From the NCBI RefSeq assembly GCF_000826145.2, contig NZ_LN651337.1, positions 3,774 through 67,773 on the forward strand: a DNA stretch of 64,000 bases. Reading direction: 5' to 3'. The DNA comes from Sporosarcina koreensis. Its GTDB lineage: Bacteria > Bacillota > Bacilli > Bacillales_A > Planococcaceae. Shown here piece by piece: positions 1 to 64,000 of the stretch (positions are counted from its first letter, which is position 1; every line of letters starts with the position of its first letter). The position numbers and the translations under genes are program-made. Below the pieces are notes generated by a model that saw only the letters and a list, made by a program, of their open reading frames with translations, was not told the origin of the DNA and ran no database searches.

Positions 1-9
1 TATTATTAT

Positions 10-85
<76 letters not shown>

Positions 86-87
86 AT

Positions 88-163
88 GGTCCCGTGGTGT
101 AGCGGTTAACATGCCTGCCTGTCACGCAGGAGATCGCCGGTTCGATCCCGGTCGGGACCGCCA
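88..163 (+). tRNA. tRNA-Asp (GTC)
   Basis: Cloverleaf with acceptor stem GGTCCCG/CGGGACC, anticodon GTC, discriminator G and encoded CCA. It lies 3 nt after tRNA-fMet. Confidence 0.95.
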
Positions 164-192
164 TTTTTATTTTATACATAGTTCTCTTTGCT

Positions 193-268
193 GGTTCAGT
201 AGCTCAGTCGGTAGAGCAAAGGACTGAAAATCCTTGTGTCGGCGGTTCGATTCCGTCCTGAACCACCA
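193..268 (+). tRNA. tRNA-Phe (GAA)
   Basis: Acceptor stem GGTTCAG/CTGAACC, anticodon GAA, discriminator A, CCA encoded. Third gene of the cluster. Confidence 0.95.
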
Positions 269-275
269 TAGTCGT

Positions 276-349
276 GCGGGTGTAGTTTAGTGGTAAAACC
301 TCAGCCTTCCAAGCTGATGATGAGGGTTCGATTCCCTTCACCCGCTCCA
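276..349 (+). tRNA. tRNA-Gly (TCC)
   Basis: Acceptor stem GCGGGTG/CACCCGC, anticodon TCC, discriminator T, CCA encoded. Confidence 0.95.
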
Positions 350-352
350 TTT

Positions 353-426
<74 letters not shown>

Positions 427-430
427 CTAT

Positions 431-505
431 TCCGCAGTAGCTCAGTGGTAGAGCAATCGGCTGTTAACCGATCGGTCGTAGGTTCGAGTCCTACCTGCGG
501 AGCCA
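431..505 (+). tRNA. tRNA-Asn (GTT)
   Basis: Acceptor stem TCCGCAG/CTGCGGA, anticodon GTT, discriminator G, CCA encoded. Confidence 0.95.
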
Positions 506-512
506 TTCATAC

Positions 513-603
513 GGGGAAGTACTCAAGTGGCTCAAGAGGCGCCCCTGCTAAGGGTGTAGGTCGCGAAAGCGGCGCGAGGGTTCGAATCCCTCCTTCTCCG
601 CCA
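513..603 (+). tRNA. tRNA-Ser (GCT)
   Basis: Class II tRNA with a long variable arm. Anticodon GCT, acceptor stem GGGGAAG/CTTCTCC (one G-T pair), discriminator G, CCA encoded. Confidence 0.95.
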
Positions 604-612
604 TATTTGTTT

Positions 613-684
613 GGCCCCTTGGTCAAGCGGTTAAGACACCGCCCTTTCACGGCGGTAACACGGGTTCGAATCCCGTAGGGGTCA
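613..684 (+). tRNA. tRNA-Glu (TTC)
   Basis: Acceptor stem GGCCCCT/AGGGGTC with one G-T pair, anticodon TTC, discriminator A. CCA is not encoded (TAC follows). Last gene of the cluster, directly before a terminator. Confidence 0.93.
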
Positions 685-690
685 TACTGA

Positions 691-722
691 AAAAACCTGA
701 CTGTTTTGCAGTCAGGTTTTTT
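691..722. terminator. Bidirectional terminator
   Basis: Stem AACCTGACTG / CAGTCAGGTT with A- and T-runs on both sides. It ends the tRNA cluster on the plus strand and the yteA-like gene on the minus strand. Confidence 0.85.
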
Positions 723-726
723 GTAT

Positions 727-1455
727 TCATTTATCTACATAACTGTCTCTTTTCCGGTATGGAATGTCGCCGAGTTCAGATTCCAGGTTCTCATCATCGA
801 GATTTTCTTCGTATTCGGCTGTTGTGTCACTGCGCACATAGCCAGCCGGTTCTCCGTCGATGTCGCTCGCTGCGATGACATCGATGTCTTCCGTGCTTTC
901 ATCTTCCACATTGGTATCATACAGATCTTCATAATTGTCGTGGTCCCCTGTGAAGTCGGATGGGGTTTCCGACGTCCCTGATTTCGCGATCGCTTCAAAG
1001 CTGTCGATCGGATCTTCGTATATCCCTTCCCGCCGATCTGCAAATGTGTTCGGCTTCGCCATCTTCAGCAAGTCGTTTTCCACCGGTCTGTCATCAGGCA
1101 CTTCCTGTACTGCATCTTCCACGCATACTGTCGTATAGGGAATTGCCTCCAGTCGTTCAAATGGAATGTCTTTGCCGCATTCCTCGCAGACCCCATAGGT
1201 GCCTTCTTCCATCCGCTTGAGAGCTGTCTGCACTTTCTCCATTTCCTCGGATGCATGCTCGTTCAGGGCCCTGTCCTTTTCCCTGTCATACAGTTCTGTC
1301 CCCATATCTGCGGGGTGATTATCATAAGTGGAGAGTTCGCCGATCTCGTCCTGCGGTGCTGTGTCTGTCGTCGTCCGTTCTTCGGTCACCGTTAAGTCGT
1401 CTTGTAGACGAAGCAGTTCCTTCTTCAATGTCATGGTCTGTTCTTTTGTCAGCAT
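727..1455 (-). CDS. yteA: YteA-like TraR/DksA zinc-finger protein
   Basis: Hydrophilic, acidic protein of about 242 aa. A central TraR/DksA-type C4 zinc finger is visible, with the first cysteine pair in CEECGK and a later single cysteine in VCVE, so one of the usual four ligands seems to be replaced. The N-terminal half is helical and charged. The Bacillus YteA family is linked to sporulating and stressed cells; its molecular role is not settled. The ATG at 1455 is preferred over the upstream GTG at 1464 because AAAGGA lies about 10 nt before the ATG and abuts the GTG. Transcription ends in the terminator shared with the tRNA cluster. The family call is secure, the exact function is not. Confidence 0.8.
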   Translation of the reverse strand: MLTKEQTMTLKKELLRLQDDLTVTEERTTTDTAPQDEIGELSTYDNHPADMGTELYDREKDRALNEHASEEMEKVQTALKRMEEGTYGVCEECGKDIPFERLEAIPYTTVCVEDAVQEVPDDRPVENDLLKMAKPNTFADRREGIYEDPIDSFEAIAKSGTSETPSDFTGDHDNYEDLYDTNVEDESTEDIDVIAASDIDGEPAGYVRSDTTAEYEENLDDENLESELGDIPYRKRDSYVDK

Positions 1456-1599
1456 TTCATTCACGTCCTTTATGGATTTACCTGCTAGTATGGATCAGAA
1501 CGGCTGAATTCATATGCATTCAGCTGTTAGTTCTCTGAATTCCTTTTTCGCCCGGTCCTTAAACCTAAGCGGAACAACTTCAGACAGGATCAGCAAAGC

Positions 1600-1632
1600 A
1601 AAAAAAAGAAGACCGTATGGTAGACGGTCTTC
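1600..1632 (-). terminator. menA terminator
   Basis: On the minus strand, stem GAAGACCGT/ACGGTCTTC with a 7-nt loop is followed by eight T, just after the menA stop. Confidence 0.85.
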
Positions 1633-1641
1633 CAGCAGATA

Positions 1642-2556
1642 TTAGTGGAGGAGGTGGCCAATGAGCAAGCCGACCGCCAGAAGCAGGCAGAAGAAGGTGT
1701 TCGTCTGCGCTGTGAATTTCATGGCTGGCATCACTTGGAGCGGTGCTTCGTGATTTTTGAATATCCTGATGGCGGAGATGGGCTTCTTGACGCACAGGAT
1801 GACGAGCAGGCTCCATGGAGTGAGTCCGCCGAAGAGCACGAGACCGATGATCCAGGCAAATGCCAGGATGAAGAATCCGCTCTGTACCCGGATGGCATTC
1901 GCCCGTCCGAGCAAAATGGCAAGCGTCTTCCGTCCTCCCAGCTTGTCGCCTTCGAGGTCCCGGATATTGTTTGCCATCATGATTGCAGCTACGAGGAGAA
2001 CACTCGGTATGGACAGCAGCACAGCCCGTTCCGATACGGTCCCTGTCTGGATATAGAAGGCGATCAGGACGAGCAGCATCCCCATGACAACACCGGAAAA
2101 CAGTTCCCCAAGCGGGGTATAGGCGATCGGGTAGGGGCCGCCTGTGTAGAAGTAACCGATAGCCATCGATACGAGACCGATTGCTGCAAGCCACCAGGAC
2201 GTCTGCATGCAGATATAGACGCCCAGCAGTACGGAAATGCCATATAGGAAAAGAGCCAGGTTCAGGATCGTTTTCGGGTTCACTTTGTTGCGGACGATCG
2301 TTCCGCCGATGCCGACCGAGTGCTCGGTGTCCAGGCCTCTTTTGTAGTCATAGTATTCATTGAACATGTTCGTCGCCATCTGGATGAGCACACTTGCGAG
2401 CAGCATGGCTGCAAAGAGAGGGAAGTCCAGCCGTCCGAACGGCAGGGCGAGCATCGTGCCGAGGAATACAGGTGCAAAGGCTGCGGTCAGTGTGTGCGGC
2501 CGGGTCAGCTGCCACCACATCCTCCAGCCTTGTTCGATTTTGATTGTATCTTGCAT
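1642..2556 (-). CDS. menA: 1,4-dihydroxy-2-naphthoate polyprenyltransferase
   Basis: Integral membrane UbiA-family prenyltransferase that attaches the polyprenyl tail to 1,4-dihydroxy-2-naphthoate, giving demethylmenaquinone. Both Asp-rich prenyl-diphosphate motifs are present: NEYYDYKRGLD near residue 80 and NNIRDLEGDKLGG near residue 200, within a protein of about eight hydrophobic segments. The ATG at 2556 is chosen because GGAG lies 7-9 nt upstream; the longer frame from 2592 has no ribosome-binding site. It is divergent from menF across about 155 bp, so the pathway genes share one control region. Confidence 0.95.
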   Translation of the reverse strand: MQDTIKIEQGWRMWWQLTRPHTLTAAFAPVFLGTMLALPFGRLDFPLFAAMLLASVLIQMATNMFNEYYDYKRGLDTEHSVGIGGTIVRNKVNPKTILNLALFLYGISVLLGVYICMQTSWWLAAIGLVSMAIGYFYTGGPYPIAYTPLGELFSGVVMGMLLVLIAFYIQTGTVSERAVLLSIPSVLLVAAIMMANNIRDLEGDKLGGRKTLAILLGRANAIRVQSGFFILAFAWIIGLVLFGGLTPWSLLVILCVKKPISAIRIFKNHEAPLQVMPAMKFTAQTNTFFCLLLAVGLLIGHLLH

Positions 2557-2659
2557 TTCGTTCTCTCCTTCACTTTTGAATCCACTTTCCATTGTACTCT
2601 ATTCCGCCCGTGTTCGGTATCCCCGGGTCCCCAAAAATGCGGGAGCGGCCCATTTCCGT

Positions 2660-2665
2660 TATAAT
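2660..2665 (+). promoter_or_regulatory. Candidate -10 box for menF operon
   Basis: A perfect TATAAT about 45 nt before the menF start in the menA/menF divergent region. No good -35 hexamer is visible at the right distance, so the assignment is tentative. Confidence 0.4.
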
Positions 2666-2712
2666 GGATACTGCAATGGCATCTAGTACACGCCAACAGA
2701 GGAGAGAATATT

Positions 2713-4101
2713 ATGAATCGGAAGCTTACGGAACTGCCTGCACATACTGATCGTGCAGCCAACCCGCATATCCGCTTCTTCACTGAAACGATAGAGGCGG
2801 GCGGAATTTCTCCGCTTTCTTTTTTTGAGGCCGGGTCTTCCATCGGATATGCAGAACGGTTCTTTTGGGAAAACGCCTCGAAGACATTGACACTCGTCGG
2901 GATCGGGCATGCATTGACCCTTACGGCTGACGCGGAGCACGATCGCTTCGGGAAAATAGAGGCTGAGTGGAAACAATACTGCACGAAACTCATCAAAGAA
3001 GAAAAAGACATGGACCCCATCCTGGCAGGAGGTTTTTCATTCACTGCTGAGCAGGGATCCCGCAGTTCTGAATGGGGGGATTTTCCGCGCGCATTCTTTT
3101 CAGTTCCTGTTTTTCAACTGAAAATCGAGAATGGGCGGACAGCGGTCGCCATCAATCTAATTACGGACTCCCCGGAGAGCTCCGGCAAGTTTGATGAGCT
3201 GCGGCAGCAGAGGGACCGCTTGATACACGAAGCGCAGATGCGGGATTCACTGCACTTTACGAAGCCGTCCGTCCTCTCGATGCAAGAGCTCGGAAAAGAC
3301 AGCTATCTGGATACAGTTACGGCGGTCACCGGGAAGATCGCTGCCGGGGAAGCGGATAAGGTCGTCATCGCCCGTTCGCTCGCCCTGCAGTTCGATGAGC
3401 CGGCAGACCATACAGCAGTGCTGCAGTCGATCACAAACGAACAGCGCGACAGCTACCTGTTCGGCATTGAACGCGGCAGCCAGCTGTTCTTCGGGGCGAC
3501 TCCCGAACGGCTGGTCGAGATAAAGGACGGGAGAGCCTATTCGGCATGCGTGGCGGGTTCGAGCAGACGGGGGACGACAGCCGAGGAGGATCGCAAGCTG
3601 GGCGAAGCGCTTCTGGCGGATAAAAAGAACCGGGAAGAGCATCACTATGTCGTCGAGATGATTACCCGTGTGTTCGATTCACTTTGTGCATCCCGTACAT
3701 CAGCAGCAGGTCCGAAACTCATGAAAGTGAGAGATATCCAGCATTTATATACCCCTGTCGAAGGAACTCTCGTAGTTGAAAGCAGCATTTTCCAGTTCAT
3801 CAAGGCGCTCCATCCGACGCCGGCTCTCGGAGGTGTCCCGACGGCGACCGCGATGGATATCATCCGGCATGAGGAAAAGCTGGATCGCGGTTTCTATGCC
3901 GCTCCGGTCGGCTGGACGGACGCTTCCGGCAACGGGGAATTTGCCGTTGCCATCCGGTCGGCTCTTCTTGAGCAGGACAAGGCTTGGCTGTATGCAGGCG
4001 GCGGAATTGTGGCCGATTCCAAGGCAGACGAAGAATATGAGGAGACATGGGTGAAATTCAGGCCGATGCTCCGCGCCCTTGGAGGGACACTGCATGGATA
4101 A
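2713..4101 (+). CDS. menF: Isochorismate synthase
   Basis: Converts chorismate to isochorismate, the first committed step of menaquinone synthesis. The 462-aa chorismate-binding fold is seen in the C-terminal half: FFGATPERLV, the HPTPALGG segment with the active-site region, and GGGIVADS followed by EEYEETWVKF. AGAGGAGAG lies about 8 nt before the ATG. First gene of a compact operon menF-menD-menH-menB with overlapping ends; its last 8 nt overlap menD. Confidence 0.95.
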   Translation: MNRKLTELPAHTDRAANPHIRFFTETIEAGGISPLSFFEAGSSIGYAERFFWENASKTLTLVGIGHALTLTADAEHDRFGKIEAEWKQYCTKLIKEEKDMDPILAGGFSFTAEQGSRSSEWGDFPRAFFSVPVFQLKIENGRTAVAINLITDSPESSGKFDELRQQRDRLIHEAQMRDSLHFTKPSVLSMQELGKDSYLDTVTAVTGKIAAGEADKVVIARSLALQFDEPADHTAVLQSITNEQRDSYLFGIERGSQLFFGATPERLVEIKDGRAYSACVAGSSRRGTTAEEDRKLGEALLADKKNREEHHYVVEMITRVFDSLCASRTSAAGPKLMKVRDIQHLYTPVEGTLVVESSIFQFIKALHPTPALGGVPTATAMDIIRHEEKLDRGFYAAPVGWTDASGNGEFAVAIRSALLEQDKAWLYAGGGIVADSKADEEYEETWVKFRPMLRALGGTLHG

Positions 4102-5812
4102 ACGTATAATACTGACCAACCATGTAAAACGGATGACGGAATCTCTTGCACGGCTGGGAATGGTGCATGCTGTGATCAGTCCCGGATCCCGTTCCACTCC
4201 GCTTGCGTACGCGCTGGCATCTGACGACAGGTTCGAGACCCATCTGCAGGTGGATGAGCGTTCTGCAGGGTTCTTCGCCCTCGGGTTAGCGAAGGCCACG
4301 CAGCTGCCAGTTGCCCTGCTGTGTACATCGGGGACAGCCGCGGCCAATTTCCATCCTGCAGTCACGGAAGCCTTCTACGCGCGTATCCCGCTCGTCGTGA
4401 TTACAGCGGACCGGCCTCATGAACTCAGGGACGTCGGTGCGCCGCAGGCGATCCGTCAGCCCGGTATGTTCGCGGAACACGTGAAGTACCATGTCGATCT
4501 GCCGATTCCTGAAGAATCAGCAGCCGTCGATGACTTTCTGGAGCGGCAGATTGCCCGAACTGTCGCTGTGACGATGACCGAACCGAAAGGACCGGTTCAT
4601 GTGAATGCACCATTCCGTGAACCGCTGCTGATCGATCTCGGCCAGCCAGCGCCTCCGGTCACATTCCAGGCAAGCATTGCCGGAAAAAGTGTATTTGCAG
4701 AAGACCGGAAACGGCAGGTCAGCGGACTGTTGAGCAGAGCATCCAGAGGACTTTTGGTAGCGGGGGAACTGCCTCCAGGATTCCCGAAAGAAACCGTCTG
4801 GGCGTTTGCAGAGCGGATGAACTGGCCGGTCCTCTGTGATCCGCTGTCCAACCTGCGTTCTGAAGTACCGGAGTCCTGCAGGCATCTCTGCATCGACTCG
4901 TACGACGCGCTGCTGAAACAGGACCGGCTTGCAGAACGGCTGGCGCCGGATACCGTCTTCCGCATAGGACCGCAGCCGGTTTCGAAACCGCTGACCCTGT
5001 TCTTGAAACAGGCGCGTCCGGCTGTCTATGCAGTGGTGGATGAATCCGCGCTGTTCAGGGATCCGATCGGCATTGCGACCCATCATCTGCAGACCTGCCC
5101 GGAAGAAGTCCTTTCCCTGCAGTCGGAATCCCATCAGCAGCCTGCCTATACGGAGGACTGGTCGGAGGCGAACCGGATTGTTTCGGAAGTCACTGCGTCG
5201 CACAGATGGGACGAAGAGCACGAAGGCGATTATGTCCGTACTCTGCTTGATCAGCTCCCTGACGGAAGTGATCTGATCAGCGGCAGCAGCATGCCGATCC
5301 GGGATCTGGATACGTATTTCCGCAATACATCCCGGGATATTGCCTGCTTCTCGAACAGAGGGGCAAACGGCATCGATGGTGTTGTATCGACAGCGCTCGG
5401 AATTCAGGCAGCGCGGAAACGGCCGTCCTGGCTGCTGATCGGCGACCTGTCGTTCCTCCATGACAGCAATGGCCTCATCGTCTCCCGGATGGAAGAGACG
5501 GATCTCACGATCGTGCTCAGCAATAACAATGGCGGCGGCATCTTCTCCTATTTGCCGCAGTCGACGGAGCCTGCGCATTTCGAAGAGCTGTTCGGAACAC
5601 CGACAGACCTGTCCTTCGCGCCGTTCGCCGAGCTCTATGATATCCAATACAGTTGTGTATCATCAGTTGCGCAGCTGGAAGAACAGCTGCAGCAGCCGAA
5701 GACAAAACCGCTCCGTATCATCGAGATGATCTCAAACCGGGAACAGAACACGGCGGCACATCGGGCTCTCTGGCAATCGGCAGGGGAGGAGCTGGACAGG
5801 CATGGCTTCTGA
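4094..5812 (+). CDS. menD: SEPHCHC synthase (MenD)
   Basis: Thiamine-diphosphate enzyme that joins isochorismate and 2-oxoglutarate to form SEPHCHC in menaquinone synthesis. The 572-aa protein shows the N-terminal PGSRSTPLA segment, the conserved Glu in VDERSAGFF, and the C-terminal ThDP/Mg site with GDLSFLHD and NNNGGGIFSYLP. The ATG at 4094 follows GGAGGG by 7 nt and overlaps the menF end, implying coupled translation. A longer frame from 4079 lacks a ribosome-binding site. Confidence 0.95.
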   Translation: MDKRIILTNHVKRMTESLARLGMVHAVISPGSRSTPLAYALASDDRFETHLQVDERSAGFFALGLAKATQLPVALLCTSGTAAANFHPAVTEAFYARIPLVVITADRPHELRDVGAPQAIRQPGMFAEHVKYHVDLPIPEESAAVDDFLERQIARTVAVTMTEPKGPVHVNAPFREPLLIDLGQPAPPVTFQASIAGKSVFAEDRKRQVSGLLSRASRGLLVAGELPPGFPKETVWAFAERMNWPVLCDPLSNLRSEVPESCRHLCIDSYDALLKQDRLAERLAPDTVFRIGPQPVSKPLTLFLKQARPAVYAVVDESALFRDPIGIATHHLQTCPEEVLSLQSESHQQPAYTEDWSEANRIVSEVTASHRWDEEHEGDYVRTLLDQLPDGSDLISGSSMPIRDLDTYFRNTSRDIACFSNRGANGIDGVVSTALGIQAARKRPSWLLIGDLSFLHDSNGLIVSRMEETDLTIVLSNNNGGGIFSYLPQSTEPAHFEELFGTPTDLSFAPFAELYDIQYSCVSSVAQLEEQLQQPKTKPLRIIEMISNREQNTAAHRALWQSAGEELDRHGF

Positions 5813-6632
5813 ATATCTCTCTGTTGGTGGGGAGTCTCTTCATTATGAAACGTATGGATGCAGTGACCGCCCGGCAGTTGTCCTGCTTCATGGGTTCACA
5901 GGCAGTACAGTGACATGGCATTCGATTGCCGGCCTGCTGGCGGATCGGTTCCATGTGGTCCTCGTGGATCTTTGGGGGCACGGCCGGTCCGCAAGCCCTG
6001 CGGACAGCACCCGGTATTCAATGGCGTCCCAGACGGAAGATCTCGATCAGCTGTTTACGTATCTCGGGCTGGACCGCATCCTTCTCGTCGGCTATTCGAT
6101 GGGCGGCCGCACCGCACTTGGATATGCTGCGGCGTTTCCGGAGCGTATCGCAGGCCTCCTATTGGAAAGTGCGTCGCCGGGCCTCCGCACAGTAGAGGAA
6201 CGCGCCGACAGACGGCGGCATGATGCGGCCCTGGCAGCACGGCTGCGGAATGAGCCGCTGGCGGAGTTCGTCCGTTTCTGGGAGGCAATCGCTCTGTTCG
6301 ATTCCCAGAAATGGCTGCCCGAACAGACGCAATCTGCTATACGCAGCGAGCGGATGAACCAGAAAGCAGATGGGCTGGCCGGCAGCCTGGAAGGGATCGG
6401 AACCGGCAGCCAGCCATCGTATTGGAGGGCGCTTCCTCATATGATGTTCCCCGTCCTGCTTGTGACCGGAACACTCGACGGAAAGTTCACACGGCTCGCG
6501 CAAGAGATGGAAACACTGCTGCCGAATGCTGTCCATGAACAGGTGCCGGATGCGGGCCATGCAATCCACGTGGAAAAACCGAAGAAATTTGTTACAATAA
6601 TAGAGAACTTTGCAGCACATCATTCATTTTGA
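5802..6632 (+). CDS. menH: SHCHC synthase (MenH), alpha/beta hydrolase fold
   Basis: 276-aa alpha/beta hydrolase expected to eliminate pyruvate from SEPHCHC to give SHCHC. The nucleophile elbow GYSMGG is around residue 100, an Asp-containing strand follows, and the C-terminal His is in DAGHAIH. The start overlaps menD by 11 nt with GGAGGAG upstream, fitting a translationally coupled operon. Family identity alone would allow other hydrolases; the position between menD and menB makes menH secure. Confidence 0.92.
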
Positions 6633-6643
6633 GGAGGACAATT

Positions 6644-7462
6644 ATGACACGGCAATGGGAAACGCTTCATACATATGAAGATATTAAGTATGAAAAGTAT
6701 AACGGCATCGCTAAAGTGACGATCAACCGTCCGGAAGTGCGCAACGCATTCCGCCCGAAGACGGTTACAGAAATGATCGATGCATTCTCACGAGCACGCG
6801 ACGACGAGAGCATCGGGGTCATCATCCTCACTGGCGAGGGAGAGAAAGCATTCTGTTCCGGCGGCGACCAGAAAGTCAGAGGTCATGGCGGATATGTCGG
6901 AGACGACGAAATTCCGCGCTTGAACGTACTGGACCTCCAGCGCCTGATCCGCGTCATCCCGAAACCGGTTGTTGCGATGGTTTCCGGATTTGCTATCGGC
7001 GGCGGCCATGTGCTGCATGTTGTCTGCGATTTGACGATCGCTGCGGACAATGCAATCTTCGGCCAGACGGGTCCGAAAGTCGGCTCATTCGATGCCGGTT
7101 ATGGCTCGGGTTACCTGGCACGTATCATCGGCCACAAGAAAGCCCGTGAAATCTGGTATCTGTGCCGTCAGTACGACGCACAGCAGGCACTTGATATGGG
7201 ACTCGTCAATACAGTCGTTCCGTATGAACAACTGGAGGATGAAACCGTTCAGTGGTGTGAGGAAATGCTCTCCATGAGCCCGACGGCACTCCGGTTTGTC
7301 AAAGCAGCCATGAACGCGGACACGGACGGTCTTGCAGGTCTCCAGCAGATGGCGGGGGATGCGACACTTCTGTATTACACAACCGACGAAGCGAAAGAGG
7401 GACGGGATGCATTCAAAGAGAAGCGCAAGCCGGACTTCGGCCAATTCCCAAGGTTCCCTTGA
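6644..7462 (+). CDS. menB: 1,4-dihydroxy-2-naphthoyl-CoA synthase
   Basis: Crotonase-fold enzyme closing the naphthalene ring of o-succinylbenzoyl-CoA. Visible are the [13 protein letters not shown] oxyanion/active-site region, the GGGHVLH motif and the C-terminal [13 protein letters not shown] segment typical of MenB. The protein is 272 aa, the usual length. GAGGAGG is 7-9 nt before the ATG at 6644, right after the menH stop. A terminator separates it from menE. Confidence 0.96.
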
Positions 7463-7473
7463 TAAATACAGAC

Positions 7474-7502
7474 AAAAACTGCCGATACCGGCAGTTTTTT
7501 GT
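7474..7502 (+). terminator. Terminator between menB and menE
   Basis: Stem AAAACTGCCG/CGGCAGTTTT with a short loop and a T-run, 12 nt after the menB stop. menE may be expressed by read-through or from its own promoter. Confidence 0.8.
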
Positions 7503-7521
7503 TTAGGAAGGAGCATGTCCA

Positions 7522-8991
7522 ATGATACCTAATTGGCTGATGAAACGGGCATCCCTCAGCCCGGAAGCGCCGGCACTTTCATTTGAAGGGGAAACGCTGT
7601 CCTATGCGGAACTGTATGACCGGGCTATGGACCATGCAGGGAAACTGCGGGCCGCCGGACTGCACGCGGGAAGCCGGGCAGCCCTGCTCGGCGGAACTTC
7701 CGCGGAGATGGCTGTCCTCATCCATGGCTGCCTGCTGGCAGGTGTTGAAATGGTCCTCCTGAACGTCCGTCTGACAGCGGAGGAAATCGGATATCAGCTC
7801 GGCGATGCGGCGGCCGACCTGCTGATCTGCGAAGATTTTTGCATACCGCAGACCGGTTCTGCAAACTGTGGTGCGCTTTCCTACAGCGACTTCAGCAGAC
7901 TTCCGGCACACCCCGTGGAACCGGAGAGAGAGTGGCAGGACGACCGCACCCTCACCATCATGTACACATCCGGCACGACCGGATTTCCAAAGGGTGTTCG
8001 CCAGACGGCGGGCAACCATACTGCCAGTGCAGTGTCGGCAGTCCTGAACAGCGGTCTGCGGGACGGGGATGCCTGGCTCCATATGATGCCGCTGTTCCAC
8101 ATCAGCGGCTTCTCGATACTCGCGAGGGCAGTGCTGTATGGTACGGAGGTGCGGCTGTTCCGTAAATTCGACGCATATCTCGCCGCGGAGGAAATCGGCA
8201 GCGGCCGGGTATCGGGCATGTCTGCGGTGGCCGTCACACTGGAACGGCTGCTGACGGAGTTCGAAAGAAGCGGACGGACCGTGCCCGAAACGTTCCGCAC
8301 ATTGCTTGCCGGCGGGGGACCGGTGCCCGTCAATTACCTGGAGCGGGCGCAGCGGATCGGTCTGCCGGTCCTGCAGACATACGGGATGACGGAGACCAGT
8401 TCGCAGACCGCCACCCTGTCAGCAGGAGATGCCCTCCGCAAGATCGGGTCCGCCGGGAAGCCGCTGTTCTTCTCGGATATCCGGATCGAGGGAGCGGCCG
8501 GGCCCGGCAGCAGGGGGGAGATATTGATCCGGGGACCGCACGTGACGAAAGGGTATGTCGGCCGTCATTCCGGAAAAGGTGCCCTGCAGGATGGATGGCT
8601 CCATTCCGGGGACATCGGTTATTTCGACGAGGACGGCTTCCTGTTCGTCTCCGACCGCCGAAGCGACCTGATCATCTCGGGCGGGGAAAACATCTACCCT
8701 GCTGAAATCGAGGAAGTGCTCGCCGCGCATCCCGCCGTCAAAGAGGCCGGCGTCTGTGCTATGCGGGATGAGAAGTGGGGGGCTGTGCCTGCTGCATTCA
8801 TCAAGACGACCGGACCGCAGCAGCTTGACCCTGAGGACCTGGAAATCTTCTGTAGGGAGCGGCTGGCCGCCTATAAAGTTCCGAAGGTATTCCGTTTCAT
8901 CGAGGAGATGCCGCGCAACTCATCGAATAAGCTGATGCGCAGCAGACTCCGTGAACTGGCTGCGGACGAAAACGTGGATAGACAGCATTAA
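7522..8991 (+). CDS. menE: o-Succinylbenzoate--CoA ligase
   Basis: AMP-forming acyl-CoA ligase that activates o-succinylbenzoate for MenB. The 489-aa adenylating enzyme carries the P-loop YTSGTTGFPKGV around residue 150, TYGMTETSSQ, the LHSGDIGYFDEDGF motif and the C-terminal lysine region SSNKLMR. GGAAGGAG lies 8 nt upstream of the ATG. In Bacillus subtilis menC follows menE; here a terminator and a convergent zinc-transport gene follow instead. Confidence 0.93.
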   Translation: MIPNWLMKRASLSPEAPALSFEGETLSYAELYDRAMDHAGKLRAAGLHAGSRAALLGGTSAEMAVLIHGCLLAGVEMVLLNVRLTAEEIGYQLGDAAADLLICEDFCIPQTGSANCGALSYSDFSRLPAHPVEPEREWQDDRTLTIMYTSGTTGFPKGVRQTAGNHTASAVSAVLNSGLRDGDAWLHMMPLFHISGFSILARAVLYGTEVRLFRKFDAYLAAEEIGSGRVSGMSAVAVTLERLLTEFERSGRTVPETFRTLLAGGGPVPVNYLERAQRIGLPVLQTYGMTETSSQTATLSAGDALRKIGSAGKPLFFSDIRIEGAAGPGSRGEILIRGPHVTKGYVGRHSGKGALQDGWLHSGDIGYFDEDGFLFVSDRRSDLIISGGENIYPAEIEEVLAAHPAVKEAGVCAMRDEKWGAVPAAFIKTTGPQQLDPEDLEIFCRERLAAYKVPKVFRFIEEMPRNSSNKLMRSRLRELAADENVDRQH

Positions 8992-9036
8992 AAAGGCAGG
9001 GAAAGAGCCGGATAGCTCCTTTCCCTGCCTTTTTTC
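8991..9036. terminator. Bidirectional terminator
   Basis: Long stem GGCAGGGAAAGAGC / GCTCCTTTCCCTGCC with A- and T-runs, between the convergent menE and znuA-like genes. Confidence 0.88.
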
Positions 9037-9994
9037 AGTTTAATACACTTGTGAGCACTTCAATATTCCGGCGTTGGAGTGTGAAGTAGTCTTCGTCCTT
9101 TGCGATGTCATCCTCCGTCAACACGGACAGGTTGTGGAGAACGGCTGAATCGGCGCCGATTTCATCCTGAACGACTTTTGTCAGTTTCGAGCTGACATTC
9201 TGCTCGAATAATATTGTCTTCACATGCTTTTCCTTAGCTTCTGCAACGATGGCAGCAAGCTGTTTCTGGGACGGCTCGCTCTGTGTGTTCAAGCCGGCAA
9301 TCGCCACTTGTTCAAGGCCGTATTGGTGTGCAAGATAGCCGTAAGCGGCGTGGGAGACGAAGAATGTTTTCGAAGAGGCACTGTCACTCATCTGTCGGAA
9401 CTCATCATCGAGTTTTTCGAGATCTTTCTTCAGCTCTTCGAAATTCTTCTCGTATAACTCCTTGTTTTCGGGTGCCTGCTCGGTCAGCCCATCTTTGACA
9501 GCCTCCGCAAGGTCTGCACTGAGGATAGGGGAAATCCAGACGTGCGGGTCCATCTCCCCGTGATGATGGCCGTCTTCATGTTCTTCATCTCCATCGTGAT
9601 GATGGCCTTCCATCAAGCTGGACGGATCGATGTTCTCTGAAGCCGCAATCATCTTCACGTGCTGATCTTTCAGTGTCTTTTCGGCATTATCGACAAATCC
9701 TTCAAGGCCGAGTCCGACATAGAAGAACAAGTCGGCATCCGCAAGCTTCATCATCTCTTTCTGCGTCGGTTCGAAAGTATGCTCATCCGTACCAGCCGGA
9801 TAGATCGTCTTTACTGATACAGTGTCACCACCGATCCGTCCTGCGAAGTACTGCAGCGGATAGACGGTTGTGTAGACAGAGATTTTACCTTCAGCACCTT
9901 CAGATGCAGCCTTATCATCGTTTTTGCCGCATGCACCCAAGGCGAGCAGCAGGATGATCAGGAACACGGCAGCCGCCCATTTGCTATGTTTCAT
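9035..9994 (-). CDS. znuA: Zinc ABC transporter substrate-binding lipoprotein
   Basis: 319-aa cluster A-I metal-binding protein (ZnuA/AdcA type) anchored by a lipobox (LLLALGACG) after an N-terminal hydrophobic segment. A His-rich acidic loop (EGHHHDGDEEHEDGHHHG) follows a DEHTFEPT ligand region, and later ligands lie in DPHVWISP and VSHAAYGYL. It captures Zn(II) outside the membrane for an ABC importer. No permease or ATPase gene is adjacent, so these must be elsewhere. A Zur-type palindrome sits directly upstream. GGAGG is 9 nt before the ATG. Confidence 0.92.
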   Translation of the reverse strand: MKHSKWAAAVFLIILLLALGACGKNDDKAASEGAEGKISVYTTVYPLQYFAGRIGGDTVSVKTIYPAGTDEHTFEPTQKEMMKLADADLFFYVGLGLEGFVDNAEKTLKDQHVKMIAASENIDPSSLMEGHHHDGDEEHEDGHHHGEMDPHVWISPILSADLAEAVKDGLTEQAPENKELYEKNFEELKKDLEKLDDEFRQMSDSASSKTFFVSHAAYGYLAHQYGLEQVAIAGLNTQSEPSQKQLAAIVAEAKEKHVKTILFEQNVSSKLTKVVQDEIGADSAVLHNLSVLTEDDIAKDEDYFTLQRRNIEVLTSVLN

Positions 9995-10010
9995 CAGAAT
10001 ACCTCCAATT

Positions 10011-10024
10011 AGTAATCATTACGA
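10011..10024 (-). promoter_or_regulatory. Zur box upstream of znuA
   Basis: Minus-strand TCGTAATGATTACT matches the Bacillus Zur core TCGTAATNATTACGA except at the last positions. It lies 17-30 nt before the znuA start, where it would block transcription when zinc is sufficient. Confidence 0.8.
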
Positions 10025-10081
10025 TTTAAAAAAGCGCCTGTCTATCATAACGGAAAAGACAGGTGCTTGCAAGTGCTAAAG

Positions 10082-10312
10082 TTATCGGGCCTTCTCTTTC
10101 TTAGGAGGCACGGGATCGAATCCGCCTTTGTGCAGCGGATGGCATTTCGAGATGCGGATAATGGTCAGGAAGATTCCTTTGACAGCGCCGTGCGTTTCCA
10201 CTGCTTCGACACCGTAATGAGAGCAGGTCGGATGAAAGCGGCATGTCGGCGGCGACAGGGGGGAAATCCATTTCTGATAGAAACGGATCAGCGTCACGAT
10301 GATCTGCTTCAT
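10082..10312 (-). CDS. yidD: Membrane protein insertion efficiency factor YidD
   Basis: 76-aa basic protein of the YidD family, with the diagnostic [14 protein letters not shown] motif and an N-terminal amphipathic segment with YQKWISP. The family is membrane-associated and thought to assist YidC-dependent insertion. AAGGAG precedes the ATG. It is read toward znuA, and the znuA promoter lies in the gap between them. Confidence 0.93.
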
Positions 10313-10339
10313 AGCAACGAACTCCTTATGTTGAACTGT

Positions 10340-10365
10340 GTTTAGTGTACTCCCTCCGGTGGTAA
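10340..10365 (+). promoter_or_regulatory. Candidate SigB promoter for dps
   Basis: GTTTAG at 10340-10345, 14 nt spacer, TGGTAA at 10360-10365, compared with the SigB consensus GTTTAA-N12-15-GGGTAT. A SigA-like TAAAAT overlaps at 10363-10368. dps is a classical SigB target in Bacillus subtilis. Confidence 0.5.
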
Positions 10366-10414
10366 AATGACAGGGAGACGTATTTACTATATGAATGGAA
10401 AAGGGGTTTTTGTC

Positions 10415-10864
10415 ATGTCTGCAGATTTACTGAAGGAATTGAACACACAAGTTTCCACTTGGTCGGTCATGTATGCGAAACTGCATAATTACCATTGGTA
10501 TGTGAAGGGGCACCAGTTCTTCACTCTGCATGCCAAATTCGAGGAACTGTACAACGAAGCGACACAGCACATGGATGATATAGCGGAACGTGTGCTGACG
10601 CTCGGCGGTGAGCCGACAGCAACATTGAAACAGCATCTTTCGGATGCGGTGATCAGCGAAGCATCCGGTGACGAAAAGGCGGAGCAGATGGTGGCGACAC
10701 TCGTGTCTGACTTTGCTGCGATCATGAAATCCCTGAAGAAAGGGATGGAACTGTCGGTTGATGAAGGGGACGTCATGACAGAAGATCTCCTCAATGCTGT
10801 GTACCAGAGCATCGAGAAGCACCAGTGGATGCTGAACGCGTTCCTCGGTGAAGACAACAAATAA
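10415..10864 (+). CDS. dps: Dps-family DNA-binding ferritin-like protein
   Basis: 149-aa mini-ferritin that oxidises and stores iron and protects DNA under stress. The inter-subunit ferroxidase ligands are visible in HNYHWYVKG and [11 protein letters not shown]. The ATG at 10415 is chosen because AAAAGGGG is 8-10 nt upstream; the in-frame ATG at 10391 would add residues not expected for the family. A SigB-type promoter is positioned upstream. Confidence 0.93.
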
Positions 10865-10924
10865 GGCGGATCGCTTCACCCCTGCACGGCACAGCCGATA
10901 ACAGAGGGGAAAGGAGCTGATTTC

Positions 10925-11098
10925 ATGGATATAACATCCATCATGTCGAACCAGCTGCGAAGCCTGCAGTCCGCCGTCCAGCTCACCATTTTGGATAAGA
11001 GTATGACGTCCGGTGCGTCCGCTGCAATGGAATTGCTTCAGTCGATGCCTGAAGCGGCACACCCGACAAAAGGCGGCTCGGTCGACGTGAAAGCCTGA
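10925..11098 (+). CDS. Small YjfB-like putative motility protein
   Basis: 57-aa protein with GGGAAAGGAG 7-9 nt before its ATG. The sequence opens MDITSIMSNQ, continues as an amphipathic helix (LRSLQSAVQL) and ends polar. Short length, Met-rich helical start and overall pattern resemble the YjfB putative motility family; the match is by eye and not decisive. It sits between dps and a terminator, so it may be co-transcribed with dps. Confidence 0.6.
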   Translation: MDITSIMSNQLRSLQSAVQLTILDKSMTSGASAAMELLQSMPEAAHPTKGGSVDVKA

Positions 11099-11102
11099 CC
11101 GG

Positions 11103-11142
11103 CAGCGCACTCCCCTTCCGCGGGGGAATGCGCTGTTTTTTG
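11103..11142 (+). terminator. Terminator after dps operon
   Basis: Stem CAGCGCAC-TCCCC / GGGGGAATGCGCTG with T-run, just after the 57-aa gene. Confidence 0.85.
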
Positions 11143-11148
11143 TTTTCA

Positions 11149-11177
11149 TTGTCTAACTAAAAGTGAATGTGTAAAAT
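11149..11177 (+). promoter_or_regulatory. SigA promoter for malic enzyme
   Basis: TTGTCT (11149-11154), 17-nt spacer, TAAAAT (11172-11177). It lies about 50 nt before the malic enzyme start. Confidence 0.6.
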
Positions 11178-11229
11178 AGGTCTGTGACTCAACCAACAAA
11201 GATACGGACGATACAAAGGAGAATTCAGA

Positions 11230-12549
11230 ATGTCAACCACACCCTATTTACGCAACCTGATCATCGAAACGCCTTCAAAGCCGGGCAATTTAGCAAAAGT
11301 GACATATGCAATCGGCCAGCTGGAAGGGGATATCGGTGACATCCAGACCATCAAAGTCGGAACACTGTCAACAATCCGGGACGTATCCGTTCAATGCAGC
11401 GACGAAGCACAGCTGATGGAAATAGTGGACGCCATCAATGCAATCGGGGACGGCATTCAGGTGCAGGCCATTTCAGACGATGTTTTGCGTGCCCATGAAG
11501 GCGGGAAAATACATATGAAGAGCAGGATGGAGATCCGGTCTCTCGGGGATCTGCGGCGCGTCTATACGCCGGGCGTCGCGAACGTCTGCAAAGTGATCGA
11601 GAAAGATCCGCAGCAGGCCCAGTTCTTCACAGGCATCTCGAATACGGTCGCCATCGTGACGGACGGAACTGCAATCCTCGGGCTCGGCAATATCGGCCCG
11701 GTCGCCGGAATGCCGGTTATGGAAGGCAAGTCCGTCCTGTTCGACCAGTTTGCCGGAATCAGCGGAGTGCCGATCCTTCTCGATACGAGCGATCCTGACA
11801 AAGTCGTCGAGACCGTCAAACATATCAGTCGGACATTCGGCGGTATTCTGCTCGAGGATATCGGATCGCCTCACTGCTTCGAGATCGAAGAGCGGCTGAA
11901 GAAAGATCTGGATATCCCCGTCATGCATGATGATCAGCATGGTACTGCGGTTGTCGCGCTTGCGTCCACGCTGTCCGCGTGCCGGCAGGCCGGCGTGAAG
12001 CTTGAAGACTCCGTCGTCGGCCAGATCGGACTCGGAGCTGCTGGTCTTGCGATCAGCCGCATGATGATGGCGTACGGCGTCAAGGAAATGAAAGGAACAG
12101 ATCGAAATGACGCCGCACTTGAGCGTCTTGCCGGATATGGGGGGACCATTGCGGAATCTCTGGAAGACATTATGGCGACAAGCGATATTATCATCGCGAC
12201 AACGGGCGTTGAAGGACTTATCAAACCCGAGATGGTGCGGCCGGGCCAAATCATCCTGGCGCTGTCCAACCCGTTTGCTGAAATCCAGCCGGAGGCAGCA
12301 CTGCAGGCAGGCGCCGCGTTTGCAGCGGACGGCCGGCAAGTCAACAATGTCCTCGGGTTCCCTGGTATCTTCCGCGGCGCGTTGAACGCACAAGCATCGA
12401 GCATCACATACGATATGCTCATAGCTGCCGCTCTGGCAATCGTGGAATCCACGAAGCCCGGCGATCTCGTCCCTCATCCGCTCGATCCGAATGTCCATCA
12501 GAATGTCGCCGATGCTGTGGAAAAAGTTGCAAATTTGACCTCTATGTAA
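11230..12549 (+). CDS. Malic enzyme with N-terminal ACT domain
   Basis: Oxidatively decarboxylates malate to pyruvate with reduction of NAD(P). The 439-aa protein has an N-terminal ACT-type regulatory domain (about 1-90, with KPGNLAKVTYAIG), then the malic-enzyme core with YTPGVA, the lysine-containing TDGTAILGLGNIGP segment, the metal-site EDIGSPHCFE and MHDDQHGTA motifs, and a Rossmann region GQIGLGAAGLA. The ACT domain suggests allosteric control. The cofactor cannot be fixed from sequence by eye, so no paralogue symbol is given. AAAGGAG precedes the ATG. Confidence 0.93.
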   Translation: MSTTPYLRNLIIETPSKPGNLAKVTYAIGQLEGDIGDIQTIKVGTLSTIRDVSVQCSDEAQLMEIVDAINAIGDGIQVQAISDDVLRAHEGGKIHMKSRMEIRSLGDLRRVYTPGVANVCKVIEKDPQQAQFFTGISNTVAIVTDGTAILGLGNIGPVAGMPVMEGKSVLFDQFAGISGVPILLDTSDPDKVVETVKHISRTFGGILLEDIGSPHCFEIEERLKKDLDIPVMHDDQHGTAVVALASTLSACRQAGVKLEDSVVGQIGLGAAGLAISRMMMAYGVKEMKGTDRNDAALERLAGYGGTIAESLEDIMATSDIIIATTGVEGLIKPEMVRPGQIILALSNPFAEIQPEAALQAGAAFAADGRQVNNVLGFPGIFRGALNAQASSITYDMLIAAALAIVESTKPGDLVPHPLDPNVHQNVADAVEKVANLTSM

Positions 12550-12616
12550 CCTGAGGATGGCATACATACATCCTGCCGTACAGAACCATACTGTACGTAA
12601 AAAGGATGGGATCCAA

Positions 12617-12949
12617 TTGGCGGAACCGAAAGTGAAGATGTATGTATCCATCACGAACCAGCAGATCATGCAGTATCCGGATGATTCACCCTATGAATTC
12701 GCGGTGGAGATACCGAAGTCATATCTGGAAATCTTTGAGCACCTCTTTGCTCAGACGAATGAATTGGAATTCAGGAATTTCCTGCGGGCGCACCTGCCGT
12801 ATGTTCCTTATCATTACGATCGGGACAACCATCACGTTGACCGCCGGCTCTACAAGATGTATGCCCTCGTCCATGAATTCACAGACGAGGAATCGAAGGC
12901 ATTCATTGAAGAACTGCCGTTTTTCAGACAGCCTGTGAAGACTCGCTGA
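12617..12949 (+). CDS. Conserved hypothetical protein
   Basis: Soluble protein of about 110 aa with a Tyr- and His-rich centre (PYHYDRDNHHVDRRLYK) and no membrane segment. I do not recognise the family. TTG at 12617 is favoured because AAAGGATG lies 8 nt upstream; an in-frame ATG at 12557, which would add 20 residues, has only a weak site. It sits between malic enzyme and the Nudix gene on the same strand with no terminator seen between them. Confidence 0.65.
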   Translation: MAEPKVKMYVSITNQQIMQYPDDSPYEFAVEIPKSYLEIFEHLFAQTNELEFRNFLRAHLPYVPYHYDRDNHHVDRRLYKMYALVHEFTDEESKAFIEELPFFRQPVKTR

Positions 12950-12998
12950 AGAATCGTCAGCAGGGGCAGCCGGTCAGCCAGACAAGGATGTGATTGCC

Positions 12999-13454
12999 GT
13001 GTTGACGTTTGAAGATTTGAAAGGCAGCCGCGTTGAGCTCATTTTCGGTGAACAGGAACTCGAAGCAAGGCACGTGCTCGTCGTCCTGAAACACGACGGG
13101 AAGTGGCTGCTGACTGAGCATGTTATCCGGGGTACCGAGTTTCCTGGAGGAAAAGCGGAGCCGGGGGAGACGATCGAGGACGCAGCAGTTCGGGAAGTGA
13201 AGGAAGAGACAGGTGTGACGATCGGCCGTCCTGAAAAATTTGCCGAGTATGTCGTTTACACCGAGCCGCCGTTCTGCAAGGCGGTCTTCACGGCAGACGT
13301 TGCTGCGATCGACGAGGATCCGGAACTGTACGAAACGAACGGTGCTGTATGGATGACCGATGAGGAGCTCGATTCCTGCGTGACACTGAGCTTCCACATG
13401 AAAGACGAAGGGATGCATAAGCTCAGGGAGTGGGTGATACGTCATGATGAATGA
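12999..13454 (+). CDS. ytkD: Nudix hydrolase, YtkD-like nucleoside triphosphatase
   Basis: Nudix-fold hydrolase of about 151 aa. The Nudix box runs from GGKAEPGE to REVKEETG and is complete. The preceding KWLLTEH and RGTEFPGGK match the YtkD subgroup, known as an 8-oxo-dGTP pyrophosphatase in Bacillus subtilis. The start is uncertain: the AAGGATG site best suits GTG at 12999 or TTG at 13002, while GTG at 12990 abuts it. The end overlaps the next gene by 11 nt. Confidence 0.88.
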   Translation: MLTFEDLKGSRVELIFGEQELEARHVLVVLKHDGKWLLTEHVIRGTEFPGGKAEPGETIEDAAVREVKEETGVTIGRPEKFAEYVVYTEPPFCKAVFTADVAAIDEDPELYETNGAVWMTDEELDSCVTLSFHMKDEGMHKLREWVIRHDE

Positions 13455-14229
13455 TGCGGAGATTGTCTCATACCGGGTATATCCTTCCCCGAACGCATCT
13501 GTGGAACTTACGGAGATCACCTACATGTCCGGCGGTATGAAAGTGAAGGGGCTACTTGCGGAACCGAAGCAGGAAGGGGAATTCGAGGGCATCGTCTATA
13601 TGCGCGGCGGAATCCAGCATGTCGGCATGGTGCGGCCTGCCCGTGTCGCCCAGTTCGCAAGCCGGGGATTCGTCGTGTTCGCCCCGTATTACCGCGGCAA
13701 CCGCGGCGGGGAAGGCCGCGATGAATTCGGCGGCGCGGATCTGCAGGATGCTGTCAGTTCAGTCGATGTCCTGAAACAGAGCACCAAATGGAAAGACGGC
13801 CGGATACACCTGTTTTCGTTTTCCCGCGGCGGTCTGATGGCGCTCTGGACAGCGATCCTCAGGGAGGATATCACTTCCACCGTCCATTGGGCGGGGGTGT
13901 CCGACGTCGTCTTCACTTACAAAGAGCGGGAAGACATGCGCAGGATGATGAAGCGGGTCATCGGCGGGTCCCCGAACAGTGCGCCGGATGCATACCGGGA
14001 ACGGACAGCCTTGTTCCGAGTCGGTGAGATAGACGCACGTGTCCTGATCATCCACGGGCTGAAAGACGAGAACGTTTCGCCTGAGCAGTCCATCATGCTG
14101 GAGGACGCCCTCAGGGAAGCGCAGAAACCTGTGGAAACCTGGTATTTCCCGGACTACACCCACCATTTCCCTTCCTGGCACAATGCAAAGATCGTCCGTG
14201 ATCTGACGGATTGGATGAAAGCACAATAA
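13444..14229 (+). CDS. ytmA: Prolyl-oligopeptidase-like alpha/beta hydrolase (YtmA-like)
   Basis: 261-aa serine hydrolase of the S9/dienelactone-like fold. The nucleophile elbow is FSFSRGG, a Ser-X-Ser-X-Gly variant of GXSXG, near residue 124. The acid lies in HGLKDENVSP and the His in DYTHHFPSW. The start overlaps ytkD, with GGGAG upstream, so the two are probably coupled. The Bacillus homologue YtmA has no firmly established substrate. Confidence 0.82.
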   Translation: MMNDAEIVSYRVYPSPNASVELTEITYMSGGMKVKGLLAEPKQEGEFEGIVYMRGGIQHVGMVRPARVAQFASRGFVVFAPYYRGNRGGEGRDEFGGADLQDAVSSVDVLKQSTKWKDGRIHLFSFSRGGLMALWTAILREDITSTVHWAGVSDVVFTYKEREDMRRMMKRVIGGSPNSAPDAYRERTALFRVGEIDARVLIIHGLKDENVSPEQSIMLEDALREAQKPVETWYFPDYTHHFPSWHNAKIVRDLTDWMKAQ

Positions 14230-14258
14230 AAGAACCTCCCGGCCGGGAGGTTCTTTTC
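14228..14258. terminator. Bidirectional terminator
   Basis: Perfect stem AAAAGAACCTCCCGG / CCGGGAGGTTCTTTT between the convergent ytmA-like and pckA genes. Confidence 0.88.
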
Positions 14259-14270
14259 GCTGCGTCAGAA

Positions 14271-15857
14271 TCAGATGATCGGACCGCCTTTTTGGATGAT
14301 CTCAGGTGAAACGTGATTGAATTTCTTGAAGTTCTCCTTGAACAGGTCCGCAAGCTCTTTTGCTTTGGCATCGTAGTCAGCCGGATTGCTCCAAGCGTTC
14401 CGCGGGTTCAGCACTTCGGCAGGCACGCCTTCGATCGCTGTCGGAATCTGAAGACCGAACGTAGCGGACGTTTCCGTTTCCGCAGTATCGAGCTCTCCGG
14501 ACAGTGCTGCGCGCACCATCGTACGGGTATGCTTCAAGTCCATCCGTTTGCCGACACCGTATGCGCCGCCCGTCCAGCCTGTGTTGACCAGGAACACGCG
14601 GGAGCCGTGCTCATCGATCTTCTTCCCGAGCATATCGGCATAGACCGTTGCAGGAAGCGGGAGGAATGGGGATCCGAAGCATGTCGAGAATGTCGCTTCC
14701 GGAGATGTGATGCCGCGTTCCGTTCCGGCGAGCTTGGATGTGAAACCGCTCAGGAAGTGGTACATCGCCTGCTCCTTCGTCAGCTTTGAGATCGGAGGGA
14801 GGACGCCGAACGCATCCGCAGTCAGGAAGATGATTGTTTTCGGGTGGCCTGCCACGGACGGCAGGACGATGTTGTCGATGTTGCCGATCGGATAGGCAGC
14901 CCGCGTATTTTCGGTCAGCGTGTTGTCATCGTAGTCCGGGATGCGTGTATCTTTATCGAGCACGACGTTTTCGAGAACTGTGCCGAATTGGATCGCACCA
15001 TAGATTTCAGGCTCCTTCTCAGGGGAGAGGTTAATGCACTTCGCATAACATCCGCCTTCGATATTGAAGATGCCGTGATCCGACCAGCCATGCTCGTCAT
15101 CACCGATCAGCTTGCGGTTCGCATCTGCTGAAAGGGTTGTCTTTCCTGTCCCGGACAAACCGAAGAATAATGCGGAATCGCCGTCTTCTCCGACGTTTGC
15201 TGAGCAGTGCATGGACAGGATCCCGTTTTCAGGAAGCAGATAGTTCATAACAGAGAAGATGGATTTCTTCATCTCTCCCGCATATTCGGTTCCGCCGATC
15301 AGGACGACTCGCTTTTCGAGGGAGATGATCACGAACGTCTCGGAATCCGTTCCATCGACTGCAGGATCCGCTTTGAACGAAGGGGCAGCCAGGATCGTGA
15401 ACTGAGCCTCATGCGTCTTCAGTTCCTCTTCCGTCGGCCGGATGAACAGCTGGTGGACAAACAGGTTCTGCCAGGCATACTCGTTGACGACCTGGATGGA
15501 AAGTTGTGATGATTTGTCGGCACCTGCGAAGCCTTTGAAGACGAAGAGCTCATCTTTCGCTTTCAGGTGGCCGAGCACTTTGTGGTACAATGAATCGAAA
15601 TGGTCCTCGGAAATCGGACGATTCACAGAACCCCAGTCGATTTTCTCTTTGGAAGGGGTCGCTTCCACTATGTAACGGTCTTTAGGTGAACGGCCGGTGT
15701 ATTTACCGGTCTGCGCTGTAACGGCTCCATCGGCTGACAGCTTTGCCTCTCCGCGGGACACTGCCTTTTCAACCAATACAGGCACTGACGGCTGCAAGGT
15801 GACGGTTGGTCCGGAAAGAAGCTTTTTGAGTCCATTATCAAGTTTCGCTGAAATCAT
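14271..15857 (-). CDS. pckA: Phosphoenolpyruvate carboxykinase (ATP)
   Basis: Converts oxaloacetate and ATP to phosphoenolpyruvate, the entry step of gluconeogenesis. The 528-aa protein has the kinase-1a P-loop [13 protein letters not shown], the kinase-2 metal motif in [12 protein letters not shown], the N-terminal [11 protein letters not shown] motif and a C-terminal [11 protein letters not shown] segment. AAAGGACGG precedes the ATG. The upstream region holds an inverted repeat and a CcpN-like operator, fitting glycolytic repression as in Bacillus subtilis. Confidence 0.97.
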
Positions 15858-15909
15858 AGGTCGATTACCGTCCTTTTCATTATAGCCCTCGATGGGGCGC
15901 TATATTTTG

Positions 15910-15949
15910 AATTAGTATAACACATTAAGAATAATAAACTATACTAATT
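15910..15949 (-). promoter_or_regulatory. pckA promoter region with CcpN-like operator
   Basis: The minus strand reads TGTGTTATACT (15924 to 15914), which fits the CcpN pattern TRTGHYATAYW as I recall it, and contains a TATACT -10 box. The same block is framed by a perfect 10-bp inverted repeat, AATTAGTATA at 15910-15919 and TATACTAATT at 15940-15949, centres 30 bp apart. Confidence 0.6.
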
Positions 15950-15980
15950 GAAAACTCAAGTGAGAGATACGGAAAAATGT

Positions 15981-16009
15981 TTGACAACCGGTGTCTTTTT
16001 TCGTAGCAT
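15981..16009 (+). promoter_or_regulatory. SigA promoter for the metK transcript
   Basis: TTGACA at 15981-15986, a 17-nt spacer and TAGCAT at 16004-16009, 16 nt before the S-box aptamer begins. Confidence 0.8.
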
Positions 16010-16025
16010 AGATAGTTGAACGGAT

Positions 16026-16208
16026 ACTCTTATCCCGAGCTGGCGGAGGGACAGGCCCTATGATGCCCGGCAACCTGCACAGACGTCCTTGTCTGTGAGA
16101 AGGTGCCAAACCTGAAGCAGGGATCACTCCCTGGACGATAAGAGTGAAAGGTGCCTGTAAACATATGCCTTTCCTCATGTATGCGATACGTGAGTGAGAG
16201 GCTTTTTC
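16026..16208 (+). promoter_or_regulatory. SAM-I (S-box) riboswitch with terminator, metK leader
   Basis: The aptamer runs from ACTCTTATC (16026) to GATAAGAGT (about 16145), closing P1. It contains the S-box core AGCTGGCGGAGGGACAGGC, CCTATGATGCCCGGCAACC and AAGGTGCCAA. The expression platform is a terminator hairpin GCCTTTCCTCATGTAT / ATACGTGAGTGAGAGGC with T-run at 16167-16208. High S-adenosylmethionine would stop transcription before metK, a feedback loop on its own product. Confidence 0.93.
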
Positions 16209-16341
16209 TATTATATGGTTCGCCTTTGTCCTTGGTACCGTTAACGTCGCTTCTCTTCAGGCGCGGGACGAAACTGGGAAAACGAGAGTACCGTATCACG
16301 AATCCGCTGCAGGGAAGCCTGCGGCTGAAGGAGGAAATCAG

Positions 16342-17553
16342 ATGACTAATCGGCGGCTGTTCACTTCAGAGTCGGTAACGGAAGGCCATCCGGACAAAAT
16401 GTGCGACCAGATTTCAGATGCGATCCTGGATGCCATCATCGCAGAGGATCCGAATGCACGGGTGGCATGCGAAACAACAATTACGACAGGTCTCGTGCTG
16501 GTGATCGGTGAAATCACGACGACGACCTATGTCGACATCCCGAAAGTGGTCCGGGAAACCGTCAAGGAGATCGGCTACACACGTGCGAAATTCGGCTTTG
16601 ACTACGAGACATCATCCGTCCTGACGTCAATCGACGAACAATCACCGGATATTGCGGCGAGTGTGGATGTCGCCCTCGAAGCGAGGGAAGGGCAGATGGA
16701 CGACGAAGAACTGGAAGCGATCGGTGCTGGGGATCAGGGCCTGATGTTCGGCTTTGCGTGCAACGAAACGGAAGAGCTCATGCCGCTGCCGATCAGCCTG
16801 GCGCACAAGCTGTCGCGCCAGCTCACGAAGGTCCGGAAAGACGAAACCCTCGATTACTTGCGGCCGGACGGCAAGACGCAAGTGACAATCGAGTATGACG
16901 GGGACAACCAACCGGTGCGTGTCGATACGATCGTCACATCGACACAGCATCATCCTGATGTGACTCTCGAGCGCCTGCAGCACGATATCCGGCAGTATGT
17001 CATCGACGCGGTCGTGCCTGCGCATCTGCTTGATGAGGAGACGAAGTATTTCATCAACCCGTCAGGCCGTTTCGTCATCGGCGGACCGCAGGGGGATGCC
17101 GGCTTGACCGGACGCAAGATCATCGTCGACACGTACGGCGGCTATGCCCGCCACGGCGGCGGTGCCTTCTCGGGCAAGGATGCGACGAAAGTGGACCGCT
17201 CGGCTTCGTATGCGGCCCGCTACGTGGCGAAGAACCTGGTCGCTGCAGGGCTTGCCGACCGCTGTGAAGTGCAGCTTGCGTATGCAATCGGTGTTGCGAA
17301 ACCTGTGTCGATCTCCGTGGATACGTTCGGCACCGGTCAGCTGTCCGAAGATGTACTGGTGGAACTCGTCAGGAAGCATTTCGATCTCCGGCCTGCCGGG
17401 ATCATCAAGATGCTCGACCTGCGCCGTCCGATTTACAAGCAGACGGCCGCCTATGGCCACTTCGGCAGAACGGATGTCGATCTGCCGTGGGAACGCACCG
17501 ACAAAGCGGAGACGCTGAGAGCAGGAGCGGTCCATGCCGGCCGGACGCTATGA
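16342..17553 (+). CDS. metK: S-adenosylmethionine synthetase
   Basis: Makes S-adenosylmethionine from methionine and ATP. The 403-aa sequence shows the N-terminal [13 protein letters not shown], the [10 protein letters not shown] hexapeptide region, [14 protein letters not shown] and [16 protein letters not shown] motifs. AAGGAGG is about 8 nt before the ATG. About 130 nt separate the riboswitch terminator from the start codon, and no gene or clear structure was seen there. Confidence 0.97.
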
Positions 17554-17555
17554 TG

Positions 17556-17596
17556 AAAAAAAGCAAGGCAGCGGAATAGTCGCTGCCTTGCTTTTG
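17556..17596. terminator. Bidirectional terminator
   Basis: Stem AAGCAAGGCAGCG / CGCTGCCTTGCTT with A- and T-runs between the convergent metK and ytoA genes. Confidence 0.87.
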
Positions 17597-17607
17597 GTAT
17601 AGGATGA

Positions 17608-18126
17608 TCAGCTCTTCTGCTGCATCCGCTTATACGATTGTCCCTTTTCCACATAGCTCGCGGTGATACGCGCCATATCCGCCCGGTCCGCTTCGTTCAG
17701 CTCCCGTACGACTTTTGCCGGGGAGCCAAGTGCGAGCATGCCGGGAGGGATTGTTTTTCCCGGCGGCACCAGGCTGCCTGCGCCTAGGAATGCACCTTCT
17801 CCGATAACCGCGCCGTCCAGGACGATAGATCCCATTCCGACCAATGCCCCTTTTTTGACAGTGCAGCTGTGCAATGTAACCTTATGGCCGATGGTGACGT
17901 CATCTTCTATGATAAGCGGGGTGCCCGGGCTCTGGTGCAGGCAGGACAGATCCTGGATACTGACGTTCCTGCCGATACGGGTCGGTGCAACGTCACCCCG
18001 GATGACTGTGCTGAACCAGACGGATGATCCCGCACCGATCTCGACATCGCCGGTGATGACGGCATGGTCGGCGACAAATACCGATTCGTCAAGGACCGGT
18101 GTGACTTCATTATATGGATAGATCAT
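17608..18126 (-). CDS. ytoA: Gamma carbonic anhydrase-family protein (YtoA-like)
   Basis: 172-aa left-handed beta-helix protein built from hexapeptide repeats. Zinc ligands typical of the gamma class can be placed at the His in SCLHQSP and the two in GHKVTLHS. It may be a carbonic anhydrase or a related acyl-carrier enzyme; activity is often unproven in this subgroup. The ATG at 18126 follows AAGGAGGG at normal spacing; the longer frame from 18171 has none. Confidence 0.88.
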   Translation of the reverse strand: MIYPYNEVTPVLDESVFVADHAVITGDVEIGAGSSVWFSTVIRGDVAPTRIGRNVSIQDLSCLHQSPGTPLIIEDDVTIGHKVTLHSCTVKKGALVGMGSIVLDGAVIGEGAFLGAGSLVPPGKTIPPGMLALGSPAKVVRELNEADRADMARITASYVEKGQSYKRMQQKS

Positions 18127-18227
18127 GGAATACCCTCCTTGTGATGCAATGCTGTATAATAATCTTATCAAAGTTTCAGAGTGTGCACAAAGAAGGTTGC
18201 ATAAGGCAATAAAGGGAGGAACCTATC

Positions 18228-19022
18228 ATGTGGAAATGGGAAGCGGACGGCCAGGCGAAAGCGGTTGTCGTGATCGTGCACAGTGCGTATGAAAATCATC
18301 ATCGCCATGCCTGGCTCATCCAGCAGTTCCGTATCTCGGGCTTTGATGTCATCACCGGGGACCTTCCCGGTCACGGACCGGATGACAAAGGCAGTCCGCA
18401 CGGCGAGTCTTTCGATGACTATATGGAATTCACGGGTAAAATGATCGAGGCGGCACTGAAGGAGACGGTGCCTGTATTTGTAGTGGGGCATGGGCTAGGA
18501 GCCGTGATGGTGATCCGGACGCTGCAGCGAAGACAGTTGGAGTGCGCCGGAGTCATCCTCAGTTCGCCATGGCTCGTGCTCAAACACCAGCCGCCGAAAT
18601 TTTCGTCGATGCTGACGCGTATCGCTGGATCCATGAAGCTGGACCACGGTATCACATACGATATGCTGTCGAGGAATGAGGAGGAACGGCCGAAGACACG
18701 CCATGCGCCGGAAGTCCGGTCAATTGTCACCGGGAGCTGGTATAAGGAGATGGCGGCGTTCACAAAAGGGGCCGTCCAATCCGAAAAGCAGGTGCAGGAC
18801 GTGCCGATGCTCATCCATACAGCGGGTGCAGACCGTCTGACGGACATCCGGGAAACGAAAAAATGGCTGAAGCGCCAGCCGCTGACTGAATTTCAATTCA
18901 AGGAATGGCGCGGTTTTTATCACGATGTCTATCTGGAGCCTGAACGGGAAGAAGTGTTCCAGTATACGAAATCATTCATCGATAACGGCCTGCGCTCGCT
19001 TGGCTATGTGATAGAGAACTGA
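18228..19022 (+). CDS. ytpA: YtpA-like alpha/beta hydrolase lacking the nucleophile serine
   Basis: 264-aa protein matching the lysophospholipase-like YtpA family, which in Bacillus subtilis is linked to bacilysocin (a lysophospholipid). The fold markers are present (GDLPGHGPDD, SSPWLVLKHQP, a C-terminal FYHDVYLEP). The elbow reads GHGLGA where the family has GHSMGG; the codon is GGG, so Ser is truly Gly here. The HG near the N-terminus is also changed (VIVHSAYENHH). It may be catalytically dead or use another residue. AAAGGGAGG precedes the ATG. Signal peptidase I follows 15 nt later. Confidence 0.82.
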   Translation: MWKWEADGQAKAVVVIVHSAYENHHRHAWLIQQFRISGFDVITGDLPGHGPDDKGSPHGESFDDYMEFTGKMIEAALKETVPVFVVGHGLGAVMVIRTLQRRQLECAGVILSSPWLVLKHQPPKFSSMLTRIAGSMKLDHGITYDMLSRNEEERPKTRHAPEVRSIVTGSWYKEMAAFTKGAVQSEKQVQDVPMLIHTAGADRLTDIRETKKWLKRQPLTEFQFKEWRGFYHDVYLEPEREEVFQYTKSFIDNGLRSLGYVIEN

Positions 19023-19037
19023 ATTGGAGGGACAGCT

Positions 19038-19565
19038 ATGGAAGAAGGAACAAAGAAAGAATTTTGGTCATGGGGGAAATCCCTGGTCGCCGCAGTCATC
19101 ATCGCAATCATCGTCCGGCAATTCCTATTCACGCCGGTCATCGTCTCCGGCGAGTCGATGGAGCCGACCTACCATGACCGGAACCGTGTCGTCATTTCAA
19201 AAATTTCATCACTCGATCATTTCGATAAAGTCGTATTCCATGCGCCGAATGCTGAAGAAGATTTCATCAAACGGGTTATCGGACTGCCGGGCGATACGGT
19301 CGTCATGAAAGATGATGTCCTCACCATCAACGGCAAGCAGTATCCGGAGCATTATCTGGACACCAACAAAGCAGCACTGCCGGAGGGCCAGAACCTTACA
19401 CAGGATTTCGAAGTGACCGTGCCGGAAGGCCAGCTGTTTGTGATGGGAGACAACCGGACGAACAGCATGGACAGCCGTATCTTCGGCAGCATCGATGAAG
19501 ATTCGGTCGTCGGCAAGGTGAAGTTCCGGTTCTTCCCGCTAACCCAGATCGGCAGTCCGGAATAA
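19038..19565 (+). CDS. lepB: Signal peptidase I
   Basis: 175-aa type I signal peptidase of the short Gram-positive kind. One N-terminal membrane anchor (about 15-33) is followed by the catalytic Ser in VSGESMEPT and the general-base Lys in DFIKRVIGLPGD. The C-terminal box is FVMGDNRTNSMDSR. It removes signal peptides of exported proteins on the outer membrane face. ATTGGAGGGA precedes the ATG, and it is probably co-transcribed with ytpA. Confidence 0.95.
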   Translation: MEEGTKKEFWSWGKSLVAAVIIAIIVRQFLFTPVIVSGESMEPTYHDRNRVVISKISSLDHFDKVVFHAPNAEEDFIKRVIGLPGDTVVMKDDVLTINGKQYPEHYLDTNKAALPEGQNLTQDFEVTVPEGQLFVMGDNRTNSMDSRIFGSIDEDSVVGKVKFRFFPLTQIGSPE

Positions 19566-19579
19566 CTGGCGAGCCTTTG

Positions 19580-19604
19580 GGTTATCCCTCTTTTTTGCGG
19601 GTAT
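19580..19604 (+). promoter_or_regulatory. Candidate SigB promoter
   Basis: GGTTAT (19580-19585), 13-nt spacer, GGGTAT (19599-19604), compared with SigB consensus GTTTAA-N12-15-GGGTAT. It lies about 33 nt before the 59-aa gene. A SigA reading with TATACT at 19601 would need a 19-nt spacer. Confidence 0.5.
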
Positions 19605-19636
19605 ACTGACCGTAGATCGAAAAGGAGGGATTCACG

Positions 19637-19816
19637 ATGGCAAAATCCAATGAAAATGAAAAGCGTCGGACCGACCAGGAATCCAGCGGTATGGAAGGGA
19701 CCGAATACACGGACGAACAGCGCCATAAGAACGAAGTCGCTTCCACCGCCTACACAGGCAGCGATGATAAGAAAAAAGACTTGAAGAACGACCGCCTCGA
19801 AACCGGCGGCTTCTGA
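19637..19816 (+). CDS. Small hydrophilic protein
   Basis: 59-aa, highly charged protein with no hydrophobic stretch (it starts MAKSNENEKRRTDQE and ends RLETGGF). AAAAGGAGGG precedes the ATG by about 7 nt and a terminator follows. I do not recognise a named family. Composition and the SigB-like promoter suggest a general-stress protein; that is inference. Confidence 0.7.
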   Translation: MAKSNENEKRRTDQESSGMEGTEYTDEQRHKNEVASTAYTGSDDKKKDLKNDRLETGGF

Positions 19817-19838
19817 ATTGAAAACAGCTGTATACCCG

Positions 19839-19869
19839 GACCTTCCTCTTTCGCTGAGGAAGGTTTTTC
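19839..19869 (+). terminator. Terminator
   Basis: Stem ACCTTCCTC / GAGGAAGGT with T-run after the 59-aa gene. Confidence 0.8.
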
Positions 19870-19939
19870 AATTGCCCTTTGTACACGTCCGGACATTCTT
19901 TGTGGTAAATTGGAGATATGAATTTTACGGGGAGATTTG

Positions 19940-22087
19940 ATGCAAATGGAAGACTTTTTTGAACGGAAACAGCATCAGCTGTCCATCCGGCTGAATGATG
20001 TCCAGCAGGAAGCCGTACGGACGGCAGAGGGCCCGATGCTGCTGCTGGCATGCCCGGGATCCGGGAAGACGACGACAATCATCATGAAGATCGGTTATCT
20101 GATCGAAGAACTTGAGGTCAATCCGCGACGCATCAAGGCGATCACGTTCAGCAAGGCATCCGCGATCGACATGAAACAGCGGTTCGGTTCACTGTTCCCC
20201 GATCTGCCGCCTGCCGACTTTTCCACCATACATAGCATGGCCTTCTCGATAGTTAAAAAGTGGCTGGCAAAGCAAGGAAGCAGCTTCACGCTCCTGGAAG
20301 GGTATGCGAAACAGAAACTGCTGAAAACCGCCTGCCGGACCGTCCTGAAGGAGAATGGGACCGATGACCAGGTCACTGCGCTGTCGACCTATCTTAGCCT
20401 GATGAAGAACCGGATGATCCCTGCGGACAGCTGGAGCCCGAAGTTGGAGCCGTTCGAACAGGCTGCAGCCATTGCAAGGAAATATGAGCAGATGAAAGGG
20501 GAGCAGGCTGGACCGAAGCTCCTCGATTTCGACGATCTGCTGCTGACAGCGGAAGAAGCGATGAGGGTCGACGACAGCCTGGCAGGGGAATTCCAAGGCA
20601 AATACGATTATGTCCTGACGGATGAAAGCCAGGACACTTCATTCGTCCAGCACAAACTGGTGGAGCATCTCACCGCCATGCACGGCAATCTCTGTGTCGT
20701 CGCGGATGATGACCAGTCGATCTATTCATGGCGTGGCGCGGACCCTGATTACCTGCTCGATTTCAAACTTGTCTACCCGGATGCCAAGCTGCTGTCCATG
20801 GAACAGAATTACCGGTCATCCCGGGAAATCGTCGGCCTGTCCGCCGAGTTCATCCGCCGGAACAAAAAACGCTGGCCAAAAGAGATGAAGACGGACAATG
20901 GAGAAAAGGGAGATGTCAGTCTCCGTCGGTTCGACGATACAAAGCGGCAGGTGGACTATGTGATTTACGAGCTTCTTGCTGAAACGGACTTGAGCGAAAC
21001 GGCTATTTTGTTCCGCAACAATGCATCCTCCACTCCTTTCGTCAACGAACTGCACAGGAGGGGCATCCCGTTCTATATGAAGGATGCCGATGACCAGTTC
21101 TTTTCCCACTGGGTTGTGGAGGATGTCCTGAACTTCATGCGTCTCAGTTTCAATTGGGAACGGAAAGACCTTTTTGCAAAAGTGGCAGGAAAGATGAACC
21201 TCTTCATATCACGGAGCGCGCTGACCGCGTTCGCTGTGAGTACGCTGCCTGGCAATGTGTTCGAAGCGTACCGCCAGTCAGCAGTGCTGAAGGAAAGCCA
21301 GGTCCGCAAACTGGAAGAGTATGAGGCCGCCTACCGCAAGATCCCCGACATGCGGCCGGCGCAGATCATCCGGATGATCCGGTATGAGCTCGGCTATGAA
21401 GAGAGTCTGGTGAGTATGTCTTCGAAGTTCGGCTACCGGGCGGACAGCCTGAAGGGCATCCTGGATACACTCGAATCGATCGCGGAACAGACACGGACGA
21501 TGATCGAATTCGCGGACCAGCTGAAAACACTCGAGCAGGCTGTACAGGAGGCGAAGAAACAGCCGGACGGACAGGCTGTGACACTGTCGACATTCCATTC
21601 CGCAAAAGGGCTGGAATTCCGCAGGGTGTTCATGGTGGATCTGGTCAAAGGCGTCATTCCGTCGGATGAAGACCTGGATAACCGTCATGCCCTCGAAGAG
21701 GCACGGCGCCTGTTCTATGTGGGGATGACGCGCGCGAAGGAGCGGCTTGAACTGTGTTCGTTCGCTTCGCAGGACGGCAAGGGGAAAGAAGACTCCAGAT
21801 TCCTCGATGAAGTCCGGGGTATTCTTCTGCCTGCCAAAGAACGGAATCCGTCCTCCAAACCGGCATACAGCACGATTGCCCCGAAATCGGTCCCTGTCAA
21901 TCCGGACGGCATCGGTGAGCTGCAGCAGCTGCATGCCGGCACGCTCGTGAAGCACCGGGTCTTCGGCAAAGGGGAGATCCTTGAAGTCGGGGAGGAGTCG
22001 ATCGAGATCCGGTTCGCAGGAACGACCAAAAAATTGGCGCTGCAGCCGGTCCTGGAGAAGCGGATGCTGGAGATGGCGGAGCTATGA
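19940..22087 (+). CDS. UvrD/Rep-family DNA helicase
   Basis: Superfamily 1A 3'-5' helicase of 715 aa. Motifs in order: Q-motif LNDVQQEAV, Walker A PGSGKTTT, Ia TFSKAS, II LTDESQDTS, III DDDQSIYSWRGA, IV EQNYRSS, V TFHSAKGLEF, VI LFYVGMTRAKERL. The C-terminus has the VKHRVFGKGEI patch of PcrA-like proteins. Compared with PcrA it is slightly short, so it is more likely a UvrD-like paralogue. The ATG at 19940 follows GGGGAG by 5 nt; ATG 19946 is also possible. It overlaps crcB by 4 nt. Confidence 0.9.
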   Translation: MQMEDFFERKQHQLSIRLNDVQQEAVRTAEGPMLLLACPGSGKTTTIIMKIGYLIEELEVNPRRIKAITFSKASAIDMKQRFGSLFPDLPPADFSTIHSMAFSIVKKWLAKQGSSFTLLEGYAKQKLLKTACRTVLKENGTDDQVTALSTYLSLMKNRMIPADSWSPKLEPFEQAAAIARKYEQMKGEQAGPKLLDFDDLLLTAEEAMRVDDSLAGEFQGKYDYVLTDESQDTSFVQHKLVEHLTAMHGNLCVVADDDQSIYSWRGADPDYLLDFKLVYPDAKLLSMEQNYRSSREIVGLSAEFIRRNKKRWPKEMKTDNGEKGDVSLRRFDDTKRQVDYVIYELLAETDLSETAILFRNNASSTPFVNELHRRGIPFYMKDADDQFFSHWVVEDVLNFMRLSFNWERKDLFAKVAGKMNLFISRSALTAFAVSTLPGNVFEAYRQSAVLKESQVRKLEEYEAAYRKIPDMRPAQIIRMIRYELGYEESLVSMSSKFGYRADSLKGILDTLESIAEQTRTMIEFADQLKTLEQAVQEAKKQPDGQAVTLSTFHSAKGLEFRRVFMVDLVKGVIPSDEDLDNRHALEEARRLFYVGMTRAKERLELCSFASQDGKGKEDSRFLDEVRGILLPAKERNPSSKPAYSTIAPKSVPVNPDGIGELQQLHAGTLVKHRVFGKGEILEVGEESIEIRFAGTTKKLALQPVLEKRMLEMAEL

Positions 22088-22458
22088 AGACCTATCTGGC
22101 AATCGGGGCGGCAGGTGCTCTCGGCGCACTCGCGAGGACGGGGATCAGCCTGCTGTACCCGATGACGGACGGCTTTCCAGCCGGCACGTTCGCCGTCAAT
22201 ATAGCAGGTGCGTTCATCCTCTGCTTCCTCGTCGAACGCGCACTGCAGTGGACACTTGTCAACAGGACGGCCTTCGACGCGATTTCCGTCGGCTTCCTCG
22301 GGTCGTTCACGACGTTTTCCACATTCAGCTTCGAGACGCTGTCGCTCGTTGAATCGGATCCCGTGCAGGCGCTGCTATACGTCGGGGCAAGTCTCATCGC
22401 CGGCTTGGCCGCCGGGTCACTCGGCATCGTACTTGGCGGAAGGAGGCAGAGCACATGA
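22084..22458 (+). CDS. crcB: CrcB/Fluc fluoride exporter subunit 1
   Basis: 124-aa four-helix membrane protein of the fluoride channel family. NIAGAFILCF, then GFLGSFTTFSTFSFE carries the conserved GSFTTFSTF pore motif. It exports fluoride, probably as a dimer with the next gene product. ATGA overlaps link it to the helicase upstream and to the second copy downstream. Confidence 0.92.
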   Translation: MKTYLAIGAAGALGALARTGISLLYPMTDGFPAGTFAVNIAGAFILCFLVERALQWTLVNRTAFDAISVGFLGSFTTFSTFSFETLSLVESDPVQALLYVGASLIAGLAAGSLGIVLGGRRQST

Positions 22459-22820
22459 CCGCAGCAGATATACTTGCAGTCTCCGCCGGAGCGTTTTTTG
22501 GCGCCATGCTCCGGTTTGCCGTCTCGAAAAAACTGAACCAGGACGCTCATGCACCAGTCGGCACCTTGGCCGTGAACCTTTTTGGCTGCCTGCTGATCGG
22601 GTTTGTCATGAGGCTTCAGCTGCCGGGACCGATCACATTCTTTCTCGTGTCCGGGTTCGCCGGCTCCCTTACAACGTTCTCCACGTGGATCAAAGAGGGG
22701 ATCGGCATGATGCGGCTCGGGAAGTACGGCAGATCGATCCTCTACCTGGCCGGCTCCGTCCTGTTCGGTCTGCTGTTCACCGCTGCAGGTTATGTCACAG
22801 GAGGATTTTTCACAGGCTGA
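22455..22820 (+). CDS. crcB: CrcB/Fluc fluoride exporter subunit 2
   Basis: 121-aa homologue of the preceding gene, with NLFGCLLIGF and GFAGSLTTFSTWIKEG. Adjacent crcB pairs usually form heterodimeric Fluc channels in opposite orientation. The ATG overlaps the first copy's stop. No fluoride riboswitch was found before the operon. Confidence 0.92.
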   Translation: MTAADILAVSAGAFFGAMLRFAVSKKLNQDAHAPVGTLAVNLFGCLLIGFVMRLQLPGPITFFLVSGFAGSLTTFSTWIKEGIGMMRLGKYGRSILYLAGSVLFGLLFTAAGYVTGGFFTG

Positions 22821-22822
22821 CA

Positions 22823-22847
22823 GTTTAGCGGGAAAGTCTCCGGGAAT
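22823..22847 (+). promoter_or_regulatory. Candidate SigB promoter for catalase
   Basis: GTTTAG (22823-22828), 13-nt spacer, GGGAAT (22842-22847), 38 nt before the catalase start. It is one of the better SigB-like matches in the window; Bacillus subtilis katE and katX are SigB-dependent. Confidence 0.65.
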
Positions 22848-22884
22848 AGAGGATAGACAGCTATTCTTGAATGGAGGCGGAACA

Positions 22885-24924
22885 GTGCAAAACGAAAAAG
22901 ACATGCAGAACGAAAAGCATCGCCAGCTCGAGACGTTTCGTTCCAATGACCATAACAAATCGATGACGACGAACCAGGGACTGAAAGTTTCGGAGGATGA
23001 GCATTCGCTGAAAGCGGGTGACCGCGGGCCGACCCTGATGGAAGACTTCCATTTCCGTGAAAAGATGACGCACTTCGATCACGAGCGTATCCCTGAGCGG
23101 GTCGTGCACGCGAGAGGGTATGCCGCGCACGGTGAGTTTGAACTGTACGAGTCGATGAGCGAGTATACGAAGGCCGGCTTCCTTCAGACGCCAGGAAAGA
23201 AAACACCGGTCTTCACACGGTTCTCGACTGTTGCCGGAAGCCGCGGTTCCGCGGAAACGGTGCGTGACGTCCGCGGATTTGCCGTGAAGTTCTATACGGA
23301 AGAAGGGAATTATGATCTCGTCGGCAACAATATGCCGGTATTCTTCATCCAGGATGCCATCAAATTCCCTGACCTCGTCCATGCCGTGAAGCCGGAACCG
23401 CATAATGAGATGCCGCAGGCGGCGTCCGCCCACGATACGTTCTGGGATTTTGTTGCGAACAACCAGGAATCCGCACATATGATCATGTGGCATATGTCCG
23501 ATCGTGCGATTCCGAGAAGTTTCCGCATGATGGAAGGGTTCGGCGTACATACCTTCCGGTTCATCAACGCGGAAGGGAAATCTCATTTTGTCAAATTCCA
23601 TTGGAAGCCGAAACTGGGCGTCCACTCGCTCGTCTGGGATGAGGCCCAGAAAGTGAGCGGGAAAGATCCGGATTTCCACCGCCGGGATCTTTGGGAAAGT
23701 ATCGAGAACGGTGATTATCCGGAATGGGAGCTTGGTGTGCAGATCGTACCGGAGGAAGATGAGTTCAATTTCGAATTCGATATTCTGGATCCGACAAAAA
23801 TCTGGCCGGAAGAGGATGTGCCGGTCAAGCTCATCGGAAAGATGACGCTCAACCGGAATGTGGACAATGTATTCGCTGAAACGGAACAGGTGGCATTCCA
23901 TCCCGGCCATGTCGTGCCGGGCATCGATTTCTCGAATGACCCGCTGCTGCAGGGCCGTCTGTTCTCCTATACGGATACACAGCTGATCCGTCTCGGCGGG
24001 CCGAATTTCCATGAACTGCCCATCAACCGTCCGGTCTGTCCGTTCCACAACAACCAGCGGGATGGCTACGGCCGTCAGACCATCAATACAGGACAGGTCG
24101 CCTACCACAAAAACTCGATGGCGGATAACACACCTTCCGTATCCTCGGAAGCGGATGGCGGATATGTCCATTATCAGGAGAAGGTGGAAGGTCGGAAGGT
24201 TGCCGCACGGAGCGATTCGTTTAAAGACCATTTCTCCCAGGCGAAGCTGTTCTGGAACAGCATGAGTCTGCCGGAGAAAAAGCATATTGTCGATGCGTTC
24301 AGCTTTGAAGTCGGCAAGGTGAAAAACAAAGACGTCCGCCAGCAGGTCGTCGACATGTTCGGCAACGTAGATAACGGGCTTGCTTCTGCAGTTGCCCATG
24401 CAGTCGGTGTACACGCACCGAACGGCGATGAAGAGAGCACTGTTGAGAAAGAGTCACCTGCTCTCAGCCAGGAAAACAAAGCGAAACTTCCGGATACCCG
24501 CAAAGTCGGAATCCTGATCGGCAATGGATTCGACGACAAAGAAGTGGAGACACTTGTCGAGACGTGCCTGAACGCAGGTATGAATGTCGATCTGATCGGT
24601 GAACGGTACGGAACCGTGACCGGAGCAGGCGGCCTGGAAGCGGAAATCGATGAAACGACCCAGACGATGCACGCTGTCCTCTATGATGCAATCGTCGCTG
24701 CAGGCGGGGACGCGGAGAACCAGCAGCAGTATGAAATGGATACGGTCGACTTCCTGAACGAAGCGTACAAACATTTCAAACCGATCGCCCTTCTGTCGAA
24801 AGCACAGCCGCTCGCAGAGAAATCGAACGTCGAAATGACGGACGGTATGGTGGCAGCCGGACAAGATGGATTCGCTGACCAATTCGTCCAGGCAGTCGCA
24901 CAGCACCGCCACTGGAACCGATAA
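22885..24924 (+). CDS. katE: Large-subunit catalase with C-terminal flavodoxin-like domain
   Basis: Monofunctional haem catalase of clade II, 679 aa. It has catalytic His75 in VVHARGYAAHG, the distal Asn in GNNMPVFFIQD and the proximal haem Tyr in RLFSYTDTQ. Residues after about 530 form the extra class I amidotransferase/PfpI-like domain of large catalases (KVGILIGNGFDD). The frame extends back to an ATG at 22792 inside crcB, but GGAGG lies 7-8 nt before the GTG at 22885, so GTG is chosen. Stress-type promoter upstream. Confidence 0.93.
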   Translation: MQNEKDMQNEKHRQLETFRSNDHNKSMTTNQGLKVSEDEHSLKAGDRGPTLMEDFHFREKMTHFDHERIPERVVHARGYAAHGEFELYESMSEYTKAGFLQTPGKKTPVFTRFSTVAGSRGSAETVRDVRGFAVKFYTEEGNYDLVGNNMPVFFIQDAIKFPDLVHAVKPEPHNEMPQAASAHDTFWDFVANNQESAHMIMWHMSDRAIPRSFRMMEGFGVHTFRFINAEGKSHFVKFHWKPKLGVHSLVWDEAQKVSGKDPDFHRRDLWESIENGDYPEWELGVQIVPEEDEFNFEFDILDPTKIWPEEDVPVKLIGKMTLNRNVDNVFAETEQVAFHPGHVVPGIDFSNDPLLQGRLFSYTDTQLIRLGGPNFHELPINRPVCPFHNNQRDGYGRQTINTGQVAYHKNSMADNTPSVSSEADGGYVHYQEKVEGRKVAARSDSFKDHFSQAKLFWNSMSLPEKKHIVDAFSFEVGKVKNKDVRQQVVDMFGNVDNGLASAVAHAVGVHAPNGDEESTVEKESPALSQENKAKLPDTRKVGILIGNGFDDKEVETLVETCLNAGMNVDLIGERYGTVTGAGGLEAEIDETTQTMHAVLYDAIVAAGGDAENQQQYEMDTVDFLNEAYKHFKPIALLSKAQPLAEKSNVEMTDGMVAAGQDGFADQFVQAVAQHRHWNR

Positions 24925-24931
24925 ATTCAGG

Positions 24932-24960
24932 AGCAGCCGCCATTGCCGCGGCTGCTTTTC
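24932..24960 (+). terminator. Catalase terminator
   Basis: GC-rich stem GCAGCCGC / GCGGCTGC with a short T-run, 8 nt after the stop. Confidence 0.7.
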
Positions 24961-25017
24961 ATCTGCCTGCAATGCTGGTAAACTGACAAGAATGACGTAA
25001 GGAAAGTGGTGGGCGAA

Positions 25018-25767
25018 ATGCCGCAGAACAGAAGCAGACGGAAGACGAAAGGGAGCCTGTCCGCATTAGTCATCGCTGTCATCCTGGCCGGTGCCTATTA
25101 TTTGTTCGGCCCGGCGGAAGAGACGGCTCCGACCAGGGAAGGGCTGATCCCAGTTGAGCTTATCAAAACCATTGACGGTGATACGATCAAAATCGAGTAC
25201 GAAGGCAAAGAGCAGAACGTGCGCTATCTGCTGATCGACACGCCGGAGACGAACCATCCGCGTCTCGGAAAGCAGCCGTTCGGCGAAGAGGCGAAACGGC
25301 GGAATCAGGAGATCCTCAATAGCGGCAGATTGGAAATCGAGTTCGACGTCGGACCGAAGTATGACAAATACAACCGGCTGCTCGCCTATATCTACATAGA
25401 CGGAGAGAGTGTGCAGGAGAAACTGCTGGAAGAGGGTCTTGCGCGTGTGGCGTATGTGTACCCACCGAACACCCGTCATCTCGATGAGTATGAGAGGAAG
25501 CAAGCTGAAGCGAAAAAGAAGGGGATCGGTATCTGGACGCTTGAGGACTATGCGACCGACCGCGGTTTTGACAGTACTGCCTATCCGGAGGGGAAAGGAG
25601 CATCGTCAGCGCCAAAGCCGTCTTCAGCAAAAGATAAGGCGAAAGAGACATTCGCGAACTGCACCAAATTGCGTAAAGTGTACCCGGATGGTGTGAAGAA
25701 AGGCCATCCCGCGTATACGGATCGGCTGGACGGCGACAAAGACGGCGTCGCTTGTGAACAGCGATGA
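25018..25767 (+). CDS. Thermonuclease-like secreted or membrane-anchored nuclease with excalibur domain
   Basis: About 249 aa. A single N-terminal membrane segment (about 16-32) is followed by a staphylococcal-nuclease domain: TIDGDTIK, YLLIDTPET, GEEAK and the Arg of KYDKYNRLLAYIY. After an Ala/Ser/Lys linker (about 190-205) comes an excalibur calcium-binding motif, with DKDGVACE at the C-terminus. It likely degrades extracellular nucleic acid at the cell surface. GGTGGG is about 6 nt before the ATG at 25018, which is preferred to the GTG codons at 25006 and 25009. Confidence 0.9.
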   Translation: MPQNRSRRKTKGSLSALVIAVILAGAYYLFGPAEETAPTREGLIPVELIKTIDGDTIKIEYEGKEQNVRYLLIDTPETNHPRLGKQPFGEEAKRRNQEILNSGRLEIEFDVGPKYDKYNRLLAYIYIDGESVQEKLLEEGLARVAYVYPPNTRHLDEYERKQAEAKKKGIGIWTLEDYATDRGFDSTAYPEGKGASSAPKPSSAKDKAKETFANCTKLRKVYPDGVKKGHPAYTDRLDGDKDGVACEQR

Positions 25768-25780
25768 AATCGATGCGTGC

Positions 25781-25808
25781 TTGACAATCCGATTTTGCGT
25801 GGTAAGAT
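25781..25808 (+). promoter_or_regulatory. Promoter of the T-box transcript
   Basis: TTGACA (25781-25786), 16-nt spacer, TAAGAT (25803-25808), about 35 nt before stem I. Confidence 0.75.
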
Positions 25809-25842
25809 TTCAATAACATTCGTTCCGATATATCATGAATAG

Positions 25843-26054
25843 TGATCAAAGTGATGATGCAGTAGCACATCCGGGTATGCAGAAGACAGAGACTGGACGG
25901 TCGGTGGGAGTCCAGGCAGCCGGATTGTGAAGTACGTCATCGGTTGTACAGCTTTGAGACCAATGAAGCGGACGGGCCCTGGCTGCCTGTCAATCTGGGT
26001 GGTACCGCGGAGAACTCCTTCGTCCCTGTTTATGGGGACGAATGGAGTTTTTTG
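25843..26054 (+). promoter_or_regulatory. T-box riboswitch, predicted tyrosine-specific
   Basis: Stem I base pairs CAAAG (25847-25851) with CTTTG, and GATGAT pairs with GTCATC. The specifier loop has AGTA on the 5' side and GAAG-TAC-G on the 3' side, giving UAC (Tyr) at 25933-25935 followed by a purine. The T-box core GGGTGGTACCGCGG is at 25997-26010. Its UGGU would pair with an ACCA tRNA end, fitting discriminator A of tRNA-Tyr. The terminator stem ACTCC-TTCGTCCC / GGGGACGAA-TGGAGT with T-run spans 26014-26053. Confidence 0.9.
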
Positions 26055-26076
26055 CATTTGCCGAGGAGGGCACGAC

Positions 26077-27465
26077 ATGGACCACATCCAGCCAGTTATC
26101 AAACCATCATTCACAGCATCTCTATCACTCGCCGTCCTGATCATCCTGACAATCAGTGTCAGCATCATCGGGTTCGGCGCCGTGCCGCACCTCCCTATAC
26201 TGGCCGCCATCCTTCTGCTCATCGGATACGGCCTGTTCAGGAAAGTCCCGTACCGCACGCTGCAGGAAGGGATGACCGAAGGTGCCGGTGCCGGTATGGG
26301 CGCAGTGTTCCTGTTCTTTTTCATCGGCATGCTGATCAGCAGCTGGATGATGAGCGGGACGATCCCGAGTCTCATCAATGCGGGGTTCCAGCTCATTACA
26401 CCTACGTACTTCTATGCGATCGCCTTCACGGTCACAGCGGTCATCGGTATCTCCATCGGCAGCTCGCTGACAACCGTGGCGACCGTCGGCGTTGCACTGC
26501 TCAGTATGGCTGGTGTGCTCGGTCTGTCGCCTGCGATCGCAGCTGGAGCCATCGTTTCCGGAGCGTTCTTCGGGGACAAAATGTCGCCGCTTTCGGATAC
26601 GACCAATCTGGCGTCTTCGCTCGTCGGAGTCGACCTGTTCGCCCATATCCGCAATATGATGTGGACGACCGTGCCGGCATTCGTGCTGTCGTTCATCATC
26701 TTCGCCATCCTGTCGCCCGCTGCTGACGGAGCGAAGATGGATACGATCCACTCGTTCCGGGAGGCGCTGATCGAGACAGGACTCGTCCATTGGGTCTCGT
26801 TCGTGCCGCTCGTACTTCTGATCGCCCTGACACTGATGAAAGTCCCTGCACTGATGACGCTTGCTGGCAGCACAGCTTCGGCAGTCGCGGTCGGCTGCGG
26901 GCTGCATCCGTACAGCGCATCCGAGGTGTTCGGCATCCTGTTCGGCGGGTTCGTCTCGGAAACGGGCGTGGAGGCGGTGGACAGCCTGCTGACCCGGGGA
27001 GGGATCAGCAGCATGTTCTTCACGATCACTCTGGTGGTACTGGCTCTTACGATGGGCGGCTTGCTGTTCAAGCTCGGGATCGTCCAGACGCTGCTTGCAC
27101 GAGTGGAGCAGTCGCTCCGGACAGCGGGCTCCGTCATCGGGGCATCCGCCGCCACCGCTGTCAGCATCAACGTCCTGATCGGTGAACAGTACTTATCCAT
27201 CCTGCTGACCGGCCAGGCGTTCCAGGGGCAGTTCAAAAAGCTCGGACTCGCCAGCAAAAATCTGAGCCGCGTCATGGAGGATGCCGGGACGGTCGTCAAT
27301 CCGCTGGTCCCATGGAGTGTCTGCGGGATCTTCATCGCCGATGTACTCGGCGTCCCGGTCGCAGACTATTTCGGTTTCGCGCTGTTCTGCCTGTTCTCTC
27401 CCGTACTGACGATCCTGTTCAGCCTGACAGGCAAGACTCTCACATATGATAGAGAATCCGCATGA
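26077..27465 (+). CDS. NhaC-family transporter under Tyr T-box control (probable tyrosine transporter)
   Basis: 462-aa polytopic membrane protein of the NhaC Na+/H+ antiporter family, about 11-12 hydrophobic segments. It carries the motifs SIGSSLTTVATVG and GAFFGDKMSPLSDTTNLAS. GAGGAGGG precedes the ATG. The upstream T-box links expression to uncharged tRNA-Tyr, so its likely cargo is tyrosine with a cation, as proposed for T-box-controlled YheL-type proteins of other Firmicutes. A second, more distant NhaC paralogue lies at 53827. Family certain, substrate inferred. Confidence 0.88.
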   Translation: MDHIQPVIKPSFTASLSLAVLIILTISVSIIGFGAVPHLPILAAILLLIGYGLFRKVPYRTLQEGMTEGAGAGMGAVFLFFFIGMLISSWMMSGTIPSLINAGFQLITPTYFYAIAFTVTAVIGISIGSSLTTVATVGVALLSMAGVLGLSPAIAAGAIVSGAFFGDKMSPLSDTTNLASSLVGVDLFAHIRNMMWTTVPAFVLSFIIFAILSPAADGAKMDTIHSFREALIETGLVHWVSFVPLVLLIALTLMKVPALMTLAGSTASAVAVGCGLHPYSASEVFGILFGGFVSETGVEAVDSLLTRGGISSMFFTITLVVLALTMGGLLFKLGIVQTLLARVEQSLRTAGSVIGASAATAVSINVLIGEQYLSILLTGQAFQGQFKKLGLASKNLSRVMEDAGTVVNPLVPWSVCGIFIADVLGVPVADYFGFALFCLFSPVLTILFSLTGKTLTYDRESA

Positions 27466-27505
27466 AAAAACAGCGGTCCGTCTCGATGACGGACCGCTGT
27501 TTTCA
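27465..27505. terminator. Bidirectional terminator
   Basis: Stem AACAGCGGTCCGTC / GACGGACCGCTGTT with A- and T-runs between convergent genes. Confidence 0.88.
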
Positions 27506-28036
27506 ATTATCCAATGAGAACTTCTCTTTGTAATTGGTGGCTTCCTTCAGCGCACGCTCTTCTTCCGGAATCCGGACGGACATCATCCAGATGTTCAGCA
27601 GTGTGAAGAGGATGGCCGTGATCCAGGCACCGAATATCAGCGGCAGAACCAAGATCTCCGTTGCGACGATAACATAATTCGGATGGCGGATGAAGCGGTA
27701 AGGGCCTCTCATCACAACATCCGCACCGGGAAGTATGATGATCTTCGTATTCCAATACTTGCCGAGGGATGCCAGGCACCAGATCCTCAGCACTTGCGTA
27801 AGCAGGAAGACGGCGAGCAGCAGCCCCCAGACCGGCGAGAGCGGCGGCTTCCGGATGAGCACTTCAAGCAGCAGGGAGACGAAGAACGCTGTGTGCAGCA
27901 GGACGATCGCCGGATAATGACGTGCACCAACTTCATACGCCCCCTGCGCTTTCATCCTCTTTTCGTTGCTCTTGGCAACAGCCAGTTCAGCGAGACGCTG
28001 ACAGACGACGATCAAAAACAGGATCCAGAACAGCAA
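27503..28036 (-). CDS. bpsB: Isoprenylcysteine methyltransferase-family protein (BpsB-like)
   Basis: 177-aa membrane methyltransferase of the ICMT family, about five hydrophobic segments. The SAM/substrate motif is in GPYRFIRHPNYVIV, with a C-terminal RIPEEERALKE. In Bacillus subtilis the homologue YpbQ (BpsB) O-methylates alkylpyrones made by the adjacent type III polyketide synthase. The same order occurs here, 10 nt downstream of bpsA. The start is TTG at 28036, 5 nt after GAGGTGG. Confidence 0.85.
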   Translation of the reverse strand: MLFWILFLIVVCQRLAELAVAKSNEKRMKAQGAYEVGARHYPAIVLLHTAFFVSLLLEVLIRKPPLSPVWGLLLAVFLLTQVLRIWCLASLGKYWNTKIIILPGADVVMRGPYRFIRHPNYVIVATEILVLPLIFGAWITAILFTLLNIWMMSVRIPEEERALKEATNYKEKFSLDN

Positions 28037-28046
28037 TCAGTCCACC

Positions 28047-29123
28047 TCATTCCCATTTCAGCAGCTGGAGTTCCCCGGAAAACCCGGGACCGAGCGCTGC
28101 CAGCACACCGTATTCGCCGGCCGCAGGTCCGGTTTCCATGAACCGCTTCAAGACATACAGCACAGTAGGGGAGGACATGTTGCCGTTCATGCGCAGGACA
28201 TCCCTCGAAATGGCCGTCATGGAACTGTCGAAATGCAGGGCATCTTCATACGCCTTCAGCACCTTCTTGCCGCCTGGATGGGCGACGAAATGTGAGATGT
28301 CCTGATCATTCAGCCCATGACCTGCCAAAAACTGATGGACGAACGGCCCGAGCCATTCAGTGATGATTGTTGGAATGCTTTTCGAAAAAACGACATACAG
28401 GCCGTTGTTCTTCACATCCCAGCCCATGACCTCCTCGGAATCCGGCATCAGCTTGGACGTTGTCCCGATGATGGAAGGGCGAACCCGGTCCGTTGACAAG
28501 GCCGAATCATCACCCGCAATAAGTGCACAGGCGACGCCGTCCGAGAACAAGGAGACGCCGACCAGGTTGCTCTTCGAATAGTCGTCTTTCTGGAACGTCA
28601 GACTGCACAGTTCGATCGCCAGGACGAGCACGTTCGCCTTCGGATAGGCACGGCAGTACTCGTGGGCGCGGCTGAGCCCCGCTGCACCCCCGGCACAACC
28701 GAGCCCCCACAGCGGAATCCGCTTGACGTCATCGCGGAAAGGCAGCTTGTTCATGATGCGTGCTTCGATGCTCGGTGTCGCGATACCCGTACTGGAAACG
28801 AAGATGATGGCATCGATATCTTCGTAGGAGACGGGGTGATCCAGAAAACTTGAATGCAGGCAGTCCGTAACTGCCAATGTGCCGTATTCTACAGCTTTCG
28901 ATATGTACAGATCGTTGCGCTCTTCAAAGTCATGCGGTCTTCCATACCAATCGAGCGGCATGCAGACATTCCGCTGTTCGATATCACCGTTCTGGAACAC
29001 ATTCAAAAGCCGTTCGATATCCTTGAAACGGCCGCTGAATACGGACCGTGACAGCTCGACGGCTTCTTCCTGCTTCACCAGATTCGGCGGAAGGTGAGTG
29101 CTTACCGATAAAATCTGTGGCAT
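28047..29123 (-). CDS. bpsA: Type III polyketide synthase (BpsA/BcsA)
   Basis: 358-aa chalcone-synthase-fold enzyme that condenses malonyl-CoA onto fatty acyl-CoA to give alkylpyrones. The Cys-His-Asn triad is visible: WGLGCAGGAAG (Cys), SHFVAHPGGKKV (His), RMNGNMSSPTV (Asn). AGGAGG lies 7 nt before the ATG. With bpsB it forms a two-gene lipid-pyrone operon ending in the shared terminator. Confidence 0.92.
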   Translation of the reverse strand: MPQILSVSTHLPPNLVKQEEAVELSRSVFSGRFKDIERLLNVFQNGDIEQRNVCMPLDWYGRPHDFEERNDLYISKAVEYGTLAVTDCLHSSFLDHPVSYEDIDAIIFVSSTGIATPSIEARIMNKLPFRDDVKRIPLWGLGCAGGAAGLSRAHEYCRAYPKANVLVLAIELCSLTFQKDDYSKSNLVGVSLFSDGVACALIAGDDSALSTDRVRPSIIGTTSKLMPDSEEVMGWDVKNNGLYVVFSKSIPTIITEWLGPFVHQFLAGHGLNDQDISHFVAHPGGKKVLKAYEDALHFDSSMTAISRDVLRMNGNMSSPTVLYVLKRFMETGPAAGEYGVLAALGPGFSGELQLLKWE

Positions 29124-29293
29124 TTAAAATCCTCCTAACGTCTTTAAGTTACTTATTTCCTATTTAGCATCTTTGCAAACGCGGTTAGACAAGATATGTG
29201 ATAGCCGGGACGGAAATCTGTACAATGAAGACAGACTGCAGCAGTGCTGCCGGATATGCGGCGCGCACTTGGCTGAACGAGGAGGAATTCAGG

Positions 29294-29593
29294 ATGAAAC
29301 TGATCGAAACGAACAATCAGCTTGTACAGCAGGCGAAATCCGTGAAGCCGGTATGGTCGGGAACCAACGGCAAGATATTGAATATCCAGCTGCGCAAAGG
29401 TGAGGAGGTCGCCGAGCATGATGCGGATATGGAAGTGCTAATCATCGTCAGGAAAGGGACCGTCCGCTTCACAGTGGAAGGCGAACCGGTCTCCGTCACT
29501 GCCGAAACCGTTCTGCACATGGCGCCGTTTGAGAAACACAGCCTGTATGCCGAGACGGACGCGGATGTATGTGTTGTCCAGCTTGCACCGTAA
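29294..29593 (+). CDS. Cupin-domain protein
   Basis: 99-aa single-domain cupin with the pattern EVAEHDADMEVLIIV...GEPVSV...PFEKHSLYA, giving His/Glu positions of the metal-binding barrel. Function unknown. The ATG at 29294 follows GAGGAGG at good spacing; the frame extends upstream to 29198 without a ribosome-binding site. It stands alone between bpsA (divergent) and yqxD (convergent). Confidence 0.82.
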   Translation: MKLIETNNQLVQQAKSVKPVWSGTNGKILNIQLRKGEEVAEHDADMEVLIIVRKGTVRFTVEGEPVSVTAETVLHMAPFEKHSLYAETDADVCVVQLAP

Positions 29594-29643
29594 CGCGTTA
29601 ACTATATGCAGGCAGGCGGGTCGCTATGTCTATCAGGAATCAA

Positions 29644-30084
29644 TCAGGTAGCCTGCTGGGCGATCAATCTTTCGAGACTGCTCAGGAATGCCTCATTCTG
29701 CTCGGCCGTTCTCTTTTTCGGTCCTTTCAGCCGCCCACCGGCCTGTCTGACCTTTTGCGCGGTGTGCCGGGCGAACAGCAGCTGGTCGATGTTGTCATCC
29801 GTATACCATCTGCCGTTCTGATCGATCGGCCTGCCGCGTTTTGCAAGTGCCATGGCGGCAAGACCATAATCCTGGGTGACGATGATATCACCCGGCTGGA
29901 TCCGGTTGACAAGGACGAAATCCACAGCATCTGCACCCTTGGAGACGACAAGTGTATCCGCGCCTTCACGTTCCATCTGATGGGCGGTATCGCAAATGAG
30001 CAGGCAGGGGATCCCGTGCTGCCTGGCAGTTTGTACAGTTAGATCGACGACGGGACAGCCGTCGGCATCGACTAATATGTTCAT
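29644..30084 (-). CDS. yqxD: YaiI/YqxD-family (DUF188) protein
   Basis: 146-aa PIN-like DUF188 protein. It opens MNILVDADGCPV and has GADAVDFVLV and VTQDYGLAAMAL, the acidic positions expected of a PIN-type nuclease fold. AGGTGATC, nearly the full anti-SD complement, precedes the ATG. Biological role not known. Confidence 0.9.
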   Translation of the reverse strand: MNILVDADGCPVVDLTVQTARQHGIPCLLICDTAHQMEREGADTLVVSKGADAVDFVLVNRIQPGDIIVTQDYGLAAMALAKRGRPIDQNGRWYTDDNIDQLLFARHTAQKVRQAGGRLKGPKKRTAEQNEAFLSSLERLIAQQAT

Positions 30085-30149
30085 CTGATCACCTCTTCTG
30101 ATATTCAGCGTACCACAATCCTCTCAGCGAATTCATCCGCCTGCAAAAT

Positions 30150-30175
30150 GTTTTGAATATACCTGGCGGGGGAAT
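30150..30175 (+). promoter_or_regulatory. Candidate SigB promoter
   Basis: GTTTTG (30150-30155), 14-nt spacer, GGGAAT (30170-30175), 45 nt before the 80-aa gene. The -10 half is good, the -35 half partial. Confidence 0.5.
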
Positions 30176-30219
30176 ACTGAGTTACCGAAGTGTTTCAGAT
30201 GGAAGGGAGATGAATTGCA

Positions 30220-30462
30220 GTGGATGTACCAGAGAACGCACCGGAAAACAGCCAGATGACCGTTGACGAGGCTGAGCGTTACGGGCGTGACGTGGACGCG
30301 CGTAACCGCAAGCTCGAGAATACGCAGTACTTGGAAGAGACCCCGGTCGAAGAAAGCAAGATCACTCCGCCGCTGTCCGAAGAGGAAATCAAGAAACGGA
30401 CAGGCGCTGCGAATTATGAAAATGTCCAAAAAGGTGATACGATGAATTCCGTCAACAGCTGA
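30220..30462 (+). CDS. Small acidic hydrophilic protein
   Basis: 80-aa charged protein without hydrophobic segments (PPLSEEEIKKRTGAANY in the C-terminal half). The start is GTG, 10 nt after GGAAGGGAG. Family not recognised. The SigB-like promoter and composition suggest a stress-induced protein. Confidence 0.7.
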   Translation: MDVPENAPENSQMTVDEAERYGRDVDARNRKLENTQYLEETPVEESKITPPLSEEEIKKRTGAANYENVQKGDTMNSVNS

Positions 30463-30491
30463 GCCATTCCTGCAGAGGGGTGGCTTTTTTG
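30462..30491 (+). terminator. Terminator
   Basis: Stem AGCCATTCC / GGGGTGGCT with T-run directly after the 80-aa gene. Confidence 0.8.
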
Positions 30492-30508
30492 TTTGCCGGC
30501 ACTGGGGG

Positions 30509-30660
30509 CGCTCAAGTTTGTGGAGAAACGCTCAAGCTGGATGCCGGGGCGCTCAAAGAGTCAGTGGGCCGCTCAAGCAAGTCCCGAAGCGCTCAAGCAC
30601 CTGGAAGAAGCGCTCAAGCAATAAGCCGGCGCGCTCAAGCAAGTGGGAGAAACGGTCAAG
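30509..30660. repeat. Array of eight CGCTCAAG repeats at 20-21 bp period
   Basis: CGCTCAAG begins at 30509, 30529, 30550 (last base changed), 30570, 30590, 30611, 30632 and 30653 (one change, CGGTCAAG). Intervals are 20, 21, 20, 20, 21, 21 and 21 bp. Most copies extend to GCGCTCAAGC. The 12-13 bp between copies are not conserved. It fills the gap between a terminator and the leucyl aminopeptidase gene; no coding meaning is evident because the period is not a multiple of three throughout. Confidence 0.9.
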
Positions 30661-30784
30661 CAGCAAAACGCATGAACTTGAAAAATGAATCTTCAATAAT
30701 TCGAATCATCTGTGTTCATATGGTACACTGGGAACGGAACAACAATCCTAATATAGCAATCCAGACAGAATGGGGAGAATGAGA

Positions 30785-32167
30785 ATGACACAAGTTAACG
30801 TGCTCTTTACGACAGACGAAACCATCCAGCAAAACGAGGAATTACGAACGTTTGCACAGCAGATCCCGGCTGGCTCCGGCAGCTCCGTGTTCGCGGACGG
30901 GCAGCAATGGTATGTCCTGAATGTTAAAGAAGGCAAGGAAGGGTGCCTGGAAACCGTCCGCTCCATTGCGGGGGAAGCAGCCAGGACACTGAGCCGTGCG
31001 AAGGTTGAAAGCGCCATAGTGTCCGCGACATCCATCAGCCGGCAATTTTCCGCCATCCCGGCAGAAGACGCTGCGGTTGCATTCACAGAAGGCTGGTACT
31101 TAGGGGCATATCAATTCCTCACATATAAGTCTGACGCTGAACCGTTCTGCACGAAACTGTCCATAGAAGGGGCAGCAGAGCAGCATGCGCACACGGGAGA
31201 GCTGCGCGCGGAGGCCATGTCCTTCTCCCGTGACCTCATGAACGAACTGTCGGATGTCCTGAATCCGGAAACGTACCCGGAGCGGTTGAAAGAAACATTC
31301 AGCGGCACCGACGTCGAAATCACCGTCCATGACAAGGCCAAACTGGAAGAGATGAAGATGAACGGCGTGCTGACAGTCGGCCGGGGAAGCCGCTATGCAC
31401 CATCGTTCGTCGAAATGACCTACCGCAGCAATCCTGACAAACCGCTCGTCGCGCTTGTCGGCAAGGGCGTCACATTCGATACAGGGGGCATCAGCCTGAA
31501 AAGCGGCAAGGACCTGAGCGACATGCGGATGGACATGGGCGGTTCGGCGGCAGTAGCAGGCGCGATGAAACTGCTCGCTGATTCCGGTGCAGACGTCAAC
31601 GTAGTCGCCCTCATTCCGATGGTAGAGAATACAATAGACAATACCGCTGTCCTGCCGGGTGAAGTGATCCGGTACAAAAATGGGCACACCGTGCAAGTCG
31701 GCAATACGGATGCAGAAGGACGCCTCATCCTCGCCGATGCCCTGATACGGGCGGGTGAATTGAACGCCAAGTACACCCTCGATATCGCGACGCTTACAGG
31801 ATCCATCGAAAATGCGCTCGGCTCGGATATCGCCGGTGTATTCGGGGATGAAGAACTCGCAGACAAATTAAAACAAATCGGGGCAATGAACGGCGATGCC
31901 GTCTGGCCGATGCCGCTCGTGGAAGCGTACGATACCACGCTCGCCAGCGATTACGCGGACTTCAACAATATCAGTTCCCTGAGCTTTGCGGGTTCGATCA
32001 CGGCCGCACTCTTCTTGCGCCGATTCGTCGCCAAGGACACGCGGTGGCTGCACGTCGACATGGCTGGGGCCATGCAGAAAACATCTGATTCCGGCTATTA
32101 TCCAAAAACAGCAACCGGATACGGAGCTCGGCTGCTGGCGGATTATGCTGTGGAGATTTCAAAATAA
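30785..32167 (+). CDS. pepA: Leucyl aminopeptidase (M17)
   Basis: 460-aa zinc aminopeptidase. The M17 active-site elements are in order: VGKGVTFDTGGISLKS (metal Lys/Asp), MRMDMGGSA, and the signature NTDAEGRL, with HVDMAGA near the end. It removes N-terminal residues from peptides in the cytoplasm. GGGGAG lies 7 nt before the ATG at 30785; in-frame ATG 30779 is too close. The region upstream is the repeat array. Confidence 0.94.
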   Translation: MTQVNVLFTTDETIQQNEELRTFAQQIPAGSGSSVFADGQQWYVLNVKEGKEGCLETVRSIAGEAARTLSRAKVESAIVSATSISRQFSAIPAEDAAVAFTEGWYLGAYQFLTYKSDAEPFCTKLSIEGAAEQHAHTGELRAEAMSFSRDLMNELSDVLNPETYPERLKETFSGTDVEITVHDKAKLEEMKMNGVLTVGRGSRYAPSFVEMTYRSNPDKPLVALVGKGVTFDTGGISLKSGKDLSDMRMDMGGSAAVAGAMKLLADSGADVNVVALIPMVENTIDNTAVLPGEVIRYKNGHTVQVGNTDAEGRLILADALIRAGELNAKYTLDIATLTGSIENALGSDIAGVFGDEELADKLKQIGAMNGDAVWPMPLVEAYDTTLASDYADFNNISSLSFAGSITAALFLRRFVAKDTRWLHVDMAGAMQKTSDSGYYPKTATGYGARLLADYAVEISK

Positions 32168-32311
32168 GACCAATTAGGATATTCGAATGAGGACTCTCAG
32201 CTGCGACAGGGTATTGGATTGCTTCCATCTGCTGTAAAGGCAGATGGAAAGCAGCTGAGGATTGTAACGTGTATTGTTCCACAAACGGGCCATTTATCGG
32301 AAGAAAGTTTT

Positions 32312-32360
32312 AAACGCTAAAAAGTATGGAATTTATTCTTTACTTTTTAGCGTTTTTTTA
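32312..32360 (+). terminator. Terminator
   Basis: Stem AAACGCTAAAAAGTA / TACTTTTTAGCGTTT with T-run. It may end the aminopeptidase transcript. The 140 nt before it hold a hairpin around CTTCCATCTGC / GCAGATGGAAAG but no gene. Confidence 0.75.
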
Positions 32361-32394
32361 ATTGACTTTAAGAAAATGTAATGTAAAGTATAAG

Positions 32395-32402
32395 TTACGT
32401 AA
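32395..32402. promoter_or_regulatory. Possible operator palindrome before the HTH gene
   Basis: TTACGTAA lies in the AT-rich gap before the small regulator. TTGACT about 30 nt earlier, with TAAAGT after a 16-nt spacer, could be its promoter. The assignment is weak. Confidence 0.3.
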
Positions 32403-32436
32403 GTAATATATATATTGCAAGAAAGTAGAGGTATCT

Positions 32437-32631
32437 ATGAAAAATAACGTGAAGATAGCTCGGATAAAAGTTTCTATGAAACAGGATGAATTAGCCACAG
32501 TAACTGGAGTAACCCGACAGACGATTGGTTTAATTGAAAAGGGAGACTATAATCCAAGTCTGAATCTTTGTATTGCAATTGCAAAAGCATTGGATAAAAC
32601 ACTTGATGAATTATTTTGGGAGGTAGATTGA
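32437..32631 (+). CDS. Small XRE-family HTH regulator
   Basis: 64-aa helix-turn-helix protein nearly all made of the DNA-binding domain (MKQDELATVTGVTRQTIGLIEKG). It resembles the short Cro/XRE regulators that pair with a membrane protein. The DNA is AT-rich with A/T-ending codons, unlike its neighbours. Its stop lies 1 nt before the next start, so the two form an operon. Confidence 0.88.
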   Translation: MKNNVKIARIKVSMKQDELATVTGVTRQTIGLIEKGDYNPSLNLCIAIAKALDKTLDELFWEVD

Positions 32632-32632
32632 A

Positions 32633-33106
32633 ATGGAAAAAACGTGGATTGCTAACTTATTATCAAAAGATGAATATAGGGAAAAACGATTTCTGTATTT
32701 TGTAGCTGAATCAGTATTAATTTTAAGTATATTGCTCTTTCTATATTTAATTGTTGATTCTTTTTTAATAGATTTAAATGTTCCTGGAGATGTGATGGCA
32801 CTTATTTCTTTAGGGTTTTTGAGTATTTATATACTTTTGAGATCGACCTTGACGGGTATTGAATATCCTGAAATTGCAACAAAAGCAAGATACAAAAAGG
32901 AAAAACGTTCTAAAGTTTATGGATCGATTCGTTTCGGAATCCTGTTTATAATCGTTTATGGTGTATTTAAAGGAATTCCAGCTAACTTACAAGAAGTAGT
33001 AAATGTTATTGGACCAGCTACATTAGCAACAATATTTTTCTTTCTTTTAAATTATATTTCTTTGAGAAAGTCATATAGTAAAAACCGAAAATTGCTAGAT
33101 GACTAA
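32633..33106 (+). CDS. Multi-pass membrane protein paired with XRE regulator
   Basis: 157-aa protein with about four hydrophobic segments (near 23-45, 53-72, 98-115 and 125-145) separated by a basic loop (KARYKKEKRSK). GGGAGG is about 8 nt before the ATG. The HTH plus small membrane protein pair is common in Firmicutes, usually of unknown function. AT-rich composition suggests recent acquisition. No firm family name can be given. Confidence 0.75.
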   Translation: MEKTWIANLLSKDEYREKRFLYFVAESVLILSILLFLYLIVDSFLIDLNVPGDVMALISLGFLSIYILLRSTLTGIEYPEIATKARYKKEKRSKVYGSIRFGILFIIVYGVFKGIPANLQEVVNVIGPATLATIFFFLLNYISLRKSYSKNRKLLDD

Positions 33107-33236
33107 CATAATATCGATTGTGACTTTTTAAGGGTTTATTCTAGAATAGGGCGCGATTGTAGAAGAGTAATATGCATGCTTTAATAATAAGCGGCTGGGA
33201 GACTTGATTACACAATACCAGCCTGGTGATTCATAC

Positions 33237-33276
33237 AAACAAACAAGCCGCCCAAATTGGACGGCTTGTTTCTTTT
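33237..33276. terminator. Bidirectional terminator
   Basis: Stem AACAAGCCG / CGGCTTGTT. It ends the methyltransferase gene on the minus strand. The 130 nt between it and the membrane-protein gene hold no gene. Confidence 0.8.
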
Positions 33277-34223
33277 CATTCACAAACCACAACTTCCCGT
33301 TCGAAATGGGCTTTCCTCGCGATGCACCGGTCGGTGATCGTAAAACCGGCGTCGGCGAGCAGGTCGTCCATGTTTTCGATCGTCACGAGGACGAGCTTGT
33401 CGGTGAGCGGGCGGGCGGCCTTCAGGATGGAGGCCTGCTGCTCACGGGTCGCATGCGTGTAAAGGTTGTACGGCATATCGATGACCGCCGCGTCATAATA
33501 GCCGGCGGCTTCCTCGATCGGTCCGACATCCACAGTGCCCGTCAAACCGAAATGTTCGAGGTTCTTGCGCGACCCGAGCACAGCGAGCGGGTTGATGTCC
33601 CGGCCGGTCATGTCGATGTCCATCGAGCGGGCTTCGACGAGGACATTGCCGATGCCGCAGCACGGATCGATCGCCCGGACGCCTTCCGGATGGGGAACGG
33701 CGATATTGGCGACAGCACGGGCCACGTGCGTGCTGAGAGCTGTCGAATACATTTCAGGCTTCTTGATATGGTTGCGCCACCCGGCCGTATTTTCTGTCAG
33801 GCTGCCGAACAGGAAGGTGTCCCCGATACGGACGACACCGTATAGCAGGTCCGGGCTGAACAGGTCCGCCGCTGCAGCCATCTTCAGCCCGATGGATCGC
33901 TCGATCTTGCGGCGCTCGGGGTGCGGAATCTTTTCGGTTTCACCGAGAGCCATCGTATTCAGGCAGCGGATCTGGAAGGTTGTGCCGTCATCCGGCAGGG
34001 TTGCTGCGAACCGGATGATTTCTTCAATGGAATCGGCGGCTGCCAGCACGTCGAGCCGCTCTTTCATGAAAGGGCTCCTCTCGGGATCGATACAGCGGCC
34101 GCTGAACAGGTAGTTGGCTGTGGTGTCTTGTCCGAAGAGCGCGCGCATTTCGAGCCGGCAGAGGTCATGATCATCGGTCTGCCGGACATACGTATAGAGA
34201 AAACGGTCTGTCTGCATCGTCAC
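33276..34223 (-). CDS. TRM11-like RNA methyltransferase
   Basis: 315-aa SAM-dependent methyltransferase with an N-terminal RNA-binding-like half and a C-terminal Rossmann domain. Motif I DPCCGIGNVLVEA is around residue 190. The catalytic NPPY-type motif is present as DMPYNLY, so it probably makes an N2-methylguanosine-type base change; DMPY is a variant of D/N-P-P-Y. Start GTG at 34223 overlaps the stop of the upstream gene (GTGA) with GAGG before it, so both are coupled. Confidence 0.82.
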   Translation of the reverse strand: MTMQTDRFLYTYVRQTDDHDLCRLEMRALFGQDTTANYLFSGRCIDPERSPFMKERLDVLAAADSIEEIIRFAATLPDDGTTFQIRCLNTMALGETEKIPHPERRKIERSIGLKMAAAADLFSPDLLYGVVRIGDTFLFGSLTENTAGWRNHIKKPEMYSTALSTHVARAVANIAVPHPEGVRAIDPCCGIGNVLVEARSMDIDMTGRDINPLAVLGSRKNLEHFGLTGTVDVGPIEEAAGYYDAAVIDMPYNLYTHATREQQASILKAARPLTDKLVLVTIENMDDLLADAGFTITDRCIARKAHFEREVVVCE

Positions 34224-34798
34224 GCCTGGTCCTCGAGAGCGGTCAGCATGCGGAACAGCCAGCTGTACAGCAACTGCAGCGTGTCATTGAACGTCAGTGC
34301 ATCCGAGAATCCTTCCGCGTGATCCAGAGCGATATTCACATCCCACAGACCGTCTTCATTCGAAAACATCATGCTCCGGGTGCCGGGAGCTGTGCCGAGA
34401 TCCTGATCGATATACTGTTTCAGCCACTCTCCGTGCTTTTTTTGCAAACGCAGGCCGAACAGGGCGGTCACTGTGCCGAATACATCATCGGCTTCCAAAG
34501 AGACGCCATCGACCCCGACGGTCTGGAACAGCGGCTCTTCTGCATAGACGTAGCTGCCCGGATGGTCTTTCACCCAGGTGATTGGCCGGCTGCCGATCCC
34601 GTCTTCAGCAGGGGTCTCTTCGTCCGTCTCCTTGTCCGCCGTGACATAGGACGGATTGAACAGTGGAGGCGCCAGGACCTCTGAGCCTGCTGGAAGAAGT
34701 CCCCTCTCCCTGGCGTAAGCGGCCTGCGCTTCCGTCAGCGGTATTCCCTCATCCGTCGTATTCGCTTCTATATAGGCTGTCAGCCAGTTTGATATCAT
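34220..34798 (-). CDS. Conserved hypothetical protein
   Basis: 192-aa soluble protein. I do not recognise its family. It has a helical N-terminus (ISNWLTAYIEA), a Pro-rich acidic middle and a conserved-looking DGLWDVNIALDHAEGF segment near the C-terminus. GGAG is 8 nt before the ATG at 34798. It is translationally coupled to the RNA methyltransferase downstream, so it may act with it. Confidence 0.7.
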   Translation of the reverse strand: MISNWLTAYIEANTTDEGIPLTEAQAAYARERGLLPAGSEVLAPPLFNPSYVTADKETDEETPAEDGIGSRPITWVKDHPGSYVYAEEPLFQTVGVDGVSLEADDVFGTVTALFGLRLQKKHGEWLKQYIDQDLGTAPGTRSMMFSNEDGLWDVNIALDHAEGFSDALTFNDTLQLLYSWLFRMLTALEDQA

Positions 34799-34831
34799 TG
34801 CCACCACTCCTTCAATATTGTCCAGTATACA

Positions 34832-35755
34832 TCATAACGTCTTTTCCGGCAGTTCGACATCATCCGGATACCATGGATTCACATGGATGAGCACTTCCCC
34901 CACGTCCGGATTGGCGTCTTTGATGGCGTTCCGCAGCCGGCTCGTAATATCGTGGCCTTGCTGGATCGACAGGTCGGCAGGGATGCTGAGCCGGATATCG
35001 ACCAACACATAATGCCCGTGTTCACGTGCGCGGAGGCGGTCGATCCGCTTCACTTCCGGGAACTCATGGATGAGCTCACCGAACGCGGCCAGGCGTTCAG
35101 CGCTCACAGTTTTCTCCATCAGGATATCGAGGGCCTCTTTGCCGATATGGATGGCAAGGCGGAAGACGAGCACAGCGACGATCAATCCTGCAACAGGATC
35201 GCCGTACAGCAGGACCGGGATATCAAAGTAGCTGCCGAGCAGGCCGAGTCCGATCCCGATGACAGCGGCCAGCGACGCATACACATCAGCCAGGTGGTCG
35301 TATGCGGTTGCGATCAGCCCTTTGCTGTTCTCTTTCCTGCCGATCCGCATCGTATAGAAATAGAGGGCCTGCTTCCAGATCATCGAAACAACAGCGGTGA
35401 TCAGCGCAAGCAGGCTCGCGGCTGCCGGTGTTTCAAAGATTGCCCTGACTGCTTCCGCAGCGATATAGATGGCTGCCGCCCCCAAAATGAGGCCGACGAG
35501 TGCGGAACTGATGACTTCCGCCTTGCCATGTCCGTACGGATGGTCTTCATCCGGAGGGCGTTTGGAAATCCGCATGGATGTCAGTGCGGCTGCGGAAGCG
35601 ACGACATCCCCGGCATTATGGAAGCCGTCCGCAAGCAGCACGGGACTGCGGAACAGCGATCCGACGATGATCTTCAGGACGGTGAGCGCGATATTGCTGA
35701 TCAGGCTGACCCAGATAGCGATGAGTGAGGGACGGGAATGGGTGGTGTTCGTCAT
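34832..35755 (-). CDS. Cation diffusion facilitator, probably Mn(II)-type exporter
   Basis: 307-aa CDF exporter with six membrane segments and a C-terminal cytoplasmic domain. The TM2 metal site reads LLADGFHNAGD and TM5 TAYDHLADVY. The TM5 pair is D-x3-D rather than the H-x3-D of zinc members, favouring Mn(II) or Fe(II) over zinc. GGAGG is 9 nt before the ATG. A leader with an intrinsic terminator precedes it, implying attenuation control. Confidence 0.88.
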   Translation of the reverse strand: MTNTTHSRPSLIAIWVSLISNIALTVLKIIVGSLFRSPVLLADGFHNAGDVVASAAALTSMRISKRPPDEDHPYGHGKAEVISSALVGLILGAAAIYIAAEAVRAIFETPAAASLLALITAVVSMIWKQALYFYTMRIGRKENSKGLIATAYDHLADVYASLAAVIGIGLGLLGSYFDIPVLLYGDPVAGLIVAVLVFRLAIHIGKEALDILMEKTVSAERLAAFGELIHEFPEVKRIDRLRAREHGHYVLVDIRLSIPADLSIQQGHDITSRLRNAIKDANPDVGEVLIHVNPWYPDDVELPEKTL

Positions 35756-35792
35756 GATCGGATCGCCTCCATTTCACATAGTTGCAGTGGGG

Positions 35793-35825
35793 AAACAAAA
35801 ACCCCTGACACAGGTGTGTCAGGGG
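35793..35825 (-). terminator. Intrinsic terminator inside the CDF leader
   Basis: On the minus strand, stem CCCCTGACAC / GTGTCAGGGG with a 4-nt loop and T-run, located between the promoter and the ribosome-binding site of the cation exporter. Such a position implies conditional termination. Confidence 0.85.
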
Positions 35826-35930
35826 AGTGGGTAGAAAATTTATAAGTTCGGTCAGTATTGGACAATATGGACATAAGGATCACCCGCTTTTCAGTTCTAT
35901 GAGCGTACTGTTTAGTATACCCCAAATCCG
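35826..35930 (-). promoter_or_regulatory. Candidate attenuator/riboswitch leader of the cation exporter
   Basis: A TATACT -10 box lies near 35916-35921 on the minus strand, with TTGTAT 17 nt upstream. About 90 nt of leader before the terminator can form an outer helix AGCGGGT / ACCCACT. I could not match it to the Mn (yybP-ykoY), NiCo, purine or guanidine aptamers by eye. The sensed ligand is unknown. Confidence 0.5.
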
Positions 35931-35967
35931 TGTCCGATACAAATGCACGAGACGGCAAGAGGGAAGT

Positions 35968-35999
35968 TTGCAAAATGGTTAAGATTGAATTATAATTCA
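35968..35999 (+). promoter_or_regulatory. argH promoter with overlapping ARG box
   Basis: TTGCAA (35968-35973), 17-nt spacer, TATAAT (35991-35996). The perfect palindrome TGAATTATAATTCA (35986-35999) matches the ArgR/AhrC operator and covers the -10 box. A second AT-rich half-site follows near 36004-36018. Confidence 0.85.
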
Positions 36000-36036
36000 T
36001 CTTAATTAATAATTATACATAATGGAGGATGGGCAT

Positions 36037-37362
36037 ATGAAATTATGGGGCGGACGTTTCACATCGGAAGAACACGAACTTATGGAGCAGTTCAACACGT
36101 CGCTGCCGATCGACCATCGACTGATTGCAGACGACATCGCAGGCAGCCTTGCACATGTTGCGATGCTGGTACATTGCGATTTGCTGACACCGGAAGAAGG
36201 GGAGACGCTTGCGGATGGCCTGGAGGCGATCCAGGCGGACGTCAATTCCGGAGCTTTGAAAGTCGAAGGCGACTATGAAGACGTCCACTCGTTCGTCGAA
36301 ATGCAATTGACACAGCGGATCGGTGAAGCAGGCAAAAAACTGCATACAGCGCGCAGCCGGAATGATCAAGTGGCGGTCGATATGAGGCTGTACGCGAAAC
36401 GGACAGCAAGGGAAACTGCTGCTGCCCTTCAATCGCTCATCGACTCCCTGCATGCAAAGGGGATGCAACATGATGTCATCATGCCCGGATATACGCATCT
36501 GCAGCGGGCACAGGTCGTCACGTTCAGTCATCATCTCGGCGCGTATGTCCAAATGTTCAAACGGGACAAGAAGAGGATCGAGAATGCGGCTGAACTGATG
36601 GATGAAAACCCGCTCGGCTGCGGGGCGCTCGCCGGCACGACACATACGATCGACAGAACTGTGACGACCGAGCTGCTGCACTTCGCTAAACCCGTGGATA
36701 ATTATATGGACGGTGTCAGTGACCGCGATTTCCTGCTGGAGCTCATGTCGGATTTCTCCATTGCCATGATGCATCTGAGCCGTCTCAGCGAAGAGCTGAT
36801 TTTGTGGAGCAGCCAGGAATTCAAGTTCATCACGATGGCGGATGCCTATTCAACAGGCAGCAGCATCATGCCGCAAAAGAAGAATCCGGACGCCGCTGAA
36901 CTGATCCGCGGAAAGACAGGGAGGGTCTATGGGTCGCTGTTCGCTCTTCTGACGACGCTGAAAGGGCTGCCGCTTGCCTATAACAAAGACATGCAGGAGG
37001 ATAAGGAACAATTCTTCGATGCGGCTGACACCGTCATTGACTGCCTCGGCATCATGGCGCGCATGATCGACACGATGCAGGTGAATGAGCAAAACATGAG
37101 AGGCGCGGTCAAAGCAGGGTTCCTGAATGCGACAGAAGTCGCGGACTATTTCGTCAGCAAAGGGGTGCCGTTCCGGGATGCCCACAGTATCGTCGGCCGC
37201 CTGATCTTGTATTGCGAGCAGGAAGGCAAGGGGATCGAAGACCTGACAGCTGCCGAACTGCAGCAGTTCAGCAGCACAATCGGGGAAGACCTTTTCGCCT
37301 ATATCGATTATGATGCGATCATCGGAAAAGGGACGAAGAAAGCGATGAAAGCCAACAACTGA
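36037..37362 (+). CDS. argH: Argininosuccinate lyase
   Basis: 441-aa enzyme splitting argininosuccinate to arginine and fumarate. Fumarase/aspartase-superfamily markers: HTARSRNDQVA near residue 110, TRLQRAQ-type GYTHLQRAQ and the signature GSSIMPQKKNPD. The ATG at 36037 follows GGAGG by 8 nt; the earlier ATG at 36022 has no site. argG, its usual partner, is not adjacent; upstream is the divergent cation exporter. An ARG box covers its promoter. Confidence 0.96.
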   Translation: MKLWGGRFTSEEHELMEQFNTSLPIDHRLIADDIAGSLAHVAMLVHCDLLTPEEGETLADGLEAIQADVNSGALKVEGDYEDVHSFVEMQLTQRIGEAGKKLHTARSRNDQVAVDMRLYAKRTARETAAALQSLIDSLHAKGMQHDVIMPGYTHLQRAQVVTFSHHLGAYVQMFKRDKKRIENAAELMDENPLGCGALAGTTHTIDRTVTTELLHFAKPVDNYMDGVSDRDFLLELMSDFSIAMMHLSRLSEELILWSSQEFKFITMADAYSTGSSIMPQKKNPDAAELIRGKTGRVYGSLFALLTTLKGLPLAYNKDMQEDKEQFFDAADTVIDCLGIMARMIDTMQVNEQNMRGAVKAGFLNATEVADYFVSKGVPFRDAHSIVGRLILYCEQEGKGIEDLTAAELQQFSSTIGEDLFAYIDYDAIIGKGTKKAMKANN

Positions 37363-37368
37363 TTTGAA

Positions 37369-37424
37369 AAAACAGGCTGTACGGAATTAACCGGTATGCA
37401 CCGGTCGTTCCGACAGCCTGTTTT
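37369..37424. terminator. Bidirectional terminator
   Basis: Stem AACAGGCTGT-CGGAA / TTCCG-ACAGCCTGTT with A- and T-runs between argH and fabI. Confidence 0.83.
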
Positions 37425-37441
37425 CTACTAGTTACCGTCAA

Positions 37442-38224
37442 TCAGCCCATGATGTTATAGCCGGCATCGACATAGACGACTTCACCTGTCACACCGCTCG
37501 ACAGATCGCTGAGCATGACCATGCTCATCTTCGCGACCTCTTCCAGTGTGATATTCCGGCGAAGCGGCGCTTTTTCCTCGATTTGGTGGAGGATCGTATT
37601 GAACGAAGGAACGCCTTTTGCGGACAGTGTACGGACAGCGCCCGCCGAAACCGCATTCACACGGATCTTCTCTTTCCCAAGATCATTGGCCAGATAGCGC
37701 ATCGATGATTCGAGTGCCGCTTTTGCGACCCCCATCACGTTATAGCCATCCAGCACACGTTCTGCGCCCAGATAGCTCATCGTGATGATCGACCCGCCTT
37801 CTGTCATATACGGACGTGCTTCCCGGGCTGTCGCGACGAGGGAGTAGGCGCTTGTGTCCTGGGCGAACGCATAACCGTCCCGTGATGTCTCGACGAAATC
37901 GTTGTGCAGGTCCTCTGCGTTAGCGAATGCGACAGAATGGACAACGCCGTGGATGACGCCGACTTCCTCGCCGATCTTCTTGAACGCGGCACGAATGCTT
38001 TCATCCTCATTCACGTCACATTCCGCAACGAGCCGTGCATTCCGGCCGTTCTTCTCCAGCGCTTTCTCGAGCTTGGCGAGCGACCGTTCTTTCCGGTACG
38101 TGAAGATCACGTTCGCACCGACGTCGAACAGTACGGATGAAATTCCCCATGCAAGGCTCCGTTCATTGGCAACCCCCATGACGACAATATTTTTCCCTTT
38201 CAAGTTCAGCAATTCATCAAGCAT
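37442..38224 (-). CDS. fabI: Enoyl-ACP reductase (NADH)
   Basis: 260-aa short-chain dehydrogenase of the FabI type, reducing enoyl-ACP in each cycle of fatty acid synthesis. Visible are the N-terminal cofactor segment MGVANERSLAWG, the YNVMGVAKAALE active-site Y-x6-K and TMSYLGAER. GAGGGGG precedes the ATG. A FapR-type operator lies upstream. Confidence 0.95.
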   Translation of the reverse strand: MLDELLNLKGKNIVVMGVANERSLAWGISSVLFDVGANVIFTYRKERSLAKLEKALEKNGRNARLVAECDVNEDESIRAAFKKIGEEVGVIHGVVHSVAFANAEDLHNDFVETSRDGYAFAQDTSAYSLVATAREARPYMTEGGSIITMSYLGAERVLDGYNVMGVAKAALESSMRYLANDLGKEKIRVNAVSAGAVRTLSAKGVPSFNTILHQIEEKAPLRRNITLEEVAKMSMVMLSDLSSGVTGEVVYVDAGYNIMG

Positions 38225-38271
38225 GTGATATCCCCCTCAGCAGGTTTTCTTTTACAATTAGCAGTCCGTCT

Positions 38272-38297
38272 CAATACCAGGTACCAAAACGATTATA
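38272..38297 (-). promoter_or_regulatory. fabI promoter with FapR-type operator
   Basis: The minus strand has TATAAT (38297-38292), followed within 5 nt by TTGGTACCTGGTATTG (38287-38272). That resembles the FapR palindrome TTAGTACCTAGTCTTAA at its TACCTNGT core. It covers the expected start of transcription. Confidence 0.7.
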
Positions 38298-38385
38298 GCA
38301 TAGTTTGTTTTTACAGTTCCATCACCAGTATGGAATCCGCCGGAAAGCAGATACTACGCTAAAAGGAAGAGACAGGAGTGTTGAA

Positions 38386-38793
38386 ATGATTGAACTGACA
38401 ACGGGACTTGAAGGACGCAAGACTAATTATGGCAGCATCCGGCACCGGCTGGAAGAGGCCGGCTATCATCTTGGCGGCAACTGGGACTATGACAGCGGGT
38501 TTTTTGACAGGGTGCTCAACAGGGAAGGAGGGGAGACGATCTACGTCCGGGCGCCGTTCCGGGTGGTTGCGGGAATTCTGGATGAGGATCATGCGGCTCT
38601 CCTCTTTGCGAAACCGTTCCTCATCAAGCATGTCGTCAACGTCGGTTTTGAGTCCGATGAGAGCTCATTGCTGACAGCCACCTTCAACCAGTTCCAGGAA
38701 CCGGTCGATAAGGACGGCCGTATTGCGGACAAACGGAAATGGGAGGAAATCGGCACAAGGGAAATCAACAGGCTCCTAGAAATCATGCGGTGA
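38386..38793 (+). CDS. yugN: YugN-like protein
   Basis: 135-aa soluble protein with the look of the YugN-like family (short start MIELTTGLEG, NWDYDSGFFD, and a Phe/Val-rich middle). Its function is unknown. GGAG is about 9 nt before the ATG at 38386; the frame runs upstream to 38305 without a site. Confidence 0.75.
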   Translation: MIELTTGLEGRKTNYGSIRHRLEEAGYHLGGNWDYDSGFFDRVLNREGGETIYVRAPFRVVAGILDEDHAALLFAKPFLIKHVVNVGFESDESSLLTATFNQFQEPVDKDGRIADKRKWEEIGTREINRLLEIMR

Positions 38794-38881
38794 AATAATT
38801 CAGTTTCCTGACTGAAATAGTCTATACAGAACCGGGTAACTCGTGTACCTTTAAGGTATCAACTGGTTCAGGAGGCTGTAC

Positions 38882-40435
38882 ATGGTTAAAAAACTGCTTT
38901 TCCCCATACTGCTTGCCGCCCTTTTTTTCTCTGTGACATATGATGCATCTGCCGCCGGAGTCTACAGCGACGTGGGCGACCAATACGCGGCCAAAGCCGA
39001 ATTGGAGTTTCTCGCGGAACGGGGTATCACAGCTTCAGGTCCGAACGTCGCTTTCGGCGTCAACAAGTCCATCACCAGACTTGACGCTGCTGAAATGCTC
39101 GTGAAGGCACGGGACCTTCCGACTTCCGGCAGACCGGATCCGAAACTCGCCGATGTGAAGAAAGGGATGCCGGGGTACGGCATCATAGCAGCCGTCGCCG
39201 ATGAAGGGATCATGGTCGGCAGTCTGCAGGGGAAATTCAATCCCCGGGCTTATCTGACGCGTGCCGAGATGGCTGCCATCCTCGTGCGTGCGTTCGACCT
39301 GAAGACAGGACAGGGCCAGACAGGCTTTGCATTCACAGACGTGAATCAGAAAAGCTTTGCAGCCCCGTCCATCGGGATCCTGTTCGCGAACAATATTACG
39401 TTCGGCTATCCGGACCACACGTTCAAGCCGGAAATGACATTGACCCGGGCCCATTTCGGAATCTTCCTCGCCCGGATCCTGGAGCCGGACTTCCGTGAAG
39501 TGCTCACGTGTTTCGCGCCGGTCAGCAAGAAGACCTACCATGTCAGCACGCCGGTGACGACTTTGTGGAAAGCCCCGAATCTTGCACGCACCGTCGACCG
39601 GCCGGCCACAGGGGATCCTGCCGATATGGCGAAATGGACGAAGTCGATGACGATTCCGCAGAAGCAGTGGCTCGTCGGGAAGACGGAAACACAGGCCCTG
39701 TACGGACAGGAAGTCGAAGTTCTGAAGACATCCGGAAAGTGGATGCAGATTGCAGTGAAAGACCAGTACTCGCCGAAGAACAAGGCAGGCTATCCGGGAT
39801 GGGTGCCGGCAGCACACGTGAAGGCAAGCTATGCCGATTACGATGGATGTGCAAAAGCGGTTGTCAGCTCACCGACAGCCAAGCTTTATACTTCTGCAGC
39901 ATCAGGACAGCCGTTCATGACGATCAGTTTCAATACGGAGCTGCCGGTGATTGACAGTTCGTCCGGCTGGGTCAAAGTGCAGACACCTGTCGATGGTGCA
40001 ATGTATCTCCGCCAGACGGACGTGAAAGTGAAGAAGCCGGGGGAAGCCGTTCCGAAGCCATCCCAGAAAGATATCCTTGCGACTGCGAAGAAATTCAACG
40101 GACTGCCGTACTTGTGGGCAGGCACTTCCGGCTTTGGCCTGGACTGCTCCGGGTTCACCTATTCGGTCTACCGTCAGCACGGAATCGAGCTGCCGCGGGA
40201 TGCCAGCGTCCAGGCAGTGCATGGGACGGCAGTAGCGAAAAACCGCCTGCAGCCGGGGGATCTCCTCTTCTTTGCACATAACAGAGGGCAGGGCAGTGTC
40301 CATCATGTCGGGATGTATATCGGTGACGGGAAAATGATCCACTCGCCAAATCCGAAACGGACTGTCGAAATCATGCCGATCACAGCTGAACCGTATAACA
40401 GGGAATATGCCGGTGCACGCCGATACCTCAGGTGA
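38882..40435 (+). CDS. Secreted SLH - SH3 - NlpC/P60 cell-wall hydrolase
   Basis: 517 aa. A signal peptide (1-24, cut after DASA) is followed by three S-layer homology repeats (about 25-200; YSDVGDQYAAKAE, ITRLDAAEML, FGYPDHTFKPEMTLTRAH), SH3-like segments (about 220-385) and an NlpC/P60 peptidase (about 395-517). That domain has the catalytic Cys in LDCSGFTYS and His in HHVGMYIGDG. The SLH part should hold it on the wall polymer, where the peptidase cuts peptidoglycan stem peptides. AGGAGG is upstream of the ATG. Confidence 0.93.
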   Translation: MVKKLLFPILLAALFFSVTYDASAAGVYSDVGDQYAAKAELEFLAERGITASGPNVAFGVNKSITRLDAAEMLVKARDLPTSGRPDPKLADVKKGMPGYGIIAAVADEGIMVGSLQGKFNPRAYLTRAEMAAILVRAFDLKTGQGQTGFAFTDVNQKSFAAPSIGILFANNITFGYPDHTFKPEMTLTRAHFGIFLARILEPDFREVLTCFAPVSKKTYHVSTPVTTLWKAPNLARTVDRPATGDPADMAKWTKSMTIPQKQWLVGKTETQALYGQEVEVLKTSGKWMQIAVKDQYSPKNKAGYPGWVPAAHVKASYADYDGCAKAVVSSPTAKLYTSAASGQPFMTISFNTELPVIDSSSGWVKVQTPVDGAMYLRQTDVKVKKPGEAVPKPSQKDILATAKKFNGLPYLWAGTSGFGLDCSGFTYSVYRQHGIELPRDASVQAVHGTAVAKNRLQPGDLLFFAHNRGQGSVHHVGMYIGDGKMIHSPNPKRTVEIMPITAEPYNREYAGARRYLR

Positions 40436-40437
40436 TG

Positions 40438-40481
40438 AAAAAGGAACAGACCATGCCGCCGGCATGGTCTGTTCCTTTTTT
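40438..40481. terminator. Bidirectional terminator
   Basis: Stem AAGGAACAGACCATGCCG / CGGCATGGTCTGTTCCTT with A- and T-runs between convergent genes. Confidence 0.9.
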
Positions 40482-40954
40482 CATTTCAGTATGTCGTTAT
40501 AGAGCATGCCGTCATCGACGAGCGAGATGACTTTCAGCCGGTTCTCTTTTTTCACGAAGATACTCTTCACTTTCTTTTCTCCATTTTCGTCTTCATACAG
40601 AATGACACGGGTGCCGGGATTATCGGTTTCCACGATCCCTTTCAGGCCATCGATGTCCGCTGTTTCCTTGACCGTGCTGTATTCCTCGAAGTCTGCAAGC
40701 GCCGGGTCATCCACGGAAGTTTCAGCTTCGCCGCTCTCGACCGCCTGATCGGAATCCCCATCTGTTCCTTCCATTTCCGCTTCTTCGGAAGCCTGCTGTT
40801 CTGCATCAGCTTCACTGTCCGGCGGAGTATTCACTGAGTTATCCTCCAGCGAGGAAGTCTGGTCATCCGCTGTGTCAGGCTCCTCGGTGTCCTGATTGTC
40901 TGAGCATCCCGCCAGCAGGACCCCCATCGCTCCAAGCAATAGAAACTTTTTCAT
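40481..40954 (-). CDS. Acidic lipoprotein of unknown function
   Basis: 157-aa lipoprotein: signal with lipobox LLAGCS, then a long Asp/Glu/Ser/Ala-rich linker (about 25-85), then a small folded domain (KGIVETDNPG...VKKENRLKVISLVDDG). GGGAGG precedes the ATG at 40954. No family recognised. The acidic linker would hold the C-terminal domain away from the membrane. Confidence 0.8.
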   Translation of the reverse strand: MKKFLLLGAMGVLLAGCSDNQDTEEPDTADDQTSSLEDNSVNTPPDSEADAEQQASEEAEMEGTDGDSDQAVESGEAETSVDDPALADFEEYSTVKETADIDGLKGIVETDNPGTRVILYEDENGEKKVKSIFVKKENRLKVISLVDDGMLYNDILK

Positions 40955-41070
40955 AGGTGCTGCCTCCCAGATGTTTTTACAGTGAGTCATTGTATGGGAA
41001 ATAGTATTCCATAACAAACAATTGACCTCCATTCTTTGCTGTACCAGCTTTTCAGATAATAATCCTTTCT

Positions 41071-41101
41071 AATTTGCTGAATGTTTGTTACGCTCTACAA
41101 T
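41071..41101 (+). promoter_or_regulatory. Candidate promoter and CodY-like site of brnQ
   Basis: AATTTGCTGAATGTT (41071-41085) differs at three positions from the CodY motif AATTTTCWGAAAATT. It overlaps a TTGCTG (41074-41079), 16-nt spacer, TACAAT (41096-41101) promoter. Confidence 0.4.
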
Positions 41102-41157
41102 GAGAAAAGTTTGTTTAATCCGTTTATTTCCATGTACTATGAGGAGTTGTACAAGCA

Positions 41158-42477
41158 TTGACAATTAAAAAGAATTTCATCATCGGTTTCATGCTCTTTG
41201 CACTGTTCCTGGGAGCAGGGAATATCATTTTCCCGCCAAAACTCGGACAACTGGCAGGGACGGACCTCGCCATTGCGATGTTCGGTTTCCTGATTACCGG
41301 AGTCGGCCTGCCGCTGCTGGCGGTCATCGCGATCGCACATGCCGGCGGAGATCTGAGGTCGATTGCAGACCGGGTCCATCCGGTATTCGGCATCATTTTC
41401 ACGACAATTGTCTATTTGGCGATCGGTCCGTTCTTCGGAATTCCACGGACGGCTACGGTTTCCTATGAAATCGGCATGGCACCCTTCCTCCCGGAAACAC
41501 TTGCAAGCGCACAATGGCCGCTCGTCCTGTTCAGTATCGTGTTTTTCGCTATCACGATCGGGCTGGCGCTGAATCCGGCCAAACTCGTCGATCGGATCGG
41601 TAAGTTCCTCACGCCTGTCCTGTTCGCCGTCATCGCGCTGCTCGCCATCAAAAGCTTTCTGACGCCTGTTGGAACGATCATGTCTCCGGATGAAGTGTTC
41701 GGTGCCCATCCGTTCTTTAAAAGTTTCGTGGAAGGGTATTTGACGATGGATGTCATCGCGGCGCTCATCTTCGGAAGTGTAATAACTGTGGCAATCCATG
41801 CGGAAGGTGTGACGACATCGAAAGGTCTGCTGAAATCCATGATCATCGCAGGCGGCGTCGCAGCCGCAGGTCTGAGTTTCGTATACATATCGCTCGGCTT
41901 TATCGGCGCTTCCAGTATGGAAGTGCTCGGTGCCCAGGAAAACGGGGGGATCATCCTCTCCCTGGCATCTGAACTGCTTTACGGATCACTCGGGCCGATC
42001 ATCCTGGCGGTCACGATCCTGTTCGCCTGTCTCACAACATCGGTCGGTCTCGTATCGGCGTGTGCGCAGTTCTTCTCTAAAGCATTTCCATCATTGCCAT
42101 ATAAGTCGTTTGTCGTCCTGTTTTCCGTATTCAGTGCGCTTGTCGCGAATGTCGGACTGACACAGCTCATCTCGCTGTCACTGCCGGTTCTGCTGATGAT
42201 CTATCCGCTTGCAATCGTTCTGATGCTGCTGTCGTTCGTCGACAGAGCATTCGGCAGACGGCCGGTCGTCTATGCACTCGCATTAACGGGAACTGCCCTG
42301 GTCAGCATTTTCGACGGGCTGGCTGGCGGCGGTATCGTCATCGAACCGGCTTTGGATGTTCTCGGACATCTTCCGCTTCATGAGCAGCAGATCGGCTGGC
42401 TGATCCCGGCGATTGCCGGTGCGCTGATCGGCTGGGTGATTGTTTTGGCGACACCGGGCCGCAATAAGGCAGTGTGA
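41158..42477 (+). CDS. brnQ: Branched-chain amino acid carrier BrnQ
   Basis: 439-aa, 12-segment LIVCS-family carrier that imports Leu, Ile and Val with a cation. It has the N-terminal LFLGAGNIIFPP motif, IGPFFGIPRTATVSYE, and GVTTSKGL. The start is TTG at 41158, 11 nt after GAGGAG; no ATG fits. A CodY-like site upstream fits nutritional control of branched-chain uptake. Confidence 0.94.
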   Translation: MTIKKNFIIGFMLFALFLGAGNIIFPPKLGQLAGTDLAIAMFGFLITGVGLPLLAVIAIAHAGGDLRSIADRVHPVFGIIFTTIVYLAIGPFFGIPRTATVSYEIGMAPFLPETLASAQWPLVLFSIVFFAITIGLALNPAKLVDRIGKFLTPVLFAVIALLAIKSFLTPVGTIMSPDEVFGAHPFFKSFVEGYLTMDVIAALIFGSVITVAIHAEGVTTSKGLLKSMIIAGGVAAAGLSFVYISLGFIGASSMEVLGAQENGGIILSLASELLYGSLGPIILAVTILFACLTTSVGLVSACAQFFSKAFPSLPYKSFVVLFSVFSALVANVGLTQLISLSLPVLLMIYPLAIVLMLLSFVDRAFGRRPVVYALALTGTALVSIFDGLAGGGIVIEPALDVLGHLPLHEQQIGWLIPAIAGALIGWVIVLATPGRNKAV

Positions 42478-42497
42478 CGCTGGGGAAGCCTTTCCAG

Positions 42498-42523
42498 GTT
42501 TAGTGAACTCCTATAGAAGGAAT
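42498..42523 (+). promoter_or_regulatory. Candidate SigB promoter
   Basis: GTTTAG (42498-42503), 14-nt spacer, AGGAAT (42518-42523), 35 nt before the ydaG-like gene. The same GTTTAG half occurs before dps and catalase. Confidence 0.55.
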
Positions 42524-42557
42524 ACTGGGAGTAGCTGATCGAAAAGGAGAGGGTACC

Positions 42558-42974
42558 ATGAATACAAAAGAAACTGCGCAGAAAATCCTGGAGAACAGTC
42601 ATGTCGGCACGATGGCGACCGTACAGGCAGGAAAGCCATTCAGCCGGTATATGACATTCTTCTCCGAAAACTTTACGATGTACACAGCGACATCGAAAAA
42701 AACTGAGAAAGTGGACGAACTGGAGAGCAATCCGAATACGCATATCCTGCTCGGCTACCAAGACGAAGGATATGGCGATGCGTATCTTGAAATCGCAGGG
42801 ACCGTCACGATCTCGGACGATAAAGGACTGCGTGAGAAAGTCTGGAACGATCATATGAAGCCATGGTTCGAAGGTCCGGATGACCCGGACTTGGTCATCT
42901 TGAAAGTGATTCCCGATGAGATCCGTCTGATGAACAAAAAAGGCGAGCCGCCGCAAACAATCGACTTCAACTGA
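42558..42974 (+). CDS. ydaG: General stress protein, FMN-binding pyridoxamine oxidase-like (YdaG-like)
   Basis: 138-aa split-barrel flavin-binding protein. The pattern HVGTMATVQAGKPFSRYMTFF and the later GDAYLEIAGTV fit the general stress protein 26 family. It likely binds FMN or F420-like cofactors; the substrate is unknown. AAGGAGAGGG precedes the ATG. A SigB-type promoter upstream agrees with the family's stress control in Bacillus subtilis. Confidence 0.85.
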   Translation: MNTKETAQKILENSHVGTMATVQAGKPFSRYMTFFSENFTMYTATSKKTEKVDELESNPNTHILLGYQDEGYGDAYLEIAGTVTISDDKGLREKVWNDHMKPWFEGPDDPDLVILKVIPDEIRLMNKKGEPPQTIDFN

Positions 42975-43023
42975 AAAAACTGTCCTGCGCCTTTGAAATC
43001 GGGCCTGCAGGACAGTTTTTTTC
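42965..43023. terminator. Bidirectional terminator
   Basis: Stem AAACTGTCCTGC / GCAGGACAGTTT with A- and T-runs and a large loop between convergent genes. Confidence 0.85.
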
Positions 43024-44299
43024 ATTCGTTTGTTTCGAATTCCTTTTGCGCCTGCTTGACAATCTCTTTGAGTTCGCTTTCATCTGCGCCGCGCAGGAAA
43101 TAGGCCATCGCCGCTTTCCCGATCGCATAGGTGCCGCCGCTCGCGATGCTTGCACTGATGGCTGAGCCGGCGCCTGGCACGATGAGGTTCGCAAATTTGC
43201 TGCCCTGCTGTGCGATCATCCGCAGTGTGAAGCCGGTTGCCCCGATGCCTCCTAGCGAGACGATCACTTCGCGGGCGGTCTTGAAGTCGAGCTCACGGCC
43301 TGACAAGAACGCGATGATCATCAGCAGGATGGACTGCAGCGCAAGCAGCACAGCGATGTCCGTCGCGATCAGCGGGCTGAGGGCTACAGTACCTGCGAGT
43401 GCAGAGAACACTTTCGTGAAACGGAGAGCGATCCGTTCAGTAATTGTGTTCAGGCGGATTGACAGGCTCAAGTGGATGGCTGCCCGGATATCCAGGCTGT
43501 CTTCCAAAAAATCGATCAGTTCCTCGATGCCATATCTTCCGTCAAAGGCGATATTCGGGCTGCCGCCGTCCTGCTCCGTCCATTCGAGGTAGGAAGATAC
43601 AGGCAGGATGGCTGCCGGTTCCATCCCTTCCTGTGCGAAAATCCTCTTCAGCTGTTCTGTCTTTTCGGCGATCAGCCGGATCTTCTCCGGCGGGTAGCTG
43701 TCAGGTTCCTTGATGCGGGACGGATTCAGTTCGTCCACCTGCGTGATCACACCGATCAGCGGAAGGCCTTCCGCCGCTTTCTTCATGAGCCGTTTTGTGA
43801 TTTGAATGTCCTTATCGATATGCGCACGCTCCGCCGCTTTCTGCAGGAACAGCACAGCATCCGGTTCAAACGACTGGATGACGTTTTTCAAAGCGTCTTC
43901 GGCATTCGTATCGAACGTCTCCGACTCCCCGATGCCGCGTGTGTCGATCACTTCGAAATACGTATGGCCGTCCGCTTCGTATGCAAACCGCTTCGCCTCT
44001 TTCGTTCCGATCTCGACGTCACTCACTTCCGCAAGATAGCGGCCGCTGATCGCATTGATTAGACTGCTCTTGCCGACGCCCGTCCTGCCGACGAGCACGA
44101 ATTTCGGCGGACGGGGGTTTTTCAGTCCGTCCAGGAGATTCTGAAGATCTTCATCATCCATCATAATTTTCATCATTTTTTTCCGCTGTTTCTCGGAGAT
44201 CAGATTTCCGGGCAGTTTCGTGAAAAGGTCTTCGATATAATTCGAAAGATTGCCGATATGATGCAGCCTCTGCCGCATTTCTTCAAATTGGTTTCCCAC
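43022..44299 (-). CDS. Era-like GTPase with C-terminal membrane domain (DUF697-like)
   Basis: About 425 aa. A dynamin/Era-type GTPase domain (about 50-280) carries G1 GRTGVGKSS, G3 DTRGIGES and G4 TQVDE (TQxD in place of NKxD). It is followed by a hydrophobic region (about 310-405) resembling the EcsC/DUF697 helical membrane domains. It may act on membranes; role unknown. GTG at 44299 is preferred, with AGGTGT 7 nt upstream; the longer frame starts at ATG 44335 without a clear site. Confidence 0.8.
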   Translation of the reverse strand: MGNQFEEMRQRLHHIGNLSNYIEDLFTKLPGNLISEKQRKKMMKIMMDDEDLQNLLDGLKNPRPPKFVLVGRTGVGKSSLINAISGRYLAEVSDVEIGTKEAKRFAYEADGHTYFEVIDTRGIGESETFDTNAEDALKNVIQSFEPDAVLFLQKAAERAHIDKDIQITKRLMKKAAEGLPLIGVITQVDELNPSRIKEPDSYPPEKIRLIAEKTEQLKRIFAQEGMEPAAILPVSSYLEWTEQDGGSPNIAFDGRYGIEELIDFLEDSLDIRAAIHLSLSIRLNTITERIALRFTKVFSALAGTVALSPLIATDIAVLLALQSILLMIIAFLSGRELDFKTAREVIVSLGGIGATGFTLRMIAQQGSKFANLIVPGAGSAISASIASGGTYAIGKAAMAYFLRGADESELKEIVKQAQKEFETNE

Positions 44300-44457
44300 G
44301 TACAGACACCTGCTTTCCTTGTTCTCTCTATCCATTCTCTACCCGATGTCCGGCCGATTCAAGCGAGGGGCCGCAAACAATTGCGATGACTGCCAGTCCA
44401 TCATGCTATACTGTAGAACGAAATTATATCGTATTGTGCTGAAAGGGAGGGCAACTT

Positions 44458-45744
44458 ATGAAACAGCTTGCGGGCGGAATACAATGGGCCGTCTTCCTGA
44501 TGGCCTCATCCATCGCCGCGCCGATTGCTATCGCTCATGTGTTCGGCATGGATCCTGGCGGCACGGCATTGTTCCTGCAGCGGACAATTTTTGTTCTCGG
44601 CATCGCCGGACTGCTGCAGGCATTTTTCGGCCATAAATTGCCGATTAATGAGGGGCCAGCCGGTTTATGGTGGGGTATTTTCGTCGTTTACGCCGGAATG
44701 GTCGGCGTCTTCTACAATACATCAGGCGAAGCGCTGCAGGCACTGCAGAGCGGCATGCTGTACAGCGGTGTGCTGTTCCTGCTGCTCGCCGCAGCTGGTG
44801 TCATCTCGAAGATGAAAGCGCTGTTCACACCGGCCATCACGTTCACTTACCTGATGCTGCTCATCCTTCAGCTGAGCGGCACGTTCCTGAAAGGGATGAC
44901 GGGTACGGAATCGGCGGGGGATCTGCTCAGCATCCGGACTGCAGCGGGAAGTTTCATCGTTCTGCTGGTCACGTTCACAGCCATGAAGAGCAGTCGCGGT
45001 TGGCTTTCAAGATATGCGGTCCTGTTCTCCATCCTGATCGGCTGGGCCGTCTTCGCGATTCTCGGATTGGCACCGGCAGTCAGGCATGCGCCGGGCAGCT
45101 GGATCGAACTGCCGCGGCTCTTCGTCTTCGGGCCTCCTGTCTGGGATGGGGGAGTGGCGGTCACCGCGCTGTTCATCACCCTGCTGCTGATTGCGAATCT
45201 GCTGGCATCTGTCCGGGTGATGGAGACGCTGCTGAAGCAGAAGTACGGCCAGACCGGCGAAGACCGGATCCGTCAGAGTTCCTTTGTATCCGGTGTCAAC
45301 CACCTGCTGGCGGGGGCTTTCTCCGCAATCGGTCCTGTTCCGATTTCGGGAGCTGCCGGGTTCGTGGCGGCGACCGGGATGGCATCCATCATTCCGTTCA
45401 TAATCGGAGGCGTGCTGATCGTGATCATGACACTGTTTCCCGCTGTGATGTCCGTTTTCGCCGCACTGCCTGCACCCGTTGCTTATGCGGTGACCTTTGC
45501 GATCTTCACCAACATGGTGTCGATGGCGTTTTCCGAGCTGGATGAAGACCCTGACAAATACCGTGCACGCAAAACAGCGGCCATCGGACTGATGACCGGT
45601 GTCGGAATCATGTTCATCCCTTCTGCAAGTTTTTCCGGCCTTCCGGCTGTGCTCGCTTCCGTGCTGTCCAATGGCCTGATCACCGGAACGCTCGCTGCGA
45701 TTGCGGTTGAACAGCTTTCCTTGAGGATCCGCAAGAAAATATGA
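44458..45744 (+). CDS. Purine/pyrimidine permease (NCS2 family)
   Basis: 428-aa membrane transporter of the nucleobase-ascorbate/uracil-xanthine family, about 12-14 segments. Substrate-region motifs include GPAGLWWG and a shortened GAFSAIGPVPISGAAGF. It resembles the Bacillus YwdJ-type branch more than PbuX or PyrP. GGGAGGG is upstream of the ATG. The substrate is not determined. Confidence 0.85.
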   Translation: MKQLAGGIQWAVFLMASSIAAPIAIAHVFGMDPGGTALFLQRTIFVLGIAGLLQAFFGHKLPINEGPAGLWWGIFVVYAGMVGVFYNTSGEALQALQSGMLYSGVLFLLLAAAGVISKMKALFTPAITFTYLMLLILQLSGTFLKGMTGTESAGDLLSIRTAAGSFIVLLVTFTAMKSSRGWLSRYAVLFSILIGWAVFAILGLAPAVRHAPGSWIELPRLFVFGPPVWDGGVAVTALFITLLLIANLLASVRVMETLLKQKYGQTGEDRIRQSSFVSGVNHLLAGAFSAIGPVPISGAAGFVAATGMASIIPFIIGGVLIVIMTLFPAVMSVFAALPAPVAYAVTFAIFTNMVSMAFSELDEDPDKYRARKTAAIGLMTGVGIMFIPSASFSGLPAVLASVLSNGLITGTLAAIAVEQLSLRIRKKI

Positions 45745-45828
45745 ACGTGCCCTGCTCTGTAAGGTTTGCGGACTCTCCCAATCAGGGAATGAGACAAGCA
45801 TCCGAGATGGAGAGAAAGGGAGATTACG

Positions 45829-47022
45829 ATGAAGCTGACAACAGGACAGACATACTGGGACCGGACACAAAACGGGGAGGAAGCCTTCCCGGCACTGCAG
45901 CAAGACCTGGAAACGGAGGTGCTCGTGATCGGAGCGGGCATGTCGGGCACCCTTGCCGCTTCTGTTTTGGCGCGTGCCGGCAAGCAGGTGGCTGTCATGG
46001 ACAGCGGAAGGGCAGGTATGGGAAGCAGCTCTGCCAACACCGGTCTGCTTCAGTATTCGAGCGATACGATGCTGTCCGAATTCGTTGATTCGATCGGGGA
46101 AAGGGATGCTGTCCTGTTCTACCGCATGTGCCTGGAAGCGATGGATGAACTGACGGAGCTGGCAGGGGAGCTGCCGGATGCAGTGGAATACCGCCTGCGG
46201 GACAGCATCTACTATGCGTCACGCGAAGAGGATGCCGAAAAATTGAAACGTGAATACAGCTACTTGAAAAAATACGAGTTTCCGGCCGATTTCCTGAGCC
46301 GGCAGGCACTGCTGGCCGAGTACGGGATCGATAAGCCGGCCGCACTGCATACATGGCATGATGCCGAAGTGAACCCGTACCGGTTCATCCGTGCACTCAC
46401 TGACTTCAATGCAGCGGCCGGCGTGCAGTACTATGAGAACACACCTGTTGATGTGAATTCCCGCACGGGCAGTTGTGTGAGAACTGAGAGCGGCCATACA
46501 ATACGGTATAAGTCCCTGGTCATTGCGACGGGGTACACCGATCTGTATCCGGAAATCAGGGACAAGGCGCAGATCAACCAGACATTCGCCATTGCCACCG
46601 AGCCGTTGGCCGGACCGCTCTGGCCCGATCAGGTCATGGTGTGGGAGACGAAGAAACCCTATTTATACTTCCGGACAACGGCAGACAGGCGTATCATAGC
46701 CGGCGGACTCGACGAGGAGTCGGACCGTCTGCATGAAGATCAGGAACTGATACGGCGCAAAGGGCAGGAGATCCTCGATGAAGTCGCCTCCATGTTTTCC
46801 TTAGCGGATGTGAAAATAGCGGATGCCTGGAATTCCTTATTCGGTGTCTCAAAGGACGGTCTTCCATTCCTCGGCCGTTCAGCGAAAGAGGAGAACACAT
46901 ACTTCCTGCTCGGCTACGAAGGGAACGGCACCTGTTATTCCATGGCCGGTGCTCGTATCATATGCGATCAAATCGACGGGATTACAAACGAATATGCACC
47001 GATCGTTGCTCCAGGGAGATGA
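45829..47022 (+). CDS. FAD-dependent oxidoreductase (DAO family)
   Basis: 397-aa glycine/D-amino-acid-oxidase-like flavoprotein. The dinucleotide motif is VIGAGMSGTLAA near residue 33. SSANTGLLQYSSD is near the flavin, and the C-terminal FAD segment is LLGYEGNGTCYSMAGA. It probably oxidises an amine or amino acid. AGGGAG precedes the ATG. An 84-nt gap follows the permease, so they may be one operon. Confidence 0.88.
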   Translation: MKLTTGQTYWDRTQNGEEAFPALQQDLETEVLVIGAGMSGTLAASVLARAGKQVAVMDSGRAGMGSSSANTGLLQYSSDTMLSEFVDSIGERDAVLFYRMCLEAMDELTELAGELPDAVEYRLRDSIYYASREEDAEKLKREYSYLKKYEFPADFLSRQALLAEYGIDKPAALHTWHDAEVNPYRFIRALTDFNAAAGVQYYENTPVDVNSRTGSCVRTESGHTIRYKSLVIATGYTDLYPEIRDKAQINQTFAIATEPLAGPLWPDQVMVWETKKPYLYFRTTADRRIIAGGLDEESDRLHEDQELIRRKGQEILDEVASMFSLADVKIADAWNSLFGVSKDGLPFLGRSAKEENTYFLLGYEGNGTCYSMAGARIICDQIDGITNEYAPIVAPGR

Positions 47023-47034
47023 TCCGTGCGCATG

Positions 47035-47080
47035 AAAAAACGTTCCGGCAGCCGATTGGCCTGCCGGAACGCTTTTTTGT
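47035..47080. terminator. Bidirectional terminator
   Basis: Stem CGTTCCGGCAG / CTGCCGGAACG with A- and T-runs. Confidence 0.88.
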
Positions 47081-47922
47081 CAGAAATTCAGCCCGGCAAA
47101 CGTATTGCCGCCTTCGATCGTGCCGTTGTCGTACCCTTTTTCGAACCAGTCCTGCCGCTGTTTGGATGTCCCGTGTGTAAAGCTTTCAGGGACGGCATAC
47201 CCTTGCGAGCGGCGCTGGATCGTATCATCTCCGACGGCGCTTGCTGCACGGAGCGCCTCCTGGATATCCCCTTTTTCAAGAAGGTCCATTCCATTTGCCC
47301 GGTTTGCCCAGACGCCCGCGAAATAATCGGCCTGCAGCTCCAGCCGGACGCTGTATTTGTTGTACTCCTCCTTGGAAAGCCGGTTGCGGAGTACGTTCAT
47401 CTTATCGCTGGTGCCGAGCTGTTTCTGGACGTGATGCCCGACTTCGTGTGCGATGACGTAGGCCATGGCAAAATCGCCGGGTGCCTGGAACTGGTTTTTC
47501 AATTCATCGTAGAAACTCAGGTCGATATACAGCTTTTCGTCGCCCGGGCAATAGAACGGACCTACGGCGGAACTTGCAGTGCCGCATGCCGACTGGACGC
47601 TTCCTGTATACATGACAAGCGTCGGGTTGCGGTACGTCATGCCTTCTTCGGCGAACACTTCCGACCAGACATCTTCGGTGTCGGCGAGTACGACTTTCAC
47701 GAAATCCGCCCGGTCGTGTTCCTGATCGGTCTCCTGGTATTGCCCTGACGGAGCCGTTCCGCTGTCCGAGAGCACCCCGAGCAGCTCGGACGGATCTCCG
47801 CCAAGAAACATGACGACAAGGAGGATGACAACCGTTCCGAGTCCGCCTCCGATGGCGAGGCCTCCGCGACTGCCTCTGCGATCTTCCACATTCGTGCTTT
47901 CTCTCCGTCCGCGCCATTTCAT
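47080..47922 (-). CDS. ypfJ: Neutral zinc metallopeptidase (YpfJ family)
   Basis: 280-aa membrane-anchored metalloprotease-like protein: one N-terminal segment (about 25-42), then an extracellular domain with the zinc motif AHEVGHH. The third ligand region is LELQADYFAGV, and CGTASSAVGPFYCPGD has a probable disulfide. The substrate is unknown. AAGGGG is about 9 nt before the ATG at 47922. Confidence 0.9.
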   Translation of the reverse strand: MKWRGRRESTNVEDRRGSRGGLAIGGGLGTVVILLVVMFLGGDPSELLGVLSDSGTAPSGQYQETDQEHDRADFVKVVLADTEDVWSEVFAEEGMTYRNPTLVMYTGSVQSACGTASSAVGPFYCPGDEKLYIDLSFYDELKNQFQAPGDFAMAYVIAHEVGHHVQKQLGTSDKMNVLRNRLSKEEYNKYSVRLELQADYFAGVWANRANGMDLLEKGDIQEALRAASAVGDDTIQRRSQGYAVPESFTHGTSKQRQDWFEKGYDNGTIEGGNTFAGLNF

Positions 47923-48005
47923 ATGCATAACCCCTTGCTGTAGAATGATGATTGCTGACTTGTTTTTTGTTGCTATACCCAAAAAAGCAGTCTGCTACGC
48001 AAAGG

Positions 48006-48506
48006 TCAGTTCCGGTTAAGTTTCCAGATCGAATAATTCAGTGTCCAGGCAAACGATACCCAGCCGATATAGGGAAGGAGCAGCTTGCCGGCCGCGGAGT
48101 CGACTTTTTGGAACTCGTAGGCCGTCAGTGAAATCATTGCCAGCAGGACTGTCATCTCGATCAGAGCGGTGCCCCGCAGATTCCATTTGAAGAACAGGAA
48201 CGACCAGATATAGTTCAGACCGAGCTGCAGTTCGTAGGGGGTGAGCACTTTTGCTTTCATGGCGGGCGGGGTCTGCCGGTCTGCACGGTATTTTGCATAT
48301 CCCATCAGCCCATACAGTGCTGTCCAGGCGATAGGAAATACCGAAGGTGCCGGACTGAACGACGGCTTTTCCAGCTTGTTGTAGCGATCCTGTGTGTTCC
48401 GGTTCGCCAGCCAGCCAGCGAGGGATCCACCAAGGACCGGTACCATGACATCTGCAGCAAGCTTTTTCCAATTCGTACGTGCTGTTTCGGGAACGTGCGC
48501 AGTCAA
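48006..48506 (-). CDS. tspO: TspO/MBR family protein
   Basis: 166-aa five-helix membrane protein (tryptophan-rich sensory protein). Typical parts are KPSFSPAPSVFPIAWTALYG and LGLNYIWSFLFFKW. The family binds and degrades porphyrins. The start is TTG at 48506, with AAAGGAG 8 nt upstream. A good SigB-like promoter lies in front; the Bacillus subtilis homologue YtaB is, as I recall, SigB-controlled. ctaB, another haem-linked gene, is divergent from it. Confidence 0.9.
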   Translation of the reverse strand: MTAHVPETARTNWKKLAADVMVPVLGGSLAGWLANRNTQDRYNKLEKPSFSPAPSVFPIAWTALYGLMGYAKYRADRQTPPAMKAKVLTPYELQLGLNYIWSFLFFKWNLRGTALIEMTVLLAMISLTAYEFQKVDSAAGKLLLPYIGWVSFAWTLNYSIWKLNRN

Positions 48507-48536
48507 TTGAATCGTCTCCTTTCGGTTACCCCTCAT

Positions 48537-48561
48537 ATTCCCTTACGGTTATGTGTAAAAC
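48537..48561 (-). promoter_or_regulatory. Candidate SigB promoter of tspO
   Basis: On the minus strand, GTTTTA (48561-48556), 13-nt spacer, GGGAAT (48542-48537), about 30 nt before the tspO start. Confidence 0.6.
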
Positions 48562-48711
48562 AAAGAAAACCGGCCAAAGCTTGGAGCGTTACGGGAAAAC
48601 TGTCACAGGTTTTTCATTTCACCCCTTTCTGTTCCCAGGCGAAAAATGATATAGTAGAATGAAGGAACGGACTTTTTAACTTTCTTATCATTCTTCAAAG
48701 GATGCGAACTT

Positions 48712-49629
48712 ATGCAAAAACCAATGGAGCGGACGCTCGAAAAGGGACGGCATGTGTCTGACACGCTTGCCAGTGACCTGAAATATCTCTTTAAAGGCCC
48801 TGTGCTGATTGCGAATGTCCTGCCTGTCTTTGCGGGGTTCTGGCTCGCGATCTATTTCTACGGCGGGACGTTTGCCGAATATATCTCGCTGTTCTTCCTG
48901 ACAATGGCGGGCAGCACGGCTCTGATGGCAGGTGCTCTGACTCTTAACAACTGGTACGAAGTGGACCTTGACCGGGTGATGGCCCGGACGCAGAAACGTC
49001 CGACAGTCACCGGTAATATCCCGATGGAGACGATTCTGAAAATCGGCATCATCCTGTCGGTTGCCGGTATCCTGCTGCTGTATGCCGCTTCGCCGGCAGC
49101 CGCCATTTATGGATTCATCGGCTGGTTCACCTATGTCGTGCTGTATACGATGTGGTCGAAACGGAAATATACACTGAATACGGTCATCGGCAGCGTTTCC
49201 GGAGCTGTGACGCCACTGATCGGCTGGGCGGCAGTCGGGCCATCGTATCATATGGTGCCGATCGTCCTCGCGATTGTCCTGTTCATCTGGCAGATGCCTC
49301 ATACATTTGCAATCGCCATCAAAAAAGCGGATGAATACCGTGCGGCGGGTGTCGCGATGCTGCCGGTCGTCAAAGGGATACCGATGACAAAGCGCCAGTC
49401 GGTCGTCTATGCAGCCTGTCTGCTGCCGCTGCCATTCTTCCTGGCCGCATTCGGCATGGGATTCATCGTATTCGTCACGATCATGAATATTGGTTTCCTC
49501 AGCCTGTCTCTTGCGGGGTTCATCATGAAAGACGATTACAAGTGGGCGCACTGGATGTTTCTGTACTCGGTCAATTACATGACCCTCTTCTTCATGACGA
49601 TGATCCTCATGACGACATCGATCCTGTAA
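48712..49629 (+). CDS. ctaB: Protohaem IX farnesyltransferase (haem O synthase)
   Basis: 305-aa UbiA-family membrane enzyme attaching farnesyl to haem B to give haem O for cytochrome oxidases. The first Asp-rich motif is LNNWYEVDLDRVM, followed by the CyoE-type MARTQKRPT. The second motif is KKADEYRAAGVAMLP. AAAGGATG precedes the ATG. It stands away from ctaA and the oxidase genes, so it may be a second copy. Confidence 0.93.
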   Translation: MQKPMERTLEKGRHVSDTLASDLKYLFKGPVLIANVLPVFAGFWLAIYFYGGTFAEYISLFFLTMAGSTALMAGALTLNNWYEVDLDRVMARTQKRPTVTGNIPMETILKIGIILSVAGILLLYAASPAAAIYGFIGWFTYVVLYTMWSKRKYTLNTVIGSVSGAVTPLIGWAAVGPSYHMVPIVLAIVLFIWQMPHTFAIAIKKADEYRAAGVAMLPVVKGIPMTKRQSVVYAACLLPLPFFLAAFGMGFIVFVTIMNIGFLSLSLAGFIMKDDYKWAHWMFLYSVNYMTLFFMTMILMTTSIL

Positions 49630-49630
49630 C

Positions 49631-49684
49631 ACAAAAGCACGGCATGCTTCCCGGAATGGACGGGAGGCATGCCGTGTTTTTGTG
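49631..49684. terminator. Bidirectional terminator
   Basis: Long stem CACGGCATGC-TCCCG / CGGGAGGCATGCCGTG with flanking A/T runs between ctaB and ypsA. Confidence 0.88.
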
Positions 49685-49686
49685 TG

Positions 49687-50256
49687 TCAATAGTCGGTGG
49701 ATGCATCCTGCTGCTCCCGCTGCATGTCTTCGGCGATCAGCTGCAGATCATCGGCGGTGATGGTCAGGATTTCATACGGATGGGTATCCGCGAACTGTTC
49801 CGCCATCCGTTTCATGAACTTCGGGGAGCCCTCGTTTTCCTCGTCGTAGACGATGAGCAGGCCGTCCGTCTTCCGCAGCAGGAACTTGTCCCGTTCGATG
49901 AACTGCCAGGGCGCCTCGTATGGACGCTTGGTCAGGCTGACCTGGAAGTCCGCCATCATCTGCAGTTCCTCATACTCTTCCTTTTTCGCCTCATTCCAGT
50001 TCTTCTCCTGCTCAAGGAACGGGGTGATCAGCGCGAGCTGCAAGTCCGGGAACTGGTCCCGCAGTTCATCTGCCGCTTGTCCGGCCCACGTCTCGACACC
50101 AGGCTGCCCGCTGATCATCACCCATTCCAATCCGTTTTCAGCGAGGGTCCTGAGCCGCTCGCCGATCGCTGTCTTGATGATGCCGATGCCGGGGTGCTTG
50201 GCATCGAAAATCCCTAATTCATGCGGTTTGTAGCCTGTCACGGCAACTCGCTTCAT
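49687..50256 (-). CDS. ypsA: YpsA-like SLOG-family protein (DUF1273)
   Basis: 189-aa Rossmann-like SLOG protein. It starts MKRVAVTGYKPHELG, has the nucleotide-binding SGQPGVETWAGQAADEL and GLLIVYDEENEGSPKF. YpsA is linked to cell division in Firmicutes, though its biochemistry is unclear. GGGAGG precedes the ATG. It is 9 nt after the GTPase gene on the same strand. Confidence 0.92.
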   Translation of the reverse strand: MKRVAVTGYKPHELGIFDAKHPGIGIIKTAIGERLRTLAENGLEWVMISGQPGVETWAGQAADELRDQFPDLQLALITPFLEQEKNWNEAKKEEYEELQMMADFQVSLTKRPYEAPWQFIERDKFLLRKTDGLLIVYDEENEGSPKFMKRMAEQFADTHPYEILTITADDLQLIAEDMQREQQDASTDY

Positions 50257-50265
50257 CGTCCTCCC

Positions 50266-52233
50266 TCATTTCTCGGTAACTTCGCAGTGCATCGCCTCTT
50301 TTGCATCTTCCCAGCCGACTGTATACCCTTTGCCTTTCGCACAGAACACGGAAGAGGAACTATAGGCAGGATCTGCATCCTTGTCATAGCCGATCCGGCT
50401 GATCACTTCCCCGGGATTATGGCAGGGGCCGTAGCCGCCGAAGGTCAGGGTGAGCAGTCCTTTGCCGCCTGTATACGAGGCGAATTCTGACCCGTAATTA
50501 AGGAATGTTGCAACGGGGACGCGTCCTGTTACCGTCATGGTCTGTCCGTCAGACTCTGGCGGTGAGAAGGAGCCATGGGCCGCCTGGATATCTGTCAGCA
50601 CGCGGCCGGTCAGCTCGGCGGAAGCCTTGATTTTGAATGAATAATAAGGTTCCAGCAGCACATTCTCTGCCTGTTCCAGGCCCTGACGCAGCGCACGGAA
50701 CAGGGCTTCCCGGAAATCGCCCCCGGATGTATGTTCATTGTGCGCACGGCCTGTCAGCAGAGTGACAGTGACGTCGGTCAGCGGCGATCCTGTCAGCAGG
50801 CCGTGATGGTCCCGCTCGGACAAGTGTTTCTCGATGACCCGCTGATGGCCGGGGGACAGGTGATCCGTATGGCAGACGGACTCGAAGCGGATACCGCTGT
50901 CACGCTCGGCGGGTACCAGCAGTATATGGACCTCGGCGTAATGTTTTAAAGGTTCGAAATGACCGTATCCGGTGACCGGCGCAGCGATCGTCTCCTTATA
51001 GAGGATCGCAGGCTCCCCGAACGTCACGGAAATACCGAACCGTTCCAGCACGACATATTGCAGCACTTCGAGCTGGATGACACCCATCACCCGGATTTCG
51101 ACCTCCTGGCTGTGCTCATTCCAGCTCGCATGGAGTGTCGGATCCTCAGCGTCGAGCATACGGAATAGCCGCCATACTTCTTTGCCCGGGACAGACGGTT
51201 CATGGCGGACGGCCGCCTTCAGGGCAGGGACGGACGACCCGTCCTGTTTGGGCGGAATGACCGCACCGATGACATCGCCTGCCGCGGGCTTGGAAAGACC
51301 GAGAACAGCAACCAGGTCACCGGGATATGCTTCGGCAGTTGTGACGAACTGGCTGCCATTAAACAGGCGGAGCTGTGTCACTTTTGCCGGCTCGCCGCCA
51401 GAGACAGCTAGTTCATCGCGCACGTCCAGCACTCCGGCATGGACTTTCAGGAACGTCATCCGCCTGCCGTCTGAGTCATGACGGATTTTGTAAACAGTTG
51501 CTGCAAAAGGGGCCGACCGCAAAGCGGGCTGTTCGTCCTGTTCCGTTAGCTCCGAGAAGGCAGCGAAAAATTCATCGATGCCGCTATTGTGCAGCGCAGA
51601 GCCCTGTCCGCACGGAAACACACGGCCTTCCCGGATGGCGGAGAGCAGGGAACGGTGCCAGAGTGCGGCATCATACCCGGAGTCCAGATACTGTTCCAGC
51701 AGCTCATCATCACGCTCAGCGAGCCACTCGGCAAGCTCATCGGACATCGTACCGTCTGGATTGAGATGGCTGAGATCGAAGATGTTGTCTGATAGTAGAC
51801 TTGCCATCTCGCCGAAAAGGGCAGTGGCGTCCGCCGTTTCCCTGTCCATTTTATTCAGGAACAGGAACGTCGGTATATTGCGGGCGCGCAGCAGTTCCCA
51901 AACGCGCTCCGTATGCCCCTGCACGCCGTCCGCTCCGCTGATCAGGAGGATGGCGGCGTCCATGACGTGAAGGGCCCGTTCCATCTCAGGGGAGAAATCG
52001 GCGTGTCCCGGCGTATCGATCAGTGTGAATGCACGGCCGTTGTATGCCAGTTCCGCCTGCTCGGCGAACACCGTGATTCCCCGGTCCCTCTCGATGGAAT
52101 GGTTATCGAGGAATGCATCCCGGTGATCGACGCGGCCCCGTTTCCGCAGATGGTTCGTATTGAATAGGAGCTGCTCGGAGAACGTCGTCTTTCCGGCATC
52201 CACGTGCGCCAGTATTCCAATTGTCTGTTTCAT
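50266..52233 (-). CDS. TetM/OtrA-like ribosomal GTPase
   Basis: 655-aa translational GTPase of the EF-G superfamily, closest in architecture to ribosomal protection proteins. It has G1 AHVDAGKTT, switch 1 with ERDRGITV, G3 DTPGHADF and G4 LNKMDRE. Domain II, a domain IV-like region and the EF-G C-terminus (TGGKGLLTLTFGGY) follow. Chromosomal Bacillales copies are often intrinsic rather than tetracycline-resistance genes. The ATG at 52233 has GAGGGTGT upstream; the longer frame to 52344 is ignored. Confidence 0.88.
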   Translation of the reverse strand: MKQTIGILAHVDAGKTTFSEQLLFNTNHLRKRGRVDHRDAFLDNHSIERDRGITVFAEQAELAYNGRAFTLIDTPGHADFSPEMERALHVMDAAILLISGADGVQGHTERVWELLRARNIPTFLFLNKMDRETADATALFGEMASLLSDNIFDLSHLNPDGTMSDELAEWLAERDDELLEQYLDSGYDAALWHRSLLSAIREGRVFPCGQGSALHNSGIDEFFAAFSELTEQDEQPALRSAPFAATVYKIRHDSDGRRMTFLKVHAGVLDVRDELAVSGGEPAKVTQLRLFNGSQFVTTAEAYPGDLVAVLGLSKPAAGDVIGAVIPPKQDGSSVPALKAAVRHEPSVPGKEVWRLFRMLDAEDPTLHASWNEHSQEVEIRVMGVIQLEVLQYVVLERFGISVTFGEPAILYKETIAAPVTGYGHFEPLKHYAEVHILLVPAERDSGIRFESVCHTDHLSPGHQRVIEKHLSERDHHGLLTGSPLTDVTVTLLTGRAHNEHTSGGDFREALFRALRQGLEQAENVLLEPYYSFKIKASAELTGRVLTDIQAAHGSFSPPESDGQTMTVTGRVPVATFLNYGSEFASYTGGKGLLTLTFGGYGPCHNPGEVISRIGYDKDADPAYSSSSVFCAKGKGYTVGWEDAKEAMHCEVTEK

Positions 52234-52303
52234 GATACACCCTCGCAATCTGCTGAATCTTCTTCTGCCAGTATAACATCCGGAGACGTCCGGTACGAAC
52301 CGA

Positions 52304-52645
52304 TCAGGCCAGGAAGATGAGGGAGAGCGCAATCCAGCACGCATGCAGAAGAAGGACGGAGCAATAGAGGATGATGGCGGCCGCGAGCAACCGTCGGACC
52401 GCAGGAGACTGGCTGCAGGGAGACCACAGGGCCATCAGCAGAATCGGCCCAGCCAGTTTCACCAGATAGAACGAAAGGCGGCTGTCCTCGTACAGCAGCG
52501 CCATAAGGGGATTGCTCTCCGCGATCAGGCCGAGCCGGATGCCTGTATCCGTAGCAAGAGCATCCGCAGTGCACAGACAGAGCAGGAGACCGAGCTGCCA
52601 GCGGCCGGTCATCAGCGTCTTCCGCTCTGTAACGTCGTTGTCCAA
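52304..52645 (-). CDS. Small membrane protein (DUF5658-like)
   Basis: 113-aa protein with about three hydrophobic segments. The first contains CLCTADALATDTGIRLG and ESNPLMALLY, the arrangement of DUF5658-type proteins. The start is TTG at 52645, 6 nt after GGAGGG. Function unknown. It precedes the ribosomal GTPase by about 70 nt on the same strand. Confidence 0.75.
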   Translation of the reverse strand: MDNDVTERKTLMTGRWQLGLLLCLCTADALATDTGIRLGLIAESNPLMALLYEDSRLSFYLVKLAGPILLMALWSPCSQSPAVRRLLAAAIILYCSVLLLHACWIALSLIFLA

Positions 52646-52703
52646 ACAATCCCTCCGCTTCAGAGTGCATTTCCTCTAAGAATGCATCTGCCGGAGTGGA
52701 TTT

Positions 52704-52738
52704 AAACAAAAAAGCGAGACGCCAGGGCGTCTCGCTGG
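52704..52738 (-). terminator. Terminator of the YitT gene
   Basis: The minus strand reads AGCGAGACGCC / GGCGTCTCGCT followed by six T. Confidence 0.87.
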
Positions 52739-52745
52739 GTAGCTC

Positions 52746-53609
52746 TCAGTGGATCGGGGATTTGAAGCGAGAGCCATGGGTCTCCTGTGTGTCCATGATT
52801 GTCGTAAAGGCGGACGGGTCGATATCATGGACGATCTGCTTAAGCTTGGTCAGTTCAAGGCGGGTCACGACGACATAGATGACATCTTTCTCATCATCGC
52901 TGTATCCGCCCTTGCCGTGGAGCTTCGTGACGGACCGGCCGAGACGCTGACCGATCGCTGCCGCCATCTCCTCGAATTCGTCCGACACGATGATGGCCGC
53001 TTTCGTTTCATCGAACCCCTGGATAACGGCGTCAATCGCCTTGGAAGCGATATAGTACGTCAGGATCGAGTACATCGCTTTCTCCGGACCGAGGACGAAT
53101 GCCGCCCATCCGAAGATGAAGATGTTGAGGAACATCACGAATTCACCGACGGAATAAGGGATCTTCCGTGTCAGCAGGATCCCGAGAATCTCCGTACCAT
53201 CCAGGGCACCGCCGTTCCGGATGACAATGCCGACCCCGGCGCCGAGTATGATCCCGCCGAACGCTGTTGCCAGCAGAGGGTCGGTAACGAACGGACCGAC
53301 CGCTTTCAGAGGGAATTCGATGACGGCGAGGAAGACGATGGCGAACGTAGACGAAATGAAAAAGTTCTTGCCGATATGCTTGTAGCCGAAAAAGACGAAC
53401 GGCAGGTTGAACACGAGGATCAGAATGCCGAACGGGATATTGGACAGGTAATTCACGATCAGCGAAATACCGATGATGCCGCCGTCGATGACGGAATTCG
53501 GGATGAGGAACAATTCAAGTGCGACCGCCGCAAGCGTCGCGCCGACGGCTATGTACAGATACCGCAGGATGAGATGCCGGAACGATTCTTTCTTATGTTC
53601 TTTCTTCAT
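52746..53609 (-). CDS. YitT-family membrane protein, copy 1
   Basis: 287-aa protein: five membrane segments, then a cytoplasmic DUF2179 domain (about 225-280, with [18 protein letters not shown]). YitT proteins are common in Bacillales with unknown roles. AAGGTGG lies about 9 nt before the ATG at 53609; the longer frame from 53711 overlaps the promoter region. A second member is at 60990. Confidence 0.88.
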
Positions 53610-53734
53610 TTTGAGAAGCCACCTTCGGGGTACGGATCCGGCCAACGTGCGGACATTTGCGGGAAAGTCCGAAAAAACAGCCGGTTTTCGTGTATACGAT
53701 AAGTATATCACTGAAACCGTTTACAGAAAAACTA

Positions 53735-53763
53735 TTGACAGCGGAAAAAAACGCGTTTACTAT
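53735..53763 (+). promoter_or_regulatory. Promoter of the NhaC transporter gene
   Basis: TTGACA (53735-53740), 17-nt spacer, TACTAT (53758-53763). The shared tandem motif begins directly downstream at 53769. Confidence 0.75.
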
Positions 53764-53768
53764 TCCAA

Positions 53769-53791
53769 TAACGACTAATTAGCGACAGTTG
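53769..53791 (+). promoter_or_regulatory. Tandem RCGAC operator, site 1
   Basis: AACGACTAATTAGCGACAGT. Two RCGAC half-sites start 11 bp apart in the same direction, just after the -10 box, the position of a repressor site. A close relative occurs at site 2 (about 56622-56645). Confidence 0.7.
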
Positions 53792-53826
53792 TTTCTAGTC
53801 TGATAAATCGAATGGGGTGGAGCTGT

Positions 53827-55305
53827 ATGGAGAAAAACATAACTCGTGAAAAACGCGAAATCAATTTCTGGATGGCACTGCTGCCGCTGGTCATCATGAT
53901 CCTCGTCATGCTCGTAACCGTCGTCTGGCTGGGGCAGGGCCCGCATATGCCGCTGATCCTCGGTACGTCTGTTGCGTCATTGGTAGCCTGGAAATACGGA
54001 TTCACGTGGAAAGAGATAGAGGAAATGATGTACAAAGGGATCCGTCTGGCGCTTCCGGCTGTTGTCATCATCATGCTTGTCGGTTTGACGATCGGTGCCT
54101 GGATGGGCGGCGGAATTGTCGCGACTATGATCTTCTACGGATTGAAATTGATAACACCCGCATGGTTCCTCGTCGCCATCATGATCATCTGCTCGATCGT
54201 CTCCCTTGCAATCGGCAGCTCCTGGTCGACAATGGCGACCATCGGTGTTGCCGGAATGGGAATCGGGCTCAGCATGGGGATTCCTGCCGGCATGGTTGCC
54301 GGGGCAGTCATCTCAGGTGCTTATTTCGGTGATAAAATGTCACCGCTTTCAGACACGACCAACCTGGCTTCCGGATTGACAGGAACCGATCTTTTCGATC
54401 ATATCAAGCACATGCTGTATACGACAGTGCCGGCACTGCTGATTGCGTTCGGCGTCTTCACGTTCCTCGGCCGGCGCTTTGCGGACGCCCATCTGGAACT
54501 CGGCCAGATCGCACAGACTTCGAAAGTCATGCAGGAGAGCTTCCTGATCTCCCCATGGCTGCTGCTTGTCCCGCTGGCCGTCATTATGATGGTCGCCATG
54601 AAAGTGCCGGCTGTCCCTGCACTCATCGTCGGGATCCTCATGGGCTTCCTCAGCCAGATCTTCATCCAGGGCGGAACGGCGACAGACGCCCTGACGGCAC
54701 TGCAGGAAGGTTTTTCAATCAATACCGGTAACGAACTTGTCGACAACCTGTTCGACGGCGGCGGACTCGACTCCATGATGTACACCGTCTCGATGACGAT
54801 CGTCGCCATGACATTCGGCGGTATCCTCGAGTATTCAGGTATGCTGAAAGCCATCATGGATCAGCTGATGAAAGTCGTGAAGTCGACGGCTTCCCTTATC
54901 ATCTCGACGATCGGCGCCTGCATCATGACGAATACGACGTGTGCAGAACAGTATATTTCCATCGTCGTTCCGTCACGCATGTTCAGCCGTGCGTATAAAG
55001 ACAAAGGGCTGAGTTCGAAAAACCTGTCCCGCGCTTTGGAAGACGGCGGAACGCTCACGTCGGTCTTCATCCCATGGAATACGTGCGGGGTGTTCATCCT
55101 CGGGACGCTTGGTGTCGGGGTGACGGAATACGGTCCGTATGCGATCATCAACTTCGTCGTGCCGATCTTGTCCATCATCTATGCGCTGACTGGATTCTCG
55201 ATCGTCAAAATGTCAGACACCGAGCGGCGGAAAATGGAGGAGCAGGATGCGAAGCTGCTTGAGAATCCCGAAATGGAAGAGGATCAGATGCCGGCGCACT
55301 CCTGA
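53827..55305 (+). CDS. nhaC: NhaC-family Na+/H+ antiporter-like transporter
   Basis: 492-aa membrane protein with about 12 segments and the family motifs SIGSSWSTMATIG-like (AIGSSWSTMATIGVAG) and GAYFGDKMSPLSDTTNLASG. GGGTGGAG precedes the ATG at 53827. NhaC members exchange Na+ for H+, but others carry organic acids or amino acids. The shared operator with an epimerase/acetyltransferase operon suggests this one imports that operon's substrate. Confidence 0.88.
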   Translation: MEKNITREKREINFWMALLPLVIMILVMLVTVVWLGQGPHMPLILGTSVASLVAWKYGFTWKEIEEMMYKGIRLALPAVVIIMLVGLTIGAWMGGGIVATMIFYGLKLITPAWFLVAIMIICSIVSLAIGSSWSTMATIGVAGMGIGLSMGIPAGMVAGAVISGAYFGDKMSPLSDTTNLASGLTGTDLFDHIKHMLYTTVPALLIAFGVFTFLGRRFADAHLELGQIAQTSKVMQESFLISPWLLLVPLAVIMMVAMKVPAVPALIVGILMGFLSQIFIQGGTATDALTALQEGFSINTGNELVDNLFDGGGLDSMMYTVSMTIVAMTFGGILEYSGMLKAIMDQLMKVVKSTASLIISTIGACIMTNTTCAEQYISIVVPSRMFSRAYKDKGLSSKNLSRALEDGGTLTSVFIPWNTCGVFILGTLGVGVTEYGPYAIINFVVPILSIIYALTGFSIVKMSDTERRKMEEQDAKLLENPEMEEDQMPAHS

Positions 55306-55318
55306 ACACAGTGAAATA

Positions 55319-55367
55319 CCTGCCCGATGTCACCAGTCAGCCGGTGACTTCGGGCAGGTTTCTTTTT
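55319..55367 (+). terminator. nhaC terminator
   Basis: Stem CCTGCCCGA-GTCACC / GGTGACTTCGGGCAGG with TTTCTTTTT after it. Confidence 0.83.
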
Positions 55368-56607
55368 AATAGACCGGAAAGTTCAGTTCGTATACCGCCC
55401 GCGGCCGTCCCTGCCGATAGGTCATCTCCTCGCCGATCGTCCGGATATACTCGAAAGGCAATAGTTTTTTGATGGTCCGCTCGGCTGTCCGCCTTGAAAC
55501 ACCGAGATAGTCAGCCAGGTCGTTGGCCGTGAACTGCAGGGTGTTCTGGTTTTGACCGAACGAGGTGAGCTTCGATAATACCGCAGGGCTTAAAGCCGTC
55601 TGTTCTGCAATCTCGGTGAGCGCCGTCCCGGTGACGCGGAGTTCGATGGCGTCTCCGCCTATCTTGTACAGATTACGCAGGTTTTTCTTATCATCCAGCA
55701 GATAGAGACCGTCCGGATGCTCGACCTTCATGTACCCCAGTGCGCTTTCGGCGTTTTCTTTTGCAGCCGTCAGCGTGTGGCCGATTCCGAACGCAAGCAT
55801 CCCTTCCGCACTGCGGGCCGTCTGCTGGAACTCCGGCAGCTGGACGGCCGCGCGGATGGCGCCTTGTGTCGTGTATAGAAGTGCGCCGTCCCCATTATCG
55901 AAATGATGGGCATGCAGCAGCCGGGCCAGCCGGTTCACAATATCCCCGCTGTCTGTCAGGCGGCTGTCGGCCTGAAGGATGCCGACAGCCGCTTTCGTCG
56001 TTTCGCTTTTTTGATAGAGGGCTTCCTGGCATAACGCATCGACGGCTTTCAGAAATGAGCTTTTGACATTGATCATCTTGACCGCAGGAAGACCGGACGA
56101 CACGAGACGGTCATAGGCGGCGTGGACACTTGTCACGGCAAGGCGGGCACAGCCCGACTTCAGAGCGTCTGCATGGAACGCGACGATGTCTTCCAGCCTG
56201 TATTTTTCATCCAGCACGTGCACAGCCGGCCAAACCTCAGAAGGGGCGCTGGCTGTCAGGACGTTTTCGAGGACCGTCTTGTCGCGGACATCGATGGACA
56301 GCCCGGAAAGCGGAATCCTCCGATGCAGTGCAATCGACAGAAGTGTCGCCGCGATTTCCGTCTCGTCCTGTTTCATGTAGACGGCAGGCACGGGAATCGT
56401 TTTCAACGCCCCTTCGGCTGCCATATAGGGGAGTGATCCCGAAAAGAGGATCGCGTCACACGGCCGCAGTTTCTTCAGAAGCCCGGGCGATTGTTCCGGC
56501 ACCTCATAGGGATACAGCTCCAGTGAAATATCAGGTCGATGTTCGGTGAACTCCTCCGCCCGTCTGCAAAAAGACTCCGAACCAATAATGGCAATTTTTG
56601 TTTTCAA
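55366..56607 (-). CDS. Transcriptional regulator with sensor domain and C-terminal winged helix
   Basis: About 413 aa. The N-terminal half resembles a PrpR_N-like ligand-sensing domain. A middle region (FDNGDGALLYTT...GMLAFGIGHTLTAAKENAESAL) recalls a degenerate GGDEF/GTP cyclohydrolase III fold. The C-terminus is a helix-turn-helix with wing (NDLADYLGVSRRTAERTIKKL then YRQGRPRAVYEL). TTG at 56607 has AAAGGTGG 8 nt upstream; GTG at 56619 overlaps it. It is divergent from the epimerase and is the natural candidate to bind the RCGAC sites. Domain names are by eye. Confidence 0.78.
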   Translation of the reverse strand: MKTKIAIIGSESFCRRAEEFTEHRPDISLELYPYEVPEQSPGLLKKLRPCDAILFSGSLPYMAAEGALKTIPVPAVYMKQDETEIAATLLSIALHRRIPLSGLSIDVRDKTVLENVLTASAPSEVWPAVHVLDEKYRLEDIVAFHADALKSGCARLAVTSVHAAYDRLVSSGLPAVKMINVKSSFLKAVDALCQEALYQKSETTKAAVGILQADSRLTDSGDIVNRLARLLHAHHFDNGDGALLYTTQGAIRAAVQLPEFQQTARSAEGMLAFGIGHTLTAAKENAESALGYMKVEHPDGLYLLDDKKNLRNLYKIGGDAIELRVTGTALTEIAEQTALSPAVLSKLTSFGQNQNTLQFTANDLADYLGVSRRTAERTIKKLLPFEYIRTIGEEMTYRQGRPRAVYELNFPVY

Positions 56608-56621
56608 TGAATTTTCCACCT

Positions 56622-56645
56622 TTATAATTAGCGACTATTTAACGA
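56622..56645 (+). promoter_or_regulatory. Tandem RCGAC operator, site 2
   Basis: TAGCGACTATTTAACGACAAT in the regulator/epimerase intergenic region. It aligns with site 1 (53769) at about 16 of 20 positions with the same 11-bp spacing of RCGAC. Confidence 0.7.
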
Positions 56646-56695
56646 CAATGATACACTACATATAAGCGCTTGCCAATGGAAAGGGAGAAAACTTT

Positions 56696-57811
56696 ATGAA
56701 AATTCAAGAAGTGGAAATTTCAGCAATCCGTCTGCCGCTGCATGATCCGTTTGTCATCAGCTATGCGACGTACGAAGATATGCCGTCCATCATCGTCAAA
56801 CTGACGACGGATACAGGAATAACAGGCTATGGGGAGGCTGTGGCGGATGACCACGTGACGGGTGAAAGCTGGGAAGGCACCTATGCAGTACTGAAGCACA
56901 CACTGGCTCCTGCCGTCCTCGGACTGTACCCTGGAGAGTTCGAGCGTCTGCATGACGTCATGGACAAAGCGATATACGGGGTGCCGACCGCCAAGGCAGC
57001 GATCGACATCGCCTGCATGGATGCTGTTGGCAAGGCGCTTGGGGTCCCTGCTTACCAGCTGCTCGGCGGGCGGTATCATGATCGTTTCCCGATCACCCAT
57101 GTGCTCAGTATCGGTGAACCGGATGCTATGGCGGCAGAGGCTGCCGGGCGGATCGAAGCGGGCTACCGGTCATTCAAGATGAAAGTCGGGACCGAAGCAC
57201 GGGAGGATGTCAGGAGAATCCAAGCCGTCCGGAAACGGGTCGGTGACGACATCGCCATCCGTGTCGACGTGAACCAGGGCTGGCAGAACAGCGCGGTGAC
57301 CCTGCAGGCCTTGAAACAGCTGGAGGACTGTCATCTGGACTGGCTTGAACAGCCAGTGAAAGCGGACGATATCGATGGCCTAGCGGAGGTGAAGCAGAAG
57401 AGCGCAACCCCACTTATGGCAGATGAAAGCCTCCGCGGCATGAAAGAGATGCGGGACATCATCGCGAAGCGTGCGGCTGACAAAGTCAATATCAAACTCA
57501 TGAAATGCGGCGGTATGTATCCGGCCATGAAACTGGCCCATATGGCGGACATGGCTGGCATCGACTGCCAGATCGGCTCGATGGTCGAGTCATCGATCGG
57601 CTCGGCAGCGGGTTTCCACGTCGCGTTCTCGCAGAAGGCGATTACGAGCGTGGAGCTGACAGGTCCTTTGAAGTTCAGCAAGGATGTTGGTGATCTGCAC
57701 TACGACGTGCCGTTCATCTGCCTGAGCAGCAAGCCGGGACTCGGTGTCGATGTCGATGAGGCTGTCTTGGCGGAGCTGACCGTCTTCAAGGACAAAGTGA
57801 CTGCCTTATGA
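56696..57811 (+). CDS. Enolase-superfamily epimerase (dipeptide epimerase-like)
   Basis: 371-aa muconate-lactonising-subgroup enzyme. Catalytic acid/base Lys161 and Lys163 (FKMKVG), metal ligands Asp191 (VDVNQG), Glu218 (EQP) and Asp243 (ADES), and Lys267 (NIKLMK) are all present. The scaffold is closest to Ala-Glu epimerase (YkfB). At the place of that enzyme's Asp-x-Asp, which holds the dipeptide amino group, this protein has Glu320-Leu-Thr322, so the substrate may differ. AAAGGGAG precedes the ATG. The stop overlaps the acetyltransferase gene. Confidence 0.85.
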   Translation: MKIQEVEISAIRLPLHDPFVISYATYEDMPSIIVKLTTDTGITGYGEAVADDHVTGESWEGTYAVLKHTLAPAVLGLYPGEFERLHDVMDKAIYGVPTAKAAIDIACMDAVGKALGVPAYQLLGGRYHDRFPITHVLSIGEPDAMAAEAAGRIEAGYRSFKMKVGTEAREDVRRIQAVRKRVGDDIAIRVDVNQGWQNSAVTLQALKQLEDCHLDWLEQPVKADDIDGLAEVKQKSATPLMADESLRGMKEMRDIIAKRAADKVNIKLMKCGGMYPAMKLAHMADMAGIDCQIGSMVESSIGSAAGFHVAFSQKAITSVELTGPLKFSKDVGDLHYDVPFICLSSKPGLGVDVDEAVLAELTVFKDKVTAL

Positions 57812-58494
57812 AGACAGTCAAACTGAAGGACGGCACCCGGCTTCCTGTTGAACTGCTGACGATCAATGACCTGCCTGACATCAAGCGGCTGCAGGAAGAA
57901 GTCATTGGCGGCCTGGCGGAAAAAGCATTTCTCCAGCCGCTGACGGATGAGGAATTCATCTGCATCCTGGAAGGGAACGGAATAATTGCAGGCGTCCGAG
58001 CCGGGGCCCGCCTGATAGCGTTCCGGGCATTGCTCGATCCGGGGGAAGACCCGGAGCACCTCGGAAGGGACGCCGGTATTCCATCAGATGAATGGCAGTC
58101 CGTCCTGTACTCGGAAATAACGAATGTGTCACCGGACTATCAGGGAAATGGAATCCAGCTCCAGCTCGGCCGGATAGTTCTCGATACAGTGGATACGGAT
58201 CGGTTCAATTATCTATGTACGACCGTCTCTCCTTTCAACATCGCGAGCCTTAAGGACAAGCTGGCACTCGGCATGCACATCGCATCGCTGACCGTGAAAT
58301 ACGGAAACTTGACCCGTTATGTCATGCTGAAATACTTGGCTGGCGAACTCGAATTGGCTGATGACGACCCGGTCGATCTGCCGATGGAGGATACGCAGGC
58401 ACAGCAGGAGATCCTGGGGGCAGGCTGGATCGGCACTGCCATCCATGAAGAGGGCGGTACATGGATGGTCCGATACCACAAGGAACGGAAATGA
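57808..58494 (+). CDS. GNAT-family N-acetyltransferase-like protein
   Basis: 228-aa protein with a GNAT-type core: SEITNVSPDYQGNGIQLQLGRIVL is the acetyl-CoA-binding region (Q/R-x2-G-x-G/A type) and NYLCTTVSPFNIASL follows. The ATG overlaps the epimerase stop (ATGA), so the two are co-translated. An acceptor is not known; the partner epimerase suggests an amino acid or dipeptide amine. Confidence 0.78.
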   Translation: MKTVKLKDGTRLPVELLTINDLPDIKRLQEEVIGGLAEKAFLQPLTDEEFICILEGNGIIAGVRAGARLIAFRALLDPGEDPEHLGRDAGIPSDEWQSVLYSEITNVSPDYQGNGIQLQLGRIVLDTVDTDRFNYLCTTVSPFNIASLKDKLALGMHIASLTVKYGNLTRYVMLKYLAGELELADDDPVDLPMEDTQAQQEILGAGWIGTAIHEEGGTWMVRYHKERK

Positions 58495-58528
58495 TGCAGC
58501 AAAATCGGCTTAGCAGGCAGTAAAACGA

Positions 58529-58573
58529 AACGGACTTCCAGGGACCGGCCGGGTTCCTGGAAGTCCGTTTTTC
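58529..58573. terminator. Bidirectional terminator
   Basis: Stem AACGGACTTCCAGG / CCTGGAAGTCCGTT with T-run, after the acetyltransferase and facing the YfhD-like gene. Confidence 0.87.
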
Positions 58574-58574
58574 A

Positions 58575-58730
58575 TCACTTCTTCTTCCGATCATTCCTCG
58601 GAGCGGCGAGCTGTGCGATCTCCCGCGCCATTTCCTCCCGCATCCGGCTGGCTGAAAGTTTCTGTTTCTTAGGTGTCTGCGGCAGGGAAGCTGAATTCTT
58701 CCCGCTGGTTGTATGTTCGTCCCGTCCCAT
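58575..58730 (-). CDS. Small YfhD-like protein
   Basis: 51-aa basic hydrophilic protein starting MGRDEHTTSGKNSASLPQTP and ending in RKKK. The MGR start and LPQTPK segment resemble the short YfhD-type proteins of Bacillales, by eye only. AAAGGATG is 8 nt before the ATG. It lies between the terminator and the RNA 2'-phosphodiesterase gene. Confidence 0.65.
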   Translation of the reverse strand: MGRDEHTTSGKNSASLPQTPKKQKLSASRMREEMAREIAQLAAPRNDRKKK

Positions 58731-58762
58731 TCCGACCGCATCCTTTCTTCTTGGTGTCCCCG

Positions 58763-59344
58763 TTAGTATGGTCCGCCGGGGCGAATCGATACCGGCTGCA
58801 TGCCCTGCAGCGGATAGACGGATACCGGTACATACTTCGGCGACTGTGATGGCTCGATCCGGAACAAAGTAATACTTGTTACATGATGGGCGAGAGGAGT
58901 GAACTGTTCCTTCTCCACAGGCAGCGGCCGCTTGTCGATCGTCTTTTTTGCAATCGTCACGTGCGGTACGTAAGGATGGCGCAGAGGTTTTGCAAGCATC
59001 CCGTCAAGCCGGGACCCGGCCGACTCATAAAGACTCGTCAGCTGCTGATTCTGCTCTGTGGAAAGGGTGACAACACGGGGGCCGGACGGATTGCCGAAGA
59101 ACGACAGGCCGTCGATCCTGATTGTGAATGGCGGTGTCTCGGCAGCCGCTGTCCTCAGGGCGTTTTCTGCACTGTGTTTCTCATCGTCCGTAAGAGCACC
59201 GAAAAAAATGAGTGTAATGTGATAATCGTTCCGATGGGGAATCACTTTGTAATGGGACGGAAAATCGTAACGGCTGTTCAATTCACGGATGGTCCCAGCG
59301 ATCAGGTCAAAAGGGATTGGGATTGCTGCGAAATAATGTGCCAT
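58763..59344 (-). CDS. thpR: RNA 2',3'-cyclic phosphodiesterase (ThpR/LigT family)
   Basis: 193-aa 2H phosphoesterase with both HxTx motifs, NDYHITLIFFG and PYVPHVTIAKK. It hydrolyses 2',3'-cyclic phosphates or joins 2'-5' RNA ends in vitro. AAAGGAGG is upstream of the ATG at 59344; the longer frame to 59395 has no site. Confidence 0.93.
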   Translation of the reverse strand: MAHYFAAIPIPFDLIAGTIRELNSRYDFPSHYKVIPHRNDYHITLIFFGALTDDEKHSAENALRTAAAETPPFTIRIDGLSFFGNPSGPRVVTLSTEQNQQLTSLYESAGSRLDGMLAKPLRHPYVPHVTIAKKTIDKRPLPVEKEQFTPLAHHVTSITLFRIEPSQSPKYVPVSVYPLQGMQPVSIRPGGPY

Positions 59345-59492
59345 TAGACGTCCTCCTTTGCAGTCAGTGTAGCAGACAGAACGCAAAGTATACATACGTG
59401 CGAACTGATTGGTACCTTTTTCCTTGGATTGTCTGTCGCGTTCTGCGGATACTACGTCTGAAAGTGACTACAAATGAAAAGAGGAGAGACCC

Positions 59493-60002
59493 ATGGGCAT
59501 TTTAAGCGGAAATCCGAAAGACGAACCGATGCATTACGGTGAAGTGATCGGCTGCTGGGCATATGTCGGTGCGAACAAAGGTCTGATCAGCTCTTATCAG
59601 GCATTTCTCAACCATGCAGGGGACGAGGACCTGAAAAAGCTCATCAAAGAAGCGATCGAGATGATGAAGGAGCAGGATTCCAAACTGGAAGACGTCCTGA
59701 AGGAGAACGGCATCATGCCGCCGCCGACCCTTCCCGAACGTCCGGTCTGCAACCCGGATGACATCCCTGCAGGCGCCAGATTCGTGGATCCGGAAATCAG
59801 CGCTGCCATCTCCATCAACGTCGGCCAGGCATTGGTCTCATGCAGCCAGGTGATGGGGCAGTGTCTGCGGGAGGATATCGCAGCCATGTTTGCAAAGTTC
59901 CTGCAGGACAAAATCATGTACGGTGCGAAACTGCTCAAGATGAACAAGGAAAAAGGCTGGGTCATCCCGCCGCCACTGCTGAAGACGGAACATACGGAAT
60001 AA
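59493..60002 (+). CDS. DUF3231-family protein
   Basis: 169-aa four-helix protein of the ferritin-like DUF3231/coat-protein F-like type: MHYGEVIGCWAYVGANKGLI, EAIEMMKEQDSKLEDVLKENG and PPPTLPERP are typical. Function unknown. AGAGGAGAG precedes the ATG and its terminator follows. Confidence 0.88.
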   Translation: MGILSGNPKDEPMHYGEVIGCWAYVGANKGLISSYQAFLNHAGDEDLKKLIKEAIEMMKEQDSKLEDVLKENGIMPPPTLPERPVCNPDDIPAGARFVDPEISAAISINVGQALVSCSQVMGQCLREDIAAMFAKFLQDKIMYGAKLLKMNKEKGWVIPPPLLKTEHTE

Positions 60003-60013
60003 TGCAGGGACAT

Positions 60014-60058
60014 GCAAAAAGACAGACAATCCGGACTGCCGGACTTGCTGTCTTTTTG
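60014..60058 (+). terminator. Terminator
   Basis: Stem CAAAAAGACAG-CAA-CCGG / CCGG-TTG-TGTCTTTTTG after the DUF3231 gene. Confidence 0.8.
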
Positions 60059-60142
60059 TGTTATGCCGTACATACTGAAGCCGGTCAGCTGACCAGGACA
60101 TGAGCCGATGCTATACTGGAACTCGAAAAGGAGGAGACTGTC

Positions 60143-60469
60143 ATGGAGAAATTAGTATCTGTTGAGCAATTTGAAGAACGTAAGCAAGGAGAGCGGACCG
60201 TGTTCCTGTTTTCCGCAGACTGGTGTCCGGACTGCCGTGTAATCGACCCATTGCTGCCGGGGATCGAAGCGGATTATCCCGAATATGAATTTGTGTATGT
60301 GGATCGTGATCAGTTCATCGATCTATGTGCTGAGCTCGATATCTTCGGAATTCCGAGTTTCGTCGTCTACAGCGAAGGCAGGGAAGCAGGCAGGTTCGTC
60401 AGCAAAGACCGCAAGACAAAAGAGGAGATTACTGCGTTCCTGGACAACCCGGGGCGAAAATCCGTATGA
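60143..60469 (+). CDS. ytpP: Thioredoxin-family protein (YtpP-like)
   Basis: 108-aa thioredoxin-fold protein with the redox motif ADWCPDCR and the cis-proline region FGIPSFVVY. It matches the Bacillus YtpP type, which has roles in bacillithiol/thiol disulfide chemistry. AAAGGAGGAG precedes the ATG. Confidence 0.88.
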
Positions 60470-60471
60470 CG

Positions 60472-60513
60472 GCTGCTGCCCGGAAGAGTCAACTTCCGGG
60501 CGGCAGCTTTTTT
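60472..60513 (+). terminator. Terminator
   Basis: Stem GCTGCTGCCCGGAAG / CTTCCGGGCGGCAGC with T-run after ytpP. Confidence 0.86.
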
Positions 60514-60781
60514 AGAATTTGTCATTTAGCTCGCCGAGCAGGAGCTGTGCGCCTTTTGGACTGACGTACATGCCGTTGGAAAGCCGGAAGTTGTCATCAG
60601 CGATCTCACCTGTGACCGCGCATGCTTCCCGGATCCTGTAGCTCCGCAGAATCAGCTGGTCGTCCTCTGTGAAGAATTCAAGCGGCTGTCCGATCGGGAT
60701 ATGCAGACTGGTCCTCAGTTCTTTCGGAAGCACGATTCTTCCAAGGTGATCCACTTTTCTAAGTATGCCTAAATTCTTCAT
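60512..60781 (-). CDS. abrB: AbrB-like transition-state regulator
   Basis: 89-aa SpoVT/AbrB swapped-hairpin DNA-binding protein. The N-terminal domain reads GILRKVDHLGRIVLPKELR; the C-terminal half (CAVTGEIADDNFRLSNG) is the AbrB/Abh multimerisation region. It likely represses post-exponential genes. GGGGG precedes the ATG. Whether it is AbrB itself or the paralogue Abh is open. Confidence 0.88.
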   Translation of the reverse strand: MKNLGILRKVDHLGRIVLPKELRTSLHIPIGQPLEFFTEDDQLILRSYRIREACAVTGEIADDNFRLSNGMYVSPKGAQLLLGELNDKF

Positions 60782-60989
60782 TCCATGGCCCCCTTCAATT
60801 GCACTACAATTCTTCTATAATCATACATATTGAAAAACCGGAATGCAAAAAATTAGGGAAGTTTTTGTCGAATGGAATAGAAGCTGAACTGTTCCGAATT
60901 GGATGACTTCATCTTTGACGGCAAGTTGTTCGTCACGTCACCTGCTAAATTTGATAGAATAGTACAGTTAGCAGGAATGGAGGAATACC

Positions 60990-61850
60990 ATGACATTTAC
61001 GGAATTCAAGAAATCATCGCTGTTCGACTACATTCAAATCATTGCCGGTTCTGCGTTTGTCGGGCTGGCCTTCACCATATTCCTGCTCCCTGCGAGGATC
61101 GCGGCCGGCGGTGTTTCGGGGATCAGCACGATCGTGTATGAAATGTACGGGTTCAATCCGGCGTACGTCCAGTGGCTCATCAACCTGCCGCTGCTCATTC
61201 TCGGTCTTGTGCTGGTCGGCAAGGATTTCAGCTGGCGGACAATCGTCGGCACGATCGCCGTCCCGTTCTTCATCTTCCTGACGACGGGGATCGAGACGCC
61301 GATCCACAATCCGCTGCTCAGTTCGATCTATGGCGGTATCATGCTCGGTATCGGACTCGGGATTGTCTACCGCGGCAACGGGTCGACAGGCGGAACTGCC
61401 CTGATCGCCCAGATCCTGAAACGGTATACGAACTTCTCAAGCGGATTTGCGCAGCTCATCGTCGATGGTGTCGTTGTCATCATCTCGGCATTCGTATTCG
61501 ATCTGGAGCTTGCACTGTACGCACTCATGGCGATCTACGTGACGAGCAAAGTGATCGATTTCGTCCAGCTGCAGACGTCACCGACCAAACTGATCCTGAT
61601 CATCACCGAGCAGGAGGAGACCGTACAGAAGCTGATCCGTGACGAACTGAACCGGGGTCTGACGAAAGTGAAGTCGCTCGGCGGCTATTCGAATGCTGAG
61701 AAGACGATCATCCTCTGTGTCGTCGAGCAGTCGGAAGCGATCTATTTCAAGAAAATTGTCCAAGAGGAGGAACCGTCTTCTTTCGTCATCTTCCTGAATG
61801 CCTCCGAAATATTGGGCAGAGGTTTCTCACGCGCCCAATTCGACGATTGA
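60990..61850 (+). CDS. YitT-family membrane protein, copy 2
   Basis: 286-aa homologue of the protein at 52746: five membrane segments (QIIAGSAFVGLAFTIFLLP first; YRGNGSTGGTALI in the middle) and a C-terminal DUF2179 domain (SLGGYSNAEKTIILCVV). AATGGAGG precedes the ATG. Function unknown. Confidence 0.9.
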   Translation: MTFTEFKKSSLFDYIQIIAGSAFVGLAFTIFLLPARIAAGGVSGISTIVYEMYGFNPAYVQWLINLPLLILGLVLVGKDFSWRTIVGTIAVPFFIFLTTGIETPIHNPLLSSIYGGIMLGIGLGIVYRGNGSTGGTALIAQILKRYTNFSSGFAQLIVDGVVVIISAFVFDLELALYALMAIYVTSKVIDFVQLQTSPTKLILIITEQEETVQKLIRDELNRGLTKVKSLGGYSNAEKTIILCVVEQSEAIYFKKIVQEEEPSSFVIFLNASEILGRGFSRAQFDD

Positions 61851-61925
61851 ACAGCACTTCCGGGTGCAGAAGAAAACACTATACAAACAATTTAGAAATG
61901 GTATACTGGTCAGTAAATGAATATG

Positions 61926-62081
61926 CTTATCAAGAGAAGCTGAGGGAACTGGCCCTATGACGCTTCAGCAACCCCTGGATGATCCAGGAAGGTGCTACTT
62001 CCACAAGACTTTGTCTTGAGAGATAAGATGGACGTTACAGAACTCCCGCTATCTCTCAAGAGACTGGCGGGAGTTCTTTTG
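61926..62081 (+). promoter_or_regulatory. SAM-I (S-box) riboswitch with terminator, metA leader
   Basis: P1 CTTATC (61926) pairs with GATAAG (about 62028). The core AGCTGAGGGAACTGGCCCTATGACGC, CAGCAACCC and GAAGGTGC are S-box elements. The terminator AACTCCCGC / GCGGGAGTT with TCTTTT spans 62041-62081. SAM would stop metA transcription. Confidence 0.93.
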
Positions 62082-62107
62082 ACTGGCTGGAATTGGAGTG
62101 GAACCAT

Positions 62108-63016
62108 ATGCCGATTACAATCCCCGAAGCACTGCCTGCAGGTGAGTTGCTGAAAGAAGAAAAGATCTTTGTCATGGAAGAGGGTCGCGCAACAACCCAG
62201 GATATCCGGCCGCTCCGGATACTCATCGTCAACCTGATGCCCCAGAAGGAGAAGACCGAGCTGCAGCTGCTGCGGCTTCTCGGAAATACACCTCTCCAGG
62301 TCAGCATCACATTTCTGAGGACGGAGTCATATATCTCGAAAAACGTGAGTGAAACGCATCTGGCCTCATTCTACAAGACGTTCCGCGAGGTGGAGAAGGA
62401 ACGGTTCGACGGCATGATCGTGACAGGCGCGCCCGTCGAGCAGATGGAATTCGAAGAAGTGGACTACTGGTCTGAGATCCAGCAGATCCTTGACTGGGCA
62501 GAGACTCATATAACATCTTCCATGCATATTTGCTGGGGTGCGCAGGCTGCACTGTACCATTATTACGGAATCGAAAAACAGCCGCTCAGCGCAAAGTGCT
62601 TCGGCATCTTCAGCCATACGCTGACAGATCCGACAGTGAGCCTTGCGAGAGGGTTCAATGACCAATTCCCCGCTCCGCATTCACGGCATACAGGAATTTC
62701 GGAGCAGGCACTGGCTGCTCATCGCGATTTGTCCGTACTGGCTGGATCTGAGGAAGCCGGTCCGTTCATCATCCTGTCGAACGACGGGAAGAATATCATG
62801 ATCACAGGGCATCTGGAATATGATGCCTGCACGCTGAAGGAAGAGTATGACCGGGACATCGCCAAAGGGCTGGATATCGACATGCCGCTCCATTATTTCC
62901 CCAATGATGACCCGGACCAGACGCCGCTGAATACGTGGCGTTCCCATACCCATCTGCTGTTCTCCAACTGGCTGAATTATTATGTCTATCAGCAGACGCC
63001 ATATGACTGGTGCTGA
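62108..63016 (+). CDS. metA: Homoserine O-acetyltransferase (MetA type)
   Basis: 302-aa homoserine acyltransferase opening methionine synthesis. Catalytic Cys142 in MHICWGAQA and the His-x-Glu pair in TGHLEYD are present. Residue 111 is Glu (GAPVE), the residue shown in Bacillus cereus MetA to select acetyl-CoA over succinyl-CoA. The ATG at 62108 is 9 nt after TGGAG. Controlled by the S-box upstream. Confidence 0.95.
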
Positions 63017-63056
63017 TGGATGGGCTGCATGGTTTGAACGATGCAGCCGCCTGTGC

Positions 63057-63078
63057 TATAATGAATGACAGTCAGTCA
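63057..63078 (+). promoter_or_regulatory. TetR operator overlapping the regulator's -10 box
   Basis: TATAAT (63057-63062) runs into TGAATGACAGTCAGTCA (63062-63078), an imperfect palindrome of the TGACTGACTGTCATTCA type. The identical 17-mer recurs at 63735. Confidence 0.85.
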
Positions 63079-63096
63079 GTTCGAGGAGGGGTGCAA

Positions 63097-63684
63097 GTGA
63101 ACAAACAGGAGACCATTCTCCAGTCGGCCATCCGGATGTTCACGGAAAAGGGCGTCGACAAGACGACCATTTCCGATATCGTCAAAGATGCCGGAGTCGC
63201 ACAGGGAACGTTCTATCTGTACTATCCATCCAAATTGTCTTTGATGCCGGCAATCGCTGAAGTGATGGTGAAGGCTACATTGGATGAAGTCATCACAGCT
63301 GTCGATCCAGCAGCTTCTCCCCGTACCCAGCTCGCCCAATTCGTGGATGCGATCTTCCGGGTCAGCCGTGATCATCATGAAATCCAGGCGATGATCTATG
63401 CGGGTCTCGCTTCATCCGAGCATCTGCGGGAATGGGAAAGCGTCTATGCGCCTGTCTACGAATGGGTCAGCCGTCTCATCGAAACGGGCCGGGAGCATGG
63501 GGATTTCCGGACCGACAGCAGCCCCGACCAGCTTGCGAAGCTGATCATCGCATTGACGGAATCAGCAGCCGAACAGATCTATCTGTATGACGTGGAGACG
63601 GATCAGGAAAACCGTGCTGCAATCCAGAAAGAGGAAACGGTCAGGTTCCTGGCATACGCTCTCGGGCTGCCGGCGGACGATTGA
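63097..63684 (+). CDS. TetR/AcrR-family regulator
   Basis: 195-aa one-component repressor. The N-terminal HTH is TTISDIVKDAGVAQGTFYLYYPSK. The C-terminal ligand domain has no recognisable specificity. GAGGAGGGG is 7 nt before the GTG at 63097; GTG at 63091 also fits. It likely represses itself and the SMR gene downstream through identical 17-bp operators. Confidence 0.92.
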   Translation: MNKQETILQSAIRMFTEKGVDKTTISDIVKDAGVAQGTFYLYYPSKLSLMPAIAEVMVKATLDEVITAVDPAASPRTQLAQFVDAIFRVSRDHHEIQAMIYAGLASSEHLREWESVYAPVYEWVSRLIETGREHGDFRTDSSPDQLAKLIIALTESAAEQIYLYDVETDQENRAAIQKEETVRFLAYALGLPADD

Positions 63685-63734
63685 AACAAGCGGCGCTCCA
63701 TTCATCAGCGGAGCGCCGGACATTTATATTGAAG

Positions 63735-63751
63735 TGAATGACAGTCAGTCA
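63735..63751 (+). promoter_or_regulatory. TetR operator upstream of the SMR gene
   Basis: TGAATGACAGTCAGTCA, identical to 63062-63078. A TATATT -10-like box is just upstream (63725-63730). Confidence 0.85.
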
Positions 63752-63774
63752 TTATGGATGAGGAGCAGAAAATT

Positions 63775-64000
63775 ATGCAAAAAGCTTGGTTATATGTAGC
63801 AGCAACAAGTTTCTTTGAACTTGTCTGGATCTTCGGTTTCAACACAGCATCGGAATGGTGGCACTGGATTCCGATCGTCGCTTTCATTTTTGTGGATTTC
63901 CATTTCCTTACGAAAGCATGCGCCGCCCTGCCGACCGGGACTGTCTATGCGATCTTCGCGGCCGTCGGCACAATCGGTACGGCTCTCATGGATGTCCTGT
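63775..64000 (+). CDS. SMR-family small multidrug exporter, partial
   Basis: The first 75 codons of a small multidrug-resistance-type exporter; the gene runs past the window end. TM1 carries the essential Glu in ATSFFELVWIFGFN, and later segments (LPTGTVYAIFAAVGTIGTA) match the family. GAGGAGCAG precedes the ATG. In Bacillales such genes often occur as pairs (YkkC/D, GdnC/D), so a partner may follow. Confidence 0.88.
   Translation, partial: MQKAWLYVAATSFFELVWIFGFNTASEWWHWIPIVAFIFVDFHFLTKACAALPTGTVYAIFAAVGTIGTALMDVL

Follow-up and report, generated by a model that had tools for sequence, protein, structure and literature searches.

A conserved predicted operator at a putative N-succinyl amino acid racemase operon, an NhaC-family transporter gene and a candidate local repressor gene in Sporosarcina koreensis and its relatives

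What enolase-superfamily racemases of the 2p88 type do in the cell has been judged from enzyme data and from the context of their genes. The Bacillus cereus enzyme solved as PDB 2p88, 2p8b and 2p8c, which we take to be an N-succinyl-Arg/Lys racemase, is reportedly associated with the work of Song et al. in 2007 (doi 10.1038/nchembio.2007.11, cited in PMC4215206), and no regulator, operator or transporter is linked to it in the searched literature. In Geobacillus kaustophilus, the conversion of D- to L-amino acids by a GNAT succinyltransferase, an N-succinyl-amino acid racemase and an L-desuccinylase is said to have been described by Sakai et al. in 2006. The NSAR/L-succinylase from this organism is also mentioned in a further source (PMC7431475), and another states that the LysW lysine transporters of the NhaC type are controlled by lysine riboswitches (PMC5584792).

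The cluster described here lies in a window of 64,000 nucleotides from Sporosarcina koreensis, the whole stretch of DNA that was analysed. Its enzymes belong to known kinds, the same three as in Geobacillus kaustophilus if the M20 amidohydrolase of its relatives is counted, but its racemase is of the 2p88 kind and is accompanied by a dedicated regulator, a tandem operator and an NhaC- or YfcC-type transporter. A sequence-only reading of the same DNA had held that no described system contains this set; the Geobacillus kaustophilus enzyme trio speaks against that claim for the enzymes, while for the regulator, the operator and the regulon no description was found in the searched literature, which mostly does not extend to subscription papers. 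The comparisons below draw on the named loci, the best 80 of 165 confirmed relatives fetched via the regulator, of which 77 contain the racemase, 75 the GNAT protein and 67 an NhaC match. Three row sets were formed, consisting of the window with 20 loci (A1), with 61 of the 80 named loci (A2, from which L148 was excluded owing to a stop codon in its regulator) and with 46 of the 75 named loci that have the GNAT gene (A3).

The racemase (56696..57811, + strand), a predicted N-succinyl basic amino acid racemase, is 68% identical to 2p88 over 367 residues. The lysines K161 and K163 of a KMK segment (residues 161-163) and K267, presumably the acid/base pair, are present together with D191, E218 and D243, presumably the three metal ligands; these catalytic residues are shared with the Bacillus cereus enzyme, as is the segment ELTGPLKF, at which dipeptide epimerases differ. 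None of the NCBIfam enzyme models scored above its own cut-off with this protein (A_G_epim 195.3 bits, cut-off 500; PRK15129 95 bits, cut-off 343). L-Ala-D/L-Glu (dipeptide) epimerases carry a DxD dipeptide-binding motif; a dipeptide epimerase was rejected on the basis of these scores, the match to 2p88 and the presence of ELTGP where 1jpm has FDAP. The enzymology of the earlier reading, which had called the protein an "epimerase" and overlooked the solved relative 2p88, has to be corrected. When the assayed Bacillus cereus racemase was compared with 398 class genomes, the best identities were 72-76%, its source genome seemingly not being in the sample.

The GNAT-fold acyltransferase gene (57808..58494, + strand), which overlaps the racemase gene by 4 bp, encodes a predicted N-succinyltransferase. 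Pfam gave no match for the protein, and the fold of its structure model (pLDDT 94.9) matches RimI, PaiA and other GNATs (RimI 2cnm: E 8.1e-9, TMt 0.80). Since the racemase family works on N-acylated amino acids, the acyltransferase most likely catalyses the first step, and the order proposed earlier, epimerisation followed by acetylation, is not supported. That account had also omitted the M20 amidohydrolase, which is present in 35 of the 80 named loci (the best 80 of 165) and directly adjoins nhaC or the regulator gene in 33; loci with M20 immediately before nhaC show no operator ahead of the M20 gene itself. Its score on the DoeB2 model is below the cut-off and was counted as a hint of basic amino acids. 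The best M20 relative in the window's genome (C4:1198679) is unlinked and just 46% identical, and no tandem operator was found near it, so that the final step has no assigned gene in this genome.

The product of nhaC (53827..55305, + strand) scores 453.8 bits on TIGR00931 (equivalog cut-off 370), which places it in the NhaC family and does not settle its substrate. It scores 375.9 bits on the arginine/ornithine antiporter ArcD model (cut-off 650), and the transporters other than NhaC match "putative basic amino acid antiporter YfcC"; both results are below cut-off and were taken as further hints of basic amino acids. The protein shares with LysW the NhaC superfamily and a link to basic amino acids, whereas control here appears to act via a DNA operator instead of lysine riboswitches; riboswitch control of nhaC was rejected, as searches of the window and of nine relatives gave no lysine riboswitch at gathering score.

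The motif RCGACTANTTARCGACA occurs exactly, and both times on the + strand, at 53771-53787 and 56631-56647. The 64-kb window holds no other match with up to three mismatches, of which about one (mean 1.03) is expected by chance, and the weight of the motif evidence therefore rests on the exactness of both copies. Across the 2.9-Mb genome, exact copies of the 16-base core are found twice, both times at the nhaC/racemase cluster, and once more with one mismatch; the 24 matches obtained at up to two mismatches compare with 126 for a reversed control, so the loose matches are attributed to chance. The two copies are identical at 17 of 23 bases and each has an internal 11-bp direct repeat. Operator 1 (AACGACTAATTAGCGACA, 53770..53787, + strand), with its two units at an 11-bp period, begins 6 bp past the -10 box of the predicted nhaC promoter (TTGACA-17-TACTAT, 53735..53763, + strand). 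Operator 2 (AGCGACTATTTAACGACA, 56630..56647, + strand) is sandwiched by two promoter-like sequences of opposite direction, starting 1 bp past the -10 box of the predicted racemase promoter (TTTTCA-16-TATAAT, 56601..56628, + strand) and abutting that of the predicted regulator promoter (TTGGCA-17-TATCAT, 56648..56676, - strand); all three promoters score 10/12 in a consensus scan. The sequence-only reading had placed the same motif just downstream of the nhaC -10 box and in the gap between regulator and racemase, with an 11-bp period inside each copy, and is confirmed on all these points. The operator follows the nhaC -10 box by 6-9 bp in 42 of 49 relatives (from the best 80 of 165), and its 17-base core begins 1 bp after the regulator -10 box in 49 of 71 relatives' gaps, positions that appear repressor-like relative to the predicted promoters.

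Upstream of the nhaC -35 box, a cre-like site (TGAAACCGTTTACA, 53712..53725, + strand) agrees with the CcpA consensus TGWAANCGNTNWCA at 0 mismatches. Among the named loci (best 80 of 165), a site with at most one mismatch precedes nhaC in 36 of 49 cases with the tandem and in 5 of 18 without it, and in those 36 the distance from the cre centre to the operator is 49-53 or 59-62 bp; sequence shuffles attained such a result in 18 of 1340 trials.

In relatives, the operator is found at up to three mismatches in the regulator-racemase gap of 76 of the 80 named loci and upstream of nhaC in 47 of the 67 that have an NhaC match (from the best 80 of 165), counts scored on the same loci from which the operator consensus was derived. 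Relatives thus keep the gene cluster as well as the operator, and the refuting outcome named in the earlier reading, a motif missing before orthologous genes, was not seen for the regulator-racemase gap or for most nhaC genes. An nhaC without the operator was seen in 18 of the 67, including 15 of 17 Lysinibacillus and all three Viridibacillus loci with an NhaC match. Among 101 family genomes the strict motif is present in 32 of the 48 with the regulator and in none of the 53 without a regulator orthologue. Of the 16 regulator-bearing genomes lacking it, 15 carry a looser tandem, as judged by patterns chosen after viewing the data, and none was found in G043 (locus L077). A blind scan of the 101 family genomes gave 41 sites against 6 for the reversed control, 40 of them at the cluster by coordinates and one before an unlinked M20 gene. 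The corresponding scan of 398 class-wide genomes gave 41 sites against 1 for the control; 39 precede a racemase, NhaC/YfcC-type transporter or M20 amidohydrolase gene, and the other two adjoin a relative of the regulator together with a dipeptide-type ABC transporter. A chance repeat as the origin of the motif was rejected on the genome, family and class scans and on its conservation among relatives. At loci lacking the operator in the regulator-racemase gap, it is found before an M20 gene (L066, L072) or before a YfcC-like and M20 pair (L070, L073, L319), which accounts for five of the six loci seemingly without an operator.

The regulator (55366..56619, - strand) is predicted to consist of a PrpR_N-like sensor (residues 4-204), an unsettled middle domain and a C-terminal winged helix (331-412), with a structure model of pLDDT 84.6 and pTM 0.60. 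By structure comparison, the predicted sensor fold resembles 2q5c (Z 16.5 over 185 residues) and PrpR 2pju (Z 16.3 over 178), and the predicted C-terminus resembles 6cmv (Z 8.7), HTH_11 being above its cut-off. PrpR_N is absent from the protein's own Pfam list and was found in 25 of 62 regulator homologues at E<=0.1. The middle domain (about 208-316) listed the GGDEF-type chains WspR, PleD and PA3702 only at rmsd 16-23 across two domains. The predicted likeness to PrpR lies in the sensor; no Pfam match at E<=1 to the sigma-54 AAA+ interaction domain was obtained, and the middle domain and winged helix stand in its place.

We propose, with a probability of roughly 0.58, that these genes form a small regulon for the salvage of basic D-amino acids, such as D-Arg, D-Lys or D-ornithine, under a local repressor. 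NhaC would transport either the amino acid itself or the compound exchanged for it, the GNAT protein would place a succinyl group from succinyl-CoA on the alpha-amino group and the racemase would interconvert the N-succinyl D and L forms. The M20 amidohydrolase, which is encoded next to the cluster in many relatives and has its best relative in the window's genome at a separate place, would cut the L form only and so pull the conversion towards free L-amino acid. The divergent regulator would bind the 11-bp direct repeats, which overlap the likely transcription starts of three units (nhaC, the racemase-GNAT operon and the regulator gene), and would repress all of them until its PrpR-like domain binds an inducer, probably the N-succinyl amino acid. 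Confidence in this proposal is raised by the five seemingly operator-free loci with an operator before M20 or its pair, and the earlier view that one local regulator is tied through a common tandem operator to genes that take up and convert an amino-acid-like substrate is supported by the conserved predicted operator. What the data show directly is the gene content, the conservation of the predicted operator, its dependence on the regulator gene and the predicted folds. The operator would then connect racemase, acyltransferase, transporter and likely desuccinylase.

The same regulon could also run in reverse, making D- from L-forms, for example in wall editing or biofilm release, or act on N-acetyl or N-carbamoyl substrates, with NhaC as an exporter. 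Racemases work both ways, and the acyl group may vary, since regulator relatives adjoin differing amidohydrolase sets: a distant racemase with an N-carbamoyl-amino acid/allantoate-type amidohydrolase (L310, L312), AbgT with M20 (L190) or a membrane-protein-like gene with M20 (L191). Export under carbon excess could fit the cre-like site, whose position relative to nhaC is typical of CcpA activation. We nevertheless consider this unlikely, if the most serious of the alternatives, because the nearest solved relative is the presumed N-succinyl-Arg/Lys racemase, because an M20 amidohydrolase so often accompanies the racemase and because, according to PMC7431475, racemase and L-amidohydrolase pairs serve one-way L-amino acid production. 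An activating or dual role for the regulator appears less probable still. Effectors may switch regulatory sign and PrpR, which has a similar sensor domain, is an activator, but unlike the sites of sigma-54 activators the operators overlap or follow the likely starts at three predicted promoters with fair -35 and -10 boxes, and no AAA+ domain was matched in the regulator or its homologues.

In Bacilli, genes for basic amino acids are among the classic targets of ArgR, and the tandem motif might be bound by a global regulator (ArgR/AhrC or CodY, for example), leaving the divergent regulator a mere neighbour. This is very improbable given the few motif sites per genome and the 53 family genomes that lack both the strict motif and the regulator; moreover, nine regulator-free loci (L254, L255, L257, L264-L269) keep the racemase-GNAT pair without an operator there, and the motif accompanies distant regulator relatives to other gene sets (L260-L263, L310-L314). 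No tandem motif was found in the gaps examined at the distant relatives L190-L192. A conserved leader or RNA element is hardly credible as an explanation. The motif does lie just past the predicted -10 boxes, near or inside the transcripts' 5' ends, but it is common to two divergent promoters whose transcripts would carry opposite strands, is a direct repeat and not a hairpin, matches no Rfam family and depends for its presence on the regulator gene.

Beyond the salvage regulon, we suggest tentatively, at somewhat less than even odds, that the regulator represents an undescribed one-component family of Bacilli, with PrpR-like sensor, middle domain and winged helix, which reads N-acyl amino acids, recognises the 11-bp repeats RCGAC-n6-RCGAC and controls transporter, racemase and amidohydrolase sets that are interchangeable, so that the operator alone would predict N-acyl amino acid racemisation pathways genome-wide, with additional CcpA control at nhaC from a helically phased upstream site. 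A widespread, apparently undescribed regulator family would thereby be opened to ligand identification, and related pathways could be found by the operator motif from sequence alone.

Two inverted repeats lie at gene ends of the cluster. One, between the convergent nhaC and regulator genes (55318..55359, no strand assigned; 17-nt arms, 94% complementary), is a possible shared terminator that the terminator scan did not flag. The other, past the GNAT gene (58528..58570, + strand), has 19-nt arms that are 95% complementary and may likewise be a terminator.

The sequence-only reading had placed one copy of the motif just past the nhaC -10 box and another in the gap that separates the regulator from an "epimerase" gene. 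Both are perfect matches to RCGACTANTTARCGACA, found by a motif search of the window at 53771-53787 and 56631-56647, each on the + strand. Since about one match with up to three mismatches is expected in the window by chance, the strength of the motif lies in both copies being perfect. The sites are 11-bp direct repeats that have 17 of 23 bases in common. In the window's genome (2.9 Mb in five contigs, completeness 93%), the two window sites are the perfect matches to the 16-base core RCGACNANTTARCGAC, and one more site differs from it at a single base; the matches with up to two mismatches, 24 in total against 126 for the reversed control, are for that reason meaningless. The motif observation is confirmed and is firmer than could be known from the window.

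A relative of the regulator (55366-56619, - strand; E<=1e-10) is present in 63 of 101 genomes of the window's family, and 48 of these were taken as orthologue holders because of the gap between their best matches (E<=1e-52) and that of the next genome (8e-21). A search of the 101 genomes for the strict pattern ARCGWCTAWWWARCGWCA gave 41 sites, where the reversed control gave 6. These sites fall in 32 genomes, each of them one of the 48 with the orthologue; the 53 without it have none (Fisher p ~1e-14, a value that overstates the evidence, the genomes being akin to one another). To judge from this distribution, the operator is dependent on the regulator. By coordinates, 40 of the 41 sites fall at the cluster, and the remaining one, in genome G014, immediately precedes an M20 amidohydrolase gene that is unlinked to it. 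Among the 16 regulator-bearing genomes without the strict motif, six are Lysinibacillus with the variant ARCGACRTATTARCGAC and four hold other variants in the gap or upstream of the regulator (loci L055, L063, L068 and L078). In the last six (L066, L070, L072, L073, L077 and L319) the start of the regulator gene is very near that of the racemase gene, and the gaps between the two, when read, held no operator. Five of these six have a tandem past the other end of the regulator, according to a looser search done after the strict one and with genes called by sequence likeness; it precedes an M20-like gene in L066 and L072 and a YfcC-like followed by an M20-like gene in L070, L073 and L319, and L077 has the YfcC-like/M20-like pair with no tandem match beyond the regulator. 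The racemase and GNAT genes also occur without the regulator, either alone (L264-L267), with M20 (L268, L269) or in an NhaC-racemase-GNAT operon (L254, L255, L257); no tandem was found at the genes in these nine loci, the single match in L255 sitting inside another gene.

A set of named loci, the best 80 of 165 confirmed regulator relatives from a scan of named genomes, covers Sporosarcina, Psychrobacillus, Lysinibacillus, Viridibacillus, Rummeliibacillus, Kurthia, Cytobacillus, Siminovitchia, Heyndrickxia and others. The racemase is present in 77 of the 80, the GNAT in 75, and an NhaC match, fragments included, in 67. Of the 80 intervals between regulator and racemase (or regions upstream of the regulator), 76 hold a site with up to three mismatches to ARCGACTATTTARCGACA, a consensus derived from the same 80 loci; in letter-shuffled 90-bp gaps three mismatches were reached in 2 of 4,000 trials. 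The four gaps above this limit are L128 and L138 (4 mismatches each), L139 (6), where none of the other three cluster genes was found, and L148 (7). In L148 (7001-8239), from Lysinibacillus endophyticus, the regulator contains a stop codon and nhaC retains the operator with two mismatches; no racemase or GNAT match was found within the locus and no operator on the regulator side. Upstream of the 67 nhaC genes, up to three mismatches were observed in 47 cases, four in 2 and at least five in 18, the last comprising 15 of 17 Lysinibacillus and all 3 Viridibacillus loci. Lysinibacillus nhaC upstreams without the tandem (e.g., L118, L128, L132) share another strongly conserved stretch, TTTTGCGTTGACTTT...AATATTAAGCTAAAAA, perhaps the site of a different regulator. 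The operator of L125 has three units.

Across the class, ARCGACTAWWWARCGACA was found at 41 sites in 34 of 398 genomes, against one control match. The window's family accounts for 17 sites, 16 at the cluster and one at the M20 gene, and a second family (f16) for 15, about 40 bp upstream of a racemase match. Seven of the nine others precede a racemase (genome G527, and G361 and G311 with distant racemases), a YfcC-type transporter (G361, G343, G247) or nhaC (G384). The two in G536 adjoin a regulator relative; a solute-binding protein gene follows one of them, and an ORF stretch with a dipeptide-type ABC ATPase gene follows the other. The Lysinibacillus variant operator is present in 30 of 32 genomes of that genus, with one extra copy preceding an unlinked YfcC-type transporter (L317); the f16 sites and most Lysinibacillus sites were placed by coordinates.

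A consensus scan predicted promoters for nhaC (TTGACA-17-TACTAT, 53735-53763, + strand), the racemase (TTTTCA-16-TATAAT, 56601-56628, + strand) and the regulator (TTGGCA-17-TATCAT, 56676-56648, - strand); single matches are weak evidence, since the 3.1-kb stretch gave five where 2.4 are expected. Operator 1 (53770-53787) starts 6 bp past the nhaC -10 box. Operator 2 (56630-56647) occupies the space between the -10 boxes of the divergent racemase and regulator promoters, with a 1-bp gap on one side and direct contact on the other. Among relatives, 42 of 49 operators at nhaC begin 6-9 bp past the best -10 box of that gene, and the 17-base core begins 1 bp past the best regulator -10 box in 49 of 71, a placement that would be that of a repressor. 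Upstream of nhaC lies a perfect cre-like site (53712-53725), and such sites (at most one mismatch) were found upstream of nhaC in 36 of the 49 named loci that have the tandem motif and in 5 of the 18 that lack it. In those 36 the cre centre precedes the operator by 49-53 or 59-62 bp, two spacing classes that differ by roughly one turn of the helix; shuffled upstreams reached this in 18 of 1,340 trials. CcpA is able to activate from upstream positions such as this one, and the site is a lead towards a possible second layer of control at nhaC.

In the predicted structure of the regulator (pLDDT 84.6, pTM 0.60), the N-terminal part matches PrpR_N structures (Z 16.5 and 16.3; next matches about 10) and the C-terminus, beyond a middle domain, a winged helix (Z 8.7 to 6cmv); of 62 homologues, 25 have a PrpR_N match at E<=0.1. 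Distant relatives adjoin an AbgT transporter and M20 (L190) or a membrane-protein-like gene and M20 (L191), with the tandem motif absent from the gaps examined at both, and those at L310 and L312 adjoin a racemase and an N-carbamoyl-amino acid/allantoate-type amidohydrolase. Because of these neighbours, the wider family may sense N-acyl amino acids in general.

The supposed epimerase (56696-57811, + strand) is 68% identical over 367 residues to PDB 2p88, which we take to be the B. cereus N-succinyl-Arg/Lys racemase, reportedly the enzyme studied by Song et al. in 2007, a paper cited in PMC4215206. Dipeptide epimerase models scored far below their cut-offs, as did the other NCBIfam models listed. 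The GNAT (57808-58494, + strand) has no Pfam match, and its predicted structure (pLDDT 94.9) matches RimI, PaiA and other GNATs. Of the 80 named loci, 35 carry an M20 amidohydrolase, which directly adjoins nhaC or the regulator in 33, and two examples score above an amidohydrolase subfamily cut-off. Pairs of racemase and L-succinylase are described as routes to L-amino acids (PMC7431475). From these pairs, the likeness to 2p88, the GNAT and the M20 neighbour, the predicted enzymes would likely act in the order succinylate, racemise, hydrolyse. The regulon proposed by the sequence-only reading is supported, its order of epimerisation before acetylation is most likely wrong, and its scheme is incomplete without the hydrolase.

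Several hints point to basic amino acids as the putative substrate class, and none proves it. The transporter (53827-55305, + strand) scores above the cut-off of the NhaC model, and its 375.9 bits on the model of the arginine/ornithine antiporter ArcD fall short of the cut-off there; the alternative transporters reach 345-422 bits on "putative basic amino acid antiporter YfcC" (cut-off 500); and NhaC-type LysW proteins are tied to lysine riboswitches (PMC5584792). The regulator-less operon of L254 (2129-8787) has a sigma-54 activator and a glutamate dehydrogenase as neighbours, which may connect it with the breakdown of amino acids.

The enzymes are of known kinds, and no description of the regulator, operator or regulon was found in the searchable literature. 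The window's genome also carries a second, paralogous cluster (L058 2142-7449, on contig C4 near 1,573,000), in which a regulator relative is joined by a YfcC-type transporter, an M20 amidohydrolase and a racemase that shares 58% identity with the one in the window. Between its regulator and transporter genes is a degenerate tandem, GCGTCCATATACCGAC, but this loose pattern matches 12 other spots in the 13-kb stretch. Elsewhere, the window holds an array of eight tRNA genes (10-684) and two SAM riboswitches (16027-16144 and 61924-62029).
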